The notes beneath the pieces are model-generated. The model was not told where the DNA came from. It searched no databases and saw only the letters and a program-made list of their open reading frames with translations. This document shows, one piece after another, positions 1 through 64,000 of a stretch of DNA of 64,000 nucleotides. Source of the DNA: Streptomycetaceae bacterium (GTDB taxonomy: Bacteria; Actinomycetota; Actinomycetes; Nanopelagicales; Nanopelagicaceae). The stretch lies in NCBI GenBank assembly GCA_027483765.1, contig JAIXTW010000003.1, positions 124,001-188,000 on the forward strand. Reading direction: 5' to 3'. The stretch's first letter is position 1; each line of letters begins with the position of its first letter. The position numbers and the translations under genes are program-made.

Positions 1-84
1 TGCTCCACTGGAATCTCCCGATACCGTTTTTCGAAAAGAGTCCGCGGCTCGATTTCCGCCTAGAAGCCCGACAATCTTGTGCAC
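1..84 (-). CDS. possible 5' part of an unrecognised gene, cut by window edge
   Basis: An open frame runs from a GTG at base 84 on the minus strand to the left edge (28 codons, no stop), beginning MHKIVGLLGGNRAADSF. A sequence resembling a -10 box (TAAACT) lies a few bases upstream of the GTG, which would suit leaderless transcription. It follows the hydrolase gene in the same direction with a 25-base gap. I do not recognise the protein. The fragment is too short to exclude chance, and the plus-strand frames here all stop by about base 110. Confidence 0.3.
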   Translation of the reverse strand, partial: MHKIVGLLGGNRAADSFRKTVSGDSSGA

Positions 85-109
85 GTGTCTAGTTTAACGC
101 AGCAGTCGT

Positions 110-874
110 TTAATGCGATTCGATGAAAATCTGAGAATTCTTGTAGATAATCTCTGCGTCATAATCTAGCGGCGCAACATGATAACTATTGACCAATTCG
201 ATTCTACTCTTCTCTTTCGAGCCAATCTCTCGAAGAATAATTTCAGTGTTAGAGACCGGCAATGTGTGGTCTTCCGCGCTATGAAATAACTGGACCGGCA
301 ATGTGACGCGCGGGAGCTCGCTCCGAGTTTTGCTGCACATCTTAAGCAGTTGATAAACACCCACGATTGGATTCGCGTCGTAACCTAGTTCTGTTACCCC
401 TGGTCGCTTAATGTCATCGCCAATAGAGCTCCGATATTTCATGAAACGACTCACGACCCACGCTAATTGTGGAGGGACAAATCTCAGATGGATCATTGGG
501 TTGACCAAAATTAGGCCTGCCAACTCATTGGAATATCGAGCGGCAACATTTAAAGAAGTTGTTCCACCCATAGAAAAACCGATGAGAAAAACTTTCTCGC
601 AGGTTCGCAGCAAGGACTGCAAATCACTCTCAACCTTAGCTGGCCATTCTTGCCACTTCACCTCATTCAAATCTTTAGGTGAAGTTCCATGTCCGGGCAG
701 CAATGGAACTTTGACGGTATATCCGTGGCTATTTAAGTACTCCGCCCAAGGACGCATCGCAGCCGGAGAGCCAGTAAATCCATGTACCAAGAGCACGCCG
801 ATCTTTGAATTCGCCCCGTGACCGTCGGCGCTCCAATCTCTCAATAAATCGGCTGATGAATCGTGGCTCTTCAT
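110..874 (-). CDS. alpha/beta hydrolase (monoacylglycerol lipase / Est30-like carboxylesterase)
   Basis: A 254-residue serine hydrolase of the alpha/beta fold. The oxyanion-hole motif HGFTG is at residues 31-35. The nucleophile elbow GFSMG has Ser101, with the acid in SAEDHTLP (Asp202) and the base in SYHVAPLDYD (His232). This spacing and the SYHVAPLDYD motif are typical of Est30-type carboxylesterases and bacterial monoacylglycerol lipases, which hydrolyse short esters or monoacylglycerols in the cytosol. No signal peptide is visible. It is divergent from the exonuclease gene, so the two probably have promoters in the short space between them. The family is secure; the substrate is not. Confidence 0.88.
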   Translation of the reverse strand: MKSHDSSADLLRDWSADGHGANSKIGVLLVHGFTGSPAAMRPWAEYLNSHGYTVKVPLLPGHGTSPKDLNEVKWQEWPAKVESDLQSLLRTCEKVFLIGFSMGGTTSLNVAARYSNELAGLILVNPMIHLRFVPPQLAWVVSRFMKYRSSIGDDIKRPGVTELGYDANPIVGVYQLLKMCSKTRSELPRVTLPVQLFHSAEDHTLPVSNTEIILREIGSKEKSRIELVNSYHVAPLDYDAEIIYKNSQIFIESH

Positions 875-931
875 ATCGAAAATGGTAAGGCTTAAGTATT
901 GTCAGAGCCATCATCTAGAGTTCGTTGCGTG

Positions 932-1579
932 ATGGATAATTCTTGGCAAACAACTTTGCAGGATTTAGGGCGTTTGCTAGTTGATACAACCTTTGTCGTC
1001 ATTGATTTGGAAACTACTGGAGGAGCGCCCCATATCGGTGCGGCAATTACTGAAATTGGCGCGGTGAAAGTTAAGGGAGGTAAAACTCTTGGTGAATTTG
1101 AAACTTTTGTAAATCCAGGACACCCCATTCCTACATATATTTCTGAGTTAACCTCAATTACTGACGAGATGGTTAGCGCCGCTCCTTCAATTGCATCGCT
1201 ACTTCCAGAGCTTTTCGAATTCTTGGGAGATCATCAGGAGACAGTGCTGGTTGCACAGAATGCTCCCTTTGATCTCTCATTTTTAAAGCATTACTCCCGT
1301 GAGCACAATTTTGCCTGGCCACAATTTTCGATCCTTGATACCGCAATCATTGCCCGCAAAGTGCTAACTCGAGATGAAGTACCCAACTGTAGATTGGGTA
1401 CTTTGGCTCAATTCTTTGGCACAACGACAACCCCAAATCACAGGGCGCTAGATGACGCTCGAGCTACCGTCGATGTATTGCATGGTTTGATTGAAAGACT
1501 TGGAACCTTCGATGTTTACACACTCGAAGAACTGCAGAATTTTGGCAAGCGAACTAAGAAGCCGAAATCTCCTGCGTAA
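932..1579 (+). CDS. DEDDh 3'-5' exonuclease, DNA polymerase III epsilon-like
   Basis: A 215-residue exonuclease of the DnaQ fold. Exo I is FVVIDLETTGG near the N-terminus (catalytic Asp and Glu), Exo II is QNAPFDLSFL, and Exo III epsilon is NHRALDDARATVDVL with the HxAxxD arrangement, so all DEDDh residues are present. I start at the ATG at 932 because MDNSWQ-type starts fit actinobacterial relatives. A TTG at 899 has an AAGG eight bases upstream and would add 11 residues; TATTGT there could instead be a -10 box. Its mycobacterial counterpart also lies beside trpD. It ends 26 bases inside the convergent trpD. It may proofread or repair DNA, or act on RNA. Confidence 0.88.
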   Translation: MDNSWQTTLQDLGRLLVDTTFVVIDLETTGGAPHIGAAITEIGAVKVKGGKTLGEFETFVNPGHPIPTYISELTSITDEMVSAAPSIASLLPELFEFLGDHQETVLVAQNAPFDLSFLKHYSREHNFAWPQFSILDTAIIARKVLTRDEVPNCRLGTLAQFFGTTTTPNHRALDDARATVDVLHGLIERLGTFDVYTLEELQNFGKRTKKPKSPA

Positions 1580-2606
1580 GCGCCGCCCACTTATGAAGTA
1601 GATCCAAGGCTGCTCCCGAATCAACTGCTTGGCTAGCTCGGGCTAATCCGCTAGTAATCCGATTCTTAAGATCGATATCTAGATCGCCCTCAAATGCAGC
1701 TATTGCCGCGGCGGCGTTGAGCAAGACTGCATCCCGTGGCGCCCCACGCTCTCCAGCAAGTATTGCCAAACTAATTCGCGCATTCTCTGTCGCATCTCCC
1801 CCAACTATTGCTGAGAGCGGTGCGTTCTGCAGTGAGAAATCTTTAGCATCGATTCGATCGCTAGAAATTTCACCATTGCCAATGGAGAGCACAGACGTTG
1901 TCGTTGCCAACGTGATCTCATCTAAACCATCGTCGCCTCTAAAGACGAAGCCATCACACCCTTTGCCCGCAAGCACCTGAGCCATCACCAGGTGCATTCG
2001 CTCATTAGCTACTCCAATGGCGGCAGCCTTAGGTTTGGCTGGGTTTGATAATGGGCCGAGAATATTGAAAATTGTGGCAACGCCAAGTTCTTTTCGAGCA
2101 GGCGCCGCGAAACGCATGGAAGGATGAAAAACTGGCGCGAAGCAGAATCCGATACCAAGTTCGCGCACAGTGCGTTCAACTCCTGCACCATTTAAACCAG
2201 GGAAAACACCTAACGCTTCGAGAAAATCTGATGCTCCTGATTTGGATGACACCGCTCTGCTGCCATGCTTTACAACACGAGCACCGGCTGCGGCGGCAAT
2301 GATTGCTGCTGTTGTTGAAATATTTATCGTATTTGCGCCATCTCCACCAGTGCCGACAGTATCTACAGCGCGCTCTGTAATGCTTATTGGTGCACTGTGT
2401 TCGTACATTTCAGCCACGAGTGCGGCAACTTCTTCAGTAGTCTCGCCCTTCTCTTTCAGGGCTAGCAGAAACTCTTTGATACCTTCAGTATTTGCAGACC
2501 CAGATAAAATGTCGCGCATGACTTTTTGAATCTCGGCAGGTTCAAGGTCAAGCCCTGATTTCATTTTCTGGATGTAGGCGCTCCACCGAGCGGAATCTTC
2601 GGCCAT
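1554..2606 (-). CDS. trpD: anthranilate phosphoribosyltransferase
   Basis: A 350-residue TrpD, the usual family length, joining anthranilate to PRPP in the second step of tryptophan synthesis. The PRPP and anthranilate motifs are all present: DTVGTGGDG, NISTT, and KHGSRAVSSKSGASD, in the expected order after the helical N-terminal domain. No other trp gene is in the window, so trpD is isolated from the rest of the pathway, as in mycobacteria where it also sits beside ctaE. Its 3' end overlaps the convergent exonuclease gene by 26 bases. Confidence 0.97.
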   Translation of the reverse strand: MAEDSARWSAYIQKMKSGLDLEPAEIQKVMRDILSGSANTEGIKEFLLALKEKGETTEEVAALVAEMYEHSAPISITERAVDTVGTGGDGANTINISTTAAIIAAAAGARVVKHGSRAVSSKSGASDFLEALGVFPGLNGAGVERTVRELGIGFCFAPVFHPSMRFAAPARKELGVATIFNILGPLSNPAKPKAAAIGVANERMHLVMAQVLAGKGCDGFVFRGDDGLDEITLATTTSVLSIGNGEISSDRIDAKDFSLQNAPLSAIVGGDATENARISLAILAGERGAPRDAVLLNAAAAIAAFEGDLDIDLKNRITSGLARASQAVDSGAALDLLHKWAALTQEISAS

Positions 2607-2624
2607 CGCCTTAGCTCTCGTCCT

Positions 2625-3077
2625 TTACAGAGTTGAAAGTGAAGTAGTACGAGCGCGCAGAAGTTCGGCGACTGTATGAGCAAGCGTGAAAGGGTCGATT
2701 GGGTGCAGCACATTCGCCTCTGCCCGCGACCAAGCTGCTAGCCAGGCATCGGCTTTACGACCAGTCATCACTAACACTGGCGGGCAATTGAAAACTTCAT
2801 CTTTAAGTTGTCGAGCAATTCCCAAGCCGCCTTCGGGCACTGATTCACCATCGAGGATGAATAGGTCGATGGGCGAATCTGTTCCAGGTTTCTTGGAATC
2901 GACAAAGAGTCGAAGAGCGGCGCCGGTAGCAAACTCATGAATCTCGTGCTCTGCCATATCCGCCGAAACTCTCGATCCCAGGGCGCCGATAACGGCCTGC
3001 CTTACAGAGGAATCATCCGAATAAAGGACTATCGAGTATTTACGAATCTTCGCCCCAGCTGCCTCAGACATAGGCAA
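2625..3077 (-). CDS. receiver-like protein lacking the conserved lysine (Rv3143-type)
   Basis: A 150-residue single-domain protein with a response-regulator receiver fold and no output domain. The acidic pair Asp21-Asp22, the phosphoacceptor position Asp76 (in LFILDGES) and the conserved Thr105 (VMTGR) are present. The usual Lys-Pro near the end is His125-Pro (VLHPIDP). From memory the mycobacterial protein Rv3143 shares the LDGE and HPxDP motifs, so this is a conserved family rather than a decayed gene. It lies 18 bases upstream of trpD on the same strand and is divergent from ctaE. No partner histidine kinase is adjacent. A second start (Met3, base 3071) is possible. Confidence 0.8.
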
Positions 3078-3131
3078 AGTCTATTCTGGAATTTGCCGCT
3101 GTCGACTCCCATTTATTGGTGACCCTTTTCA

Positions 3132-3154
3132 CCCAATTGGAAGGCAAAATTGGG
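3132..3154. promoter_or_regulatory. inverted repeat in the divergent receiver/ctaE region
   Basis: Perfect 7-base arms CCCAATT (3132-3138) and AATTGGG (3148-3154) flank a 9-base spacer. They lie between the divergent starts of the receiver-like gene (3077) and ctaE (3202). No T-run follows on either strand, so it does not look like a terminator. It could be a regulator site for the respiratory genes. An AT-rich stretch resembling a -10 box (TAAATA near 3170) lies between it and ctaE. This is a candidate only. Confidence 0.35.
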
Positions 3155-3201
3155 CCATATCACCGCTCTTAAATAGGTCAGTACCCAGCTTTTCGGGAAT
3201 A

Positions 3202-3840
3202 ATGGGCCTTATGTCCACGACCAATGTGAGTTCACACCACAAGATAACCCGTCCGAATCTGGTCGCTGTTGGAACCATTGTCTGGCTATCAAGTGAGCTC
3301 ATGTTCTTCGCTGCACTCTTTGCAATGTACTTCACCACTCGCGCAGTGCAGGGGCCAGAGGTGTGGGGTGAATCGACTGAAGTTTTAAACATTCCCTTTG
3401 CTGCATTTAACACAACTATTTTGGTTCTCTCATCAGTGACATGTCAGTTCGGCGTATTTGCCGCAGAGCGTTTCCAGGCTCGACGCACTGGATCAATCTT
3501 TAAGTTCTCTACCTGGGGAATGCGTGAATGGTTTTCGCTCACCTTCCTGATGGGCGGATTCTTTATCGCAGGTCAAGTGTACGAATATGCTCATTTAGTT
3601 CTCGAAGGTCTATCACTTTCTACCAATGCATACAGTTCGGTCTTCTACATTACAACTGGTTTCCACGGACTTCACGTCACGGGCGGCCTCATCGCATTTC
3701 TCATTGTGTTAGTCCGCGTTGCTAAAGCGAGACGCTTTACTCAAGGTCAGGCGACAACAGCGATCGTTGTCTCTTACTACTGGCACTTTGTGGACGTTGT
3801 CTGGATTGCTCTCTTCGCCTCTATCTATCTCATTAAATAA
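3202..3840 (+). CDS. ctaE: cytochrome c oxidase subunit III
   Basis: A 212-residue integral membrane protein of the aa3 oxidase with five or more hydrophobic segments. It carries the family signatures [20 protein letters not shown] near the N-terminus, FHGLHVTGG in the middle, and [14 protein letters not shown] at the C-terminus. Subunit III stabilises the proton-pumping core. The first gene of the ctaE-qcrC-qcrA-qcrB cluster, in the order found in mycobacteria and streptomycetes. The ATG at 3202 has a GGGA five bases upstream; a second in-frame ATG at 3211 would also fit. Confidence 0.96.
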
Positions 3841-3869
3841 TTATCGGATTTGAAAACGAAAGGAATACA

Positions 3870-4661
3870 GTGAAGCAACTCTCGCGCTTACGTAGACATC
3901 GTGCAGCAGGTCCAATTCTGCTGATATTTGCGCTCTTCACCATCGGTACTACCTTCCAAGTTGCTAGCGCTGTTGATCAAGAAGAAACTTCAATCGCTGC
4001 TCGCTCTGCTGCAATAGATGAGGGCCGAGAGATATTTCTCAAGGGTTGCTCCTCTTGTCACGGGCTAAATGCTGAAGGTGGCGAAATCGCGCCATCTCTT
4101 ATCGGTGTAGGAGCTGCATCTGTAGATTTCCAGGTAGCAACCGGTCGTATGCCAATGGCAGATATGAGCCAGCAAGCGATGCGTAAAGCACCTGTATATA
4201 GCGCGGAAGAGGTCAATGCACTTGCTATGTATGTTGCCTCTCTCGCTCCTGGGCCAAAAGTTCCTACCGAAGAGATGTTGAATTATGAACGCGATGGATC
4301 AGTTGCCGAAGGTGGCGAACTATTTAGAACTAACTGCGCCATGTGCCACAACTTTGCTGCTCAAGGTGGTGCGCTCACGCAAGGAAAGTACGCGCCTACT
4401 TTGATGGGGGTTGAACCGCGTCATATTTATGAAGCGATGATCACAGGTCCGCAGGCAATGCCGGTCTTCAGTGATAAAACAATTACACCTGAGGAAAAGT
4501 TATCAATCATTAAGTGGATTAAGTCGGTCGAAGCTGAACCTCAGTTGGGTGGAGCGGCGCTCGGTCGAGTTGGCCCAGTCACCGAGGGCTTGCTTGTATG
4601 GACACTAGGAATCGGACTGCTCATCGGTGTTGCAGTCTGGCTAGCGATGAAGGCGAAGTAA
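3870..4661 (+). CDS. qcrC: diheme cytochrome c subunit of the bc1 complex
   Basis: A 263-residue protein with two heme c sites, CSSCH (Cys60 to His64) and CAMCH (Cys156 to His160). These define the actinobacterial QcrC, which replaces cytochrome c1 and passes electrons directly to the aa3 oxidase. An N-terminal signal anchor (about residues 14-34) and a C-terminal membrane helix (about 237-258) place both heme domains outside the membrane. It follows ctaE by 29 bases with GAAAGGA as ribosome-binding site, and qcrA begins four bases after its stop. Confidence 0.97.
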   Translation: MKQLSRLRRHRAAGPILLIFALFTIGTTFQVASAVDQEETSIAARSAAIDEGREIFLKGCSSCHGLNAEGGEIAPSLIGVGAASVDFQVATGRMPMADMSQQAMRKAPVYSAEEVNALAMYVASLAPGPKVPTEEMLNYERDGSVAEGGELFRTNCAMCHNFAAQGGALTQGKYAPTLMGVEPRHIYEAMITGPQAMPVFSDKTITPEEKLSIIKWIKSVEAEPQLGGAALGRVGPVTEGLLVWTLGIGLLIGVAVWLAMKAK

Positions 4662-4665
4662 TCTG

Positions 4666-5658
4666 ATGTCTAACGAGATAGAGCTCATTAAAGATCCTGG
4701 TCTACCTGCCCATGTGCATCGTCGCGCAGATACAGATCCTAAGGCGGCAGCGCGTGCTGAACGTCAAGTCGCAATATTGTTCATGCTCTCCGCACTCGGA
4801 ACTCTGCTCTTAATCGTTTCGTATCTATTTATTCCTGAAGATATCTTCTTCTTCATTCCAGTGATGGGAAATACCAACGCCCATCAACTTGGACTTGGAA
4901 TGGGAATGGCGATCGCACTCTTTTGCATAGGTGCCGGCCTTATTCACTGGGCTAAAACTTTGATGCCCGATGAAGAAGTGATTGCCCAACGCCACGAATT
5001 TAAATCTGACGATGAAGATCGCAAAGATTTCGTAAAGACTGTTAAGGAAGGAGCCGCTTCGGCAGGGTTGGGTCGCAGACCTCTAATTAAGCGAACCCTC
5101 GGTGCAGCTCTTGGGCTCTCTGCTATCTCCCCCGTATTGCTTCTCGGAGACCTAGGCCCACTACCTGGAAACCAACTCAAGACAACAACATGGAAGAAGG
5201 GCACTCGCCTCGTAACTGATCCCGGCGATCGTCCATTGCGTCCATCCGATCTTGAAGTGGGCGCTGTCGCGCAGACCTTGCCTGAGATAGCACCTGGCGA
5301 GCATCGATCTTTGAATGACATCGCTAAAGATGCCGTGCTTCTTATTCGACTACGTCCGGAAGAGTTCAATCTCGATGCCGAACGTCTTTCATGGACGCAT
5401 GAAGGAATCATCGCCTTCTCAAAGATCTGTTCTCACATGGGTTGCGCGGTAGCGCTCTATGAGCAGACAACGAAGCATTTGCTCTGTCCATGTCATCAAT
5501 CAACATTCGATGTTACTCGTGCAGCAAAGGTTATCTTCGGGCCAGCAGCTCGCCCACTGCCACAGTTGGCAATTACAGTTGACGCCGAGGGATACCTCGT
5601 CGCACAAGCACCGTTTAATGAACCAGTCGGACCTAGTTTTTGGGAGCGTTCAGCATGA
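4666..5658 (+). CDS. qcrA: Rieske iron-sulfur subunit of the bc1 complex
   Basis: A 330-residue Rieske protein of the actinobacterial type, with three N-terminal hydrophobic segments instead of one. The [2Fe-2S] cluster motifs are CSHMGC (Cys255, His257) and CPCH (Cys274, His277). Cys260 and Cys276 would form the structural disulfide. It moves electrons from menaquinol to QcrC. Its TGA overlaps the qcrB ATG (ATGA), showing translational coupling in the qcr operon. Confidence 0.97.
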   Translation: MSNEIELIKDPGLPAHVHRRADTDPKAAARAERQVAILFMLSALGTLLLIVSYLFIPEDIFFFIPVMGNTNAHQLGLGMGMAIALFCIGAGLIHWAKTLMPDEEVIAQRHEFKSDDEDRKDFVKTVKEGAASAGLGRRPLIKRTLGAALGLSAISPVLLLGDLGPLPGNQLKTTTWKKGTRLVTDPGDRPLRPSDLEVGAVAQTLPEIAPGEHRSLNDIAKDAVLLIRLRPEEFNLDAERLSWTHEGIIAFSKICSHMGCAVALYEQTTKHLLCPCHQSTFDVTRAAKVIFGPAARPLPQLAITVDAEGYLVAQAPFNEPVGPSFWERSA

Positions 5659-7244
5659 CAGCACGCGAAAGAATCGCCGGTAACGTCGCAGGATATGTCG
5701 ATGATCGAACAGGTGCAGCCAAATGGATGAAGAAGAACCTCACCAAGGTCTTCCCTGATCACTGGTCGTTCTTACTTGGCGAAATCTGCCTTTACTCATT
5801 CGTCATTCTTCTTCTCTCAGGTACTTTCCTCACCTTCTGGTTCGATCCATCAATGCGTGAAGTTATCTATGAAGGTTCATACGAACCACTGCAAGGCTTA
5901 GAAATGTCAGCGGCCTACGCGTCTACACTCGATATTTCATTTGAAGTTCGCGGTGGATTGCTCATGCGTCAGATTCACCACTGGGCCGCGCTTATATTCA
6001 TGGTGGGCATCGTTGTGCACTTGATGCGCGTCTATTTCACAGGTGCGTTCCGTAAGCCACGTGAATTCAACTGGATCATCGGTGTCGGACTTCTTACTCT
6101 TGGAATCGTCGAAGGCTTCTTGGGTTACTCACTTCCTGATGACCTACTTTCAGGAACAGGTATCCGAATAGCGGAAGCGATTATTCAAGCGCTACCGGTA
6201 GTCGGTTCATACCTTGCCTTCTTTGCATTTGGCGGTGCATTCCCAGGCGTAGCTTTCATTCCACGCATCTATACCGTGCACGTCTTACTTCTTCCAGGAA
6301 TTTTCCTCGCCCTCATTACCGTTCACTTAATGCTTGTCTGGTACCAGAAGCACACTCAATTCCCAGGTCCAGGCCGCACCGAAAAGAACGTTGTTGGCTA
6401 CCCACTTATGCCTGTCTATATGGCTAAAGCTGGTGGATTCTTCTTTATCGTCTTCGGTGTAACGGCATTCCTCGGCGCCGTCGCATCCATTAATCCGATT
6501 TGGTTATATGGGCCGTACACACCTGGACAAGTTTCAGCCGGTTCGCAGCCCGATTGGTATATGGGTTGGCTCGACGGACTAGTTCGTATGGCTCCCCCAC
6601 TTGAGACAGTGACATTTGGCTACACGATTTCATGGAACATTTTGATTCCGGGGTTGATCTTGCCTGGAATTATGTTTACTGGGTTAGCGCTCTACCCATT
6701 TATCGAGAGCTGGGCAACTGGAGATAAGCGCGAGCACCATCTCCTTGATCGCCCACGCAATGCACCAACTCGTACCGCAATCGGAGCTATGGCGCTGACC
6801 TTCACACTCGTATCACTTATTAACGGTGGTAACGACATCATTGCGACAACCTTTGATCTCACCATTAATCAGATGATGTGGTTCTCTCGTATTGCAATCA
6901 TTGTTCTGCCACCACTTGCGTACGTAATTACTAAGCGTCTCTGCCTCTCACTTCAAAGAGCTGACCGTGACTTGGTGCTTCATGGACGCGAAACAGGTCG
7001 CTTGGTACGTATGCCTAATGGTGAATTCACCGAGATTCATGAGCCAATCTCACCTGAAAAGGCCTGGCTCTTGACCTCACATGAACAACTTGCTCCGCTA
7101 GAACTTCCTGAATACGACGGTGCCGGTGTCCGTAGACCAGCAGCAATCAAGAACAAGATTCGCAATCGGATATCTCGTTCAATGGCTACTGCGGTACCTA
7201 AGGCAACAGAGACCGAACGTAAAGAGCTAGAGGGTCACCACTAG
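5655..7244 (+). CDS. qcrB: cytochrome b subunit of the bc1 complex
   Basis: A 529-residue multispan membrane protein that oxidises menaquinol. Histidine-bearing helices HHWAALIFMVGIVVH and HVLLLPGIFLALITVH supply the two b-heme ligand pairs. The actinobacterial C-terminal extension after the last helices (about residues 440-529) is hydrophilic. The start is the ATG at 5655, overlapping the qcrA stop. It ends the plus-strand operon; the next gene, convergent, ends ten bases away. Confidence 0.97.
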   Translation: MTARERIAGNVAGYVDDRTGAAKWMKKNLTKVFPDHWSFLLGEICLYSFVILLLSGTFLTFWFDPSMREVIYEGSYEPLQGLEMSAAYASTLDISFEVRGGLLMRQIHHWAALIFMVGIVVHLMRVYFTGAFRKPREFNWIIGVGLLTLGIVEGFLGYSLPDDLLSGTGIRIAEAIIQALPVVGSYLAFFAFGGAFPGVAFIPRIYTVHVLLLPGIFLALITVHLMLVWYQKHTQFPGPGRTEKNVVGYPLMPVYMAKAGGFFFIVFGVTAFLGAVASINPIWLYGPYTPGQVSAGSQPDWYMGWLDGLVRMAPPLETVTFGYTISWNILIPGLILPGIMFTGLALYPFIESWATGDKREHHLLDRPRNAPTRTAIGAMALTFTLVSLINGGNDIIATTFDLTINQMMWFSRIAIIVLPPLAYVITKRLCLSLQRADRDLVLHGRETGRLVRMPNGEFTEIHEPISPEKAWLLTSHEQLAPLELPEYDGAGVRRPAAIKNKIRNRISRSMATAVPKATETERKELEGHH

Positions 7245-7254
7245 TCACGAGAAG

Positions 7255-8118
7255 TTAGTTTTGCAGTACTAAAGCAACGCCCAGCGTGGTCATAGCGATT
7301 CCTATGAACCCCTGGGCGTTGATCTTTTCACCGAAAAGAATGTAGGTCTCAAGCACTGCAATAGGTGGAACCAAGTAGAAGAGGGAAGAAACCTTCGCCG
7401 CCGTTCCGCGATTGAGCAGCCAGAAGAAAAGTAGAAGTGCCGCAATTGATGTCACACCGACCGCCCACAGCATGGCGAAGAAGCCACTCTTGGTTAGGTG
7501 AAAGTCGGTGGCACCCATGATGAAGGAGACGATCAGTAATACCACTCCAGAAATTGCAAACTGGTAGGTAGTTCCAATAAGAAGCGGAACTGAGCGACCA
7601 ATCTTTTTCTGGAGCAACGTTCCAACCGTGCTACCAAGCAGGGCTAGCGTTAAGAGCGTAAGCGAAGTTACGCTAAATCCCGATGTGCCAGACATCTTCG
7701 GCAGGATTACAAAAACCACTCCAATGAAACCGAGTACTAGTCCAACTTGCTGTTTTCGCGAGAGCGGTTCACTCAAAAGTTGGACTGCTACAACGGAGAC
7801 CAAGACCGGCTGCATACTTGTGATAACCGATGAGAGCCCAGCAGGTGCACCCAAGCCAATCGCGTACCAAACTCCTGCCAAATACATGGCATGCAGGCAT
7901 ACCCCGATCAGCAATGAGGCTAGGAAATCAGAGCGAGATATCTTGATAGGCGCCCGCATAACAAGAGCAATAGCGAAGAGAATGAGTGCGGCGGCAATCA
8001 ATCTGATTGCTAGGAAATAGATCGGATCACCGGATGAAAATGCATACTTTGCTACAACGAATCCTGAACTCCAAATAAGAACGAAGATCCAGGGCGCGAG
8101 AGCCACTAGCCGTCGCAT
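7255..8118 (-). CDS. EamA-family (DMT) transporter
   Basis: A 287-residue protein with about ten hydrophobic helices in two homologous halves, typical of the drug/metabolite transporter superfamily. The N-terminal half starts with WIFVLIWSSGFVVAKYAFSS, and the GGYVLLS-like end of repeat two is replaced by FIGIAMTTLGVALVLQN. The substrate cannot be read from the sequence; relatives export amino acids or metabolites. It sits between qcrB and ctaF, splitting the respiratory cluster, where mycobacteria have other genes. It is likely read separately from the ctaC-ctaD-ctaF operon, which ends 32 bases upstream of it. Confidence 0.85.
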   Translation of the reverse strand: MRRLVALAPWIFVLIWSSGFVVAKYAFSSGDPIYFLAIRLIAAALILFAIALVMRAPIKISRSDFLASLLIGVCLHAMYLAGVWYAIGLGAPAGLSSVITSMQPVLVSVVAVQLLSEPLSRKQQVGLVLGFIGVVFVILPKMSGTSGFSVTSLTLLTLALLGSTVGTLLQKKIGRSVPLLIGTTYQFAISGVVLLIVSFIMGATDFHLTKSGFFAMLWAVGVTSIAALLLFFWLLNRGTAAKVSSLFYLVPPIAVLETYILFGEKINAQGFIGIAMTTLGVALVLQN

Positions 8119-8149
8119 TGTGACCTAAGACGTAATTCTTGAAACGATC

Positions 8150-8554
8150 TTAGTGAGAACTATTCGAGAGCGGCTTTTCGTACTCGGTAACCATCCCGAT
8201 GATGCTGATAATCAGTGCACCCAGTGCAATCAAGACCATCCACCAACCGATAATCAGTCCAAGGCCCATTGCAGTTGCACTAAGCGCTACCGGAAGTGGC
8301 CACCATGAATGTGGGCTGTAGAAGCCAAGCTCCCCAGCATCATCTGCAATCTCAGCTTCGAGATTATCTGAAGGAATCGCGACGCCAATTCGCTTCTGGG
8401 TAAACCATACGTAGAAGCCCACCATTCCGGCCAGACAAGCTGACAGTGTCATTCCAGTAATCCCCACTGCTTCGCCACCGACGAAGTAGTAAACCACTGC
8501 CATAATCACATAGAAAACTGAGAGCCCGGAGAAGAGTTTCCAATTTGCATTCAT
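8150..8554 (-). CDS. ctaF: cytochrome c oxidase subunit IV, actinobacterial type
   Basis: A 134-residue membrane protein with four hydrophobic segments. It has the length and arrangement of actinobacterial CtaF, a small accessory subunit of the aa3 oxidase unrelated to proteobacterial subunit IV. The SPHSWWPLPVALSA segment is characteristic. It starts two bases after the ctaD stop and is the last gene of the ctaC-ctaD-ctaF operon. The call relies on both context and sequence. Confidence 0.93.
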   Translation of the reverse strand: MNANWKLFSGLSVFYVIMAVVYYFVGGEAVGITGMTLSACLAGMVGFYVWFTQKRIGVAIPSDNLEAEIADDAGELGFYSPHSWWPLPVALSATAMGLGLIIGWWMVLIALGALIISIIGMVTEYEKPLSNSSH

Positions 8555-8556
8555 GC

Positions 8557-10215
8557 TTAGTGTCCTTCGGTGGTGATGTGTGGATGGTGTAAATCAAATG
8601 CAGGTCGCTCCGAGCGAATGCGTGGCATCGAATTAAAGTTATGGCGCGGAGGTGGACATGTTGTGGCCCACTCGAGAGATGATCCGTAACCCCAAGGGTC
8701 ATCAACTTCAACTTTTGGAGAGTTACGAGTAATCCATACGTTAATGAAGAACGGAATCATGGATAGAGCCAGCAAGAATGAACCCACCGTTGAAATCATG
8801 TTCATGCCAGTAAATCCATCGGTGGCCAGGTAATCGGCGTAGCGACGTGGGAATCCCTTGATGCCAAGCCAGTGCTGAATGAGGAAGGTAAGGTGGAAAC
8901 CGAAGAAGAGAGTCCAGAAGTGAATCTTTCCAAGACGCTCATTGAGCATGCGTCCGGTGAACTTTGGCCACCAGAAGTAGAAGCCAGCAAACATCGCAAA
9001 CACCACGGTTCCAAATAGTACGTAGTGGAAGTGCGCAACTACGAAGTAGGAGGCTGAGACGGCGAAATCAAGTGGAGGTGATGCCAAGATAATTCCGGTG
9101 ATGCCACCGAAGAGGAAGGTTACGAGGAACCCCATAACCCAAAGCATTGGTGTTTCAAATGTGACATGGCCACGCCACATGGTTCCAATCCAGTTAAAGA
9201 ACTTCACACCGGTAGGAACTCCGATAAGGAATGTCATGAATGAGAAGAATGGCAAGAGCACTTTTCCACTTGCGAACATATGGTGAGCCCATACCGCAAC
9301 CGAAAGCGCGGCAATAGCAATTGTTGCAGCGATGAGCCCTTTGTAACCAAAGATTGGCTTGCGGCTAAAGACCGGAAGAATTTCAGTAGCGATACCAAAG
9401 AATGGAAGCGCCAGAATATAAACCTCGGGGTGTCCAAAGAACCAGAACAAGTGTTGCCACAACATAGCTCCGCCGTTGGCCGGATCAAATATGTGGGTGC
9501 CAAAGAGGCGATCAGATTCCAATCCAAGTAACGCTGCCGCTAGCGGTGGAAATGCTAATAGAACGAGAATTGATGTAAGCAGAACGTTCCACGAAAAGAT
9601 TGACATACGGAACATCGTCATTCCTGGAGCACGCATTGTGAAAATAGTTGTTATGAAGTTAACGCCACCAAGAATTGTTCCCAGGCCTGAAATTGCCAAC
9701 CCCATGATCCACAGGTCGCCACCGATTCCAGGTGAGTAAGTCGAGTTAGAAAGTGGTGCATATGCGGTCCATCCGAATGATGCTGCTCCGCCCGGAGTTA
9801 AGAATCCAGCAACAGCCTGAATAGATCCAAAGAGGAAGAGCCAGTACGAAAGCATATTAAGCCGTGGGAATGCAACATCGGCAGCGCCGATTTGCAGCGG
9901 CATGATCACATTGGCGAAGCCAACAAAGAGCGGCGTTGCAAACATCAATAACATGATGGTTCCGTGCATAGTAAAAATCTGGTTGTACTGCTCGACGCTT
10001 AGGAACTGCATTCCAGGGCGAGTAAGTTCAACGCGAAGGAGCAGCGCTAGGACACCACCGATAAGGAACCAGACGAAAGAAGTTGCAAGGTAGAGATAAC
10101 CGATGCGCTTATGGTCGGTCGAGGTGATGGTCTTTACAAATTGTGAGCCGAGCGAAGTTTTTTGTACTCCTTGGCGAGGTGCCGAAATCGTTGGACGTTC
10201 TGCATAAGTGGTCAT
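8557..10215 (-). CDS. ctaD: cytochrome c oxidase subunit I
   Basis: A 552-residue, 12-helix heme-copper oxidase core of the aa3 type. The heme a histidine is in MHGTIMLLM. The CuB site is [17 protein letters not shown], with the cross-linking His-Tyr pair, plus WAHHMF. The distal histidines are in [10 protein letters not shown]. It reduces oxygen to water and pumps protons. Its ATG overlaps the ctaC TGA (ATGA), so ctaC and ctaD are translationally coupled; ctaF follows two bases after. Confidence 0.98.
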
Positions 10216-10985
10216 GCCACGCTCGCCTTCAGTGAGTCAAGGTACTTCTGGTAATTCGCTGGTGTTACAACTTTGACCTTAAACAACATCTGCGAGTGGT
10301 TACGACCACAAAGAATGTTGCATCGACCCGGGAATTCGCCCAGTTTATTTGCTGTGAACTGTAAGTAATTTGTTTCGCCCGGAAGATTCTGCATTTGAAT
10401 CATGAAAGCTGGAATCCAAAAACCATGGACTACATCGCTTGCGGTAAGGGTGAATCGAACGCTCTCGCCCTGCGGCAGGTAAAGGGTAGGTGGCTGCGCC
10501 GGAGTACCAGTTACTACCGCATCTTCTCCTGCTGCCGGATACTTAAACTGCCATGACCATTGGAAACCTGCTACTGAGATCTCATGTTTTACTGGCGTAG
10601 TTTTATCAGTAATTTCATTCTGCTTAATTGCGGTGAAGTAGAAGAGCACTGCCACGATAAGCAGTGGGATTATTGTGTAGAGGATTTCAACTGGAATGTT
10701 GTACTGGGTCTGCTTAGGAAATTCACCTTTGCTTGCATGAGCTCTGTGAAAAACCGCCGGCCATAAAATCAAGATTAAGGTAAAGACGCCGACAACTGCT
10801 GCTGCTATCCATGAACCTTGCCAGAGTGAAAGAGAAATATCGTTAACACTTGAGGCCCCTTTCGGGAATCCCATTCCGGAAACATTCTTTAAATCAAATG
10901 AGCAACCACTGAGCAGTAGTAGCCCTGGGGCAAGAAGTGCGGCTACTCGAATTCGGCGCCATACGCGCGCTGCATCAGAAGACAT
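10212..10985 (-). CDS. ctaC: cytochrome c oxidase subunit II, lipoprotein
   Basis: A 257-residue subunit II. I start at MSSDAARVW because it gives a signal peptide ending in the lipobox LLSGC (Cys28); a longer open frame upstream to 11186 runs across the divergent gene and is unlikely. Two membrane helices follow, then the cupredoxin domain. The CuA ligands are in [14 protein letters not shown] (two Cys, His, Met). It accepts electrons from QcrC. It heads the ctaC-ctaD-ctaF operon, with 58 bases between it and the divergent desulfurase-like gene. Confidence 0.96.
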
Positions 10986-11043
10986 GGGTAAAGGATAGTG
11001 GCGCACAGTGCATGCTTCCATCTGAGCGAGTAGCGTTCGCCCG

Positions 11044-12075
11044 GTGGTTCGTGTCACAGGAAATTTCACCTCAGAGGCCCCGCTGCCGGAGGTAGTTCGT
11101 TCTGCCCTCCTGGCCGCCTTCGACCAAGGGTGGGCTGATCCTAAGAAGATTTCCCAATCTGCAGGGCGTGCTGCAATTCTTCGCAATCACGCCCTCGAAA
11201 ATATTGCCTCACACCTAGGCATCTCCCCTGACTCAATTGAGGTACTGGGTGAACCAGCGTTAGGTCACTTCCTTGCAATCGCCGGACTTTTACGTGATGA
11301 ACTCGCCTTTGCATATTCCGCAACAGATAAAGGCAAAATTCGCGCCGTGGCTAGATTCCACAAAGGATCCGTCTTTGAACTGAGTGTCGATTCGGAAGGC
11401 TTGATCAACTCTGCTGAAATCCCCCGAGGCTCTGTACTTTCATTGCAACTAGCTAACGGTGAAACTGGAGTTGTTCAAAAGGCAGAACAACTTTCTGCAC
11501 TCGCCGATTATGTTGCAATCGATGCAACGTCTTCCGGTCCTCGAGTAACTCTTCCGGAAAAATGGGATACCGCTCTCTATGCTGCCAACTCCTGGAACGG
11601 CCCGGCCGGTTTAGCCATCCTTGCTATCAATAACCCGAGCCACTATCGATATCCACTGCCCCATATCGCTCCAATAAAATCTCCTGGAACTTACTCACTG
11701 CCGCTGCTGATTGCTGCTTCAGTAGCGTTAGAAAATTTTGTGACCGAAGATTCGGCTATTCGCACTTTTGCGATTTCAGAACTCTCACAGATTCCAGGGG
11801 TACGAATTGTCGCCCCACAAGCACACGCCACTGCGCAAGTACTATCCCTTACTGTCGCTGGCGCTAGTGGTGAAGACCTAGTTCGAAAGTTAGCGCTGCA
11901 AGGAATCGATGTGGATTCTGGCTCTGCTTGTTCGCCAGCGGATCTGCAACCAAGTCATGTATTGGCCGCTATGGGTTATCCAACTGATGGCCATCTCCAC
12001 ATTACGCTGCGGCCGCAGACAACTCGCGCCGATATTGCGGCGCTGACTCAAGCAGTTATAAAGGTACGAGATTAA
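11044..12075 (+). CDS. cysteine-desulfurase-like protein without the PLP lysine
   Basis: A 343-residue fold-type I aminotransferase class V relative. The NifS/IscS landmarks can be lined up: LANGETGVVQ corresponds to LANNETG, and AIDATSSGPR to the VDAAQ segment with its PLP-ring aspartate. The active-site cysteine loop is intact as DSGSACSP, followed by PSHVLAAMG. However, the SAHKxxGPKG segment holding the PLP lysine reads AANSWNGPAG, with no lysine, and the N-terminal TEHxS histidine is not seen. Normal PLP catalysis is therefore doubtful. It may be a sulfur carrier or a structural relative. It begins with GTG and runs convergently to the adenosine-kinase-like gene, overlapping it by four bases. 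Confidence 0.78.
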   Translation: MVRVTGNFTSEAPLPEVVRSALLAAFDQGWADPKKISQSAGRAAILRNHALENIASHLGISPDSIEVLGEPALGHFLAIAGLLRDELAFAYSATDKGKIRAVARFHKGSVFELSVDSEGLINSAEIPRGSVLSLQLANGETGVVQKAEQLSALADYVAIDATSSGPRVTLPEKWDTALYAANSWNGPAGLAILAINNPSHYRYPLPHIAPIKSPGTYSLPLLIAASVALENFVTEDSAIRTFAISELSQIPGVRIVAPQAHATAQVLSLTVAGASGEDLVRKLALQGIDVDSGSACSPADLQPSHVLAAMGYPTDGHLHITLRPQTTRADIAALTQAVIKVRD

Positions 12076-13049
12076 GCAGGTAAGTGAGCTGCAATCTCCG
12101 ATGCTGGCTGATCTCCATAAGCATCGCGGAATCGCGCCACAAACTCATCTCGAGTAAAGCGGTACTCCTGGGTACCGGTTGTTTCAATGACATACGTTGC
12201 AATCATCGAGCCTAACTGCGCGCAACGCTCGAGCGGGAGTCCCCAGGCAAGTCCAGCAACGAAACCGGAACGGAACGAATCTCCAACTCCGGTCGGATCA
12301 ACTTTCGCCTTCTCTTTGGCACAACCTACTTTGATAAATGTGCCATCGGTACTCTCCACCCGCGCTCCGTCAGAGCCAAGAGTGACTATTCGATATTTAA
12401 CGCGTTGCAAAATTTCGTGATCACTCCAACCGGTCTTCTGAATCGCAAGAGCTAACTCGTATTCGTTCATGAACAGATACGTTGCGCCATCGATGAGTTT
12501 TTTAATTTCTTCACCGCTCATGCGCGCCATTTGTTGCGACGGGTCCGCTGCCACCGCAATTCCCAAGGAGAGCGCGACTTCAGTATGGCGAAGCATCGCT
12601 TCTGGGTCATCTGGTGACACGACCAGAATGTCTAGCTTGCCAACCTTGTCGATGATCGGCTGAAGTTCAATGTTGCGAGCCTCAGACATCGCTCCTGGGA
12701 AGAAAGATGCAATCTGATTGAGCTCGGTATCTGTTGTTACCGTGAAATGGGCTGTGTGCTGCTCGGTAGAAACTAGAGCATGAGAAGTATTTACGCCATG
12801 CCTGGTAAGCCAAGCGTCATAATCTGCAAAATCCTTGCCGACTGCAGCGATCAAAATTGGGTTGAGCCCGAGAACGCCCAGACCGAAGGAGATATTGGCC
12901 GCACATCCCCCGCGACGAACATCTAGACCATCAACTAGAAATGATAGTGAAACTTTTTCAAGTGAACCGGCGACAAGTGAGTCCGTGAACTTTCCCGGAA
13001 AAGTCATTAAGTGATCTAAACCGACTGACCCAGCAACACCAATTTTCAT
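12072..13049 (-). CDS. adoK: PfkB-family kinase, adenosine-kinase-like (AdoK)
   Basis: A 325-residue ribokinase-family sugar/nucleoside kinase. It resembles mycobacterial AdoK in several long segments: the VSLSFLVD start region, RGGCAANISF, TAHFTVTTD, SFFPGAMSEARNI, AADPSQQMAR and DPTGVGDSF. The catalytic base in the last motif is Asp257, the same number I recall for the mycobacterial enzyme. AdoK phosphorylates adenosine to AMP (purine salvage). It lies between ctaC and the HesB gene, as in mycobacteria. The substrate is inferred from the resemblance; other PfkB sugars cannot be excluded. Confidence 0.87.
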   Translation of the reverse strand: MKIGVAGSVGLDHLMTFPGKFTDSLVAGSLEKVSLSFLVDGLDVRRGGCAANISFGLGVLGLNPILIAAVGKDFADYDAWLTRHGVNTSHALVSTEQHTAHFTVTTDTELNQIASFFPGAMSEARNIELQPIIDKVGKLDILVVSPDDPEAMLRHTEVALSLGIAVAADPSQQMARMSGEEIKKLIDGATYLFMNEYELALAIQKTGWSDHEILQRVKYRIVTLGSDGARVESTDGTFIKVGCAKEKAKVDPTGVGDSFRSGFVAGLAWGLPLERCAQLGSMIATYVIETTGTQEYRFTRDEFVARFRDAYGDQPASEIAAHLPA

Positions 13050-13088
13050 GGGCGCAATCTACCCAGATAAAAGTTGTAAGAACCGAGT

Positions 13089-13451
13089 TTAGTTAAATGA
13101 ATCGCCGCATGCGCATGAACCTTGCGCATTTGGATTATCGATTGTGAAACCCTGCTTCTCAATTGTGTCTACGAAATCGATTGATGCTCCCATGAGATAC
13201 GGATCGCTCATCTTGTCGACAACAACTTTTACAGTGCCGAACTGGCGAGCAATATCGCCATCTTGAGCGCGGTCATCGAAGTAGAGCTGGTACTTGAGAC
13301 CAGAACAGCCACCAGGTTGAACTGCTACGCGAAGGTAGAGATCATCGCGACCTTCTTGAGCCAAAAGGGCTGAAACCTTCGCTGCCGCGACATCGGTAAG
13401 AGTGATACCAGTTGTAATTTCAACAGGAGTAGAGGTTGTTTCAGTTGTCAT
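13089..13451 (-). CDS. A-type iron-sulfur carrier (HesB/ErpA family)
   Basis: A 120-residue HesB/IscA-family protein. The three conserved cysteines are Cys49 (QPGGCSGLKY) and the C-terminal pair Cys113 and Cys115 (GSCACGDSF). These proteins bind an Fe-S cluster and deliver it to client enzymes. Plausible clients nearby are NadA and the Rieske and aconitase proteins. It is divergent from nadA, its likely [4Fe-4S] neighbour, with about 60 bases between. It occupies the position of mycobacterial Rv2204c. Confidence 0.94.
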   Translation of the reverse strand: MTTETTSTPVEITTGITLTDVAAAKVSALLAQEGRDDLYLRVAVQPGGCSGLKYQLYFDDRAQDGDIARQFGTVKVVVDKMSDPYLMGASIDFVDTIEKQGFTIDNPNAQGSCACGDSFN

Positions 13452-13511
13452 GTAACGAAGAATACTCGCCTCGGCTTGCCGTGGCCAACCGAAAGCGAGG
13501 ACAATAAACCC

Positions 13512-14657
13512 GTGTCTATCTCACTCTCAGATCTGCTCGTCTTAGGCCAAGGTAAAGACCTGACCTCTGAACGCGGCGTCTCCTGTTCGGGTGAGCTACC
13601 TGCCGCGAGTGACCCCACCCTGATCGATAGAGCTATTGCTGCTCGTACCGCGCTGGGTGACCGGGCCCTGATTCTTGGTCATCATTATCAACGCGATGAA
13701 GTTATTAAATTCGCCGATATCACTGGAGATTCATTCAAACTTGCCCAGGCTGCGGCCGAACAGAGCTCTGCCGAATTCATCTTCTTCTGTGGCGTCCACT
13801 TCATGGCAGAGAGTGCGGACATTCTCACTAGCGCTAAGCAACGAGTGATTCTTCCGGACCTCGCAGCTGGTTGTTCGATGGCGGATATGGCTACTGCGAA
13901 TCAAGTAAATGAATGTTGGAATGAGTTGGAAAAAATAGGTGTCGCATCGCGAACAACCCCGGTGACGTACATGAATTCATCAGCTGCAATCAAGAGTTTT
14001 ACGGGCGAACATGGCGGCACAATTTGTACCTCTTCCAATGCCCAGAAATCACTCGAGTGGGCCTTCTCTAAATCCGAAAAGGTTCTCTTCTTGCCCGACC
14101 AGCATTTAGGTCGCAACACCGCTGTTCTCGCACTTGGATTATCACTTGATGACTGCATCCTGTGGAATCCATGGAAGCCGATGGGTGGGCTAACCGAAGA
14201 TCAGATTCGTGGAGCCAAGATGATTCTCTGGCGCGGACATTGCTCTGTTCACGGACGATTTACCCGCGAATCAATTCAAGAGGTTCGCACCAGAATTCCA
14301 GGCGTTCAAGTGATTGTTCATCCTGAGTGCCAGCATGAAGTTGTCGCTGATGCCGATGTTGTTGGAAGCACTGAGAAGATTATTCAAGTGGTTTCACAAT
14401 CAGCTCCGGGCAGTAAATGGGCTGTCGGTACCGAGTTGAACTTAGTATCAAGACTTGCTTCGCAGAACCCAGATAAGGAAGTGGTCTTTCTCGATAAGAC
14501 AGTTTGCTACTGCTCGACCATGAATCGAATTGATCTCCCCCATCTTGTCTGGTCAATGGAGTCGATACTTGCGGGCCACATCGTTAATCAAATCAAGGTT
14601 GATTCACGTATTGCCCAGTATTCAAAGGTGGCCTTAGAACAGATGCTCGCTCTATAG
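13512..14657 (+). CDS. nadA: quinolinate synthase
   Basis: A 381-residue NadA, condensing iminoaspartate and dihydroxyacetone phosphate to quinolinate for NAD synthesis. Family motifs in order: GHHYQRDEVI, CGVHFMAESADIL, PDLAAGCSMADM, HPECQHEV, GTELNLVSRLA and CYCSTMNRIDL, with the [4Fe-4S] cysteines in the first-third, HPEC and C-terminal motifs. I prefer the GTG at 13512 (AGCGAGGA upstream) over a frame opening at 13476. No nadB or nadC is adjacent, unlike many actinobacteria. Confidence 0.95.
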   Translation: MSISLSDLLVLGQGKDLTSERGVSCSGELPAASDPTLIDRAIAARTALGDRALILGHHYQRDEVIKFADITGDSFKLAQAAAEQSSAEFIFFCGVHFMAESADILTSAKQRVILPDLAAGCSMADMATANQVNECWNELEKIGVASRTTPVTYMNSSAAIKSFTGEHGGTICTSSNAQKSLEWAFSKSEKVLFLPDQHLGRNTAVLALGLSLDDCILWNPWKPMGGLTEDQIRGAKMILWRGHCSVHGRFTRESIQEVRTRIPGVQVIVHPECQHEVVADADVVGSTEKIIQVVSQSAPGSKWAVGTELNLVSRLASQNPDKEVVFLDKTVCYCSTMNRIDLPHLVWSMESILAGHIVNQIKVDSRIAQYSKVALEQMLAL

Positions 14658-14665
14658 TTGCGCCC

Positions 14666-15196
14666 ATGAGTGAATCAACTGACGACAAAAAAGGCCGCCC
14701 GACACCAAAGCGTAAAGATGCTGAAGCGGCTCGCAAGATTTCACCCTTAGCGCCAGCGACAACGAGGGCGCAAAAGGCGAAAGCAAAAGAGGCAGCCCGC
14801 GCCGCTCGAATCGCACAACGAGAGGCTTATGTGCGTGGAGATGAAAACGCACTTCCGCTTCGCGATAAGGGACCAGTCAAGAAGTTTGCTCGAAATTATG
14901 TGGATTCCAGGCGCTCGATTGGCGAATACTTTCTTCCCATCATCTTTGTCGTACTGATCCTTACCCTCGTTCCATCCAAGGTCTTTCAACTTGGCAGCAT
15001 TTTGATTATGTATGCGGTGCTCTTGATTTCAGTCGTTGATGGATTCTTCCTGAGCCGTAAGCTAAAGAGAGCTGTCTCCGAGAGATTCCCAGACGCCGAG
15101 TTAAAGGGCGTCGGAATGTATGGGTGGTTGCGATCAACTCAAATGCGTCGGATGCGCACACCTAGGCCCGCGATTAAGCGGGGAGAATCCTTCTAA
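14666..15196 (+). CDS. DUF3043 family membrane protein
   Basis: A 176-residue protein with a long, highly charged Lys/Arg/Ala-rich N-terminal region (residues 1-75), two adjacent membrane helices (about 91-125), and a basic C-terminal tail with the YGWLRSTQMRRMRTPRP motif. This layout is the actinobacterial DUF3043 family, of unknown function. It starts eight bases after nadA and is likely co-transcribed. Both ends would be cytoplasmic if the two helices form a hairpin. Confidence 0.85.
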   Translation: MSESTDDKKGRPTPKRKDAEAARKISPLAPATTRAQKAKAKEAARAARIAQREAYVRGDENALPLRDKGPVKKFARNYVDSRRSIGEYFLPIIFVVLILTLVPSKVFQLGSILIMYAVLLISVVDGFFLSRKLKRAVSERFPDAELKGVGMYGWLRSTQMRRMRTPRPAIKRGESF

Positions 15197-15224
15197 CTCC
15201 AAGCGCGTGGGTGGTTGCTTAGCT

Positions 15225-15362
15225 AGCCGACGTATGGTTTGGTTCGACCACAACTAAATAGATATCTCCGTAGGGGAAGTTCGGTGCAAATCCGACGCTG
15301 ACCCGCAACCGTAAGAGAAGTTGAGCTATCAACTAATTAAGTCGGATTACCTATCGAGATAT
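15225..15362 (+). ncRNA. cobalamin riboswitch aptamer
   Basis: The core carries the B12-box elements in order: GGGGAAGTTCGGTGCAAATC (15273-15292), then CGACGCTGACCCGCAACCGT (to 15312), and further on AAGTCGGATTACC (15339-15351). TCGG and CCGA form the P5 hairpin around GGTGCAAAT. GATATCTC (15261-15268) can pair with GAGATATT (15355-15362) to close the core. It is upstream of an ECF transporter operon on the same strand, which fits B12-repressed vitamin uptake. Exact 5' edge is approximate. Confidence 0.93.
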
Positions 15363-15375
15363 TTGCAATCGACAA

Positions 15376-15433
15376 ACACCCGCCGAGGTTTGCGGGGTGT
15401 AGTCCAACAGTTATTAGTGCACCCGCACTTTTT
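15376..15433 (+). terminator. riboswitch expression platform: competing hairpins and intrinsic terminator
   Basis: Arm 15376-15383 (ACACCCGC) can pair with 15392-15400 (GCGGGGTGT). The same second arm can instead pair with 15420-15426 (CACCCGC), with a U-A and a U-G pair extending the stem and one bulged G. This second hairpin is followed two bases later by five Ts (15429-15433), the form of an intrinsic terminator. The first hairpin would act as antiterminator. The pairings are mutually exclusive. That ligand binding chooses between them is inferred. Confidence 0.65.
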
Positions 15434-15447
15434 GCTTGCGAGCTACC

Positions 15448-15470
15448 CCTGTGAGACTCTCTAACACAGG
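15448..15470 (+). promoter_or_regulatory. hairpin overlapping the ribosome-binding site of the SCO2322-like gene
   Basis: CCTGTG (15448-15453) is complementary to CACAGG (15465-15470), with an 11-base loop. The 3' arm contains the start of the AGGAGA ribosome-binding site (15468-15473) of the gene beginning at 15483. A folded leader would partly hide the site. Whether it responds to the aptamer or only tunes basal translation cannot be told from sequence. Confidence 0.45.
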
Positions 15471-15482
15471 AGACTCCAGTTC

Positions 15483-16019
15483 ATGAATAAAAATAGAACA
15501 CCATTACTTATTGCAATTCTTCTCATTGCATCTCAAGCTATCTCCATCACGCCATCCAGCGCAGCCGCCAAGGGCTATCGCTACTGGGGCTACTTCCAAG
15601 CTGCTCCAAATGCCACCCAATGGACTGCTGCTATGACCGGGCCAACAGTGGATATCAAAGATGGCGCAGTAGAAGGATGGTCATTTGTCTTTAGTAGCGA
15701 TGACATTCCATCGGTTGCGCCATCAGTAAAGCCAGATTTCGCTGCCATCTGTGGAAAGACAAAGGCAACTCCGGGCATGAAGCGAATCGGACTCGTGATC
15801 GATTTCGGCAATAAGGCATATGCCCCAAAGGGTGAAAAGGTGCAGAAGACGATTACTCGCTGCGTGACAACGGCAATGCGTTCACAAGGTATTGATGTCT
15901 TGGGTCAAGTGGTCAAAGTTCGAGCGGCTGAATCCGGCCTCATCTGTGGATTTAACGGATACCCAAAGAAAGAATGTGGCGTTGAGATAGCCGCACCTGC
16001 TGCACTTCTTAAAAAGTAA
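15483..16019 (+). CDS. secreted SCO2322-family protein of a B12-regulated ECF operon
   Basis: A 178-residue protein with a signal peptide (hydrophobic residues 8-22, alanines at 27-29 as likely cleavage site). The mature domain has family-like segments GYRYWGYF, AVEGWSFVFSSDD, DFAAICGKT, KRIGLVIDFG and LICGFNGYPKKECG. I recall these from the actinobacterial SCO2322 family, of unknown function, also found beside ECF transporters. Four cysteines (90, 127, 155, 165) could form two disulfides outside the cell. There is no C-terminal membrane segment. It is the first gene after the cobalamin riboswitch, so a role in capture or handling of a corrinoid is a reasonable inference, not a demonstrated one. 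Confidence 0.8.
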   Translation: MNKNRTPLLIAILLIASQAISITPSSAAAKGYRYWGYFQAAPNATQWTAAMTGPTVDIKDGAVEGWSFVFSSDDIPSVAPSVKPDFAAICGKTKATPGMKRIGLVIDFGNKAYAPKGEKVQKTITRCVTTAMRSQGIDVLGQVVKVRAAESGLICGFNGYPKKECGVEIAAPAALLKK

Positions 16020-16032
16020 ACCAGAACAAGAT

Positions 16033-16776
16033 ATGAATAAACCGCTACACCCACTCACTATGTGGATCTGGTCTCTGATTCTTGCAGTTGGAGTCGTGGT
16101 CTTAGATAACGCATGGGTTGCTTTAGCAACGGTGGGTGTGGCGGTGTTATTCGTTCGGGCGCGATCCGATGGTTCGCCATGGAACGCAACTTTCTGGTGG
16201 TCTCTGCGCTTTGGCGCATTCGTGATTTCAGTTCGAGTCCTCATTGGAATACTTATTGGAATACCAATTCCTGGAACGGTGCTTTTTACGCTTCCGATTC
16301 TGGATCTTCCTTCATGGATGTCCGGCATCCGAGTCGGCGGAGCGGTCACATTGGAACGGCTCTCTTCATCAGTGCATGAAGGAATCATCATTGCAACCAT
16401 GATTGCACTCTTCGGTGCCGCCTCCGCTCTGACAAGTCCTCATAAATTACTCAGAGTCCTGCCAGTTTTTATTTACGAAGTGGGAGTGACACTGGTCATT
16501 GCAACATCAGTCTTTCCGCAATTAACCCAGAGTGTGAAACGCATTAGAAAAGCTCAATACATGCGCGGAATGGACAAAGTGTCGCTGCGATCCATCGCAC
16601 TTCCACTTCTTGAGGAGACCTTGACCCGCTCATTGCAACTTGCGCAATCTATGGATTCACGAGGATATGGCGCCAGTCGAAAGAGATCTCGTTACCGACC
16701 GGCACCGTGGTTGGCGCGCGATTCTTGGTTTGTTTTTTCAGCCGTTGTTGCTGCGTCGGCGATGGTCGCAGCATGA
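16033..16776 (+). CDS. ECF transporter T component (CbiQ-like)
   Basis: A 247-residue membrane protein with about five helices, the transmembrane coupling subunit of an energy-coupling factor importer. The two coupling motifs contacting the ATPases are KAQYMRGMD (about residues 175-183) and LQLAQSMDSRGYGAS (about 201-215), matching the Ala-Arg-Gly pattern of T components. It begins 13 bases after the secreted protein gene. Its TGA overlaps the ATPase start (ATGA), so the operon is translationally coupled. Confidence 0.9.
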   Translation: MNKPLHPLTMWIWSLILAVGVVVLDNAWVALATVGVAVLFVRARSDGSPWNATFWWSLRFGAFVISVRVLIGILIGIPIPGTVLFTLPILDLPSWMSGIRVGGAVTLERLSSSVHEGIIIATMIALFGAASALTSPHKLLRVLPVFIYEVGVTLVIATSVFPQLTQSVKRIRKAQYMRGMDKVSLRSIALPLLEETLTRSLQLAQSMDSRGYGASRKRSRYRPAPWLARDSWFVFSAVVAASAMVAA

Positions 16777-18377
16777 TTACATTTTCCAACGTTTCACTCA
16801 TCTATCCACACTCCACTAAGACGGTGCTGGAAGATCTCAACTGTGAAATTCAAGAGGGTGAGATGGTCTTAGTAATGGGCCACACCGGGTCGGGAAAATC
16901 ATCGCTCCTGCGCCTCATTAACGGACTAGTCCCCCATCACACCGGTGGCATCCTGGCTGGCGATATCTCGGTTGATGGTTTATCCACTCGAGAGCTAAAG
17001 CCAGGGGCGTTGGCACACCTGGTCGGAATCGTCGGCCAAAATCCAATCAATGGTTTCGTTACGGATGTGGTGGAAGAGGAGATTGCTTTTGGCATGGAGG
17101 CGTTGAACTTTCCACCTGATGTCATGCGAAAGCGCGTGGAAGAAGTCCTCGATCTACTGAGTTTGAATGCAGTGCGCGCAAGAGCGATTAGTTCACTCAG
17201 CGGCGGAGAGCAGCAACGAGTAGCAATTGCAGCGGCGTTAGTAATGCACCCAAAAGTTTTAGTCCTGGATGAACCAACTAGCGCACTAGATCCCATTGCA
17301 GCAGAAGAAGTGCTCTCCGTCTTACACCGGCTTGTTCACGACTTAAGCGTTACAGTTATTATGGCCGAACATCGATTAGAGCGAGTGATTCAATTTGTTG
17401 ACCGCATTATCTATATCGAAGGAAATGGTGAAACTTCGATAGGAAGTGCGGAAGAGATTCTCAGTAAATCAGAGCTTGTCCCGCCCATCATTAGACTTGC
17501 GCGTGCCCTTAATTTAAATGAATTTGGAACCAGCGTCCGGGAAGTTCGTCGACTTACAGCAGATGTCCGAGGTATAGCCGTTGCAGAAATTGATAGTGCA
17601 ACTCGGGTGCGCACTCCGGCAATCGAAGTGGATTCATTGACAGTTAAATACGGGGACGATTTTGCACTCCGTGGCGTTTCAACCTCAATTGGTAAGGGCG
17701 AGATCGTCGCTCTCATGGGACGCAATGGCGCTGGGAAGAGCTCGCTCCTGGAAACAATTGTGGGTGTCTTGAAACCGAGCTCGGGTGCAGTGCGCGTTTA
17801 TCAGCAAGACCCGGCAGAACTCGCTGGAAAGAGTCGTCGCAAACGAATTGGCTACGTCCCGCAAGAGCCTTCGGACTTGCTCTACCACCAGAGCGTTCGC
17901 CAAGAATGCCAAGAGGCTGACCTTCTAGCGGGACTTGCATCGGGCACCACACTTTCATTTCTCGACAAACTGGTGCCACGAATTTCTCACGATGCCCATC
18001 CGCACGATCTTTCGGAAGGTCAACGTTTAGCTTTAGTTTTAAGCATCGTGCTCTCCGGAAATCCTCAGCTCCTGATTCTCGATGAGCCAACTCGCGGCTT
18101 GGATTACCAAGCCAAATCTCTCTTTACGCGCGCACTCAAGGAGTATGCGAGCACACTGAACTACCCGGTTCTTCTCGCTACACATGATGTCGAGTTAGTA
18201 GCCGAGTTAGCGGACCGTGTTATTTTCTTAGCCGAAGGTGAAATTGTCGCTGATGGTTCGACTCTTGATGTCTTACTTAGCTCACCTGCCTTTGCACCGC
18301 AGGTCGCCAAAATCATGTCACCACAACCGTGGCTCACCGTTGACCATGTTGTTTCTGCCTTAGCGGAGAAGTTATGA
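16773..18377 (+). CDS. fused double ECF ATPase (energy-coupling factor A/A')
   Basis: A 534-residue protein containing two ABC ATPase domains. Domain 1: Walker A GHTGSGKSS, Q-loop GIVGQNP, signature LSGGEQQR, Walker B VLVLDEPTSALD, H-loop MAEHR. Domain 2 (from about residue 290): Walker A GRNGAGKSS, Q-loop YVPQEP, signature LSEGQR, Walker B LLILDEPTRGLD, H-loop LATHD. The second signature is non-canonical (Glu for Gly). Fused A-A' subunits power ECF vitamin importers. I start at the ATG overlapping the T-component stop; the frame is open further upstream but inside that gene. Confidence 0.94.
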   Translation: MITFSNVSLIYPHSTKTVLEDLNCEIQEGEMVLVMGHTGSGKSSLLRLINGLVPHHTGGILAGDISVDGLSTRELKPGALAHLVGIVGQNPINGFVTDVVEEEIAFGMEALNFPPDVMRKRVEEVLDLLSLNAVRARAISSLSGGEQQRVAIAAALVMHPKVLVLDEPTSALDPIAAEEVLSVLHRLVHDLSVTVIMAEHRLERVIQFVDRIIYIEGNGETSIGSAEEILSKSELVPPIIRLARALNLNEFGTSVREVRRLTADVRGIAVAEIDSATRVRTPAIEVDSLTVKYGDDFALRGVSTSIGKGEIVALMGRNGAGKSSLLETIVGVLKPSSGAVRVYQQDPAELAGKSRRKRIGYVPQEPSDLLYHQSVRQECQEADLLAGLASGTTLSFLDKLVPRISHDAHPHDLSEGQRLALVLSIVLSGNPQLLILDEPTRGLDYQAKSLFTRALKEYASTLNYPVLLATHDVELVAELADRVIFLAEGEIVADGSTLDVLLSSPAFAPQVAKIMSPQPWLTVDHVVSALAEKL

Positions 18378-19201
18378 AGACCAGAAACGTACTGACTTTC
18401 TCGAAAGTACATCTCGTGGTTTTAGTAGCCACAAGCCTGATTGGAGCGCTCGGATTTCTCTGGCCATTTCTTGTCTCCACTCAAGTCGCTCATCCGCAGT
18501 GGATATTTCTCTGTGCCACACCACTTGCCCTTGCACTCTTCTTAATCAGCGTTAGTAATGGCGCACTCGATGCGAAATCAGTTGCCTTGCTCGCGCTTCT
18601 TTCGGCTCTGGTGGCCGCACTTCGACCACTGGGAACCGGCGCCGTAGGTATTGAACCCATGTGGTTCCTTCTCATTTTAAGCGCCCGCGTCTTTGGCCCT
18701 TCATTTGGTTTTCTGCTGGGCGCGTTGTCAATGTTGGTCTCGGCCTTGATTACCGGCGGTACCGGTCCATGGCTTGCCTATCAATGTTTCGCTGCTGCTT
18801 GGATTGGATTGGGCGTTGGTCTCATCCCACGACGTGTTCGTGGATTACTAGAGATTGCGGCACTGGTTGGCTATGCAATTCTCGCCGCTCAGTTCTTTGG
18901 AATAGCGATGGATCTACAGTTCTGGCCTTGGTATCTGGGTAGCGATTCGCAGCTATCTTTTAGTGCAGGTGCTCCCCTGGCGCAAAATCTCAGTAACTTT
19001 ATGAGCTACCACTTTCTATCCGCATTGGCATGGGATATTCCACGGGCGATTTTTACATCCGTCCTCATCATCATCACCGGGAAACCAGTGCTCGGTGCGC
19101 TACGACGGGCACATACTCGCGCCGCATTTCTTTCGCCGATTGAATTTAGAAATTTAACTACTAACGAACGTGCGATGGGGAAAATGGCAGCGAAACAATA
19201 G
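18374..19201 (+). CDS. ECF transporter S component, probably for cobalamin
   Basis: A 275-residue membrane protein with about six to seven helices and a hydrophobic, Gly/Ala-rich middle (GPSFGFLLGALSMLVSALITGG, split by a Gly-Gly turn) typical of substrate-binding S components. This stretch resembles the ALGxxxG-type surface that meets the T component. It overlaps the ATPase stop (ATGA). The riboswitch suggests cobalamin or a precursor as substrate; sequence alone does not prove it, and it is larger than many S components. Its last 41 bases overlap the convergent gcvT. Confidence 0.85.
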   Translation: MKTRNVLTFSKVHLVVLVATSLIGALGFLWPFLVSTQVAHPQWIFLCATPLALALFLISVSNGALDAKSVALLALLSALVAALRPLGTGAVGIEPMWFLLILSARVFGPSFGFLLGALSMLVSALITGGTGPWLAYQCFAAAWIGLGVGLIPRRVRGLLEIAALVGYAILAAQFFGIAMDLQFWPWYLGSDSQLSFSAGAPLAQNLSNFMSYHFLSALAWDIPRAIFTSVLIIITGKPVLGALRRAHTRAAFLSPIEFRNLTTNERAMGKMAAKQ

Positions 19202-20249
19202 TTGCTGACGAATCGCGTCCACGTACATCGATGATTAATTGATCTCCCTCTGCGCAGTTGGGATCAATGAGTGCAAGTGCAATTCCGGTCTTCAGCGTTG
19301 GCGAGAACGTTCCACTTGTCACGAACCCCACATCAACCCCGCTAGAGTTCTTTACCATCATTCCGGCGCGAGGTATTCCGCGGTCATTTGATTTCAGCGC
19401 GCGAAGTGTGCGCACTACACCTGCTTCGCGCTGACTTCGCAGGGTCTCTGACCCACGAAAGTGGCTCTTCTTCCATCCAATCGCCCATCCAGCGCTGGCT
19501 TGCACGGGAGTGATCTCAAGGGTGAGTTCATGACCGTGCAACGGGTAACCCATTTCGGTGCGCAAGGTATCTCGCGCTCCTAAGCCACAAACTTCACCAG
19601 CAAAAGGTTTCATCGCCGCTACGAGTACATCCCACACAATGGATGCATCCTTCCAACGTGGAACGATTTCGTAACCGTGCTCGCCGGTGTAACCAGTTCG
19701 GCAAAGAATAACTTCGCATCCGCCAATTTCCACATGTGCAAAGGCCATATAATCCATGGTGGGTTCTATTCCAAGACTTTGAATAACAGCGTGAGCCTTC
19801 GGTCCTTGTAGCGCCAAGACCGCAAACTCTTCATGAAGATTTCTTACCGAAACTCCCTCAGGAGCATGCGATTGCAAAACTCGAACGACCTCAGCGGTGT
19901 TGGAAGCATTCGGGATGAGGAAGAAATTGTCATCAGAATTTCGATATGCAATGAGATCATCAACAACTCCACCGTCGTCGTTACATAACAATGTGTATTG
20001 AGCTTGGCCATTTGAGATTCTGGTCAAATCGTTAGTAAACATGGCATTGAGAAACTCAAGTGCACCAGTGCCAGCGATACTCGCCTTGCCCAAGTGAGAA
20101 ACATCGAATAACCCCACCCGTTCGCGCACGGCGGCATGTTCAGCCAATACGCCAGCACCTGGGTACTCGATAGGCATCAACCACCCACCAAAGTCGGCCA
20201 TCTTCGCTTGTAGTTCGATATGTTTTTGATGCAAAGGTGAGTTTTTCAC
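19161..20249 (-). CDS. gcvT: aminomethyltransferase, glycine cleavage T protein
   Basis: A 362-residue GcvT, transferring the aminomethyl group of glycine from lipoylated H protein to tetrahydrofolate. Signatures: DVSHLGKASI, YTLLCNDDGGVVDDLIAYR, RTGYTGEHGYEI, LGARDTLRTEMGYPLHGHEL and GIALALID. Length fits the family. gcvH and gcvP are not in the window. It is divergent from pepA, with the start codon beside the pepA leader, and overlaps the convergent S-component gene by 41 bases. Confidence 0.95.
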   Translation of the reverse strand: MKNSPLHQKHIELQAKMADFGGWLMPIEYPGAGVLAEHAAVRERVGLFDVSHLGKASIAGTGALEFLNAMFTNDLTRISNGQAQYTLLCNDDGGVVDDLIAYRNSDDNFFLIPNASNTAEVVRVLQSHAPEGVSVRNLHEEFAVLALQGPKAHAVIQSLGIEPTMDYMAFAHVEIGGCEVILCRTGYTGEHGYEIVPRWKDASIVWDVLVAAMKPFAGEVCGLGARDTLRTEMGYPLHGHELTLEITPVQASAGWAIGWKKSHFRGSETLRSQREAGVVRTLRALKSNDRGIPRAGMMVKNSSGVDVGFVTSGTFSPTLKTGIALALIDPNCAEGDQLIIDVRGRDSSATIVSLPFSPSHVR

Positions 20250-20331
20250 GATGACAACTTACACTTACCCGACATCTGAACTAAGTATCGCCGTCACGAA
20301 ATATCCACCGCGCGATCAAAGGGAGCACCTT

Positions 20332-21831
20332 ATGACAACCATCCGCCTCACCGACGGAATCGTGAAAGACGATGTAGTGGTTGTTGGCCTCGCCGCCAAA
20401 GGTGCTAAAGGAGCCAAGGGTTCGGTTCAGATTGAATCAGGGGATCTGCCGCTCGATACAAAATTTCTGCTGCAAGCACTCAGTGATTTAGGTGCGACGG
20501 GCAAGGCTGATGAAGTTATCAAAGTTGCTGGAACATCTACCCGGCTGATTGTCTTTACCGGTCTAGGAAAAGTTTCAACGTCCTATAACACCGAGACCTT
20601 GCGGCGCGCGGCTGGCGCTGCTGCACGTTCACTCGCCGGACATTCCAGCGCAACATTTGCACTGCCGGCTAAAGATCTTCGAGCGATCTCAGCTATTGCC
20701 GAAGGCGCAGGGCTGGGAAGTTATCTCTTCGATTCCTTCCGCGGGTCTACCAAAGATGCGCAAAAGACGCCGCTGAGTAAAGTCACACTCTTCTCACTCC
20801 TTGCGCAAACCGCAGAGGCAAAAGACGCCGCGCGTTCAGCCGAAGTTATAGCTACCTACACAAACCTTGTTCGCGATTTAATCAACACTCCTCCGAGCCA
20901 CCTAACACCCGAGACTTTCTGTGATGCAATCAAAGACGCTGTGCAAAGCGCCGGTGGTGCAGCACTCGGATTAAAGATTTCGGTCATGAGCGCTGCGCAA
21001 TTGAAATCCAAAGGCTTCGGTGGAATCACTGCAGTTGGACAAGGTTCAGTTAACCCGCCAACACTTCTTAACATCAGCTACTCACCGAAGGGTGTGAAAG
21101 CTACGAAAAAATATGCATTTGTCGGTAAGGGAATTACCTTTGACACCGGTGGTTTGGCTCTGAAACCAGCACTTGGCATGGAGGCGATGAAGTCAGATAT
21201 GAGTGGCGCTGCTGCAGTATGTGCAGCAACAATCGCCATCGCGCTCCTTAAACTGCCAGTAGCTATCGAAACGTGGGCTCCACTGGCTGAGAATATGGTG
21301 AGCGAGAATGCAACACGACCAAGTGATGTCATCACTATGTATGGCGGAAAAACTGTAGAGGTACTGAATCCTGATGCCGAAGGTCGATTAGTTCTAGGTG
21401 ATGCCCTAGTAAAGGCGCAGGAGAGTAAAGATCTTGATGGAATCATCGATGTTGCAACTTTGACCGGAGCGCAAGTTGTCGCACTCGGGACCCGCACCAG
21501 TGCTGTAATGACAAACAACAAAGATTTCTCAAACGAATTCTTGCAAGCCGCCGAAATTTCCGGTGAGGCTTTTTGGCCTATGCCACTTCCGATCGAGTTG
21601 CGCGCATCACTGGACTCTCCCGTTGCCGATATGGCAAACATCGGAGATCGCATGGGAGGCATGCTGGTAGCCGGACTCTTCCTAAAAGAGTTTGTCAGCG
21701 ATGAGCTACCGTGGCTGCATCTTGATATTGCTGGTCCAGCATTTAATGATGGCCAGGCACACGGATACACCCCAGTGGGAGGAACAGGTATCGCCCTGCG
21801 CTCCTTGCTCGAACTGGCTCGGGGCCGATAG
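20332..21831 (+). CDS. pepA: leucyl aminopeptidase (M17)
   Basis: A 499-residue cytosolic M17 aminopeptidase that removes N-terminal residues from peptides using two metal ions. The catalytic C-terminal domain carries VGKGITFDTGGLALKP, MKSDMSGAA and the metal motif NPDAEGRLVLGDAL, where most relatives have Thr instead of Pro. The start is the ATG at 20332, preceded by AAGGGAG seven bases upstream; the frame opens at 20251 but lacks such a site. The 80-base leader lies between divergent gcvT and pepA. Confidence 0.95.
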   Translation: MTTIRLTDGIVKDDVVVVGLAAKGAKGAKGSVQIESGDLPLDTKFLLQALSDLGATGKADEVIKVAGTSTRLIVFTGLGKVSTSYNTETLRRAAGAAARSLAGHSSATFALPAKDLRAISAIAEGAGLGSYLFDSFRGSTKDAQKTPLSKVTLFSLLAQTAEAKDAARSAEVIATYTNLVRDLINTPPSHLTPETFCDAIKDAVQSAGGAALGLKISVMSAAQLKSKGFGGITAVGQGSVNPPTLLNISYSPKGVKATKKYAFVGKGITFDTGGLALKPALGMEAMKSDMSGAAAVCAATIAIALLKLPVAIETWAPLAENMVSENATRPSDVITMYGGKTVEVLNPDAEGRLVLGDALVKAQESKDLDGIIDVATLTGAQVVALGTRTSAVMTNNKDFSNEFLQAAEISGEAFWPMPLPIELRASLDSPVADMANIGDRMGGMLVAGLFLKEFVSDELPWLHLDIAGPAFNDGQAHGYTPVGGTGIALRSLLELARGR

Positions 21832-21923
21832 CGCCCTTTTCTCGATTTAGCCTTAGCGGACCAAGGCTGGCAAGATAGCCCCCGTTGGTAGCTAGAGTTG
21901 AGCAGGCTTAAGGGAGTCACTCT

Positions 21924-23291
21924 GTGTCGAATTTTGATCTTGTAGTTCTTGGTGGAGGCAGCGGCGGTTACGCGGCAGCACTTCGTGGCGCACAACTCGG
22001 TTTATCCGTCGCCCTGATTGAGAAGGACAAGGTCGGTGGTACTTGTTTACACCGCGGATGTATTCCTACAAAGGCTCTACTCCATGCCGGTGAAGTTGCC
22101 GATAGCGCTCGCGAATCAGCGCAATTCGGAGTCAACGCGACATTTAATTCGATCGAGATGAGTGGCGTTAACTCATATAAAGATGGCGTCATCGCTGGTC
22201 TCTACAAGGGTTTGCAAGGTCTTGTTAAATCTCGTGGAATCACATTCGTCGAAGGAACCGGTCGACTTGTTTCAAATAACACAGTCGAGGTTAACGGGAC
22301 GCAGTACACCGGAAAGAATATTGTTCTTGCCACTGGCTCCTACGCACGAACCTTGCCTGGTCTTGAAATTGATGGGCAACGCGTCATTACATCTGATCAC
22401 GGCACTTCAATGGATTACGTTCCAAAGAGCGTCATTGTTCTTGGTGGCGGTGTTATTGGTTGCGAGTTTGCATCTGTCTGGAAGTCATTCGGTTCCGATG
22501 TAACAATTATTGAAGGTCTGCCGCATCTAGTTGCACTCGAGGACGAATCTTCCAGCAAGTTACTCGAGCGGGCATTTCGCAAGCGTGGAATCAAATTTGA
22601 ACTAGGTGTTCGATTCGCCTCTCATCGCGTGGATTCCAATGGCGTGACCGTGACACTTGAAGATGGCCGTGAATTCTCGGCTGACCTCCTTTTGGTATCA
22701 GTTGGACGTGGACCTGTAACCGACGGCGTTGGATACCAGGAGATCGGCATCGCTATGGATCGCGGTTACATCACCGTTGATGATCACTGCCGCACAAATA
22801 TTCCGGGCATTTTTGCTGTAGGCGACATTATTCCCACCCTGCAATTAGCTCATGTGGGCTTCCAAGAAGGTATTTTGGTAGCAGAGACAATCGCTGGCCT
22901 CAATCCCCGACCAATTAATTACGATGGCGTTCCACGTGTTACATATTCGGAGCCAGAAGTTGCATCTGTTGGACTCTCGACCAAAATTGCGAAAGAGCGT
23001 GGATACGACGTTGTCGAACTCGATTACAACTTAGCTGGAAATGGTAAGGCTCAGATTCTTAAGACTGCAGGATCAATCAAACTTGTGGCAGAGAAGAACG
23101 GTCCGGTATTAGGTATTCACATGGTGGGAGCTCGCGTTGGTGAACTCTTAGCTGAAGCGCAATTGATTTTTAACTGGGAAGCATCAGCAGATGATGTTGC
23201 TCCGCTAGTACATGCACATCCAACTCTGTCAGAGGCAATGGGCGAAGCTCATATGGCTCTAGCAGGCAAACCACTTCACGCGCACGGTTAA
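21924..23291 (+). CDS. lpdA: dihydrolipoyl dehydrogenase (E3)
   Basis: A 455-residue flavoprotein that reoxidises dihydrolipoyl groups of 2-oxoacid dehydrogenases and the glycine cleavage system. FAD motif GGGSGGYAAA, redox disulfide Cys41-Cys46 (GGTCLHRGCIPTK), NAD motif GGGVIGCEFASV, second FAD motif FAVGDI, and the C-terminal catalytic HAHPTLSEA. It starts at GTG with AAGGGAG upstream. It is followed 20 bases later by sucB, so the two enzyme subunits are likely co-transcribed. Confidence 0.97.
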   Translation: MSNFDLVVLGGGSGGYAAALRGAQLGLSVALIEKDKVGGTCLHRGCIPTKALLHAGEVADSARESAQFGVNATFNSIEMSGVNSYKDGVIAGLYKGLQGLVKSRGITFVEGTGRLVSNNTVEVNGTQYTGKNIVLATGSYARTLPGLEIDGQRVITSDHGTSMDYVPKSVIVLGGGVIGCEFASVWKSFGSDVTIIEGLPHLVALEDESSSKLLERAFRKRGIKFELGVRFASHRVDSNGVTVTLEDGREFSADLLLVSVGRGPVTDGVGYQEIGIAMDRGYITVDDHCRTNIPGIFAVGDIIPTLQLAHVGFQEGILVAETIAGLNPRPINYDGVPRVTYSEPEVASVGLSTKIAKERGYDVVELDYNLAGNGKAQILKTAGSIKLVAEKNGPVLGIHMVGARVGELLAEAQLIFNWEASADDVAPLVHAHPTLSEAMGEAHMALAGKPLHAHG

Positions 23292-23310
23292 GTAAGAGGA
23301 GAAAATAGAT

Positions 23311-24966
23311 ATGTCATTCTCAGTAACAATGCCAGCTCTCGGCGAGAGCGTCAGTGAAGGTACCGTCACACGTTGGCTCAAGAATGAAGGCGACGTAGTT
23401 GCAGTTGATGAACCGCTCCTTGAAGTATCTACAGATAAAGTCGATACCGAGATTCCATCGCCAGTAGCAGGAGTTCTCTCAAAAATTGTTGTTGGCGTAG
23501 ATCAGACAGTTGCCGTCGGCGCCGAACTTGCAGTTATCGCTCAATCTGGTGAGAGCGCAGCAGCACCAGTTGCAGCGGCTCCAGTTGCTGCCCCAGTTGC
23601 AGCAGCCCCAGTTGCAGCAGCCCCAGTTGCTCCACCAGCTCCAACTCCCCCACCTGCGGCCCCAGCTGCATCTAATGGCGCGGGAACTGTCATCACAATG
23701 CCAGCACTCGGTGAGTCAGTTAGTGAGGGCACAGTTACACGTTGGTTAAAAAACGTTGGTGATGCTGTTGCTGTTGATGAAGCACTTCTTGAAGTTTCTA
23801 CAGATAAAGTCGATACTGAAATTCCTTCACCAGTGGCAGGAACTCTGCTTGCAATCGATGTCGCAGTCGACACCACTGTCGCCGTCGGTGCACGTCTTGG
23901 ATTAATTGGTTCTCAGGGAGCCGCACCGGCTCCGGTTGCTGCGCCAGTTGCACCAGCTCCCGTTGCTGCGCCAGTTGCACCAGCTCCCGTTGCTGCGCCA
24001 GTTGCACCAGCTCCAGTTGCCGCACCTGCTGCGGTTTCCCAACCAGCAGATGCCTATGTCACTCCTATTGTTCGCAAGCTCGCTAATGATCTCGGTGTAA
24101 ATCTTGCGTCAGTTAAGGGAACCGGCATCGGCGGAAGAATTCGCAAAGAAGATGTACAGGCACTCGTTCCAACTAGCGCACCTGCTGCTGCAGTTGCTCC
24201 AGCTGCTTCAACACCAGCTCGAGTATCGGCGCCAGTCGCTGCATCTCCATTGCGTGGCACCACAGTGACTATGTCTCGTCTTCGTAAAGTGATTGCCGCC
24301 CGCATGGTTGAATCACTACAAGTCTCAGCACAATTGACCACAGTCATTGAAGTTGATGTGACAAAGATTGCCCGACTTCGTGATCGCGCGAAGGCAACAT
24401 TCGAAGCGCGCGAAGGTGTCAAACTTTCATTCCTTCCATTCTTCGCAGTTGCCGTATGTGAAGCGCTCAAGCAGCACCCGGTCCTGAACTCCTCTGTTGA
24501 AGGCGATCAAATTATTTATCACGGAGCCGAGCACCTAGGTGTTGCAGTCGATACCGAAAGAGGTCTCTTGGTACCAGTGATTCATAATGCTGGCGATCTC
24601 AATATGGGCGGCGTTGCTCGCAAGATTGCAGATCTTGCCGCGCGTACTCGCGACAATAAAGTAACTCCAGATGAGCTCGGTGGTGGAACATTTACCCTCA
24701 CCAATACCGGTTCACGTGGCGCGCTCTTTGATACTCCAATCATCAATCAGCCACAGGTTGCAATTCTTGGACTAGGCGCAGTTGTAAAGCGTCCGATGGT
24801 GGTTAAAGGTGAGGATGGTGGCGAAACAATCGCTATCCGTTCCATGGTCTACCTCGGACTTTCATACGACCACCGAGTCGTCGATGGCGCAGATGCAGCT
24901 CGCTTCTTAGTGACCTTGAAGGAACGCCTCGAAGGCGGATCTTTTGAATCCGATTTGGGTCTGTAA
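23311..24966 (+). CDS. sucB: dihydrolipoyl acyltransferase E2 with two lipoyl domains (2-oxoacid dehydrogenase)
   Basis: A 551-residue E2 with two lipoyl domains of near-identical sequence (lipoylated Lys43 and Lys166, both in [14 protein letters not shown]), separated by Ala-Pro-Val linkers. A peripheral-subunit-binding domain follows (about 250-285: [15 protein letters not shown]). The acyltransferase catalytic domain ends with [15 protein letters not shown] (His521, Asp525). In actinobacteria this type may serve pyruvate dehydrogenase rather than 2-oxoglutarate dehydrogenase, so the symbol is tentative. It lies downstream of lpdA; lipB and lipA a few kb on would supply its lipoyl groups. 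Confidence 0.94.
23929..24009 (+). repeat. tandem 27-base repeat in the E2 linker
   Basis: Three consecutive 27-base units encode the nonapeptide APVAAPVAP. Units 2 and 3 are identical and unit 1 differs at one base; a partial, diverged fourth follows. They form the flexible linker between the second lipoyl domain and the binding domain of the E2 protein. A related Ala-Pro-Val stretch lies at about 23566-23640 in the first linker. Unit number may vary between strains by slippage. Confidence 0.9.
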
Positions 24967-24969
24967 TTA

Positions 24970-25857
24970 ATGTCAGTTCCGCAACGTATTGCAATTACCG
25001 GTTCTTCTGGGCTCATCGGAACCGCGCTTGTCGGTCATCTAAAGAGTGAAGGTCACACTGTTCAACGGTTAGTCCGTCGGGCAGTTGTCGCACCTGATGA
25101 AATTCAATGGGATCCAAAAACTGGCTACGTAGATATTGAAGCGCTACGTGGAGTTGATGCTGTCATCCATCTAGCAGGTGTAGGGGTTGGAGATAAGCGT
25201 TGGAGTAAGAAATACAAATCCGAAATTCTTAACTCTCGTCTTCTAGGAACCACGGCTATCGCTAACGCAGTCGCTGAAGTAAAGCCGCAGGTATTTATCT
25301 CGGCTAGTGCTATTGGTTGGTATGGCGAATCAGGTAATCGCGCTGTTATCGAAAGTGACCGCGCAGGAGATGATTTTCTTGCCGCTGTCTGCCGCGAGTG
25401 GGAAGGTGCAGCAGATCTGGCAACAGGAGTGCGCACAGTAAAGATTCGTACCGGACTCGTCCTGGATCCAACGGGTGGAGCCCTCGGAAAGATGCTGCCA
25501 CTCTTTCGCTTAGGCCTTGGCGGCAAACTCGGTTCTGGAAAACAATGGTGGTCTTGGATTACCTTGCATGATGTTATCCGCGCAATCACATTCATCCTGG
25601 AGAAACCAATAACCGGTCCAGTAAATCTCACTTCACCCAATCCAGTTACCAATCAAGAATTCACATCAGCTCTTGCTCGCGCCATGCACCGTCCGGCGCT
25701 CTTTCCAGCACCAGCTTTCGCGTTGAAGATTGCACTCGGTGGTTTCTCGAGTGAGATTTTAGGTAGCAAGAAGGTAAATCCTCAGGCACTTACCGAAGCA
25801 GGATTTACTTGGGACTATCCCCACATTTCAAGTGCGCTCAAAGCCCTCATCGAGTAA
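24970..25857 (+). CDS. TIGR01777-type NAD(P)-binding epimerase-like protein
   Basis: A 295-residue extended SDR protein. The Rossmann motif is TGSSGLIGTALVGHL at the N-terminus, with VIHLAGVGVG, the SASAIGWYG segment and RTGLVLDPTGGALGKML. The C-terminal region (about 245-295, GGFSSEILGSKKVNPQAL) fits DUF1731. Members are often called sugar nucleotide epimerases, but the function is unproven; some relate to cell division or chloroplast proteins. It begins three bases after the E2 stop and overlaps the convergent oxidoreductase by 30 bases. Confidence 0.92.
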   Translation: MSVPQRIAITGSSGLIGTALVGHLKSEGHTVQRLVRRAVVAPDEIQWDPKTGYVDIEALRGVDAVIHLAGVGVGDKRWSKKYKSEILNSRLLGTTAIANAVAEVKPQVFISASAIGWYGESGNRAVIESDRAGDDFLAAVCREWEGAADLATGVRTVKIRTGLVLDPTGGALGKMLPLFRLGLGGKLGSGKQWWSWITLHDVIRAITFILEKPITGPVNLTSPNPVTNQEFTSALARAMHRPALFPAPAFALKIALGGFSSEILGSKKVNPQALTEAGFTWDYPHISSALKALIE

Positions 25858-26982
25858 TAACTCTTGCGCCGCAAGGCGTCCTGATAGCAGCGCCCCATTT
25901 TGGGATGGCGCTGTTCGGTAATCTCCTGCCACATAAACACTGTTAGAAATTTTAGAACTATGAGCGCTTAGATTTCCCACCGCGAAAATTGGCAGTGACT
26001 TAGGAATGTCATATTTGGCAATCAGCGACCATTTACTTGTCTCTACTCCCCACATAAGAGCTAAATGGCGGCGAACTTCTGACTCAGATGCAAACTCCAA
26101 TGTCGTACTCGCCATCAGCGAGCGTCCTTGTGGTGAGTACGTTGTTACCACGTTAGAAATTACGATCGAGTTGATGACCGGTCCTCGATTCTCGCCGTCA
26201 ATGAGTAAGTGTGCCGATTGTGTGAGTTCTTGCGGAACCTCGTGATACCAGGTCGTGCTTGATGCCAATTTTTGTACGTTAGCGATATCTAAGAGTTGAG
26301 CCGCAGTAGTCAGATCCGTAGCAACAATGACTTCCTGCCCCTTGAATTGAGTTATCGAGTCAATACGGTGATTGAGTTCAATCTTTTCCACACGACTAGC
26401 AAGTGCGGCCGGTAAAGCTCCCACTCCTTTTTGAGGAAGACCGGGTTTTCCAGAGATAAAGGAGGTGATCAGCTCTTTTCCGGTTACCGCATTTACCTGT
26501 GCTGGATCCGTCAGAAATACCCCGGACAGGAAAGGTTTGAGAACTCGGGAGTACAAAGTTCCCAAGTGAGCCAATTCAGCTTCTACCGAATTTTGCGAAC
26601 GTGCACTTCCGAGTAAATACTTGAGAAAGCCAAGCTTCTCGAGCAAAGTTCCAGTCGCGAAATTCAGCGAAGATAGCGGGTTGCTGCGTGGATCCCCTAG
26701 TGCAATTCGCTTCTGACCCAGACTGACCTCGATAGTGCGAGGGGCATAGATAAAATCCAACTCCCGCATCACATCGAGTTGAACAAGCTCCGGGTAATTG
26801 GCATTAATGAGTTGGAAACCGCGGTCGAGGGTAAATCCGTCGATCAAGTCGGTGGCCACTCTCCCGCCGACGCGATCACTACCCTCGTAAATCACCACGT
26901 CGCGTCCTGCATCTTGCAGGGTTATGGCTGCGCTGAGGCCGGCTAGGCCAGCCCCAATTACAGCTACCGGTTTATTGGACAC
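25828..26982 (-). CDS. FAD-dependent amine-oxidase-like oxidoreductase
   Basis: A 384-residue flavoprotein of the protoporphyrinogen oxidase / phytoene desaturase superfamily. The dinucleotide-binding motif is GAGLAGLSAAITLQDAG, followed by the Rossmann acid and the RVGGR arginine motif. The C-terminal FAD motif is VYVAGDYRTAPSQNGALLSG. Substrate is not evident; relatives oxidise porphyrins, carotenoids or amines. Its start lies 14 bases after the MMPL stop, so they may form one transcript. The 30-base overlap with the TIGR01777 gene is antiparallel. Confidence 0.88.
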   Translation of the reverse strand: MSNKPVAVIGAGLAGLSAAITLQDAGRDVVIYEGSDRVGGRVATDLIDGFTLDRGFQLINANYPELVQLDVMRELDFIYAPRTIEVSLGQKRIALGDPRSNPLSSLNFATGTLLEKLGFLKYLLGSARSQNSVEAELAHLGTLYSRVLKPFLSGVFLTDPAQVNAVTGKELITSFISGKPGLPQKGVGALPAALASRVEKIELNHRIDSITQFKGQEVIVATDLTTAAQLLDIANVQKLASSTTWYHEVPQELTQSAHLLIDGENRGPVINSIVISNVVTTYSPQGRSLMASTTLEFASESEVRRHLALMWGVETSKWSLIAKYDIPKSLPIFAVGNLSAHSSKISNSVYVAGDYRTAPSQNGALLSGRLAAQELLLDEGFERT

Positions 26983-26996
26983 GACGGTAAGCGAAC

Positions 26997-29150
26997 TTAT
27001 TTATTTTGCAGCTTTGAAGGCCACCAAATTTTTGGTCCGATTTCATGCACGAGCCCTGGTACCAGGATGGAGCGCACGATTATGGTGTCAAGTAAGACGC
27101 CAAATGCCACCGCAAATCCCAGTTGCGCAAGAGGTACAAGCGGCAGAATTCCAAGAACCGCGAATGTTGCTGCCAGCACGATTCCAGCCGAAGTAATGAC
27201 AGCTCCCGTGACGGTAACACCCTTGATGACACCTGCACGGGTTCCGATCTTCATGGATTCCTCCCGTACTCGCGTCATTAGGAAGATGTTGTAGTCAATA
27301 CCAAGGGCCACCAGGAAGATGAAGGCAAAGAGTGGGAATGAATTATCACCGCCAGCGAAGCCAAATACATGGTTGAAGACGAGGGCACATACACCGAGCG
27401 TTGCAAAGTATGAAAGCACAACAGTTCCAAGAAGTACTATCGCACTGAGAATGCTTCGAAGAAGAAGTCCCAAAATGATGGTGATCACGATCAAAATAAT
27501 CGGAATAATTGTTTTGTTATCGCGATCATTTGCCTGACGTACGTCGTAGTACACCGCACTTGTTCCCCCTACAAGCGCGGTGGAATCTGCGGCTTTGGCG
27601 AGACGACGAATCTCAGGTATGTCATTGCCTGCCTCAACGCTATCTGGAGCTTTGTTGAGAGTGAGATTGAGGATTGCCTTGTTATTGACAATCTTTACAG
27701 CAGGTGCTGGTTGTCCCGGAACCGGGAAGCCATCTAGCTGTGGTGAAACATCTGTTACTCCGGGGGCGTTTCTGACCGCAGCCGTTACCGCCGCAATTCT
27801 GTCGGCGTTGATTACAACCTGAGTCGGGTCACCTTGACCACCTGGGAAGTGCTTCTCCAGAAGTTTTTGACCAACTACTGACTCTGGATTTCCGGTAAAT
27901 GAATCTACCGTTCCTAGCCCATCAGTTTTTAAGGTAGTCGAAGCAAATGCGAAGAGAAGCAGAATCGCTCCGGTAACTACCCACGACCTGCGCGGATTGC
28001 GGCCGATGGAGTTTCCTACCTTGGACCACATTCCCTCAAGGACATGATCATCTCCGTCATTCTTCGGAATACGTGGCCAGAATAACCAGCGACCGAAAAT
28101 AAGCATCAGAGCGGGCAACAATGTCAGAATCGTGATCATCGAGACCACAATTCCAATTGCGCCAATCGGACCAAGGCTTGCTGTATTAGTTAACTGGCTA
28201 AAGAGAAGAACCATCAGCGAGATTGCAACGGTAGAACCTGAAGCCAAGATTGGTTCCCACACGCCCTTATACGCAGCGCGCATTGCGTCAAATCTATTTT
28301 CATGATGATGCAACTCTTCTCGGTAGCGAGCAATCAAGAGCAGCGCATAATCTGTCGCAGCACCGATGACAAGAACAGAGAGAATTCCTTGCGACTGACC
28401 ATCGACGTCGAGAATGTCATTCTTGGCCAAGAGATAGATAACTCCACCCGCAGTTGCGAGAGCAAAGAGCGAAGAAAGTAGCGGAATAATCCAGAGGATT
28501 GGCGAGCGATAAACGAAGATCAAGATAACGGCTACTACTGCAAGTGTTGCCAAGAGTAAGATCGAATCAATCGCGCCAAAGGCCTTAAAGAGATCACCGA
28601 ATAATCCGGCAGGTCCGGTCACGTAGTGGGTGACGCCATTAGCCTCGGCAAATTCCTTCACATCTTCGCGAAGGGCTTCCACAATTGCGGGTAAAACAGG
28701 CTCGTCGTTGGGAAGGAGTTCACCGATAGCACTTCCATCGAGTGGCACATTTGCCAAGATGGCTTCACCATCTTCAGCTGGAAAAACAGTGATCACCTGA
28801 TCTGGAGCTAGGTAATCTGAAATCTTCTGCTCTGTTCCGGCCAGAGTGAGCCCACCAACGCCAATCATGTGCTCATTAATCTTTGCGATATTTTCCGGAG
28901 TTGTCTTGCCTTCAAAGAGAACCAGCGCCGGCAAATTGAATGAGTCTTTATCAGTAAAAGTTTGAATCAGTTCTGATGCCTGAGTGGCTTCTGCACCCTT
29001 CGGCAAAAATGAGGAGTTGTTATTCTCCTGCACAGATGTCAGCTTGCCGAAGAGTGGCCCAAAGATGCCCACAATGAGGAACCAAATGATGACAACTAGC
29101 ATGGCTAGCGCAAATGGCTTACGGGATTTGGTAGATGCGTTGATAGACAT
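26997..29150 (-). CDS. MMPL-family RND transporter
   Basis: A 717-residue membrane protein with 12 predicted helices in two halves, each with one helix, an extracellular domain and a group of five helices, the MmpL/HpnN layout. The motif GAATDYALLLIARYREEL in the first half and ALGIDYNIFLMTRVREES in the second are the paired helix-4 motifs with proton-relay Asp-Tyr residues. It may export lipids or other hydrophobic compounds. I start at the ATG at 29150 (MSINAS), before the first helix; a longer frame to 29339 enters the divergent lipB. Substrate unknown. Confidence 0.9.
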   Translation of the reverse strand: MSINASTKSRKPFALAMLVVIIWFLIVGIFGPLFGKLTSVQENNNSSFLPKGAEATQASELIQTFTDKDSFNLPALVLFEGKTTPENIAKINEHMIGVGGLTLAGTEQKISDYLAPDQVITVFPAEDGEAILANVPLDGSAIGELLPNDEPVLPAIVEALREDVKEFAEANGVTHYVTGPAGLFGDLFKAFGAIDSILLLATLAVVAVILIFVYRSPILWIIPLLSSLFALATAGGVIYLLAKNDILDVDGQSQGILSVLVIGAATDYALLLIARYREELHHHENRFDAMRAAYKGVWEPILASGSTVAISLMVLLFSQLTNTASLGPIGAIGIVVSMITILTLLPALMLIFGRWLFWPRIPKNDGDDHVLEGMWSKVGNSIGRNPRRSWVVTGAILLLFAFASTTLKTDGLGTVDSFTGNPESVVGQKLLEKHFPGGQGDPTQVVINADRIAAVTAAVRNAPGVTDVSPQLDGFPVPGQPAPAVKIVNNKAILNLTLNKAPDSVEAGNDIPEIRRLAKAADSTALVGGTSAVYYDVRQANDRDNKTIIPIILIVITIILGLLLRSILSAIVLLGTVVLSYFATLGVCALVFNHVFGFAGGDNSFPLFAFIFLVALGIDYNIFLMTRVREESMKIGTRAGVIKGVTVTGAVITSAGIVLAATFAVLGILPLVPLAQLGFAVAFGVLLDTIIVRSILVPGLVHEIGPKIWWPSKLQNK

Positions 29151-29225
29151 TGTGGAGTTGAGACCTTTCGGGCTTAAGTACTGCGGCAATTCGCTTGAGG
29201 GCAAGCCTACCTTTAGGCTATCCCC

Positions 29226-29897
29226 GTGACAGTTCTCAGCACCGATGTGGAGCCACAAATCTCCGCGCCGACAATTGCAATTCATCGTCTTGGTACGCGT
29301 GAATATCTCGATGCGCTGGCACTGCAGCGAAAAGTTCACCTTGATGTAACCCAGGGAATTTCCGGCAATTCACTCTTGCTCCTAGAACATCCCTCGGTCT
29401 ACACCGCAGGCAAACGCACCTTGCCAGCTGAACTGCCGACCGATGGAACACCAGTAATCGAAGTTGATCGAGGCGGAAAAATTACCTGGCACGGAGTTGG
29501 ACAGTTAGTCGGTTACCCGATTGTGCGACTATCAAATCGCCATGAACTCGTTGGCTTCATACGTGAAATTGAAGCAGGTCTGATTGAGGTCTGTGCGTAT
29601 TTTGGAATCACAAGTACGCGAATTTCCGGCAGATCAGGTGTCTGGATTAGCGATGATCAAGGCGCACGCAAGATTGCCGCAATCGGTATTCGGGTTGCTT
29701 CGGGTGTCACCATGCATGGCTTCGCACTCAACGTAGACCCAGATTTATCTGCCTTTAAAAAGATCATTCCTTGTGGAATCAATGATGCCCACGTGACTTC
29801 GATGGCAAAGGAGTTGGGCAGAGCCATTACTATTTCCGAAGTTCAACCGGTGATAGAAGAGATTATCTCCAAGTATTTAATGAAGGTGAGCGCATGA
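29226..29897 (+). CDS. lipB: octanoyl-ACP:protein N-octanoyltransferase
   Basis: A 223-residue LipB that moves octanoate from acyl carrier protein to lipoyl domains. Motifs: [33 protein letters not shown] (split: [12 protein letters not shown]-like with Val for Pro), the catalytic-lysine segment [23 protein letters not shown], and the thiol nucleophile Cys183 in IIPCGI. It begins at GTG right after an AT-rich stretch, with little room for a ribosome site, so leaderless translation is possible. lipA overlaps its stop. Confidence 0.95.
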
Positions 29898-30826
29898 CAA
29901 TCGCACCAGAGGGTCGCAAACTTTTGCGCATCGAAGCCCGAAATACAGAGACTCCTATTGAACGAAAGCCAGAGTGGATCAAGACCCGCGCAAATATGGG
30001 GCCCGAATACACGCGACTACGTTCGCTGGTGAAATCAGAAGGTTTGCACACTGTCTGCCAAGAAGCTGCTTGTCCAAACATTTTCGAATGTTGGGAAGAT
30101 AAGGAAGCAACTTTTCTTATCGGTGGAGAGCGGTGTACTCGTCGTTGCGACTTTTGTAATATTGATACCGGAAAACCAGATCCGCTCGATCGCGATGAAC
30201 CTCGACGTGTGGCTGAATCCGTGCAAGCTATGGGCCTTAAGTACGCGACCATCACCGGCGTTACTCGCGATGATTTAGAAGATGAAGGTGCTTGGTTATA
30301 TGCCGAGACCATTCGCAAGGTGCACGAACTCAACCCAGGAACTGGCGTGGAGATGCTGGCCCCAGATTTCAGTGGAAATCCCATCTACCTCAATGAAGTT
30401 TTTGAAACTCGCCCTGAGGTCTTTGCTCACAATCTCGAAACTGTTCCGCGAATCTTCAAGCGTATTCGCCCGGCATTCACCTATGAGCGTTCGCTCAATG
30501 TCATTACCCAAGCTCGTGATTTTGGACTTATTACCAAGTCGAATTTAATTCTTGGGCTCGGCGAAACGCGTCAGGAGATTTCGCAAGCGCTCATCGATCT
30601 ACATGCAGCTGGCTGCGACCTCATTACTATCACTCAATATTTGCGTCCTACAAATAAGCATCACCCGGTCGAACGATGGGTAAAGCCGGAAGAGTTTGTC
30701 GAACTAGCCAAAGAGGCGGAAGAAGTCGGTTTCAGTGGAGTCATGAGTGGGCCGCTCGTGAGAAGTTCCTACCGCGCCGGTCGCTTGTACAAGCAGGCAC
30801 AAGAGAAGAGATCACTGCGTGGCTGA
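29894..30826 (+). CDS. lipA: lipoyl synthase
   Basis: A 310-residue radical SAM enzyme inserting two sulfurs into octanoyl groups. The auxiliary cluster cysteines are Cys55, Cys60 and Cys66 ([12 protein letters not shown]). The radical SAM cysteines are Cys81, Cys85 and Cys88 (CTRRCDFCN). The C-terminal serine ligand is in [11 protein letters not shown]. Its start overlaps the lipB stop (ATGA), and the acyltransferase GTG lies inside its 3' end. Product recipients in this window are the E2 protein and, elsewhere, GcvH. Confidence 0.98.
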
Positions 30827-31517
30827 TTTCGTTTACCCGCCAGTTGTCGGCGCCATAAAGTTGTTTTGGAAGTACCTAGGGCTCCGATTTGATTTCGCGG
30901 GTGATGAGCACATTCCACGTTCTGGTGGCGCCATACTCTCGATTAACCATGTGGGATATTTGGATTTTGCACTAACCGGAACCGCAGCTCTTCCGACAGG
31001 TCGGTACGTGCGTTTCATGGCGAAGAAAGAAGTTTTCGACAATAAGTTAGCCGGACCCTTAATGCGCGGCATGCATCACATCTGCGTAGATCGAAGTAAT
31101 GGTTCGGCATCCTTCGTAGCTGCTCTACGCGCATTGCGGGCGGGTGAGATTGTTGGCATCTTTCCAGAGGGAACAATCTCAGTAAGTTTTGAAATCAAAG
31201 AGTTGAAATCTGGTGCGGTGCGGCTAGCGATGGCTTCTGGTGTACCCGTGATTCCTACCATTGTGTGGGGCTCACAAAGAATCTGGACGAAGAAGGTAAA
31301 GCGCAATCTTGGCCGACATAAGATTCCGATCATTGTCACTTTCGGAGACCCGATCTACTTTGATAAGCAGTCTGATGTTGAAGCCGGCGAAAAGCTCTTG
31401 CGCGAGACAATGATTTCGATGCTGCATGAAACACAGCGCAGATATCCAGATTCGCACCAAGGCCAGCGCTGGGCTCCGCTCCGCCTTGGTGGTAGCGCCC
31501 CCGCTCCCCTAAACTAA
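30819..31517 (+). CDS. PlsC-type 1-acylglycerol-3-phosphate acyltransferase
   Basis: A 232-residue member of the lysophospholipid acyltransferase family. Motif I is NHVGYLD (HxxxxD), with the substrate motif FPEGTIS about 75 residues later and [11 protein letters not shown] after that. It probably makes phosphatidic acid at the membrane. The GTG start lies eight bases inside lipA. Its stop overlaps the next ATG (TAATG). A second homologue is at 42614-43315. In mycobacteria lipA is followed directly by the DUF4191 gene, so this gene appears inserted into the group. Confidence 0.9.
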
Positions 31518-32197
31518 TGCCCATGTTTAAGAGAAAAAAGAATAAAGAAGCCAAAATCAAGACCCCTCGTTTCCAAACTTTCCGTGATGCTTACTCAGTA
31601 ACAAAATCGGTAAAGCCTTGGATTGGCGCGGCACTCATTGCAACTTTTCTCATCGTCTTTGCAATCGGAGTAACTCTTGGGTTTCTCTTTGATCATCCCG
31701 TCTATGGCGGCTTTGTTACAGCACCGGTTGCCCTGCTTGCTGCAATGTTTCTCTTTACTCGCGTTGCTGGATCAGCTGCCTATGCCAATATCGAAGGTCA
31801 GATGGGTGCTGGGGCAAGCGTTCTTATGGCAATCCGCAAGGGCTGGACAACTACTCCCGCGGTAGCGGTTAATCGTTCGCAAGATATGGTCCATCGCAGC
31901 GTAGGACGTGCTGGAATTGTTCTTACCGGTGAGGGTGGATTTGCGGTTCGACAGATGATTGCAGATGAGAAGAAAAAGTCTGAAAGATTTGCACCTGGTG
32001 TCCCGATTACGGAAATCATCGTCGGTGATGAACAAGGCCAAGTTCCGCTTCGCAAGTTACAGAAGCATGTCACCAAGCTTCCAAAGAAGTTATCAGCACA
32101 TCAAATGCGTGAGGTTCGTGCTCGTCTAAAAGCTGTGGGTGGTTTATCTATGCCAATCCCAAAGGGCCCGATGCCAAAGAATGTGAAGATTCGTTAA
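31517..32197 (+). CDS. DUF4191 family membrane protein
   Basis: A 226-residue protein with a basic N-terminus (FKRKKNKEAKIKTP), two hydrophobic helices (about residues 34-80), and a cytoplasmic C-terminal half with VNRSQDMVHRSVGRAGIVLTGEG. It is the actinobacterial DUF4191 family, found downstream of lipA also in mycobacteria (Rv2219). Function unknown. The ATG overlaps the acyltransferase stop; a second ATG two codons on is possible. The convergent UbiA-like gene ends 18 bases away. Confidence 0.87.
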   Translation: MPMFKRKKNKEAKIKTPRFQTFRDAYSVTKSVKPWIGAALIATFLIVFAIGVTLGFLFDHPVYGGFVTAPVALLAAMFLFTRVAGSAAYANIEGQMGAGASVLMAIRKGWTTTPAVAVNRSQDMVHRSVGRAGIVLTGEGGFAVRQMIADEKKKSERFAPGVPITEIIVGDEQGQVPLRKLQKHVTKLPKKLSAHQMREVRARLKAVGGLSMPIPKGPMPKNVKIR

Positions 32198-32215
32198 TCA
32201 CTAGCTCGTGTAAAT

Positions 32216-32875
32216 CTAGCCCAAGTACATAATGAGCAGAATGCCAGCAGTAATCAGTAACACCGCAGCGATGATTGAGCCTTTACTGCCCAAGCGCTGA
32301 GGTAAGCCCTGAATCCCGCTGAGTCGGTCTTTCTTCATATCCTTTAAAACATTTATGAAATGAGCCGCGACACCAAATATGGCCCCTCCTAGCCACATCC
32401 ATAACGGTGGCTGAACATCTTTAGAAAGCGCAATACATGATGGCAGCGCTGCGAAGGCGATTGCATATGGCAGCGGCGAGAAAATGGTGAATTTGAAGTA
32501 GAGGTTATAACCAACTCCGCAGGCAATTCCCAGCATGTAAACAAGCCCACCTTTAATTCCAAGCGGACCAAAAAGATTTGCAAAGAAAGCTCCCGGGATC
32601 ATCCATAGCATCCACTTGCGAAGCTCGTCCTCTGTAATTGTTCCGGCAACTAACGGCTTCTTCTCCCGGTTATGTGCCAAATCATCGCGGTAGTCATAAA
32701 TATCGTTACTCCAGCCGACAATCAATTGGCCTAAGAAAACACCGATAGCAATGATGTAAGCAGGTCCTTCCCACCAGTAATGGTTGGCGAAGAAGAAGGC
32801 GATAGTTGTGACTAGTACGGTAGGACCAAAGTGAGAAGCTTTAAGAAGTGCAAAAATTTTTGACACAACCACCAA
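32216..32875 (-). CDS. UbiA-family prenyltransferase
   Basis: A 219-residue membrane protein, shorter than typical UbiA enzymes (about 280-300). The first Asp-rich motif is NDIYDYRDD (Asn57 to Asp65) and the second is LKDMKKDR, both needed to bind the prenyl diphosphate through magnesium. About six or seven helices. It transfers an isoprenoid chain to an unknown acceptor; relatives include menaquinone and archaeal-lipid-like enzymes. The start is uncertain: TTG at 32875 directly follows the RDD stop, with GTG codons at 32872 and 32866 as alternatives. Confidence 0.82.
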   Translation of the reverse strand: MVVVSKIFALLKASHFGPTVLVTTIAFFFANHYWWEGPAYIIAIGVFLGQLIVGWSNDIYDYRDDLAHNREKKPLVAGTITEDELRKWMLWMIPGAFFANLFGPLGIKGGLVYMLGIACGVGYNLYFKFTIFSPLPYAIAFAALPSCIALSKDVQPPLWMWLGGAIFGVAAHFINVLKDMKKDRLSGIQGLPQRLGSKGSIIAAVLLITAGILLIMYLG

Positions 32876-33262
32876 CTATCTACTGCGCACCAAAACAGTG
32901 TTGGAGAATCTTTCATTAATTCCTCGACCATTTTCATCGAAGGTTATCGCTGTCACCAGCGGAAGAAGTAGCGCGGTCCGAATGAGCGCCTGCTTGGGGG
33001 TCACTTGCCCGCCATCCGAGAAGCGAACAACTTTCAAACCGACGAGTCGATGCCCAAAAGAAGCACCGGTCAGTGCGACCAGCAGTGAGTACTCAGCGAA
33101 GAGAAGGATTAAGAGCGGAAGCCGAGCGCTGGGAATCCGATCTGTGAAGCTGCCCGATCCAGCAAAGAAGCCCAGGGCGATGGCATAACAGGCGAACCAG
33201 TCGAGGGTGATGCCCACAAGGCGTCGCCCTTGGCTCACTCGAGGATAGGCCTGCTGGGTCAT
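32876..33262 (-). CDS. RDD family membrane protein
   Basis: A 128-residue protein with the RDD domain: RLVGITLDWFACYAIA near the start (Arg and Asp), GHRLVGLKVV in the middle, and RTALLLPLVT after it, spanning three hydrophobic segments. RDD proteins are linked to ion transport or membrane assembly but the role is unknown. It sits upstream of glnA on the opposite strand, the same neighbour as in mycobacteria (Rv2219A). I start at the ATG at 33262, just before the RDD domain, rather than extending into the glnA leader. Confidence 0.87.
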   Translation of the reverse strand: MTQQAYPRVSQGRRLVGITLDWFACYAIALGFFAGSGSFTDRIPSARLPLLILLFAEYSLLVALTGASFGHRLVGLKVVRFSDGGQVTPKQALIRTALLLPLVTAITFDENGRGINERFSNTVLVRSR

Positions 33263-33304
33263 GGGCAGAAGCCTAGTCCGTGATGGGGCGGGGACCAGTG
33301 TGAT

Positions 33305-33320
33305 GTAACACGGCCGTAAC
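33305..33320 (+). promoter_or_regulatory. candidate GlnR-like box upstream of glnA
   Basis: GTAAC (33305-33309), six bases, GTAAC (33316-33320). This resembles the GTnAC-n6-GAAAC half-boxes of the actinobacterial nitrogen regulator GlnR, though the second half lacks the A. It lies about 118 bases before the glnA start at 33438, a typical distance for a regulator of glnA. No glnR gene is in the window. One box only, so weak evidence. Confidence 0.35.
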
Positions 33321-33437
33321 ACAGGGATTATGTGTTTTTTACGCATCGGAACTAACCTTCACTCCATCAAGCGCACTCAAAGTAGAGCTCGCGGTGACGA
33401 TTCAGCTGGGCAATCACTGACCACAATGGGAGTAACT

Positions 33438-34871
33438 ATGTTTAAGAATTCGGCAGAAATTTTTGCATACATCAAGAAGGAAGATGTAAAGCTCGTTGAC
33501 GTTCGCTTTACAGATCTCCCAGGTATTCAGCATCACTTCAACGTTCCGGTTGAATCATTTGATGAAGCAGTCTTTACAGATGGACTCATGTTTGATGGTT
33601 CATCTATTCGCGGATTCCAAGCGATTAACGAATCAGATATGAAGTTGCTGCCAGTGCCTGAATCAGCATTTATCGATCCTTTCCGTCTCGAGAAGACTCT
33701 TGTCATTATCTTCTCTGTACACAATCCTTCAGATGACACTCCTTACTCTCGCGACCCACGTGGCGTAGTTGCAAAAGCTGTTAACTACATGAAATCAACA
33801 GGTATCGCTGATCAAGCATTCTTTGCTCCAGAAGCTGAGTTCTACGTATTCGATGCAATTCGATTTAAGACTGGCATCAATGAGGCTTACCACCACATCG
33901 ACTCTTATGAAGGTGCTTGGAATACCGGCATTGTTGCTGATCCAGATGGAACACCTAACCGTGGATATCGCACACGTGTTAAGGGCGGATATTTCCCAGT
34001 TTCTCCAACAGATCAGTTCGCAGATCTTCGTGATGAAATGGTTATGGAACTCGGCCGCGCAGGTCTTCTTGTTGAGCGTTCCCACCACGAGGTTGGTACT
34101 GCAGGACAGATGGAAATTAACTACCGATTCACAGATATTTTAAGTGCCGGTGATGAGCTCATGAAGTTCAAGTACATCATTCGCAACGTTGCTTGGGAAG
34201 GTGGAAAGACCGCCACATTTATGCCAAAGCCTCTCTTCGGAGATAACGGCTCTGGTATGCACGTTCACCAGTCACTCTGGAAGAACGGTCAACCACTCTT
34301 CTTCGAAGCTGGTACTTATGGAGATCTTTCAGATATGGCGCGTTGGTATATCGGAGGATTGCTTAAGCACGCGCCATCACTGCTTGCTTTCACAAACCCA
34401 ACTGTGAACTCATACCGTCGTTTGGTTCCGGGATATGAAGCTCCAGTAAACCTTGTTTACTCAGCACGTAACCGTTCTGCATGTATCCGTATTCCAATTA
34501 CAGGTTCATCACCAAAAGCAAAGCGCGTTGAGTTCCGTTGCCCTGATCCATCATCGAACCCATATCTCGCATTCGCTGCGATGCTCATGGCCGGTATCGA
34601 TGGAATCGTTAACAAGATCGAACCACCTGCTCCAGTTGATAAGGATCTCTACGAACTCGAAGGCGAAGAGGCCGCGAGCATTCCTCAGGTTCCAGGCTCA
34701 CTCGATGCAGTTCTCAATAGCCTCGAAAATGATCATGAATTCCTCACCAAGGGTGGAGTCTTCACAGAAGACCTCATCGCAACTTGGATTGAGTGGAAGC
34801 GCAAGAACGAAGTTGATTACGTACGCCTACGTCCGCATCCAGCAGAGTTCGAGCTTTACTACGATATCTAA
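33438..34871 (+). CDS. glnA: glutamine synthetase, type I
   Basis: A 477-residue type I enzyme. Motifs in order: [89 protein letters not shown] and [11 protein letters not shown]. The adenylylation site is the Tyr in [10 protein letters not shown]. It makes glutamine from glutamate and ammonia. I start at the ATG with GGGAG five bases upstream (33438). It is monocistronic: its own leader, and a strong terminator 26 bases after the stop. Confidence 0.98.
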
Positions 34872-34896
34872 GAAGATATCTCAGCGAGCTTCACGA

Positions 34897-34930
34897 GAAA
34901 CCCCGTCAGAGATGGCGGGGTTTCTTATTT
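34897..34930 (+). terminator. intrinsic terminator after glnA
   Basis: AACCCCG-type stem: CCCCG (34901-34905) pairs with CGGGG (34916-34920), extended by A-T pairs on both sides, followed by TTTCTTATTT. It lies 26 bases after the glnA stop and ends the glnA transcript before the TetR gene. Confidence 0.9.
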
Positions 34931-34987
34931 CCTACATCACATGATTTCCGGTGGCGGCGCTAACCCAGACATAGAATAATTAAGGAC

Positions 34988-35590
34988 ATGTCCCCCAAGA
35001 TTCAAGCCGAAACAGTTGTTGAGCAGCGCCAGTTGCGTCAGCGTCAACTCATTGATGCTGCCTTAGCTATCGCCCTCGAATCTGGGGCTTCAAGTATCAC
35101 TGTGGCAGCCGTTGCTGAGAAAGCTGGCATGGCACGTTCTTCGATTTATGAGTACTTCTCTTCCTCTGCAGATCTCGTTGCCGATCTGGTGATGGAAGAG
35201 CTCGCGCTCTACCAAAATCGTCTTGCGAAGGCAGTTATCGGTACTAGTGATCCATATGAATATGTAGAACTATGGATTGCAGAGGCCTTGCAGTACGTTG
35301 TTGATGGCAGACACATGCTTATTAAAAGCCTGAACATGGCTTCTATCCCAGAATTTCGCCGCGATGAAATCTCGCAGGGCCATAGAAATTTGATGGTAAC
35401 TATCTCTTCACCGCTGCAAGATATGGGACTAAAGGATATTCGGGCAGCCATGAGCTACCTGCAGAACATTATCGAAGCAGCCTCAGTCAGAATTGAGTCG
35501 GGCAATAATCCAGAGGTGGAGACCCGCAACGCTCAGATTTTTGCTGTGGCAGGGCTTCGCGCCCTTTCAACTTCGGATATAACTCTCTAA
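34988..35590 (+). CDS. TetR-family transcriptional regulator
   Basis: A 200-residue regulator with an N-terminal TetR helix-turn-helix (about residues 14-60: RQLIDAALAIALESG, then VAAVAEKAGMARSSIYEYFSS) and a variable helical ligand domain. Targets are not clear. The NhaA-like gene 29 bases downstream on the same strand could be co-transcribed or controlled. AAGGAC just before the ATG is the ribosome site. Confidence 0.88.
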   Translation: MSPKIQAETVVEQRQLRQRQLIDAALAIALESGASSITVAAVAEKAGMARSSIYEYFSSSADLVADLVMEELALYQNRLAKAVIGTSDPYEYVELWIAEALQYVVDGRHMLIKSLNMASIPEFRRDEISQGHRNLMVTISSPLQDMGLKDIRAAMSYLQNIIEAASVRIESGNNPEVETRNAQIFAVAGLRALSTSDITL

Positions 35591-35619
35591 CTTCCTCACT
35601 GGGCCGTTAGAGTTTGTTT

Positions 35620-36414
35620 ATGCTCTCTCATTTGCTTACCTTTGTTTTCTTCCTTTTAATTGGATTGGAAATTCGACAAGGGCTGGAAAAGCCTAGGGAT
35701 GCACTTCTTCCGGGAATCTGTGCGCTGGGCGGAATGCTGCTACCAGCAATTATCTTCATCTCTCTCAATCCAGGTTCGCCTGCTTGGGCGGTATCGATGC
35801 CCACCGACGTGGCACTCGCGCTGGCCGCACTCTCTCTGCTTGGGAAGCGAATAAAGCCTGATGTTCGATTTTTCTTACTAACGCTCGCCATCGCCGACGA
35901 CTTCTTCTCGTTGTTAGTAATTGGAATTTTCTTTAGATCCGAACTAAGCCTAGATAGTTTCGTTTATACCTTGGGCGCTGCACTTATTGGTTTCCTGCTG
36001 CCACTTCGGGCCCAGATGATAAGAGTTCTCTCTCCCATCGTTACCTTCATTGTCATTCCTTTATACATCGCAATTAATTTATTGGCTCAATTGGATTTCA
36101 CACAGGCAACATCTGTAGTTTCACTATCGCTCATAGTTTCTCGAGTAATCGGGAAAGTCCTGGGTATAACTATCACCGCTTGGTTGCTAGTCAAAATCAC
36201 TTCACTTACCTACCCAAGAAATGTTCGCCTCTACGACATTGTCGGTATCGGATTCTTATCTGGAATGGGGTTGACGGTTTCAATGGTGATTGCCGAAATC
36301 ACTGTGACATCTAATGTGGAGCTTAGCCAGATTCGAATGGGGCTGTTCATCGCAGCCCTGATTTCTGGCCTGCTCGGCTTACTCTGGCTTAAACGCTCTC
36401 CTGTCGCTCAATAG
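35620..36414 (+). CDS. short NhaA-type Na+/H+ antiporter
   Basis: A 264-residue protein against about 390 for NhaA. It carries the catalytic residues: Asp63 (MPTDVALALAALSLLG), the pair Asp93-Asp94 (LAIADDFFSLLVIGIFF), and Lys179 (VIGKVLGI), matching Asp133, Asp163-Asp164 and Lys300 in E. coli NhaA. The spacing from Asp63 to Asp93 is the same as in E. coli. The first helix is absent, and the region between Asp94 and Lys179 is about 51 residues shorter, roughly two helices. Upstream sequence is the TetR gene, so it is not a cut gene. Function is likely but altered, or inactive. I start at ATG 35620. Confidence 0.82.
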   Translation: MLSHLLTFVFFLLIGLEIRQGLEKPRDALLPGICALGGMLLPAIIFISLNPGSPAWAVSMPTDVALALAALSLLGKRIKPDVRFFLLTLAIADDFFSLLVIGIFFRSELSLDSFVYTLGAALIGFLLPLRAQMIRVLSPIVTFIVIPLYIAINLLAQLDFTQATSVVSLSLIVSRVIGKVLGITITAWLLVKITSLTYPRNVRLYDIVGIGFLSGMGLTVSMVIAEITVTSNVELSQIRMGLFIAALISGLLGLLWLKRSPVAQ

Positions 36415-37798
36415 TTTTTCGCGCAAGTAGACCGTATCCAACAGCACCAATTACCAGTGCGAAGAAGACTCCCAGGTTTGCATATGCCCAATCACCTTCT
36501 TTACCACCGAGTGGAGCTAAGAAATATCCCTGCCACGTGAGCCATCCGGCAAAACCATTGGTCACAAATCCCCACCCGACAATTGTCGCGATAACAAGTA
36601 CGCCGATAGATTTGAGATTCCAAGCACCGTATCTGCCACTCGTACGATAGAGGTCATCTTGGTGATAGCGATTGCGCAGCAATACATCCGTTACGAACAT
36701 GGCAGACCATGCCGCAATTGGCACACCAAGAGTGATGAGAAATCCCTGGAACGGATAGAAGAAATCATCGGCTACCCAGACAAAGTAAATAGCTCCAATA
36801 AACATAATGAAGGCATCAAGTGAAGCGGCTACGTGACGCTTGACCGGCACGCCTAAGGAGATCAAGGTGAGCCCAGATGAGTAAAGATTAAGAATCGCTC
36901 CACCTACTAGGCCCAAAATTGCAACAAGTGCAAAAATAATCAAATACCAGGTCGGCAAGATTGTCGTGAGTGCGCCAATCGGATCACTTGCAATAGCTCC
37001 CGCCAAATCTTCACTGCTAGCCGATAGCGCAGCACCAAAAATCACCAAGGTGACCGGGACTACCGAAGCGCCAAGCACGGTCCAGCCGATAACACTTCTA
37101 CTGGAAACTGATCGAGGTAAATACCGTGAATAGTCGGCGGCAGAATTCACCCAACCCAAACCAATTCCGGTCGCACCAAAAATTAAGGCTCCAATAAATC
37201 CCTGTGCGCTCCCCGGTTCCATCGACGTCACCACATCCCAGTTGACCTTACTGATGGTCAGAGCGATATAGACACCGGTCATAGCTATTGTAATGATGGT
37301 GAGGTATCGCTGAATTTTCATAATCACACTAAAGCCGAGCACTCCGGCTGAAACGGTTAAGGCCACTGAGAGTGCGAAACCAAGAATCATCGCGGTGTCA
37401 CGATCGAGTTGACCAACTCGGACGAAAACCGTTCCGGTAGCTAAGGTCGCTAACGAAACCAGAACTGTTTCCCAGCCGACGAAGATCAAATATGAGAGCA
37501 GCCCTGGAAATAGATTTCCCTTTACGCCAAATGCTGCTCTTGATAAGACCATGGTGGGCGCATTTGATTTCTTACCTGCTAACGAACTGACTCCTACAAG
37601 AAGAAACGATAGAACGGTCCCAAGAAAGGCTGCGATAGTGGCTTGCCAGAAAGAGATACCAAAGCCCAAGAAGAAGGAGCCATAGGAAAGGGCAAGGAGT
37701 GAAACATTGGCCCCACACCAAGGCCAGAAAAGTGATGACGCTTTACCACCACGTTCGCTCTCTTGGATGACATTGGTGCCATTGAGTTCTAGTTTCAT
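36389..37798 (-). CDS. NCS1-family cytosine/purine permease
   Basis: A 469-residue membrane protein with 12 helices, close to CodB-like permeases. Segments FGISFWQATIAAFLGTVLSF, TMVLSRAAFGVKGNLFPG, GLGWVNSAADYSRYLPR and NLYSSGL are typical of the nucleobase:cation symporter-1 family. It probably imports cytosine, purines or related nucleobases. It overlaps the short antiporter gene by 26 bases, antiparallel. No deaminase is adjacent. The next minus-strand gene (SDR) starts far from it. Confidence 0.9.
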   Translation of the reverse strand: MKLELNGTNVIQESERGGKASSLFWPWCGANVSLLALSYGSFFLGFGISFWQATIAAFLGTVLSFLLVGVSSLAGKKSNAPTMVLSRAAFGVKGNLFPGLLSYLIFVGWETVLVSLATLATGTVFVRVGQLDRDTAMILGFALSVALTVSAGVLGFSVIMKIQRYLTIITIAMTGVYIALTISKVNWDVVTSMEPGSAQGFIGALIFGATGIGLGWVNSAADYSRYLPRSVSSRSVIGWTVLGASVVPVTLVIFGAALSASSEDLAGAIASDPIGALTTILPTWYLIIFALVAILGLVGGAILNLYSSGLTLISLGVPVKRHVAASLDAFIMFIGAIYFVWVADDFFYPFQGFLITLGVPIAAWSAMFVTDVLLRNRYHQDDLYRTSGRYGAWNLKSIGVLVIATIVGWGFVTNGFAGWLTWQGYFLAPLGGKEGDWAYANLGVFFALVIGAVGYGLLARKTIERQESV

Positions 37799-37832
37799 GG
37801 CGGTGAGTTTAGATTAACTCAAGTAAATTTGC

Positions 37833-38663
37833 TCAGTCCAGGAAGAAATCGAGCAAGAAATCTTTAGTTCCGGGAACCACAGAGTACTTGTCAAGATCTG
37901 TAATTCCTTCAGATGCTAGTACTTCATCATCGACAAAGAAATTACCGGTGCACTCTTTCGAGTTGCGATTTAAAATAATGTAGGCGGTATCGGCAAGTAT
38001 TTCTGGTGTTCGACAGGCGGCGGTATCGACTCCTGGAATCATCGCTAGCGCTGCGGTATCAATTGCTGTACGTGGCCATAATGCATTGACTGCGATTCCG
38101 TCACGCTTAAACTCCTCAGCCATACCAAGTACGCACATACTCATTCCGTACTTCGCCATTGTGTATGCAACGTGATTCTTAAACCAGATTGGCTTCATAG
38201 ATAGAGGTGGCGAGAGGTTAAGAATGTGCGGGTTTCGTCCGGCATCGGCTGATTCACGTAGATGAGGAATGGCTGCTTGTGATGTAAGGAAAGTTCCACG
38301 TACATTGACATCAAACATCAAGTCAAAGCGCTTAGCTGGAGTATCTTCGGTGCGAGTGAGGTTGATAGCGCTGGCATTGTTAATCAAAATATCAATGCCA
38401 CCGAACTCTTTGGCCGCCTGTGCCACTGCATCTGCAATCGCACTTTCATCTCGTAGATCGCACTGTATCGGTAGCGCTGTGCCGCCGGCAGCGCGGATTT
38501 CATCAGCTGCTGTGTGAATTGTGCCGGGTAGCTTTGGATTTGGATCCGAAGTCTTTGCTGCAATCGCAATCTGAGCACCATCTGCAGCAGCACGCAGTGC
38601 AATCGCAAGTCCGATGCCACGAGAGCCTCCGGTAATGAAAATTCTTTTTCCTTGAAGTGACAT
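37833..38663 (-). CDS. SDR oxidoreductase, HSDL2-like
   Basis: A 276-residue classical short-chain dehydrogenase. Coenzyme motif TGGSRGIGLAIA at the N-terminus, INNASAIN for NNAG, catalytic Tyr-Lys in VAYTMAKYGMS, and a preceding Ser/Leu-Ser in ILNLSPPL. The end FFVDDEVLASEGITDLDKY is typical of the HSDL2 type. It lies ten bases downstream of the enoyl-CoA hydratase gene in the same direction, suggesting linked acyl metabolism. Substrate unknown. Confidence 0.9.
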   Translation of the reverse strand: MSLQGKRIFITGGSRGIGLAIALRAAADGAQIAIAAKTSDPNPKLPGTIHTAADEIRAAGGTALPIQCDLRDESAIADAVAQAAKEFGGIDILINNASAINLTRTEDTPAKRFDLMFDVNVRGTFLTSQAAIPHLRESADAGRNPHILNLSPPLSMKPIWFKNHVAYTMAKYGMSMCVLGMAEEFKRDGIAVNALWPRTAIDTAALAMIPGVDTAACRTPEILADTAYIILNRNSKECTGNFFVDDEVLASEGITDLDKYSVVPGTKDFLLDFFLD

Positions 38664-38673
38664 GACAGCTCCC

Positions 38674-39417
38674 TTATTTATTCTTCTTCGACATGAAATT
38701 CATAAATGCTTCGGCCGCTTCCTCTGATTGCAGTGCGAGTGCGAAGATCTGAAACTCTGCTTTCATCACTGCCGCAACTGCGTCGTGTTTACCAGCTTTC
38801 ATCAGCGCCTTGGTATTGATAATTGCTTGCGGAGGCTGCTTTCCAATCTTCGCTGCGATCTCCATCGCTTGTGCTTCCGGATCTGCGGTGATTGTTTCAA
38901 CCAGCCCCATCTCTCTAGCTTCATCGGCGGAAAAAGGATCTCCGGTTAAAAAGATTCGAGCCGCTCGCTGATATCCCACAAGTTCAGGAAAGAGCTTGGT
39001 GGCTCCAGCCTCTGGCACTAATCCGAGGGAGGTAAATGGCATGGAAAAGTTCGTATTAGGCGCCGCTATCACAATGTCGCAGTGCAGCAACATTGTTGTT
39101 CCCACCCCAACCGCATTCCCCTTCACTGCCGCAATCAGTGGCTTTGGAAATTCAAGCAAGGAAGCTAAAAAGCGTGCAACATCGGATGATTCTTCTGTCG
39201 GCGGATTAGCCATAAAGTCTTTAATGTCATTTCCAGCAGTGAAGTGATTGCCTTCGCTGGTAATGACAACCGTGCGCACTGCGAAATCTCCCGCAGCTTC
39301 ATTAAGAGCAGAAGTTAATCCCGCATACATCTCGCGAGTAATTGCATTCATTTTCTCAGGACGATTGAAACGAATTACTTGGGTCTGCCCAATTAAGGTA
39401 CTCGTGATTTCGCTCAT
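38674..39417 (-). CDS. enoyl-CoA hydratase/isomerase
   Basis: A 247-residue crotonase-family protein. The CoA oxyanion motif HFTAGNDIKDFMANP and GNAVGVGTTMLLHCDIVIAAP (two halves) are present, with MPFTSLGLVPEAGATKLFPELVG holding the second catalytic region. It hydrates or isomerises acyl-CoA, perhaps a degradation intermediate. It is co-directional with the SDR gene ten bases on. The ino1 terminator lies just upstream. Confidence 0.92.
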   Translation of the reverse strand: MSEITSTLIGQTQVIRFNRPEKMNAITREMYAGLTSALNEAAGDFAVRTVVITSEGNHFTAGNDIKDFMANPPTEESSDVARFLASLLEFPKPLIAAVKGNAVGVGTTMLLHCDIVIAAPNTNFSMPFTSLGLVPEAGATKLFPELVGYQRAARIFLTGDPFSADEAREMGLVETITADPEAQAMEIAAKIGKQPPQAIINTKALMKAGKHDAVAAVMKAEFQIFALALQSEEAAEAFMNFMSKKNK

Positions 39418-39451
39418 TGCTTTATCTTAAAGCGTGAGAACTAAGAAAGAG

Positions 39452-39485
39452 AACCCCGACCCGCGATTGCTCATGGGCCGGGGTT
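39452..39485 (-). terminator. intrinsic terminator after ino1
   Basis: AACCCCG (39452-39458, with further pairing of CCC and GGG) pairs with CGGGGTT (39479-39485). On the minus strand the stem is followed by CTCTTTCTTAG. It lies 14 bases after the ino1 stop and separates padR-ino1 from the enoyl-CoA hydratase gene. Confidence 0.8.
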
Positions 39486-39498
39486 GTAAACAGTGAGT

Positions 39499-40596
39499 CT
39501 AAGAAACTAGAACTCCGGAGATGAATTCTTCGACCGCAGCGTGAGCTTGTTCATCGGTATATTGAGTTGGTGGAGTCTTCATGAAGTATGAAGACGGGGC
39601 AAGGAGCGCTCCCCCAATCTTGCGATCTAGACCTAACTTGGCACAGCGCAGTGCATCGATGATGACTCCAGCTGAATTTGGAGAGTCCCAAACTTCTAGC
39701 TTGTACTCAAGGTTGAGTGGAACATCACCGAATGCACGTCCCTCTAAACGGACATAAGCCCATTTGCGGTCATCGAGCCATGGAATGTAATCAGATGGAC
39801 CGATATGAACATTCTTTGCGCCCATATCGTGATCTAGCTGGGAAGTAACCGAGTTGGTCTTGGAAATCTTCTTCGATTCAAGTCGATCGCGCTCGAGCAT
39901 ATTCTTGAAGTCCATGTTTCCACCAACATTTAATTGGTAGGTGCGATCTAGATGCACTCCGCGATCCTGGAACAACTTCGCCATAATTCGGTGCGTGATT
40001 GTTGCTCCAACTTGGCTCTTAATGTCATCGCCCACGATTGGCAGGCCGGCATCTTCAAACTTTTTTGCCCAGATTGGATCTGATGCAATAAATACAGGTA
40101 GCGCATTTACAAAAGCACAACCGGCATCAATAGCGCATTGGGCATAGAACTTAGCTGCTTCTTCAGAGCCAACAGGTAGATAGCAGATGAGGACGTCAAC
40201 TTCTTCTTCCTTCAGAGCTCCAACTACATCAACTGCGCTGGAGGTAGATTCGACAATTGTCTCCTTGTAATACTTTCCAAGTCCATCGTGGGTCACTCCA
40301 CGCTGAACAATGACGCCAGTTTTAGCAACATTTGAGAATTTGATGGTGTTGTTCTCACTCGCCCAAATGGCATCGGCTAGATCTAGCCCAACCTTCTTAG
40401 CATCTACATCAAAGGCTGCCACAAACTTAATATTATTGATGTGATAGTTCCCAATGACAGCATGCATAAGTCCAGGAATTTCCTGATCAATCGCAGCATC
40501 CTTGTAGTAGGTAACGCCTTGCACTAGCGAGTTGGCACAGTTTCCAACTCCAACAATCGCAACGCGAATGTCTCCGGTTTCGGTCTTTATCTTCAC
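39499..40596 (-). CDS. ino1: inositol-3-phosphate synthase, actinobacterial type
   Basis: A 365-residue enzyme making inositol 3-phosphate from glucose 6-phosphate, the first step to phosphatidylinositol and mycothiol. NAD motif [14 protein letters not shown], then [28 protein letters not shown]-like [21 protein letters not shown] and [12 protein letters not shown]. It follows padR with an ATGA overlap, the same pair as in other actinobacteria. PimB at 48 kb uses the inositol lipids that it supplies. Confidence 0.97.
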
Positions 40597-41129
40597 TTAG
40601 TTTTCCCCTCGTTCTTAATCATTCCTTCTAGCCATGAAATCTCGCGCTCGAGTGATTCGAGTGAGAAGCGTCGCCACTCCTCGAGATATTTATCGATACC
40701 CAGAGCTTGCGATTGAAGATCAATACGCAGCGCGTCTGCCTTATCTTGAAGGCGACGCAAACGTCCCTCCAAAATTCTTACCCGGTTCATTGATGTCGTC
40801 GGACTAAAGAATGCAAAGCGCACTCCAAATCCTTCATCTTCCCAAGCATCAGATGTAACAGAACTATTCAATTCCGCGAATCGCTTGAGGCCTTTCTTGG
40901 TGATCGTGTAGACGATGCGGGTCCGGCGTGAACTCACACCTACCTCTTTCGCCTCAATAGTTTCGGCAATGACCATCCGCTTTAACTGCGGGTATAGGAC
41001 TGAAAATGAGAGAGCGCGGAACGGGCCAAAGATGGTCATCAGCCTTTTGCGTAGCTCATACCCATGAAGGGCAGATTCAGAGAGCAGGCCGAGTAGGGCG
41101 AACTCCAGCGATTGCGAGCGCGATTTCAT
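40593..41129 (-). CDS. PadR-family regulator, probably of ino1
   Basis: A 178-residue PadR protein: winged-helix N-terminal domain ([23 protein letters not shown] in two halves), [19 protein letters not shown] wing, and a C-terminal coiled-coil dimerisation segment (about 122-165, [19 protein letters not shown]). It is the first gene of a two-gene unit with ino1. It likely binds the inverted repeat 46-64 bases upstream of its own start. Effector unknown. Confidence 0.93.
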
Positions 41130-41174
41130 CTCTGGCTCCCCCTCTGACCAACATTGATTGACTATAACGGCTGT

Positions 41175-41193
41175 ATATATCTACTCGATATAT
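41175..41193. promoter_or_regulatory. candidate PadR operator
   Basis: A perfect inverted repeat ATATATC (41175-41181), 5-base spacer, GATATAT (41187-41193). It lies in the space between divergent padR and the LysE gene. On the minus strand it sits just upstream of a -10-like TATAGT (41161-41166) at the distance of a -35 region, so a bound regulator would block padR-ino1 transcription. PadR sites elsewhere are often of similar AT-rich dyads. Not tested. Confidence 0.55.
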
Positions 41194-41261
41194 CTAGACG
41201 CTATTAAAGGTGAAATCGCTGAGATACGCAAATCGCCACACCGCCCGACTACCTTTAGCCG

Positions 41262-41903
41262 GTGATTCCAACGCGCATAGCCGAATATGTTGTAGCTGCA
41301 ATGGTCATCATTCTTGCCCCCGGACCAAGTGTTCTCTTTGTTATCGCGCGAGCGATTTCTTGGGGTCGAAAAGTTGCGGTGCTTACCGTGGCTGGAAATG
41401 TCTCAGGATCACTGGTCCTATCCTCATTAGTCGCCCTCGGCCTAGGCCCGATCCTGGCCCGCTCTAGCTTTGCCTACCTGGCGGTGCAATGGGGTGGTGG
41501 TCTCTATCTTATTTATCTCGGCATCGATGCCATCAGAAAGCGATCAGAACATGCGGCTGATATGACTAATCAAGGACCACTAGAACCACGAACGCTGCAA
41601 TGCATTCGAGATGGCTTCTGGGTGGGAGTCCTTAATCCCAAGGCGATCGTCTTCTTTGCCGCCGTCTTGCCTCAGTTTGTAGATATCGATGGCGGGCAGG
41701 TAACAGCGCAACTTCTCTTTATGGGCTTGGTCTTCTGTGTCTTAGCTTTTCTCTCTGACTCCACCTGGGGGTTGCTGGCAGGCACCGCCCGACAATGGCT
41801 GGCAACTGATGCCCGAAGGCTGAAAGCGTTGAGAGCAACTGGAGGCTTAGTAATGATTGTGCTTGGAATACTTGTGCTCATGAGCGCAGTTGTCGGTGCT
41901 TAG
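41262..41903 (+). CDS. LysE-family exporter
   Basis: A 213-residue membrane protein with about six helices. The LysE/RhtB motif APGPSVLFVIARAISWGRKVA near the N-terminus and GVLNPKAIVFFAAVLPQFV in the middle are clear. Such proteins export amino acids or homoserine lactone-like compounds. The substrate is unknown. It starts at GTG, divergent from padR. Confidence 0.9.
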   Translation: MIPTRIAEYVVAAMVIILAPGPSVLFVIARAISWGRKVAVLTVAGNVSGSLVLSSLVALGLGPILARSSFAYLAVQWGGGLYLIYLGIDAIRKRSEHAADMTNQGPLEPRTLQCIRDGFWVGVLNPKAIVFFAAVLPQFVDIDGGQVTAQLLFMGLVFCVLAFLSDSTWGLLAGTARQWLATDARRLKALRATGGLVMIVLGILVLMSAVVGA

Positions 41904-41918
41904 CGAGAGAATGTCGCC

Positions 41919-42617
41919 ATGATTAAACCTGACCAGCCCGCCCGCGACACCATCGCTCCATCTGATCTCACCTTTGGACTATCAACGTGTAAGCGATGCC
42001 TCTGGCTTAAATACTGGTTCAAGTTTGATATGAAGAAAGAGTTTCCGCTCGTTAAACCCTTGGCGGATTCACAAGAAGAACACTTCCGACGTGCATCGAT
42101 GCCAGATATTTCTTCCACACTTAAGCCAGGTGTAGTCAAGCAGTGGGGGCAATGGGTAAAGAGCGCGCCAATTAAAATCAATGGCTTTGAAACGCGATGG
42201 AAGATATTAGGAATCTACGACCTCTTAGGTCATTACGAAGATGGCACCGTCGGGATTATTGATTGCAAAGTCTCTGATTCTGAGCGCGATAACGGCCCAT
42301 TTTATGCACCGCAACTTGAGGCTTATGCCTACGCCCTTGAAAATCCAGATAAAGGTAAGCCTTTCCCGGTTTCATCCATGGGGCTTTTGATTTGGAAGTT
42401 AGCTGGCGTTACTGAAACCTCCATCAGCGAACTTGCCTCGCACTCACACGGTTTTGGAGTCAACCAACACTACGTGCCAGTTGAGCGTGATACTGAAAAA
42501 TTTAGCGCACTTTTAGAAGAGTTGATTTCTACTATCGAAGGTGGGATGCCCGATTCAGGCCCCGAATGCAATGTCTGTAACTATCTGATCAAACGTGCAG
42601 AGTTGCAGATTGATTAA
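41919..42617 (+). CDS. PD-(D/E)XK nuclease-like protein with Cas4-type cysteine pairs
   Basis: A 232-residue protein with PD-(D/E)XK features: Asp101 (LGIYDLLGHY), Asp115 and Lys117 (VGIIDCKVSD), and the RecB-family QLEAYAYAL motif (Gln132 to Tyr136). Cysteine pairs lie at both ends: CKRC (Cys24, Cys27) followed by LWLKYW, and CNVC (Cys217, Cys220). This arrangement suggests a Fe-S or zinc site joining the ends, as in Cas4 and AddB-like nucleases. No CRISPR or recombination gene is nearby, so this would be a stand-alone nuclease. It overlaps the convergent acyltransferase gene by four bases. Confidence 0.75.
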   Translation: MIKPDQPARDTIAPSDLTFGLSTCKRCLWLKYWFKFDMKKEFPLVKPLADSQEEHFRRASMPDISSTLKPGVVKQWGQWVKSAPIKINGFETRWKILGIYDLLGHYEDGTVGIIDCKVSDSERDNGPFYAPQLEAYAYALENPDKGKPFPVSSMGLLIWKLAGVTETSISELASHSHGFGVNQHYVPVERDTEKFSALLEELISTIEGGMPDSGPECNVCNYLIKRAELQID

Positions 42618-43315
42618 TCGTTCTCTTCGTTATCCTCTAATCGCGATTTAGATTTCTTAGCTTTCACCGCATAGGTATCTACATATTCTTGTCCAGAAAG
42701 TTGCTGGATTCGCTTCATGATTTGATCGGTGACTTCACGTAGATACTGAAGGTCCGTTGAATCACCCTCGAAGTACATAGGCTCACCAAATGTAATTCCC
42801 ACTCTCATCACCTTTGGAATAACTGTTCCAGTAGGTTGAATCTTGTCGGTATTAAACATCGCTATAGGAATTACTGGAGCACCTGATTCAATGGCAAGGC
42901 GGGCGATTCCGGTACGGCCCTTATAGAGACGACCATCTGGAGAACGTGTTCCTTCAGGATAGATGCCAAGTGAGTTTCCAGCGGATAAGACTTGTAGCCC
43001 AGTGATGAGAGCAGCTTCGCTCCGTCGTCCGCCAGAACGATCTACCGGAACTTGGCCCAGTGCGATAAAGGTTAACTTCTTGATGAAACCTTTGGGCCCA
43101 GGTGAGGTGAAGTACTCGCTCTTCGCCAAAAAGGTAACTTTGCGAGGAACTACAAGTGGCATAAAGATGGAATCGCTAAATGAAAGATGATTAGAGGCGA
43201 GAATGAGCGGTCCCGATACCGGTACATGGCGAAGGCCTTTCACTTTTGGCCTGAACAACAACATGAGAAATGGTGTTAGGAACGCACGAAGCGTTCCGTA
43301 AGGAAGGTTGTTCAC
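42614..43315 (-). CDS. PlsC-type 1-acylglycerol-3-phosphate acyltransferase
   Basis: A 233-residue lysophospholipid acyltransferase. Motif I is SNHLSFSDS (HxxxxD), motif III YPEGTRSPDGRL, motif IV APVIPIAMF. It transfers a fatty acyl group to make phosphatidic acid. In mycobacteria the related gene lies near the SRPBCC and FadD15 genes, as here. A second homologue is at 30819-31517. The C-terminal end is basic and acidic (KKSKSRLEDNEEND). Confidence 0.92.
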   Translation of the reverse strand: MNNLPYGTLRAFLTPFLMLLFRPKVKGLRHVPVSGPLILASNHLSFSDSIFMPLVVPRKVTFLAKSEYFTSPGPKGFIKKLTFIALGQVPVDRSGGRRSEAALITGLQVLSAGNSLGIYPEGTRSPDGRLYKGRTGIARLAIESGAPVIPIAMFNTDKIQPTGTVIPKVMRVGITFGEPMYFEGDSTDLQYLREVTDQIMKRIQQLSGQEYVDTYAVKAKKSKSRLEDNEEND

Positions 43316-43368
43316 GGCTGTAATTTACCGCGGATCTCTTCTATTGTGTAAATAATGATCATCGACCG

Positions 43369-44328
43369 CTAATTCCGCGCTAAATCTGCAACTCCAACGA
43401 GCCCTGCTTCATTGCCTAATTGTGCAGCGATGATTTCTGGATATGGGTGCACCCCGGCGTATGGCATGTATCTCTTCACGCTTTCGCGAATAGGGTTGAG
43501 CAGAATGTCTCCTGCATCTACAACTCCCCCGCCAATAACAACTGCTTGTGGATCCAAGACAATAGAGAGTGAAGCGATTCCCGCTCCTAGATAATCTCCT
43601 AGCGTTTGGAAAACTGCGAGTGCAAGTGCATCGCCTTCTCGCGCAGCTTCGGTAATTGCATTTCCCTTTAGGCCAGCAACTGTGCCATCACCTTTATCAA
43701 GAATTATTCGAACACTTTCGGAATCGCCATCTGACAATTGTTTTTCAATAGCTTCACGTGCATGGCGAAGCAATGCAGTTCCAGATCCATATTGTTCAAA
43801 GCATCCCAATGCACCACACCCACAAAGGGCCCCGTTAGGAATTACTCGAATATGACCAATCTCAGCTGCAACTCCAAATGAACCACGCATTAGCTTGCCC
43901 TCTGAAACGATGCCGCCGCCGATGCCGGTACCGACAGTAAGCATCAAAATGTTTTCTCTTCCGCGCCCGGCGCCGAATTTAAACTCACCCCATGCCGCCG
44001 CATTCCCATCATTTTCAATCACAACCGGCAATCCAATACGACTGGTGAGTTCCTGATCTAGATTGACTCCGTTCCAATCTGCAATATTCGGTGCCGCCAA
44101 AATTGTCTTTCGATCAGCAGAGATAAATCCTGCGACTGAGATTCCAACGGAGTCGACTGTGAACTCCTGGGCCAACTCGAGTGCGACATCAGCAATTGCT
44201 TGCGTTAACGCAACTCCGCCTTCGCGCGGGGTATCTCTGCGCGCTCTGTGAATAACCAGCCCAGATTCGTCAACAACTCCGCCGAGAACTTTTGTCCCAC
44301 CGATATCTATACCAATCGTGTAGCCCAT
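43369..44328 (-). CDS. ROK-family sugar kinase, glucokinase-like
   Basis: A 319-residue ROK kinase. The phosphate motif DIGGTKVLGGVVD is at the N-terminus. IENDGNAAAWGEF and the ATP motif GTGIGGGIV follow, and the zinc site is ALCGCGALGCFEQYGSG with the CxCGxxGCxE pattern. It phosphorylates glucose or a similar sugar. It lies one base from the SRPBCC gene stop, so the two are likely one transcript. Confidence 0.92.
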   Translation of the reverse strand: MGYTIGIDIGGTKVLGGVVDESGLVIHRARRDTPREGGVALTQAIADVALELAQEFTVDSVGISVAGFISADRKTILAAPNIADWNGVNLDQELTSRIGLPVVIENDGNAAAWGEFKFGAGRGRENILMLTVGTGIGGGIVSEGKLMRGSFGVAAEIGHIRVIPNGALCGCGALGCFEQYGSGTALLRHAREAIEKQLSDGDSESVRIILDKGDGTVAGLKGNAITEAAREGDALALAVFQTLGDYLGAGIASLSIVLDPQAVVIGGGVVDAGDILLNPIRESVKRYMPYAGVHPYPEIIAAQLGNEAGLVGVADLARN

Positions 44329-44763
44329 TTAAGAAACTCGCGCAGCTAATTCCTTTAGCGCCGCATCGATAGTCTGCTGCTGCGCCTTCGTAATCATCAT
44401 CGAAGGTACTGGCAGCGAGACAGCCACAGTAAGTTCGTAGGTAACTTGGGTAGAGTCTTCATCGAGTGATTTCAAGGTGTACACGCCATCCATCTGCGTC
44501 AAAAGGTCCGCTTCATCCATCGAAAAGGATAAGACCAGCGGTGCTGCACTCCAGTCGTAATCCAGAGTGACGCGATCTTTCATCATGCCGGCATCGATTG
44601 CGAGTTTGGCCTTAAGGGGTCTGTCCTGGTCATCACTTTCCAAAACTTCTGACTTCTTAATTGAACTCAGCCATTCGGGATACTTGGCGATATCAAATAG
44701 CGCCCTTTGAACGTCGGCCAGTGCGGCGTCGATGACTACGGTAGATGTGCTTTTCTCAGACAT
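44329..44763 (-). CDS. SRPBCC-fold (polyketide cyclase-like) protein
   Basis: A 144-residue START/SRPBCC-domain protein (Rv2185c-like). The pattern VVIDAALADVQRALFDIAKYPEWLSSIKKSEVLE is a typical N-terminal strand-helix-strand with Trp. Function unknown; the fold binds hydrophobic ligands. Its neighbour in the same direction is the ROK kinase, and the divergent acyl-CoA ligase starts 69 bases away, as in mycobacteria next to fadD15. Confidence 0.85.
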   Translation of the reverse strand: MSEKSTSTVVIDAALADVQRALFDIAKYPEWLSSIKKSEVLESDDQDRPLKAKLAIDAGMMKDRVTLDYDWSAAPLVLSFSMDEADLLTQMDGVYTLKSLDEDSTQVTYELTVAVSLPVPSMMITKAQQQTIDAALKELAARVS

Positions 44764-44832
44764 GAGTGAAGGCTACCAATTCTTGGCAGAGATACTTCCC
44801 TTTTTCATCGGGTCAGAGATAGCGTTAGCGCC

Positions 44833-46623
44833 ATGAATCAAGTCTCTACTCCTGCCCTCATCCCCGCCGCCACAAAAGGCAACCTCACCGACCTCATTTC
44901 GGATCGGGCCAAGAATGAACCAAATCGCATCACCGTCTCGCGTCCTTTAGGCGATGGATGGCAACCGATGACGGCTCTGCAAATCGAAGAAGAGGTACGT
45001 TCGGCAGCTAAAGGTTTAATTGCGGCTGGAATTAAAGCCGGTGACCGCGTCGCAATCATGGCGCGCACCCGTTACGAATGGACGATTCTAGATTTCGCAA
45101 TTTGGTATGCCGGCGGCTCGGTTGTTCCTATCTATGAAACATCATCGACCGAGCAAGTGCAGTGGATTTTGGAAGACTCAGGAGCGACTGGGATCATCGT
45201 CGAAACGCCAGCCTTGAAAGAATTTGTTACGCCCGTACTTCCTGCCCACACGAAACATATTTGGGTAATGACCGATGACGTTTTGCCGCATCTTCGCAGT
45301 GCAGGAGCCGGCGTAAGCGATCAAGAGATCCAAAATCGTCGAGATTATTTAGAGCCTGCAACGCTAGCAACCTTGATTTACACATCGGGTACTACCGGAC
45401 GTCCAAAAGGTGTTCAGATAACGCACTCAAACTTCCTGGCAGAGTGCGGAAATGTGGTCGAGGCGGCAAGTGATCTCTTCAAAAAACCAGGTGGTTCTAC
45501 TCTTCTCTTCTTACCTGTTGCTCACGTATTTGGCCGAATGGTTCAAATTGGCTCCATTCATGCCGGACTCCACTTAGCGCACTGCAGCGATCCAGTTGGT
45601 CGTTTGCCACAAGATCTAGCGTCATTTAAACCGACATTCGTTCTCGCCGTTCCTCGCATCTTTGAAAAGATTTACAACGGTGCCGAAGCGAAGGCGGAAG
45701 CTGCTGGAAAAGGTAAGATTTTTAGAAAAGCAGCTGATGTAGCAATTGCTTACAGTGAGTCAAAAGACAAGGGGCGCACACCGCCGCTACTTTCACTTAA
45801 GCACGCACTCTTCGACAAACTTGTCTATTCCAAGATTCGCGCGGGTATGGGAGGAGCTGTTGAAGCTGCAATCTCCGGTGGAGCGCCACTTGGTACCCGA
45901 CTCGGACACTTCTACCGTGGTGTGGGTGTCACCATTCTTGAAGGTTACGGACTCACCGAAACCACTGCGGGAGCTACGCTCAATCTCACCAGTGCGCTAC
46001 GTATTGGTTCAGTAGGGCGACCAATTCCCGGAACTTCAATCAAGATTGCAGATGATGGCGAAGTTCTCATTAGTGGACCAATCGTGATGGATTATGGATA
46101 CTGGCGTAACGAAGCTGCCAATGCGGAGTCACTCGATGGCGCCTGGTTTAAATCTGGCGACTTAGGTCGTTTGGATGAAGATGGGTACCTTTACATCACA
46201 GGACGCAAGAAAGAGATCATCGTTACCGCTGGTGGAAAAAATGTTGCACCCGCTGTTTTGGAAGATCGACTACGCGCCCACCCTCTCATCAGTCAATGCA
46301 TGGTTGTTGGAGATAACCAACCGTTTATCGCATCGTTGATAACCATCGACCAAGATATGCTCAAAGGTTGGATTGCAAGCAATGGCAAGACTGGAGCGAC
46401 ACTGGAATCACTGCGCAATGATCCAGACCTCATCGCCGTTATTCAAACCGCTGTTGATGAAGCCAACAAAGCGGTATCTAAAGCGGAATCGATTCGAAAA
46501 TTCTCAATCCTTCCAGTTGATTTCACCATTGCTGGCGGCCAACTCACTGCCAAGTTATCGCTCAAGCGACATGTGATTGCAGAGCAATTCGCCTCTGAAA
46601 TATCAGCACTTTTCACGAAGTAA
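44833..46623 (+). CDS. long-chain fatty acid-CoA ligase (FadD15-like)
   Basis: A 596-residue adenylate-forming enzyme. The P-loop is IYTSGTTGRPKGVQ, the adenine-binding motif is EGYGLTETTAG, the hinge WFKSGDLGRLDEDGYLYITGR, and the catalytic lysine lies near the C-terminus (LTAKLSLKR). It activates fatty acids to acyl-CoA for phospholipid synthesis or oxidation. The two-component genes follow four bases later, which may make ligase expression and sensing one unit. Confidence 0.95.
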   Translation: MNQVSTPALIPAATKGNLTDLISDRAKNEPNRITVSRPLGDGWQPMTALQIEEEVRSAAKGLIAAGIKAGDRVAIMARTRYEWTILDFAIWYAGGSVVPIYETSSTEQVQWILEDSGATGIIVETPALKEFVTPVLPAHTKHIWVMTDDVLPHLRSAGAGVSDQEIQNRRDYLEPATLATLIYTSGTTGRPKGVQITHSNFLAECGNVVEAASDLFKKPGGSTLLFLPVAHVFGRMVQIGSIHAGLHLAHCSDPVGRLPQDLASFKPTFVLAVPRIFEKIYNGAEAKAEAAGKGKIFRKAADVAIAYSESKDKGRTPPLLSLKHALFDKLVYSKIRAGMGGAVEAAISGGAPLGTRLGHFYRGVGVTILEGYGLTETTAGATLNLTSALRIGSVGRPIPGTSIKIADDGEVLISGPIVMDYGYWRNEAANAESLDGAWFKSGDLGRLDEDGYLYITGRKKEIIVTAGGKNVAPAVLEDRLRAHPLISQCMVVGDNQPFIASLITIDQDMLKGWIASNGKTGATLESLRNDPDLIAVIQTAVDEANKAVSKAESIRKFSILPVDFTIAGGQLTAKLSLKRHVIAEQFASEISALFTK

Positions 46624-46626
46624 TTT

Positions 46627-47199
46627 GTGAAACCCGATACTCCAGAGCGATTACGTATCGCTCGGGAGTTACACGATGGCATCGCTCAAGATTTAGTTGG
46701 ACTGGGCTACGGTCTTGACCTAGTGCTCGCAGAATCAGAGTTGAACGAAAAACTACGGCTGCAAGTTCGCTCGTGCCGACTGGAAATTGACTCTCTCATC
46801 GTAAAGGTGCGCAGTGAGATTCTCGCTCTTCGCAGATTAGATTCCGAGCCACTTCATATCGCGCTCGAAAAAATTGCCCGAGAACTCTGTCCCGGCCTGA
46901 CTTTCACTTTCGAAATGCAAGAGGTTGCGATAGAAGAAGTGCAACAAGCTGAAATCATGGCTATCGCCTCTGAAATCCTTCGAAACATCTTCGCTCATGC
47001 TGGGGCAAACCTCATTGCTATCAAGCTCTATCCGGTTAATACTCACATCTGTCTAGAGATAATCGATGATGGGGTTGGAGAAGTGATGGCGAAAGATGAT
47101 CACTGGGGCTTGCAAGGCATAAGAGAGCGGGTCACGCTAATCGATGCTTCCATGACAATTTCTAGAAAGGACGGGACGCACATTGTCATAGTGTTATGA
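46627..47199 (+). CDS. histidine kinase without sensor domain (HisKA_3/NarX type)
   Basis: A 190-residue protein made only of the kinase core. The phosphoacceptor His16 lies in RELHDGIAQDLVGLG, the HisKA_3 signature, and the ATPase part has EILRNIFAHAGA (N box), DDGVGEV (G1) and WGLQGIRERV. There is no membrane helix and no sensing domain, so it must be cytosolic and respond through another protein or a small molecule. It begins with GTG four bases after the acyl-CoA ligase stop, and its stop overlaps the response regulator start (ATGA). Confidence 0.9.
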   Translation: MKPDTPERLRIARELHDGIAQDLVGLGYGLDLVLAESELNEKLRLQVRSCRLEIDSLIVKVRSEILALRRLDSEPLHIALEKIARELCPGLTFTFEMQEVAIEEVQQAEIMAIASEILRNIFAHAGANLIAIKLYPVNTHICLEIIDDGVGEVMAKDDHWGLQGIRERVTLIDASMTISRKDGTHIVIVL

Positions 47200-47813
47200 G
47201 TACTTCCACCAAAGTTCTCGTAATCGATGATCACGCTGTTGTTCGTGCCGGTATTAGTGCGGCACTCGAAAAACGCCCCGACTTCATCGTGTTTCAAGCC
47301 GCATCCAAGGCCGAGGCCTTTGCCCAGTTAGCAAAACATAATCCAGATGCCATCGTTGTCGATATCAATTTGCCCGATGGCAGTGGACTGGAAGTTGTTT
47401 CGTGGGCTCGCTCTATCTCGCAAACGCTAGCGATCATTGTGCTCACAATGAGTGAGAGCAGTGAATTCACTTTGGCCGCTATGCGGGCGGGTGCATCGGC
47501 CTACCTCAATAAATCATTGCCCTTGGCAGAGGTAATTTCGGCTATCGAGCATGCACTTACTTCTCCGCTTGTGTTCTCATCGCGCGAAACCGTAAAAATC
47601 TTTGATAGAGGTCACATCACATTGGGGTTATCGCAACGAGAGATTCAAATTCTCTCTCAACTTCACCTAGGTGCTCCCCTGAAGGATCTTGCAGCCTCAC
47701 TCTTCATTGCTGAAGCAACTCTGAAAACACATCTTGCGAGTATTTACCGTAAGTTAGAGGTCAATAATCGCGTTCAAGCAATCGAAAAGGCCAGAATTGC
47801 CGGGCTTACTTAA
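47196..47813 (+). CDS. NarL/LuxR-type response regulator
   Basis: A 205-residue regulator. Receiver domain: Asp11-Asp12, phosphoacceptor Asp56 (IVVDINLPDG), Thr84 and Lys106. A LuxR helix-turn-helix follows (about 140-200: GLSQREIQILSQLHLGAPLKDLA then AEATLKTHLASIYRKLEV). It overlaps the kinase gene by four bases. Its end overlaps pimB by eight bases, antiparallel. Targets unknown; the acyl-CoA ligase and the pimB/peptidoglycan genes are local candidates. Confidence 0.93.
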   Translation: MSTSTKVLVIDDHAVVRAGISAALEKRPDFIVFQAASKAEAFAQLAKHNPDAIVVDINLPDGSGLEVVSWARSISQTLAIIVLTMSESSEFTLAAMRAGASAYLNKSLPLAEVISAIEHALTSPLVFSSRETVKIFDRGHITLGLSQREIQILSQLHLGAPLKDLAASLFIAEATLKTHLASIYRKLEVNNRVQAIEKARIAGLT

Positions 47814-48954
47814 GCATTTGATTAAACCGTTTCGACCAAGAATCCCATTGCCACTCTTCGATTATCCATTGACGGCCACGTGAACCAAGTCGTTCTGCCA
47901 ATTTCTTATCGGAAAGTAGCGCAGTAACTCCTTGCGCGACAGCGTGTGCAGAAGTTCCGTCGACGGCAAAACCCGTCTCGCCTTGTAGTACGGCATCGGG
48001 TGCACCACCAGATTCTCCACCAATGACAGCAAGGCCGCAGGCACTTGCCTCCAGATAAACAATTCCTAGGCCTTCGACTTCAAGTCCGGCTAAACGCGAA
48101 CGAGATGGCATGGCAAAGATATCTCCGACGCACATGTACCGTGGCAGATCTGCATACTGAATTCGACCAACAAAAGATACGCACTCTTTCAGGGCTAGCC
48201 GTGCCACATCTTTTTCGAGTGATTGCTGGTACGGACCTTCTCCAATAAAGAGTATGTGCGCGTTAGGAATGGCCTCGAGAATTTCTGGCATGGCGTGAAT
48301 CAATACATCTTGTCCTTTTCGATGTACTAGCCGCCCAACACAGACAATAACGCTTTTATCGCTCAGTCCCAACTCTGCCCGCAATAATTTTGCATCGTCA
48401 TCTGGTGCGAAATGATTGGTATCAATTCCAGGAGCAATTCGAACCAGTTTTCCTTGATCGCGGCTATCAAGTGCACGAGAGATTTTTTCTCGAGTGAACT
48501 CGCCGAGGTAAGTCAGTACATCAACTCCGCGACCAATCCGATTTAGTGCCATAGTGAATGGCCAAATCTTTGCCCACCACACTTCATGGCCGTGAGTAAG
48601 TGCCACAATTCGTGTGACGCCGGCACCCCGGAGTCCCTGTGAAAGCAGTGCCAGTGGAGCAGCGGCGCCAAAGAAAACTCGTGTGATCTGACGTTCAGTG
48701 ACCAACTTTCGTACATTTCTTCCCACTCGAAAAGATGGAAGCAAAATCTTTGACTTATCTCGGATAACTTCTACTCCGTAGTCGCGTAGCCAGGCCTGAT
48801 CAAAGGCGGCTGAACCCTCTTGGGAAGCGGTGTAGACGATGACTGAGCTTTTCGGTAGGCGCTCGATGAGTCCGATTACGAAAGTCTCGATTCCTCCGGC
48901 GCGCGGACCGAAATCATTTGTAATGCAGAGTATTTTTGAATTGTCTTCAGACAT
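47806..48954 (-). CDS. pimB: GT4 glycosyltransferase, PimB-type mannosyltransferase
   Basis: A 382-residue GT-B glycosyltransferase. The N-terminal TNDFGPRAGGIETFV, the middle WFGAAAPLALL-like FFGAAAPLALLSQ and THGHEVWW, VGRLVHRKGQDVLIHA, and EVEGLGIVYLEASACG (GT4 E-x7-E) match mycobacterial PimB', which adds a second mannose to phosphatidylinositol mannoside using GDP-mannose. It is next to the NlpC/P60 gene as in mycobacteria, and ino1 at 39.5 kb supplies inositol. Assignment is by similarity from memory. Confidence 0.86.
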   Translation of the reverse strand: MSEDNSKILCITNDFGPRAGGIETFVIGLIERLPKSSVIVYTASQEGSAAFDQAWLRDYGVEVIRDKSKILLPSFRVGRNVRKLVTERQITRVFFGAAAPLALLSQGLRGAGVTRIVALTHGHEVWWAKIWPFTMALNRIGRGVDVLTYLGEFTREKISRALDSRDQGKLVRIAPGIDTNHFAPDDDAKLLRAELGLSDKSVIVCVGRLVHRKGQDVLIHAMPEILEAIPNAHILFIGEGPYQQSLEKDVARLALKECVSFVGRIQYADLPRYMCVGDIFAMPSRSRLAGLEVEGLGIVYLEASACGLAVIGGESGGAPDAVLQGETGFAVDGTSAHAVAQGVTALLSDKKLAERLGSRGRQWIIEEWQWDSWSKRFNQMLK

Positions 48955-49964
48955 TAGAACCGGCGTACGGCAACCAGACGTTTACGTCCCATATCTGTAG
49001 TCGCAACCTTTACTCGAGATCCCTTACGTGGAGCATGCACCATCTTTCCGCCTCCGACGTAGATACCGACGTGAGAAACAGGCCTGCCGAAGAACATTAA
49101 ATCTCCCGGCTTCTTCTGGCTAAAGGGAATTGATTTACCCATGCGCGATTGCGCAGCGGATGAGTGCGGCAGGGAGACTCCGGCTGTTTGGAATGCGCGC
49201 ATGGTCAGACCTGAACAATCCCAATAGGTCATGCCATCAGCGCCAAAGACGTACTTATCGCCAATCTGCTTGAAAGCGAATCTCAGCGCCATGCCGCCGC
49301 GACCAGAAACTGCGGCAGCGCTCTTGGCTGCTTTCAAAGATGATGCCTGATCAGCATCCTCTCGCTCTCGTGCCAACCTTGCTAATCGCTCTCGATCCTC
49401 TTTCTTCAACTTTGCCAGCAATGACTCCGCCTGAGCTAACTTTGCAGTTGCTAGAGCGCTTTTTTCGGCTAACTTCTTCTGTAGCGACTTTACTTGAGCA
49501 AGGCGATCACTTACCGTCAAAGAAGTTGCATTGAGTTGTTGTTCGGCAGATTGAAATTTGCGGAGTTGAATCCCTTTCTGTCGGGTAATCGCTTCTAACG
49601 ACCCGGCCGATGAGAGATAGAGCGAAGGATCAGAGGAGAATAGGAGTTCCAGACTCTGACTGATGGTTCCGGATTTGTATTGATCAATTGCAATTGCACC
49701 CAGCGTTTTTGAAATGGCATCGACTGTCTTTGCTTGAATTGCTGCCTGCGCCTGGATTCCAGCCAGACTTCGGGTAAGTGAATTCAATTTCACCTTCGCC
49801 TCTTGTGCTCCCTCGGCCGCTGAAGTTGCTTCTTCTTCGAGTCGTATTACTTGTGACTGCACTTGAGCCAATGTAGGTGCAGCGTTGGAGTGTGGGTTGG
49901 CAAATATGGAGAGGAAAATGATTGAGACGACGCCCCATGTGACAGCGTTCAACCGTTTTCTCAT
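48954..49964 (-). CDS. secreted NlpC/P60 peptidoglycan hydrolase
   Basis: A 336-residue protein. Signal peptide (about residues 8-28), then a long coiled-coil region (30-205) rich in Ala/Gln/Glu/Lys. The NlpC/P60 catalytic domain ends the protein: Cys250 (YWDCSGL), His298 (SHVGIYVGG) and His310 (MVHAPRKG). It cleaves peptide stems of the wall, as in RipA-like proteins, and the coiled coil may hold or target it. It overlaps pimB by one base. Confidence 0.93.
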   Translation of the reverse strand: MRKRLNAVTWGVVSIIFLSIFANPHSNAAPTLAQVQSQVIRLEEEATSAAEGAQEAKVKLNSLTRSLAGIQAQAAIQAKTVDAISKTLGAIAIDQYKSGTISQSLELLFSSDPSLYLSSAGSLEAITRQKGIQLRKFQSAEQQLNATSLTVSDRLAQVKSLQKKLAEKSALATAKLAQAESLLAKLKKEDRERLARLAREREDADQASSLKAAKSAAAVSGRGGMALRFAFKQIGDKYVFGADGMTYWDCSGLTMRAFQTAGVSLPHSSAAQSRMGKSIPFSQKKPGDLMFFGRPVSHVGIYVGGGKMVHAPRKGSRVKVATTDMGRKRLVAVRRF

Positions 49965-50057
49965 GTTTCAAAGGCTAACGCCCCCCACGACCCATTTTCA
50001 ATTTCCAAGCCTGCATATGCGTGATAATCGTGTGAGAAAAAGAATATTCTTACGCGT

Positions 50058-50549
50058 ATGGCCGTTATTGCGACGCTGGTAGTAGGTGCTGATGGCTCGA
50101 GCAGCAAAGGCGGCAGCTCTCAGGGTGTGACTAGTGGAGCTGATCGGGCACGCTTTCTTGAGGATCGAAAAAGTGCTGATTGCATCATTATCGGCGGCAA
50201 CACTGCGCGCACCGAGCCATATCTTCGCACTCCTGTTCCGGTCGTTGTGATTTCTCATGGCAGCGACAATCCATTGGTCGAAAACCCATTAGCCCACATG
50301 TGGAATCTCTCACCCGCGGCCGCGCTCGATAAAGCGATTGCAACCTTTGGCCCTCATATACATATCGAGGCTGGCGCGTCGGTGATTGCTGAACTTATTG
50401 CTCGGAATCGAATCGATCAATTGGAGCTAAGTATTACGAAGGTGGTTGACGGGGAAAAGAAAGTTGATATCGAATCTTTATTGCAAGCCTTTGTCAGAAT
50501 CGATGAAAGTGAAAGCGAAGGAACGCGATTCATCTCAGCCTCGAGATAA
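50058..50549 (+). CDS. RibD C-terminal domain (dihydrofolate reductase-like) protein
   Basis: A 163-residue protein, shorter than usual (about 220), with RibD_C motifs: LVVGADGSSS (substrate loop), DRARFLEDRKSADCIIIGGNTARTE, and IEAGASVIAELIARNRIDQL (the GGxxxxxxL NADPH motif). Relatives reduce pyrimidine-riboflavin precursors or act on unknown substrates. No riboflavin gene is near. The start may be this ATG. It ends one base before the convergent transporter gene. Confidence 0.78.
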   Translation: MAVIATLVVGADGSSSKGGSSQGVTSGADRARFLEDRKSADCIIIGGNTARTEPYLRTPVPVVVISHGSDNPLVENPLAHMWNLSPAAALDKAIATFGPHIHIEAGASVIAELIARNRIDQLELSITKVVDGEKKVDIESLLQAFVRIDESESEGTRFISASR

Positions 50550-51392
50550 TTAGAAGACTGAGATAATGCAGACGCCAACTACGGCGAAGATAATTCCCGC
50601 ATACTGAACTCTATGTAACCGCTCATGGAGAAAGATGTATGCCAGCAGCGATGTGGCGATTGGATAGAGGGCGCCAAGCACCATGGCAAGTGAGACAAGT
50701 CCCTTCGTCGTAGCAACTCCCAAGAGTAAATTGGCAGCGAAATCAGCGACGCCAATAAAGATCAGTATCGGTAGTTCTGGTTTACCCAGACCACCGATGT
50801 GTCGATAGCGAAGAAAGAGTGTGATTCCAAAGAGCAGAGTCGTAGTTCGCATCGTGGTCATGGTCATCAGAGCACTACTCTCGGAACCGATAGCCATGCA
50901 GACTAAACAACTACCAAAGAAGATCGCCGCACCGAGCGCTAATAGGACCGGCTTAAGTGGAAGGCCCTGTGAAACTTCCGGGCCACTCGCCAGAAATCCA
51001 CCCAACATCGCAAGTGCTACACCGACTCCAAGAATTGTAGAAAGTTCGTCACCCTTGATGAAGAGTGCGTATCCCAATGGAATAAGTGCGCTTAACGAAC
51101 TTATGGGAGAGACAACTCCCATGCGTCCGGTTGATAGCCCGGCATACAAACAAATAAGACCTAGATATCCAAATATTCCAGCAAGTACGCCAGGTAAAAG
51201 ATATCCGTCGCTGCCGAAGGGTTCAGCGTTCCAACTGCGACTCACGAGAACGAGTACAACTCCGGTAACGAAACCGATAGCCTGCGTGAGCGCAAGCACG
51301 GCAATCGTCGGAAATTTCTTACTTAGTTTGCCGGCGTGATAATCAGCACTTCCCCATAAAGCGCTCGAGATGAGTGCGAGGAGGCTGGCCAT
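50550..51392 (-). CDS. EamA-family (DMT) transporter
   Basis: A 280-residue protein with about ten helices in two repeats, with ISSALWGSADYHAGKL at the start and YIFLHERLHRVQYAGIIFAVVGV at the end, typical of DMT transporters. Substrate unknown. It is the second DMT transporter of this window (the other is at 7255-8118). It is divergent from the DUF3000 gene. Confidence 0.85.
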   Translation of the reverse strand: MASLLALISSALWGSADYHAGKLSKKFPTIAVLALTQAIGFVTGVVLVLVSRSWNAEPFGSDGYLLPGVLAGIFGYLGLICLYAGLSTGRMGVVSPISSLSALIPLGYALFIKGDELSTILGVGVALAMLGGFLASGPEVSQGLPLKPVLLALGAAIFFGSCLVCMAIGSESSALMTMTTMRTTTLLFGITLFLRYRHIGGLGKPELPILIFIGVADFAANLLLGVATTKGLVSLAMVLGALYPIATSLLAYIFLHERLHRVQYAGIIFAVVGVCIISVF

Positions 51393-51463
51393 GGAGGCAG
51401 ACTCTACTGCCCTAAACCCATAGCCTCCCCGGTAAATCGCAGTGCAAACTTTAGAATTCTCAC

Positions 51464-52048
51464 GTGGCTCAGGAATTTTCGTTCAATCAAATGATTGAAC
51501 TGCTACGTACCTTTACGCCGCGTGCAGAGATCATTCTGGAAGAAGTGCCGGCTCCTCAAAAATTGGCAACACACTCTTTCGCATTTACCGCTGATATTTC
51601 CAATGGTCTCAATGGCGATGCTGAAAATGAAATTGCATCAGGGCGATTTGTCATCTTGCACGAGCCTGGCGGTCAAGAGACCTGGGAAGGTGATTTCCGA
51701 TGCGTCACATTTATGCGCGCCGACGTTGAAAGTGAAATGCAAGAAGATCCGTTACTTCCTGAAGTTGGCTGGAATTGGTTACTCGATTGTCTCTCCACAA
51801 CCGGTGCTCAGTTCGGTGCACCGAGTGGAACTGTTACTCGAGTATCGAGTGCATCATTTGGCAAACTATCACCACGTAATAGCGATTCCGAGATTGAGAT
51901 TCGTGCATCATGGACTCCGCAGATTTCACAGATAGATGAAATCTTCGCGCACGTGCAGGCATGGTGCAATCTCATGACTGAAGTTTCTGGCTTACCTCCG
52001 CTTCCTGACGGCGTTGCATCTATCGGTTTTGCAAGACGTCGTGCCTGA
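51464..52048 (+). CDS. DUF3000 family protein
   Basis: A 194-residue cytosolic protein (Rv2680-like) of unknown function. The segments GRFVILHEPGGQETWEGDFRCVTF (in parts), DPLLPEVGWNWLLDCL and EIRASWTP fit the family. It starts at GTG and lies immediately upstream of the RNase D-like gene, as in mycobacteria, with a short overlap of translation signals. Confidence 0.85.
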   Translation: MAQEFSFNQMIELLRTFTPRAEIILEEVPAPQKLATHSFAFTADISNGLNGDAENEIASGRFVILHEPGGQETWEGDFRCVTFMRADVESEMQEDPLLPEVGWNWLLDCLSTTGAQFGAPSGTVTRVSSASFGKLSPRNSDSEIEIRASWTPQISQIDEIFAHVQAWCNLMTEVSGLPPLPDGVASIGFARRRA

Positions 52049-53366
52049 AGAACAGGATGTCTCGCCTGCAGAAGTAGTGGCGCCGGCGCCCACTCCGTTA
52101 TTGCATCCAGCAGGAGGAGTGCCAGAGATTATTGAGACCGAGACTGCCTTCGATGCTGCTCTCCAAGCTTTAGCTCAAGGTTCTGGTCCCTTTGCCTTCG
52201 ATGCAGAGCGTGCTTCCGGCTTTAAATACAGCGCACGTGCCTACTTAATTCAAATCAAACGCACGCATGGCGGGTTGCATCTGATTGATCCCATTGCATT
52301 TGGGCCAGGTCATCGATGTTTTGTAGAACTCAATAATTTGATTGCCAATGAAGAAGTTATTCTGCACGCCAGTACTCAGGATTTGCCGTGTTTGCGAGAA
52401 GTTGGAATCTATCCGCAGATTCTCTTTGATACCGAACTTGCTGGGCGTATCGCCGGACTTGCCCGGGTGGGACTCGGTCCACTGTTGGAATCACAACTGG
52501 GTGTTTCACTTGCTAAGGAGCACTCCGCCGCCGATTGGTCAAAGCGGCCGCTGCCTGCTGAGTGGCTTAACTATGCCGCTCTCGATGTTGAGTTACTCGT
52601 AGAGTTGCGAGAGAAGGTTTATCAACTTCTTGTCGAGGCTGGAAAGTTACAGTGGGCCGAGCAAGATTTTGCGGCAATAATTTCTGCACCACCAGCACCG
52701 CCACGTATAGATCCATGGCGCCGTACTTCAGGTATGCATAAGATTAAAAAGCGGCTCCACCTAGCGCTGGTGCGTGATCTATGGAGCGCTAGAAATGAGT
52801 TGGCGAAAGAGTTAGATGTCTCCCCAGGCCGCTTACTTTCCGATGCCGCAATCTCTGCAATAGCTCTCGCTGCCGAAACAACGCCGCTGACTAACCGGAA
52901 GCAGTTAGAGAAAATCTTGCGCCCCCTCGGTTTGCGAGCGAGATGGTTTGAAAATTCTGAACTCTGGATATCAACAATCGCTGCAACCCTGGCGCTGCCA
53001 GAAGAGCAGTGGCCTGAAGCGCGTTCGAAAAGCGATGCACTGCCACCGATTAAATTATGGCGCGATCGTTTTCCTGAAAAGTATGCCCCACTCACACATG
53101 CCCGTTTTAACCTTGGCGAAAAAGCTACCGCGTTATCGATTCCTCTCGAAAATTTGATTTCGCCAGAACTAGTACGCCGCATCTGTTGGTCTCCCCCTGA
53201 AACATCAGTTCATGAAGCGCTACTCGCGCTGGGAGCTCGTCGCTGGCAGGCCGAGATTGTTGCGCCGATTCTCACGACCGCCCTCTTGGAGAAAGAACCG
53301 CTGGAGCTGGCCGAAGCTGAGACAGAGAATAAAAATGGAGAAGAAGGCGCCGCAGAGAGCAGTTAG
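52041..53366 (+). CDS. RNase D-like 3'-5' exoribonuclease with HRDC domain
   Basis: A 441-residue protein. The DEDDy exonuclease domain has FAFDAERASGFKY (Asp, Glu), HASTQDLPCL (Asp), and LNYAALDVELLVEL (Tyr, Asp). Two helical HRDC-like domains follow, the first with IDPWRRTSGMHKIK. It trims stable RNA 3' ends. It begins at the GTG overlapping the DUF3000 stop; an earlier TTG at 52014 is less likely. A Lys/Glu-rich tail ends it. In mycobacteria it lies between DUF3000 and dxs. Confidence 0.9.
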   Translation: MPEEQDVSPAEVVAPAPTPLLHPAGGVPEIIETETAFDAALQALAQGSGPFAFDAERASGFKYSARAYLIQIKRTHGGLHLIDPIAFGPGHRCFVELNNLIANEEVILHASTQDLPCLREVGIYPQILFDTELAGRIAGLARVGLGPLLESQLGVSLAKEHSAADWSKRPLPAEWLNYAALDVELLVELREKVYQLLVEAGKLQWAEQDFAAIISAPPAPPRIDPWRRTSGMHKIKKRLHLALVRDLWSARNELAKELDVSPGRLLSDAAISAIALAAETTPLTNRKQLEKILRPLGLRARWFENSELWISTIAATLALPEEQWPEARSKSDALPPIKLWRDRFPEKYAPLTHARFNLGEKATALSIPLENLISPELVRRICWSPPETSVHEALLALGARRWQAEIVAPILTTALLEKEPLELAEAETENKNGEEGAAESS

Positions 53367-53443
53367 TACTTTCTCTTACTTGATAGCGCTTTTCCCTACT
53401 GACGAGTAACCTAGCGGGATATCGTCCAGGTAAAGGAAGTCTC

Positions 53444-54643
53444 ATGTCCGATCAGATTCGAAGCGTTGTCCTCGTTGATGCAGTGCGCACTCCATTTGGA
53501 AAAGCTGGAAGTTTGTACGCCGGCACTCGCGCCGATGACCTCATGGTTCGAGCTATGCGTGGACTGTTAGAACGAAACCCTGCGCTCTCTCCAGAACTCA
53601 TCGATGACGTTGCTATCGCAGCTGCTACGCAGACAGGTGATCAAGGAATGAATATCGGTCGAAGCGCAACGCTATTAGCTGGACTGCCAAAGACTGTACC
53701 TGGATACTCAATCGACCGCTGGTGTGCTGGAGCGATGACTGCAACAACAACTGTTGCCGGCGCAATTGCTATGGGCGCAATCGACTTTGCAATTGCTGGC
53801 GGAGTTGAACATATGGGAAATCATCCAATGGGTGAACTCATGGATCCTAATCCTCGTTACCTCGCTGAAAAATTGGTGGAGCAAGATGCACTTGCGATGG
53901 GTGCAACTGCCGAACGTTTACACGATCGATATCCGCAGCTCACAAAAGAACGCGCAGATACTTACGCATTTAATTCACAGATGAAAACTGCAAAAGCTTA
54001 TGCTGATGGAAAAATTCAGCGAGATCTCATTCCGACAGCGGCGCGTCATCCAGAGACAGGTTGGGGTATAGCAACTGTTGATGAGGCCCCACGTCCCACT
54101 ACTACTATCGAGGGACTATCCGGACTCAAGACTCCTTTCCGTCCCGCTGGACGCGTTACCGCCGGAAACTCTTCTGGACTCAACGACGGAGCTACTGCTG
54201 CCCTATTAGCAAGTGAAGATAAGGCGAAGGAACTTGGACTCAGTATCAAAGCGCGCCTTGTTACCTTCGCCTTCGCTGGCGTTGAACCAGAAGTAATGGG
54301 ATATGGACCGGTTCCGGCAACAATTAAGGCGCTAGCTAAAGCCGGGCTACGCATTGAAGATATCGGCGCTTTTGAGGTCAACGAGGCATTTGCAGTACAA
54401 GTTCTCGCATTTCTAGATCACTTTGGAATCGCTGATGATGATCCTCGAGTTAATCCTTATGGCGGTGCAATCGCTGTAGGTCATCCACTTGCGTCATCGG
54501 GTGTGCGCCTGATGCTTAACTTAGCGCGGACATTTGAAGAGTCTCCTAGCGTCCGTTATGGAATCACCACGATGTGTATCGGTTTAGGAATGGGTGGAAC
54601 CGTTATCTGGGAGAATCCTCATTTCACAGGGAGTGCAAAATAA
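53444..54643 (+). CDS. fadA: acetyl-CoA acyltransferase (thiolase)
   Basis: A 399-residue thiolase. The nucleophile is Cys in DRWCAGAMTATTTVAG, with NEAFAVQVLA, GGAIAVGHPLASSGVRL (His) and TMCIGLGMGGTVIWE (second Cys). It cuts 3-ketoacyl-CoA in the last step of beta-oxidation. fadB starts on its last base (TAATG), so the two are coupled. AAAGGAAG precedes its ATG. Confidence 0.95.
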   Translation: MSDQIRSVVLVDAVRTPFGKAGSLYAGTRADDLMVRAMRGLLERNPALSPELIDDVAIAAATQTGDQGMNIGRSATLLAGLPKTVPGYSIDRWCAGAMTATTTVAGAIAMGAIDFAIAGGVEHMGNHPMGELMDPNPRYLAEKLVEQDALAMGATAERLHDRYPQLTKERADTYAFNSQMKTAKAYADGKIQRDLIPTAARHPETGWGIATVDEAPRPTTTIEGLSGLKTPFRPAGRVTAGNSSGLNDGATAALLASEDKAKELGLSIKARLVTFAFAGVEPEVMGYGPVPATIKALAKAGLRIEDIGAFEVNEAFAVQVLAFLDHFGIADDDPRVNPYGGAIAVGHPLASSGVRLMLNLARTFEESPSVRYGITTMCIGLGMGGTVIWENPHFTGSAK

Positions 54644-56754
54644 TGACTACTGCGATTACGATGCCAGAAGGCGCTCCAGAAGAAGTCATCACACATTCCT
54701 TAGTTCGCGATGTTGATTTGGCGCCATTTGGGTTTAGCGGAACGTTGGCGCTCATCACTCTCGATAACGGGCTTGATCACACTCGTCCAAATACCCTCGG
54801 GCCGCAATCAATAATCGCACTCGATGCTGCAATCACCGATGCGGTATCTCGTAAGCCGGCAGCGATTGCTATCACCGGAAAGCCATTTATCTTCGCCGCC
54901 GGAGCCGATCTCTCAGCCTTGTCATTTCTTAATCAGCGCGAGCAGGCAGTGGCGATTGGCAAATTGGGCCACGATGTATTTAGACGCTTTGATGAAATCG
55001 GAATTCCGACTTTTGCGTTTATCAATGGGCTCGCACTCGGTGGCGGTTTGGAAATTGGTCTCCATTGCAAATACCGCACTTTGGCCACTACTGCCTTTAC
55101 CGCACTGCCAGAAGTTTTCTTGGGATTGGTACCAGGTTGGGGTGGTGCCACGATCCTTCCAAAGCTAATCGGACCAGAACGCGCCGTACAAGTAATTATC
55201 GGTAACGCACTCAATAACAACACCATGATGAAATCTAAGGATGCTCTCGCACTTGGTGTTGTCGATGCCGTTTTTGAACCTGCGGACTTCCTTGAGAAAT
55301 CTGTCGCATTTACTGCCCGGATACTCAATGGGTCAGTGAAGATAGATCGAAAAGATTATTCCAGCGACCCAGCTTGGGATTCGGCGCTAGCCGCTGGACG
55401 TGCTGCGGCGCTGAAGAAATTTGGTGGCGCAGAACTTGCCTCCCCCACAAAGGCGCTAGAACTTATCGCCGCTGCCAAAAATAATTCTCGCGGCGCCGGC
55501 TTCGATGCCGAAGATATAGCGCTGGCAGATCTGACTATGTCTGATTCGCTTCGAGCATCCCTCTACGCATTTAACGTTATTCAGAAGAAGCGTAAGAAAG
55601 TTGAAGGTGCACCAAAGCCAGCAGTGGCGCGCAAGGTGACGCGTGTAGGCGTTGTTGGAGCTGGGCTCATGGCTTCTCAATTAGCGCTGCTCTTGCTTCG
55701 CAACCTTAAGTGCCCAGTGGTTATGACTGATATCGACCAAGAGCGCGCTGATAAAGGCGTCGCATGGGTCAAGAATGAGTTAGCGAAGTTAGTGGAGAAG
55801 AAGCGAATGAGCGCCGAGTCTGCTGCGCGATTGGCTCTCCTCATAAGTGGTTCTTCAGATCAATCGGTATTTGCTGGTTGCGACTTTGTCATTGAAGCAA
55901 TCTTTGAAGAACTTTCACTCAAGCAAGAGCTCTTTAAGAAGTTGGAGAAGATTGTCGGGCCCGAGTGTGTGCTGGCAACGAATACCTCTTCACTCTCAGT
56001 TCAGCGCATGAGCGAAGGGTTGGAGCATCCAGAGCGAGTAGTTGGTTTTCACTTCTTTAACCCAGTGGCCATCATGCCGCTACTAGAAATCGCCCGTACT
56101 TCGCATACTGATGATGCAACGACTGCCACCGCGGTCAGTGTCGGCAAAGAACTCAAAAAGACAATGATCATCTGTAAGGATGCACCAGGCTTTGTCGTAA
56201 ACAGATTGCTCACTCGATTCATGGGCGAGATAACCGACGCAGTCGATGAAGGTACCGATCCTCAGGTAGCCGATAACGCAATGCGCAGTATTGGTTTTCC
56301 AATGTCTCCATTTGAATTGCTAGGACTTGTTGGTCCTGGGGTTGCGCTCCACGTTGCCGAAACGCTGCACGAGAACTTAGGTCCTCGATATCGCATCTCT
56401 CCCACTATGCAAGCAATGGTCAAAGAAGGTGTAAAGACTTTCTACATTAAGAACGAGGATGGGACATACGCTGCAAACCCAGCCGCGATTGCATTGGTAC
56501 ACAAGGGCGATTCACCGTCGAGCGCCGAGCAAGTACGACTGCGTGCGCTTAAAGCGCTAGCAGAGGAAGCGCGAATGATGCTCGATGAGGGTGTTGTCTC
56601 AACTCCAGCAGAGATTGATCTCTGCATGCTCATGGGCGCAGGATGGCCGATGCACCTGGGCGGAATCTTGCCGTTCTTAGATCGCGAAGGTATTAGCGAA
56701 TCTGTTTGCGGTCAGCGTTTTCATGCTCCGGGAATTGCATCTCTTCCACAGTAG
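54643..56754 (+). CDS. fadB: multifunctional enoyl-CoA hydratase/3-hydroxyacyl-CoA dehydrogenase
   Basis: A 703-residue fused beta-oxidation enzyme. The crotonase part (1-320) has FIFAAGADLSAL, LGGGLEIGLHC and PEVFLGLVPGWGGAT. The dehydrogenase part (from about 330) has the NAD motif GVVGAGLMASQLALLL, SSLSVQRMSEGLEHPERVVG and FHFFNPVAIMPLLEI. It pairs with the thiolase. Its 3' end overlaps dxs by 62 bases, antiparallel. The start ATG has GGGAG nine bases upstream. Confidence 0.95.
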   Translation: MTTAITMPEGAPEEVITHSLVRDVDLAPFGFSGTLALITLDNGLDHTRPNTLGPQSIIALDAAITDAVSRKPAAIAITGKPFIFAAGADLSALSFLNQREQAVAIGKLGHDVFRRFDEIGIPTFAFINGLALGGGLEIGLHCKYRTLATTAFTALPEVFLGLVPGWGGATILPKLIGPERAVQVIIGNALNNNTMMKSKDALALGVVDAVFEPADFLEKSVAFTARILNGSVKIDRKDYSSDPAWDSALAAGRAAALKKFGGAELASPTKALELIAAAKNNSRGAGFDAEDIALADLTMSDSLRASLYAFNVIQKKRKKVEGAPKPAVARKVTRVGVVGAGLMASQLALLLLRNLKCPVVMTDIDQERADKGVAWVKNELAKLVEKKRMSAESAARLALLISGSSDQSVFAGCDFVIEAIFEELSLKQELFKKLEKIVGPECVLATNTSSLSVQRMSEGLEHPERVVGFHFFNPVAIMPLLEIARTSHTDDATTATAVSVGKELKKTMIICKDAPGFVVNRLLTRFMGEITDAVDEGTDPQVADNAMRSIGFPMSPFELLGLVGPGVALHVAETLHENLGPRYRISPTMQAMVKEGVKTFYIKNEDGTYAANPAAIALVHKGDSPSSAEQVRLRALKALAEEARMMLDEGVVSTPAEIDLCMLMGAGWPMHLGGILPFLDREGISESVCGQRFHAPGIASLPQ

Positions 56755-58609
56755 AGTTCCACGCAACAATATCGCGGGAAATCGTCTGAGCGTTGATTCC
56801 AAGATCATCAAGAATCTCAGCGCGCTTTGAATGCTCGATAAATTCCAATGGGACACCGATGCTATGAAGAGCGATATTTAAGCCAGCTTGGCGGAATTGT
56901 TCTGAAATAGAACTCGCGATTCCAGCATGCTTGATTCCATCCTCAAGTACGACAACGCTCTTATATCGACGAGCCATAGTGATGAGAGAGTCCGGAATTG
57001 GCTTCACCCATCGTGGATCAATGACGGTAACGCCTACGCCTTCGCGATATGCCTGTGAGGCAGCTTCGACAGCAATCGATGCCATAGCGCCAATACTGAC
57101 CAGAAGTACGTCAGCACTTTCTCCGCGGTAGAGAACATCGATTCCATCGCGACGTTCAAATGCTGGAATATCTTTCTGGACCGCGCCCTTAGGAAAACGC
57201 AGCGCTGTCGGTGCATCGCTGACATCGAGTGCTTCCCGCAAAGTTTCACGTAAACGAGTGGCATCACGTGGAGCAGCTACCCGCATCGTTGGAATGATTC
57301 CGGTAAGCGCCAAATCCCAGATGCCGTGGTGTGAAGGTCCATCATCGCCAGTGATTCCCGAACGATCAAGTACAAATGTCACGCCCGCTTTATGCAAGGC
57401 AACATCGAGTAAGAGTTGGTCAAAGGCGCGATTGAGAAATGTTGAGTACACGGCAAAGACTGGGTGCAGTCCTGTAAAAGCTAGTCCAGCTGCACTAGTG
57501 ACAGCGTGCTGTTCGGCGATTCCAACATCAATAGTGCGATCCGGAAACTTCTCTTGAAATTTATCAAGACCGGTAGGTCCTAACATTGCTGCCGTAAGTG
57601 CAACTACATCTTCTCGCTCTTCCGCTACCGCGATAAGTTCCTCTGAAAAAATATCGGTCCAGCTCTTGGCAGACTTGCCGAGAGGTGCACCAGTTTCCGG
57701 ATCAACAACTCCTACTGCGTGGAATTTCTCGGCCTCATCTGCAACTGCAGGTTGATGGCCTTTACCTTTTTCGGTGATGACATGAACCAAGACTGGCTCG
57801 CCAAATTCTTTTGCTTGTGTCAGTGCGCGTTCCATCGCGACCAAGTCATGACCATCAATAGGGCCCACATATTTAAGTCCGAGATCTTCAAACATTCCTT
57901 GTGGAGCAATAATGTCTTTAATGCCCTTTTTCATCCCATGCAGAGTTTCGTAAATTGGATTTCCAACCACCGGTGTATTTGTCAGAACTTCTTTACCCCA
58001 GTCAAGGAATTTTTCATATCCCCGAGTAACGCGCAAGGTTGCAAGATATGTTGCTAACCCGCCAATAGTTGGAGAGTACGAGCGCTCATTGTCGTTCACG
58101 ATGATGACAAGATTTCGATCATCTGAAGCTGCAATGTTATTTAACGCTTCCCAAGACATTCCACCAGTGAGAGCACCGTCGCCAACTACTACAACAACGT
58201 TTCGATCGCGTTGATTTGTAATCGCAAAGCCCCGGGAAATGCCATCGCCCCATGAAAGAGCGGTCGATGCATGTGAGTTTTCGATGACATCGTGCTCGCT
58301 CTCGCCTCGGTTGGGATATCCCGCTATCCCGCCACGTTGGCGCAGACCATCAAACTTATCTGCCCGGCCGGTAAGAATCTTATGAACGTAAGATTGATGG
58401 CCGGTATCGAAGAGAACGACATCTTTAGGAGAATTAAAGGTTCGGTGAATCGCAATCGTGAGTTCTACAACGCCGAGGTTCGGGCCGAGGTGTCCACCAG
58501 TTTTGGAAACCTTAGTGATGAGAAACTGACGAATCTCGGCACTGAGCAGAGTTAACTGCTCTAACGAGAGCGCGCGGAGATCGGCAGGACCCTTGATTGA
58601 TTCAAGCAT
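56693..58609 (-). CDS. dxs: 1-deoxy-D-xylulose-5-phosphate synthase
   Basis: A 638-residue Dxs, the same length as the mycobacterial enzyme as I recall it. Thiamine diphosphate motifs VVGDGALTGGMSWEALNN and NDNERSYSPTIGG, then HGHDLVA-like PIDGHDLVAME, and DIGIAEQHAV-like DVGIAEQHAVTSAAG with GDDGPSHHG. It is the first step of the MEP isoprenoid path. Its C-terminus overlaps fadB by 62 bases. UbiA (32 kb) is another isoprenoid-related gene in the window. Confidence 0.97.
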   Translation of the reverse strand: MLESIKGPADLRALSLEQLTLLSAEIRQFLITKVSKTGGHLGPNLGVVELTIAIHRTFNSPKDVVLFDTGHQSYVHKILTGRADKFDGLRQRGGIAGYPNRGESEHDVIENSHASTALSWGDGISRGFAITNQRDRNVVVVVGDGALTGGMSWEALNNIAASDDRNLVIIVNDNERSYSPTIGGLATYLATLRVTRGYEKFLDWGKEVLTNTPVVGNPIYETLHGMKKGIKDIIAPQGMFEDLGLKYVGPIDGHDLVAMERALTQAKEFGEPVLVHVITEKGKGHQPAVADEAEKFHAVGVVDPETGAPLGKSAKSWTDIFSEELIAVAEEREDVVALTAAMLGPTGLDKFQEKFPDRTIDVGIAEQHAVTSAAGLAFTGLHPVFAVYSTFLNRAFDQLLLDVALHKAGVTFVLDRSGITGDDGPSHHGIWDLALTGIIPTMRVAAPRDATRLRETLREALDVSDAPTALRFPKGAVQKDIPAFERRDGIDVLYRGESADVLLVSIGAMASIAVEAASQAYREGVGVTVIDPRWVKPIPDSLITMARRYKSVVVLEDGIKHAGIASSISEQFRQAGLNIALHSIGVPLEFIEHSKRAEILDDLGINAQTISRDIVAWNSTVEEMQFPEHENADRKQIR

Positions 58610-58623
58610 CTGCCCAGTCTAGA

Positions 58624-61284
58624 TTAGCCTCGAAGTTGACGCAGCACATACTGCATGATTCCGCCGTGGCGATAGTAATCTGCCTCACCCGGAGTATCGA
58701 TTCTGACCTTGGCTTTGAAGGTTTTATCCCCTGCCGTGACGGTTACTTCCTTTGGAATTCCACCGTCGTTTAGTTCCGTAACTCCTGAGATTGCAAATAC
58801 TTCATCACCCTTGATGCCCAGTGATTGCGCGCTCTCACCATTGATAAATTGCAATGGGAGTACACCCATTCCAATTAAGTTCGAGCGGTGAATTCGTTCG
58901 AAGCTTTCTGCAATGACTGCCCGGACACCTAGCAGCGCTGTTCCTTTTGCTGCCCAATCACGGGAAGAACCCGATCCATATTCTTTACCGGCAAGAATTA
59001 CCAACGGCACTCCAGCGGATTGATAGGCCACAGATGCGTCATAAATTGTTGACTGCGCACCTTCGGCTAAGAAGTTTCGAGTAAATCCACCTTCAACACC
59101 ATCAAGTAGCGCGTTCTTCAAACGAATGTTTGCGAAAGTTCCACGAATCATGACTTCATGATTTCCGCGACGAGAGCCATAGGAATTGAAATCTTTTCGA
59201 TCCACTCCGTTCTCTTCCAGATACTTACCGGCAGGTGAATCAGCCTTGATATTGCCAGCTGGTGAGATGTGATCGGTAGTTACCGAATCACCAAGAATCG
59301 CCAGAACTCTGGCACCTGAAATATCAGTAACGGGTTTTGGTTGCGCAGGCATACCATCAAAATATGGTGGTTTGCGTACGTAAGTCGACTTTGGATCCCA
59401 TTCGAATGTTTTTCCGGTTGGAGTGTCCAAAGACTTCCATCGATGATCGCCTTCAAAAACCGTTGCGTAATCCTTAGTAAACATCTCAGATGAGATTGAA
59501 GAATCAATGACGGCTTGAATCTCAGATTCAGATGGCCAGATATCTTTTAACAGCACAGGATTTCCATCTTTATCGGTACCTAAAGAATCTTTTTCGAAAT
59601 CGTGGTTCATGGTTCCGGCAAGTGCATATGCCACCACCAACGGAGGTGAAGCAAGATAGTTCATCTTTACATCCGGACTAATTCGACCCTCAAAGTTTCT
59701 ATTTCCCGAAAGAACTGCAGTAACAGCTAAATCCTTATCATTTACCGCCTTGCTAATCTCAATCGGAAGTGGACCTGAGTTTCCGATGCATGTCACGCAT
59801 CCATAACCAACAAGGTTGAAGCCAAGCTCTTCCATGTACTTAGTTAGCCCTGATTTGTCGTAATAATCAGTTACTACTTTCGAGCCGGGCGCGAGCGTGG
59901 TCTTTACCCATGGCTTTGATTTGAGTCCTCTTTCAACTGCTTTCTTAGCCAGCAAAGCAGCGCCAATCATGACGGATGGGTTGGAAGTATTTGTACATGA
60001 AGTAATCGATGCAATGACAACATCACCATTTTTGATAGTGGTTGCCTTGGCACCAACACTGACTGGATACGCTTCTTTACCAGTCTTATCAGTGAAGTAT
60101 GTAGGGAGAATTTTCTCAAAAGCGCCCTTTGATTCTGTTAGTGAGATGCGATCTTGCGGGCGCTTAGGTCCGGCAATAGATGAAACCACTGTCGATAAAT
60201 CAAGTTCAATGTTTTCAGAGAAACGTGGTGATGCCGATGGGTCGTGCCACATTCCTTGTGCTTTTGCATACTGCTCGACAAGTGCAACTTGATCGGCACT
60301 GCGACCGGTAAGACGTAAATATCGGAGAGTTTCTTCATCAATTGGGAAAATCGCACATGTTGATCCGTATTCAGGTGACATGTTTCCAATTGTTGTGCGA
60401 TTTGCCATTGGAACTGAGACCACGCCTGGTCCATAAAATTCGACGAACTTTCCAACAACTCCATGCTTGCGGAGCATTTCGGTAATGGTTAACGCCATAT
60501 CTGTAGCTGTAGTGCCAACCGGTAGCGCACCTGAAAGTTTGAAACCTACGACACGTGGAATCAACATTGATACTGGTTGACCCAGTAATGCAGCCTCTGC
60601 CTCGATACCGCCTACGCCCCAACCAAGAACGCCAAGGCCATTGACCATAGTTGTATGTGAATCAGTACCTACAACAGTGTCAGGGTATGCGCGAAGAACG
60701 CCATCGACGGTACGCGTCATGACCACGCGCGCTAAATGCTCAATATTTACTTGGTGAACAATTCCGGTGCCTGGCGGTACAACTTTAAATTCATCGAAAG
60801 CTCCTTGCCCCCAACGCAAGAATCGGTAACGTTCGCGATTTCGCTCGTACTCGATATCTGTATTCTTTTCAAAAGAATCTTTTGCCCCAAAAACATCTGC
60901 AATAACGGAGTGATCGATAACTAATTCGGCTGGTGCAAGTGGGTTTACCTTGCTGGGATCTCCCCCGAGATCGACAATCGCTTCGCGCATAGTTGCTAGG
61001 TCAACTACGCATGGGACGCCGGTGAAATCTTGCATGATGACGCGTGCTGGAGTGAATTGGATTTCAGTATCCGGCTCAGTCGCTGGATCCCACTGTGCAA
61101 GTGCCTTGATGTGATCGACGGTGATATTTGCGCCGTCTTCAGTTCGAAGCAGATTCTCGAGTAGCACCTTCAACGAGAAGGGTAAATCTGATGCCCCTTC
61201 GAGAGATGAGATGTCGAAGATTTCAAAATCTTGACCAGCAACAGTGAGATTCTTCTTGGTGCCCAGTGAGTTCTTGCTCATCAT
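58624..61284 (-). CDS. acn: aconitate hydratase A
   Basis: An 886-residue AcnA-type enzyme. [20 protein letters not shown] in the first half, [16 protein letters not shown] (Cys), [14 protein letters not shown] (two Cys), and [13 protein letters not shown] and [10 protein letters not shown] in the swivelling domain. Three cysteines hold the [4Fe-4S] cluster. It isomerises citrate and isocitrate. The start is the ATG at 61284 or the next codon. A perfect palindrome lies about 20 bases upstream. Confidence 0.97.
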
Positions 61285-61304
61285 GAAACTTCTTTCAGTG
61301 AATT

Positions 61305-61322
61305 TATCTTGACGTCAAGATA
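61305..61322. promoter_or_regulatory. 18-bp perfect palindrome upstream of acn
   Basis: TATCTTGACGTCAAGATA reads the same on both strands, with arms of nine bases and no spacer. It lies 20-38 bases before the acn start codon and covers the stop codon of the upstream methyltransferase. It contains TTGACG, a -35-like hexamer, and GATAAA just beyond, so a bound dimer could block an acn promoter. It fits an operator for a homodimeric regulator; AcnR-like TetR proteins control aconitase in corynebacteria, but I cannot assign the protein here. Confidence 0.6.
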
Positions 61323-62529
61323 CCTTATCTGGAACAAATCTGGCAATACATTCAATGTGATGTGTCATGGGAAAGAGGTCGAAGGCTCGAGCCTGCTCAA
61401 GTGAATATCCATTTTCACGAAGGTAGCCGGTATCTCTAGCCAGCGCCGCTGGATCGCACGCTACATAGACGATGGCTCGGGGGGCTATTCGAGCACAATG
61501 GCTAATCACTTCCTTGCCGGCACCTTCGCGCGGAGGATCTAAAACGATGACATCGGCACTTTCGAAGCGGGTGATTGCCTTAGCTACATCGGCAGTAATC
61601 ACAGTGACATTTGGATTCTGAGAAAAATTACTTCGCGCATCTGCAGTAGCCGATTTACTTCCTTCAACGATATCGACTGAACCTTCGCTTCCGATGATTG
61701 GCAGAATCGCGGCGGTAAAAAGTCCCACTCCCCCGTACAGATCGAGCACATGATCCCCAGTTTGAAACTGCGAAAATTCGAGGACTGCATCGCTAAGTAC
61801 GCGCGGCGCATCCTTATGGCTCTGCCAGAAAGATTTCTGACTGACGTCAAAGAGCTTCTCGCCAACACGATAGTGGGCAATCTCAGGCCCATCTGAAAGT
61901 CGCATCGCAGAATCTTCGCGAGAGCTAGCTGTGGCGATAGTGCGTTCACCTGTATTGGAGATTGAAATTTCTAGCCGCTGATCACCCTTTACGCCACGCT
62001 GAGCCAGTTCCGAAAACTTCATCTCAGGAACAAGAATTCGGCAATCATCGACAGCAATTACCTTATGGCTACGTGATTGATAAAAACCTAGCGCCCCACT
62101 TTTAGTTGAATTTGCAGAGCATCGAGTTCTCCATCCGAGCGGCCCACTAATTTCCTCGACCTCGATTGTGATATCCATCTTGGCAATTCTTGAAAATTGC
62201 TCGGTGATGACCTGACTCTTCAGCTCTCGCTGGCGTGCCAAGGAAATATGCTGGAAGTCGCATCCACCACAACCTTGCCTGTGCGCATAACGACACGGCG
62301 CAGTTACTCGATCAGGTGAAGCGGCGATGACCTCAACTACATCCGCTCGATTAAAGGATGCCCCGACGCTAGTAATCTCAATCTCGACGCTTTCGCCAGG
62401 AATTGCGTGCCGCACAAAGATGACAGCGCCCTCGTGGCGTGCGATGAAATGGCCGCCATGGGCTACTTTTTCAATGTCAACCCGCACTCGTGCGCCCACC
62501 GTGAGACTAGAACTCTTCGGTGATGTCAT
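61315..62529 (-). CDS. TrmA/RumA-family class I RNA methyltransferase
   Basis: A 404-residue SAM-dependent RNA (uracil-C5) methyltransferase. TRAM domain at residues 5-70 (VRVDIEKVAHGGHFIARHEG in parts). Cysteines Cys79, Cys87, Cys90 (CGGCDFQH) are placed like the Fe-S ligands of RumA. SAM motif VLDLYGGVGLFT, catalytic cysteine in IVYVACDPAALARD and DLFPMTHHIECIA. It corresponds to mycobacterial Rv2689c, which also lies beside ceoB and ceoC. I start at the ATG before the TRAM domain; the longer frame overlaps the divergent CeoB gene. Confidence 0.92.
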   Translation of the reverse strand: MTSPKSSSLTVGARVRVDIEKVAHGGHFIARHEGAVIFVRHAIPGESVEIEITSVGASFNRADVVEVIAASPDRVTAPCRYAHRQGCGGCDFQHISLARQRELKSQVITEQFSRIAKMDITIEVEEISGPLGWRTRCSANSTKSGALGFYQSRSHKVIAVDDCRILVPEMKFSELAQRGVKGDQRLEISISNTGERTIATASSREDSAMRLSDGPEIAHYRVGEKLFDVSQKSFWQSHKDAPRVLSDAVLEFSQFQTGDHVLDLYGGVGLFTAAILPIIGSEGSVDIVEGSKSATADARSNFSQNPNVTVITADVAKAITRFESADVIVLDPPREGAGKEVISHCARIAPRAIVYVACDPAALARDTGYLRENGYSLEQARAFDLFPMTHHIECIARFVPDKVS

Positions 62530-62581
62530 AGCCCTAAGCCTAGTCGAGATATTTTTGGCGAGAGAGTAGTAAGTTACTCCC

Positions 62582-63241
62582 GTGCACGTAGTCATTATGG
62601 GTTGCGGTCGAGTCGGCTCTTCGTTGGCGACCGCCCTTGAAGCAGCTGGACACTCAGTTGCAATCATCGATCAATCTAAAGAAGCATTCCGTCGCCTGGG
62701 CGCAGATTTTAAAGGTCGCACGATTGTCGGGGTTGGCTTCGATCGCGATACCTTGCTTGAGGCAGGTATCGATGGTGCTGATGCATTTGCCGCCGTAAGT
62801 AACGGCGATAATTCAAATATTTTAGCTGCGCGTGTAGCCCGTGAGAATTACGGCGTTACCAATGTTGTCGCTCGAATCTATGATCCTGGCCGCGCAGAAA
62901 TTTATCAGCGCCTAGGTATTCCAACTGTGGCAACTGTTATTTGGGCGAGTGACCAAATTCTGCGTCGAATTCTTCCGGGTGGAGCTCGTTCTGAATGGCG
63001 CGATGCAACCGGAACCGTTCAACTACTTGAAGTTCACCCACATATCGATTGGTATGGCCGACCAATCTCTGAACTTGAAAATGCCACCGAATCGCGCGTC
63101 GCTTTTCTCACACGATTAGGTGAAGCGCTAATTCCTGATAGCCACACAGTGCTGCAAGATGGAGATTTAGTGCATATGACTATCCTCGAAGCTCAGTTAG
63201 CAATCGCAGAGTTAGTCCTATCGAAAGGTCCAGGTGCCTAG
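62582..63241 (+). CDS. ceoB: TrkA-type potassium uptake regulator CeoB
   Basis: A 219-residue RCK/TrkA protein. The NAD-binding Rossmann motif GCGRVGSSLATALEAAG is at the N-terminus, with the TrkA-C domain after about residue 140. It binds nucleotide and gates or assembles a potassium channel or transporter. The pair ceoB-ceoC in series matches mycobacteria. It starts at GTG, and ceoC begins three bases after its stop. Confidence 0.92.
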   Translation: MHVVIMGCGRVGSSLATALEAAGHSVAIIDQSKEAFRRLGADFKGRTIVGVGFDRDTLLEAGIDGADAFAAVSNGDNSNILAARVARENYGVTNVVARIYDPGRAEIYQRLGIPTVATVIWASDQILRRILPGGARSEWRDATGTVQLLEVHPHIDWYGRPISELENATESRVAFLTRLGEALIPDSHTVLQDGDLVHMTILEAQLAIAELVLSKGPGA

Positions 63242-63244
63242 CAA

Positions 63245-63907
63245 ATGAGAATCGCCATTGCTGGTGCGGGAAATGTTGGGCGAGCGATTGCTCGGGAACT
63301 TTTAGATAACGGCCATCAGGTTTTACTGATCGACCGTGATCCAAAAGCGCTCAAGATTGCTTCCGTTCCTGATGCTGAATGGCTGATGGCAGATGCTTGC
63401 GAAATCGCTTCACTAGACAATGCTCAACTTAATAATTGTCAGGTTTTAGTTGCGGCCACAGGTGATGACAAGGTAAACCTAGTTGCATCACTTTTGGGAA
63501 AGACCGAATACGGAGTGCCTCGCGTCGTAGCGCGCATTAACCACCCGAAGAACGAATGGCTATTTGATCAATCTTGGGGCGTTGACGTTGCGGTATCCAC
63601 TCCTCGAATTATCACCGCACTTGTGGAAGAGGCTGTGAGCGTCGGAGATGTCGTACGACTCTTCTCATTTAGAAAAGGTCAGGCAAACCTGGTAGAAATC
63701 ACGCTTCCAGATACTTCTATCTGCATTGGAAAAACTGTAGAAGAAGTTGAACTTCCGGAAGATGCGTCATTGGCCGCCATTGTCAGAGACGGACGTGTGA
63801 TTGCACCGCGGCCGAGTGATCTCTTTATCGCTGGAGATGAACTACTTTTCGTTGCCTCAGCCGAAGCTGAAGACAAAATCAGAGATTGCTTTATCGCCCG
63901 TTCTTAA
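63245..63907 (+). CDS. ceoC: TrkA-type potassium uptake regulator CeoC
   Basis: A 220-residue paralogue of the preceding gene. The Rossmann motif is GAGNVGRAIARELLDNG, with LIDRDPKALKIA, and a TrkA-C domain near the C-terminus (TLPDTSICIGKTVEEVELPE). Two RCK proteins could form a heteromer. Co-transcribed with ceoB. Its stop overlaps the end of the convergent gene by four bases. Confidence 0.92.
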   Translation: MRIAIAGAGNVGRAIARELLDNGHQVLLIDRDPKALKIASVPDAEWLMADACEIASLDNAQLNNCQVLVAATGDDKVNLVASLLGKTEYGVPRVVARINHPKNEWLFDQSWGVDVAVSTPRIITALVEEAVSVGDVVRLFSFRKGQANLVEITLPDTSICIGKTVEEVELPEDASLAAIVRDGRVIAPRPSDLFIAGDELLFVASAEAEDKIRDCFIARS

Positions 63908-64000
63908 GCTTTCACAGTAGGCACCCGGCGAATAATCAGCCAGGATGCATAAGCGGTAGCAATAAAGAGCGGGTATCCCATCGCAAGGTTTACCGTGCCA
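63904..64000 (-). CDS. C-terminal end of a DUF3159-like membrane protein, cut by window edge
   Basis: The minus strand reads in frame into the right edge, ending at a TAA at 63904-63906. The visible end is hydrophobic then basic: NLAMGYPLFIATAYASWLII, then RRVPTVKA. This pattern fits the C-terminus of DUF3159 membrane proteins, whose mycobacterial gene (Rv2693c) follows ceoC in the same way. Partial, so confidence rests mainly on the context. Confidence 0.65.
   Translation of the reverse strand, partial: GTVNLAMGYPLFIATAYASWLIIRRVPTVKA

Follow-up and report, generated by a model that had tools for sequence, protein, structure and literature searches.

A secreted SCO2322-family protein at the head of a B12-controlled ECF operon, a putative circularly permuted relative of the transcobalamin beta domain

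The window, by which we mean the whole 64-kb stretch of DNA analysed here, contains an operon under B12 control in which an AdoCbl riboswitch is followed, on one strand, by the gene for a secreted protein of the SCO2322 family and then by the genes for the T component, the fused ATPase and the S component of an ECF importer (Table 1). The transporter has a module of its own, as T, ATPase and S lie within a single operon, and the riboswitch, conserved upstream among relatives and the only element in the window to reach an Rfam gathering threshold, places the operon in the cobalamin regulon. Besides the Pfam match listed below, the fused ATPase scored 306.9 bits against TIGR04520, slightly below the cut-off of 315. 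Beyond the S gene, gcvT was recognised by eye on the opposite strand. The source genome comprises 1.29 Mb in 11 contigs.

Table 1. Features of the operon and of the protein encoded by its first gene (positions in the window)
Feature	Positions	Strand	Basis
AdoCbl (cobalamin) riboswitch aptamer	15248..15407	+	RF01482, 57 bits, gathering 50
SCO2322-family secreted protein, 178 aa	15483..16019	+	NF040672, 160 bits, cut-off 85
Signal peptide, about residues 1-28	15483..15566	+	By eye, without a program-predicted cleavage site
SCO2322 N-terminal half: putative beta-grasp strands 3-5 (RYWGYF, GxVEGWxF)	15561..15749	+	Resembles C-terminal part of unpermuted relatives
SCO2322 C-terminal half: putative strands 1-2, helix, hairpin insert (RIGLVIDFG ... 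SGLICGFNGYPKKECG)	15750..15989	+	Resembles DUF4430 and, in unpermuted relatives, the N-terminal part
ECF T component, CbiQ type	16033..16776	+	PF02361, 39.1 bits, cut-off 25
ECF ATPase, two fused ABC domains	16773..18377	+	PF00005, two stretches
ECF S component, putatively corrinoid-specific	18374..19201	+	PF07155, 30.4 bits, cut-off 26.7

The product of the first gene begins with a Sec-type signal peptide, MNKNRTPLLIAILLIASQAISITPSSAAA, recognised by eye, and contains exactly four cysteines (residues 90, 127, 155 and 165), all of them past the signal peptide and invariant across 28 aligned members of the family. Its match to NF040672 (SCO2322_fam) spans positions 1-143 of 144 with an E value of 4.7e-47 and exceeds the curated cut-off, which makes the protein a member of this family; no Pfam family was matched at E values up to 1. 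The relatives from Streptomyces-like genomes (f3), and that from genome G430, end in a C-terminal hydrophobic segment and a basic tail, seen by eye, both of which are absent from the window protein. The closest relative listed among the best 80 of 583 comes from Candidatus Planktophila versatilis and is 90% identical across the domain, on which ground we take the source genome to be of the acI/Nanopelagicales type. The first-pass annotation had described a signal-peptide protein with four mature cysteines, placed first after a cobalamin riboswitch and ahead of T, ATPase and S, and both the sequence and the profile matches confirm this description.

The same order of genes recurs in other genomes. 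We compared 32 SCO2322-bearing loci of 5-19 kb, 20 of them from Nanopelagicales, 11 from f3 and one from f5, and found a T gene downstream of SCO2322 in every one; a complete T-A-S series was present in 29, the three others lying at contig ends. An RF00174 match (E<=0.001) was detected upstream in all 20 Nanopelagicales genomes, in 8 of the 11 f3 genomes and in the single f5 genome, 15 of these 29 matches (10 Nanopelagicales, 4 f3, 1 f5) scoring below the Rfam gathering score of 31.5. In Nanopelagicales its distance from the SCO2322 domain match was 0.1-0.3 kb, and once 1.3 kb. Near SCO2322 of the remaining three f3 genomes (G107, G193 and G023; 3 of 11), neither RF00174 nor a B12 box was found. 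A scan of named genomes for relatives confirmed 583, of which the best 80, which are 55-90% identical and hence close kin, were used. T follows SCO2322 in 79 of these best 80 (T-A-S in 64, T-A in 12, T in 3), the remaining contig ends 3 nt past SCO2322, and every incomplete series is at a contig end. The B12 box pattern, allowing 6 or fewer mismatches and giving 0 matches over 3.45 million positions of shuffled sequence, precedes the gene in 76 of the 80; in the other four at most 150 nt of sequence lie upstream. A search of viral contigs gave three pattern matches and no relative. Because the arrangement is conserved across lineages, it is not a product of chance. Location of the homologues in B12-controlled ECF operons had been proposed as a check on the idea that SCO2322 is a dedicated secreted partner of the importer, and the conserved context strongly supports that idea.

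SCO2322 also accompanies the S component across 201 Nanopelagicales genomes. The former was found in 127 and the latter in 126: both together in 124, SCO2322 alone in 3 (G440, G463, G530), S alone in 2 (G446, G540) and neither in 72, the five discordant genomes all being in at least 110 contigs. As the genomes are related and not independent, these figures are given as counts and not as a probability. In four single-contig Nanopelagicales genomes (G416, G403, G406 and G414) neither SCO2322 nor the S component was found.

The substrate of the importer can be approached through its S component, for which PF07155 and PF12822 were the only Pfam matches. No match was obtained to the CbiM family (PF01891), and the cobalt transporter CbiMNQO was rejected as first choice on this ground. 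An AF2 model of S (pLDDT 76.4) aligns to FolT, ThiT and RibU chains, best to 7nnt_C (Z 13.9, rmsd 2.8, 163 aligned), a fold common to the S components of many vitamins. A phmmer search of PDB chain sequences with S returned nothing at E values up to 10; CbrT is not among the structural matches listed for the model, which excludes nothing. At its N terminus S has an extension of two predicted helices (window 18374-18556, model residues 1-61), located before the part aligned with most S components.

One could suppose that the imported compound, and the ligand of SCO2322, is no corrinoid but, for instance, cobalt, a precursor of corrinoids or a different vitamin, as S resembles no solved structure in sequence. 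We consider this scarcely probable, in view of the cobalamin riboswitch at most loci, of the assignment of S to PF07155 and PF12822 and not to the CbiM family, and of the need for B12 that is evident from the genome. NrdJ, which requires B12, is encoded there (612 bits, cut-off 399.95), as is a frame of 1175 aa with a B12-binding domain, probably MetH by its length and domain, another protein requiring B12. The available portion of one study reports acI bacteria to be without a cobalamin pathway (PMC5301498). Two cobalamin riboswitches were found in the source genome, and the second (contig C4:759-972, 98.7 bits) lies before nrdA/nrdB of class Ia, genes recognised by eye, the B12-dependent NrdJ being encoded elsewhere.

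An importer of another type was also considered as a candidate for B12 uptake. The sole FecCD-type permease found in the source genome (locus L222, 3141-5643 of contig C7) scored below the cut-off with all families listed (BtuC, 175.6 of 334), as did its substrate-binding protein (BtuF, 51.8 of 234; IsdE, 50.3 of 298.65), and neither of the cobalamin riboswitches lies at this operon. Next to the permease are genes for two secreted proteins with weak similarity to enediyne chromoproteins (NF040680, below cut-off).

Judged by profile alignment, SCO2322 is a circular permutant of actinobacterial proteins that occupy the same slot in their operons, with its two halves in swapped order. Among 396 genomes of the phylum, NF040672 matched in 54 and passed its cut-off in 13, and several of the matches below the cut-off came in two pieces, the order of which was swapped. 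With an HMM made from four SCO2322 members we searched for distant proteins, and in those from L017, L018, L019 and L020 (genomes G390, G134, G366 and G284) the match to the C-terminal half stands ahead of that to the N-terminal half, both with E<1e-6; other distant proteins matched mainly the N-terminal half, the other half being weak or absent. T adjoins the beta gene in 16 of the 17 distant loci (L017-L033), L031 being cut, and a gene for an alpha/alpha-toroid does so in 11. When the alignment of 28 SCO2322 sequences was rotated and compared with seven unpermuted sequences, the hhalign score rose from 96 over 61 columns to 185 over 117 columns, with a plateau at cuts 60-70, which is the linker between the halves; single halves scored 94 and 90. 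All seven unpermuted and all 28 permuted rows of the joint alignment share three cysteines, one Tyr-Trp pair and one further Trp.

The tree of permuted and unpermuted forms needs two changes, and a single origin is not rejected (p-AU 0.381); since long branches also meet there, we claim neither a single nor a repeated origin of the permutation. In one genome (G247, locus L079) an ORF at 5897-8779, upstream of ECF T-A-S, combines a toroid-like stretch (tblastn E 7e-8; 14 bits with Pfam toroid families, below their cut-offs) with cell wall binding repeats (PF04122, 131.7 bits) and, in tandem, two beta domains of the unpermuted form. Tandem duplication is the textbook intermediate of circular permutation, and this ORF is possibly such an intermediate. 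One f3 genome (G171, locus L081) has two operons, one with a permuted SCO2322 and one with an unpermuted beta domain; in the latter a weakly toroid-like gene (PF13243, 19.4 bits, cut-off 26.1) follows S.

The rotated order brings SCO2322 closer to a domain of animal B12 carriers. According to the portions available of two articles, DUF4430 is located in the C-terminus of these carriers (PMC4350170), and the C-terminal domain of transcobalamin is a beta-grasp of the SLBB superfamily (PMC1796856). Against a DUF4430 profile built from 19 actinobacterial sequences, hhalign scored 39.8 over 63 columns for SCO2322 in natural order, 44.8 over 95 when rotated, 35.2 over 96 for the unpermuted set and 48.1 over 97 for the joint profile. 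The maxima obtained with 100 column-shuffled DUF4430 profiles were 19.4, 20.9, 22.2 and 19.5, respectively; 84 decoy blocks reached 15.6 at most, and the reversed profile 11.7. The gain from rotation is just 5 points, but the match lengthens from 63 to 95 columns, so that similarity to DUF4430 extends over the domain. Most of the score comes from the C-terminal half, which reaches 38.2, compared with 10.9, a background value, for the N-terminal half by itself. Pfam's own DUF4430 (PF14478) did not match the protein in natural or in rotated order.

An AF2 model of SCO2322 (pLDDT 81.6, pTM 0.81) shows an order of elements that fits a rotated strand-strand-helix-hairpin-strand plan; the linear order of strand 1, strand 2, helix, hairpin and strands 3-4-5 is not that of SCO2322. 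Structure prediction had also been proposed as a check, and it gave an order compatible with a beta-grasp, while no relative in the PDB was found by Foldseek or VIA-align, both of which follow chain order (VIA-align returned one row, Z 2.6). Searched against PDB sequences, two beta-domain profiles gave E 0.09 at best. As its halves are swapped relative to the proteins of the same slot, we call SCO2322 a permuted relative, and not a member, of DUF4430/SLBB. The profile similarity suggests that its domain is related to the beta domain of transcobalamin and intrinsic factor.

In transcobalamin, as described in the available part of PMC1796856, a toroid and a beta-grasp domain enclose B12, so relatives of SCO2322 that come with a toroid would carry a split version of it. 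Directly upstream of SCO2322, a relative of the SCO2321 type was found in all 11 f3 loci. In G334, one of them, riboswitch and SCO2322 are separated by a gene that belongs to the SCO2321 family (NF053823, 592 bits, cut-off 300) and weakly matches a toroid family (PF00432, 27.2 bits, cut-off 26.5). A profile of three members of the toroid gene retrieved squalene-hopene cyclases from the PDB (E 2e-14). The unpermuted beta gene of G390 likewise has a toroid gene before it (PF13243, 43.2 bits, cut-off 26.1). No SCO2321-type relative was found at the f5 locus (n=1), and no toroid gene was found at the loci of the best 80 of the 583 relatives. Toroids were detected in 4 of the 201 Nanopelagicales genomes, all of genus g244, the copy in G430 scoring 206.8 with NF053823, below the cut-off. 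In the source genome, searches with an f3 protein, the profile and PF13243 gave no toroid, as domain or as partner, that would complete a two-domain transcobalamin; a diverged toroid could escape them.

That SCO2322 persists where a toroid was not found is what would be expected of a structural subunit. It could accordingly act as an extracellular accessory or assembly subunit that docks on S or stabilises it without binding corrinoid, and the near one-to-one co-occurrence of the two proteins would fit such a role. The kinship to a ligand-binding domain, the toroid partner of relatives and the conserved aromatic residues argue against this explanation, and we regard it as unlikely.

We favour, with a probability of roughly 0.7, a function of SCO2322 as a solo, permuted beta domain of transcobalamin type that captures corrinoid for the ECF importer. 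Scarcity of corrinoid would lead the AdoCbl riboswitch to permit expression of the operon, the direction of regulation being that of known cobalamin riboswitches. The SCO2322 protein would cross the membrane, catch corrinoid at the cell surface and pass it to the S component, through which the fused ATPase and the T component would power import. In the Streptomyces-like relatives, a separate alpha/alpha-toroid of SCO2321 type may complete a split transcobalamin; the beta domain of Planktophila would work on its own. Points that speak against this reading are the failure of Pfam's DUF4430 to match, the background score of the N-terminal half, the searches that gave no PDB relative, the toroid not found in the source genome, the three f3 genomes in which no riboswitch was found near SCO2322 and the presence of the FecCD-type permease. 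It is conceivable, if rather doubtful, that in Planktophila the S component replaces the alpha toroid and the permuted beta domain forms a lid over the corrinoid bound to S. This would amount to a transcobalamin-like sandwich of which one layer is secreted and the other belongs to a membrane transporter, in a pared-down importer that has an external subunit.

The first-pass annotation suggested that the secreted partner may capture, deliver or remodel corrinoids. Capture and delivery are favoured by the kinship of SCO2322 with the beta domain of transcobalamin type and by the toroid that accompanies it in relatives, while nothing was found in support of remodelling. Binding of corrinoid for storage, competition or remodelling, for example exchange of an axial ligand, instead of delivery to the ECF importer is in our opinion highly unlikely. 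An invariant cysteine could in principle act on cobalt; however, the cysteines look like structural disulfides, three of them being common to the unpermuted relatives, and the position of SCO2322 within the importer operon is fixed.

If capture of corrinoid by SCO2322 is true, it would provide a function for the SCO2321 (NF053823) and SCO2322 (NF040672) families, which exist in NCBIfam as names only and to the second of which the window gene belongs, and an example of an extracellular subunit dedicated to an ECF importer. The circular permutation would explain why domain searches have missed one of the two. The findings bear on the B12 supply of the abundant freshwater acI bacteria and on the kinship between bacterial B12 scavenging and animal B12 carriers. 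In a literature search, mostly without subscription journals, SCO2322 was not mentioned, and neither its permutation nor SCO2321 and SCO2322 as B12 binders were described. The first-pass view that the function of the family is undescribed holds in that no report of corrinoid binding by it was found, and not as regards the general role: in the portions available of these articles, secreted transcobalamin-like domains beside CbiO/CbiQ were predicted to scavenge B12 (Burroughs et al. 2007, PMC1796856), and the ECF module of acI bacteria was named a putative cobalamin transporter (Kang et al. 2017, PMC5301498). What is new here is that SCO2322 is a circular permutant.

Among known systems, BtuFCD likewise has a dedicated extracytoplasmic binder that feeds an ABC importer. 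The fold of BtuF is that of a binding protein, unrelated to the beta-grasp, whereas the window system would join a small domain of beta-grasp type to an ECF importer. ECF-CbrT of Lactobacillus delbrueckii is also an ECF importer of cobalamin; however, as far as the available portion of PMC5997447 goes, CbrT lies in an nrdJ-cbrS-cbrT-pduO cluster and no secreted partner is named, unlike in the window, where a secreted gene heads the T-A-S operon. The bacterial SLBB proteins of PMC1796856, as presented in its available part, are secreted and have CbiO/CbiQ-type neighbours, as SCO2322 does, and toroid fusions are known among them. They differ in coming from low-GC Gram-positives, planctomycetes and, less often, euryarchaea, and the string 'permut' is absent from the text of that article; SCO2322 is permuted and in Planktophila stands without a toroid. 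Compared with transcobalamin and intrinsic factor, whose beta domain is DUF4430 (PF14478), SCO2322 has strands 3-5 first and a toroid was not found in its source genome; yet it too is secreted, is similar over 95-97 columns and has the same order of elements once rotated, and in its relatives is partnered by an alpha/alpha-toroid.
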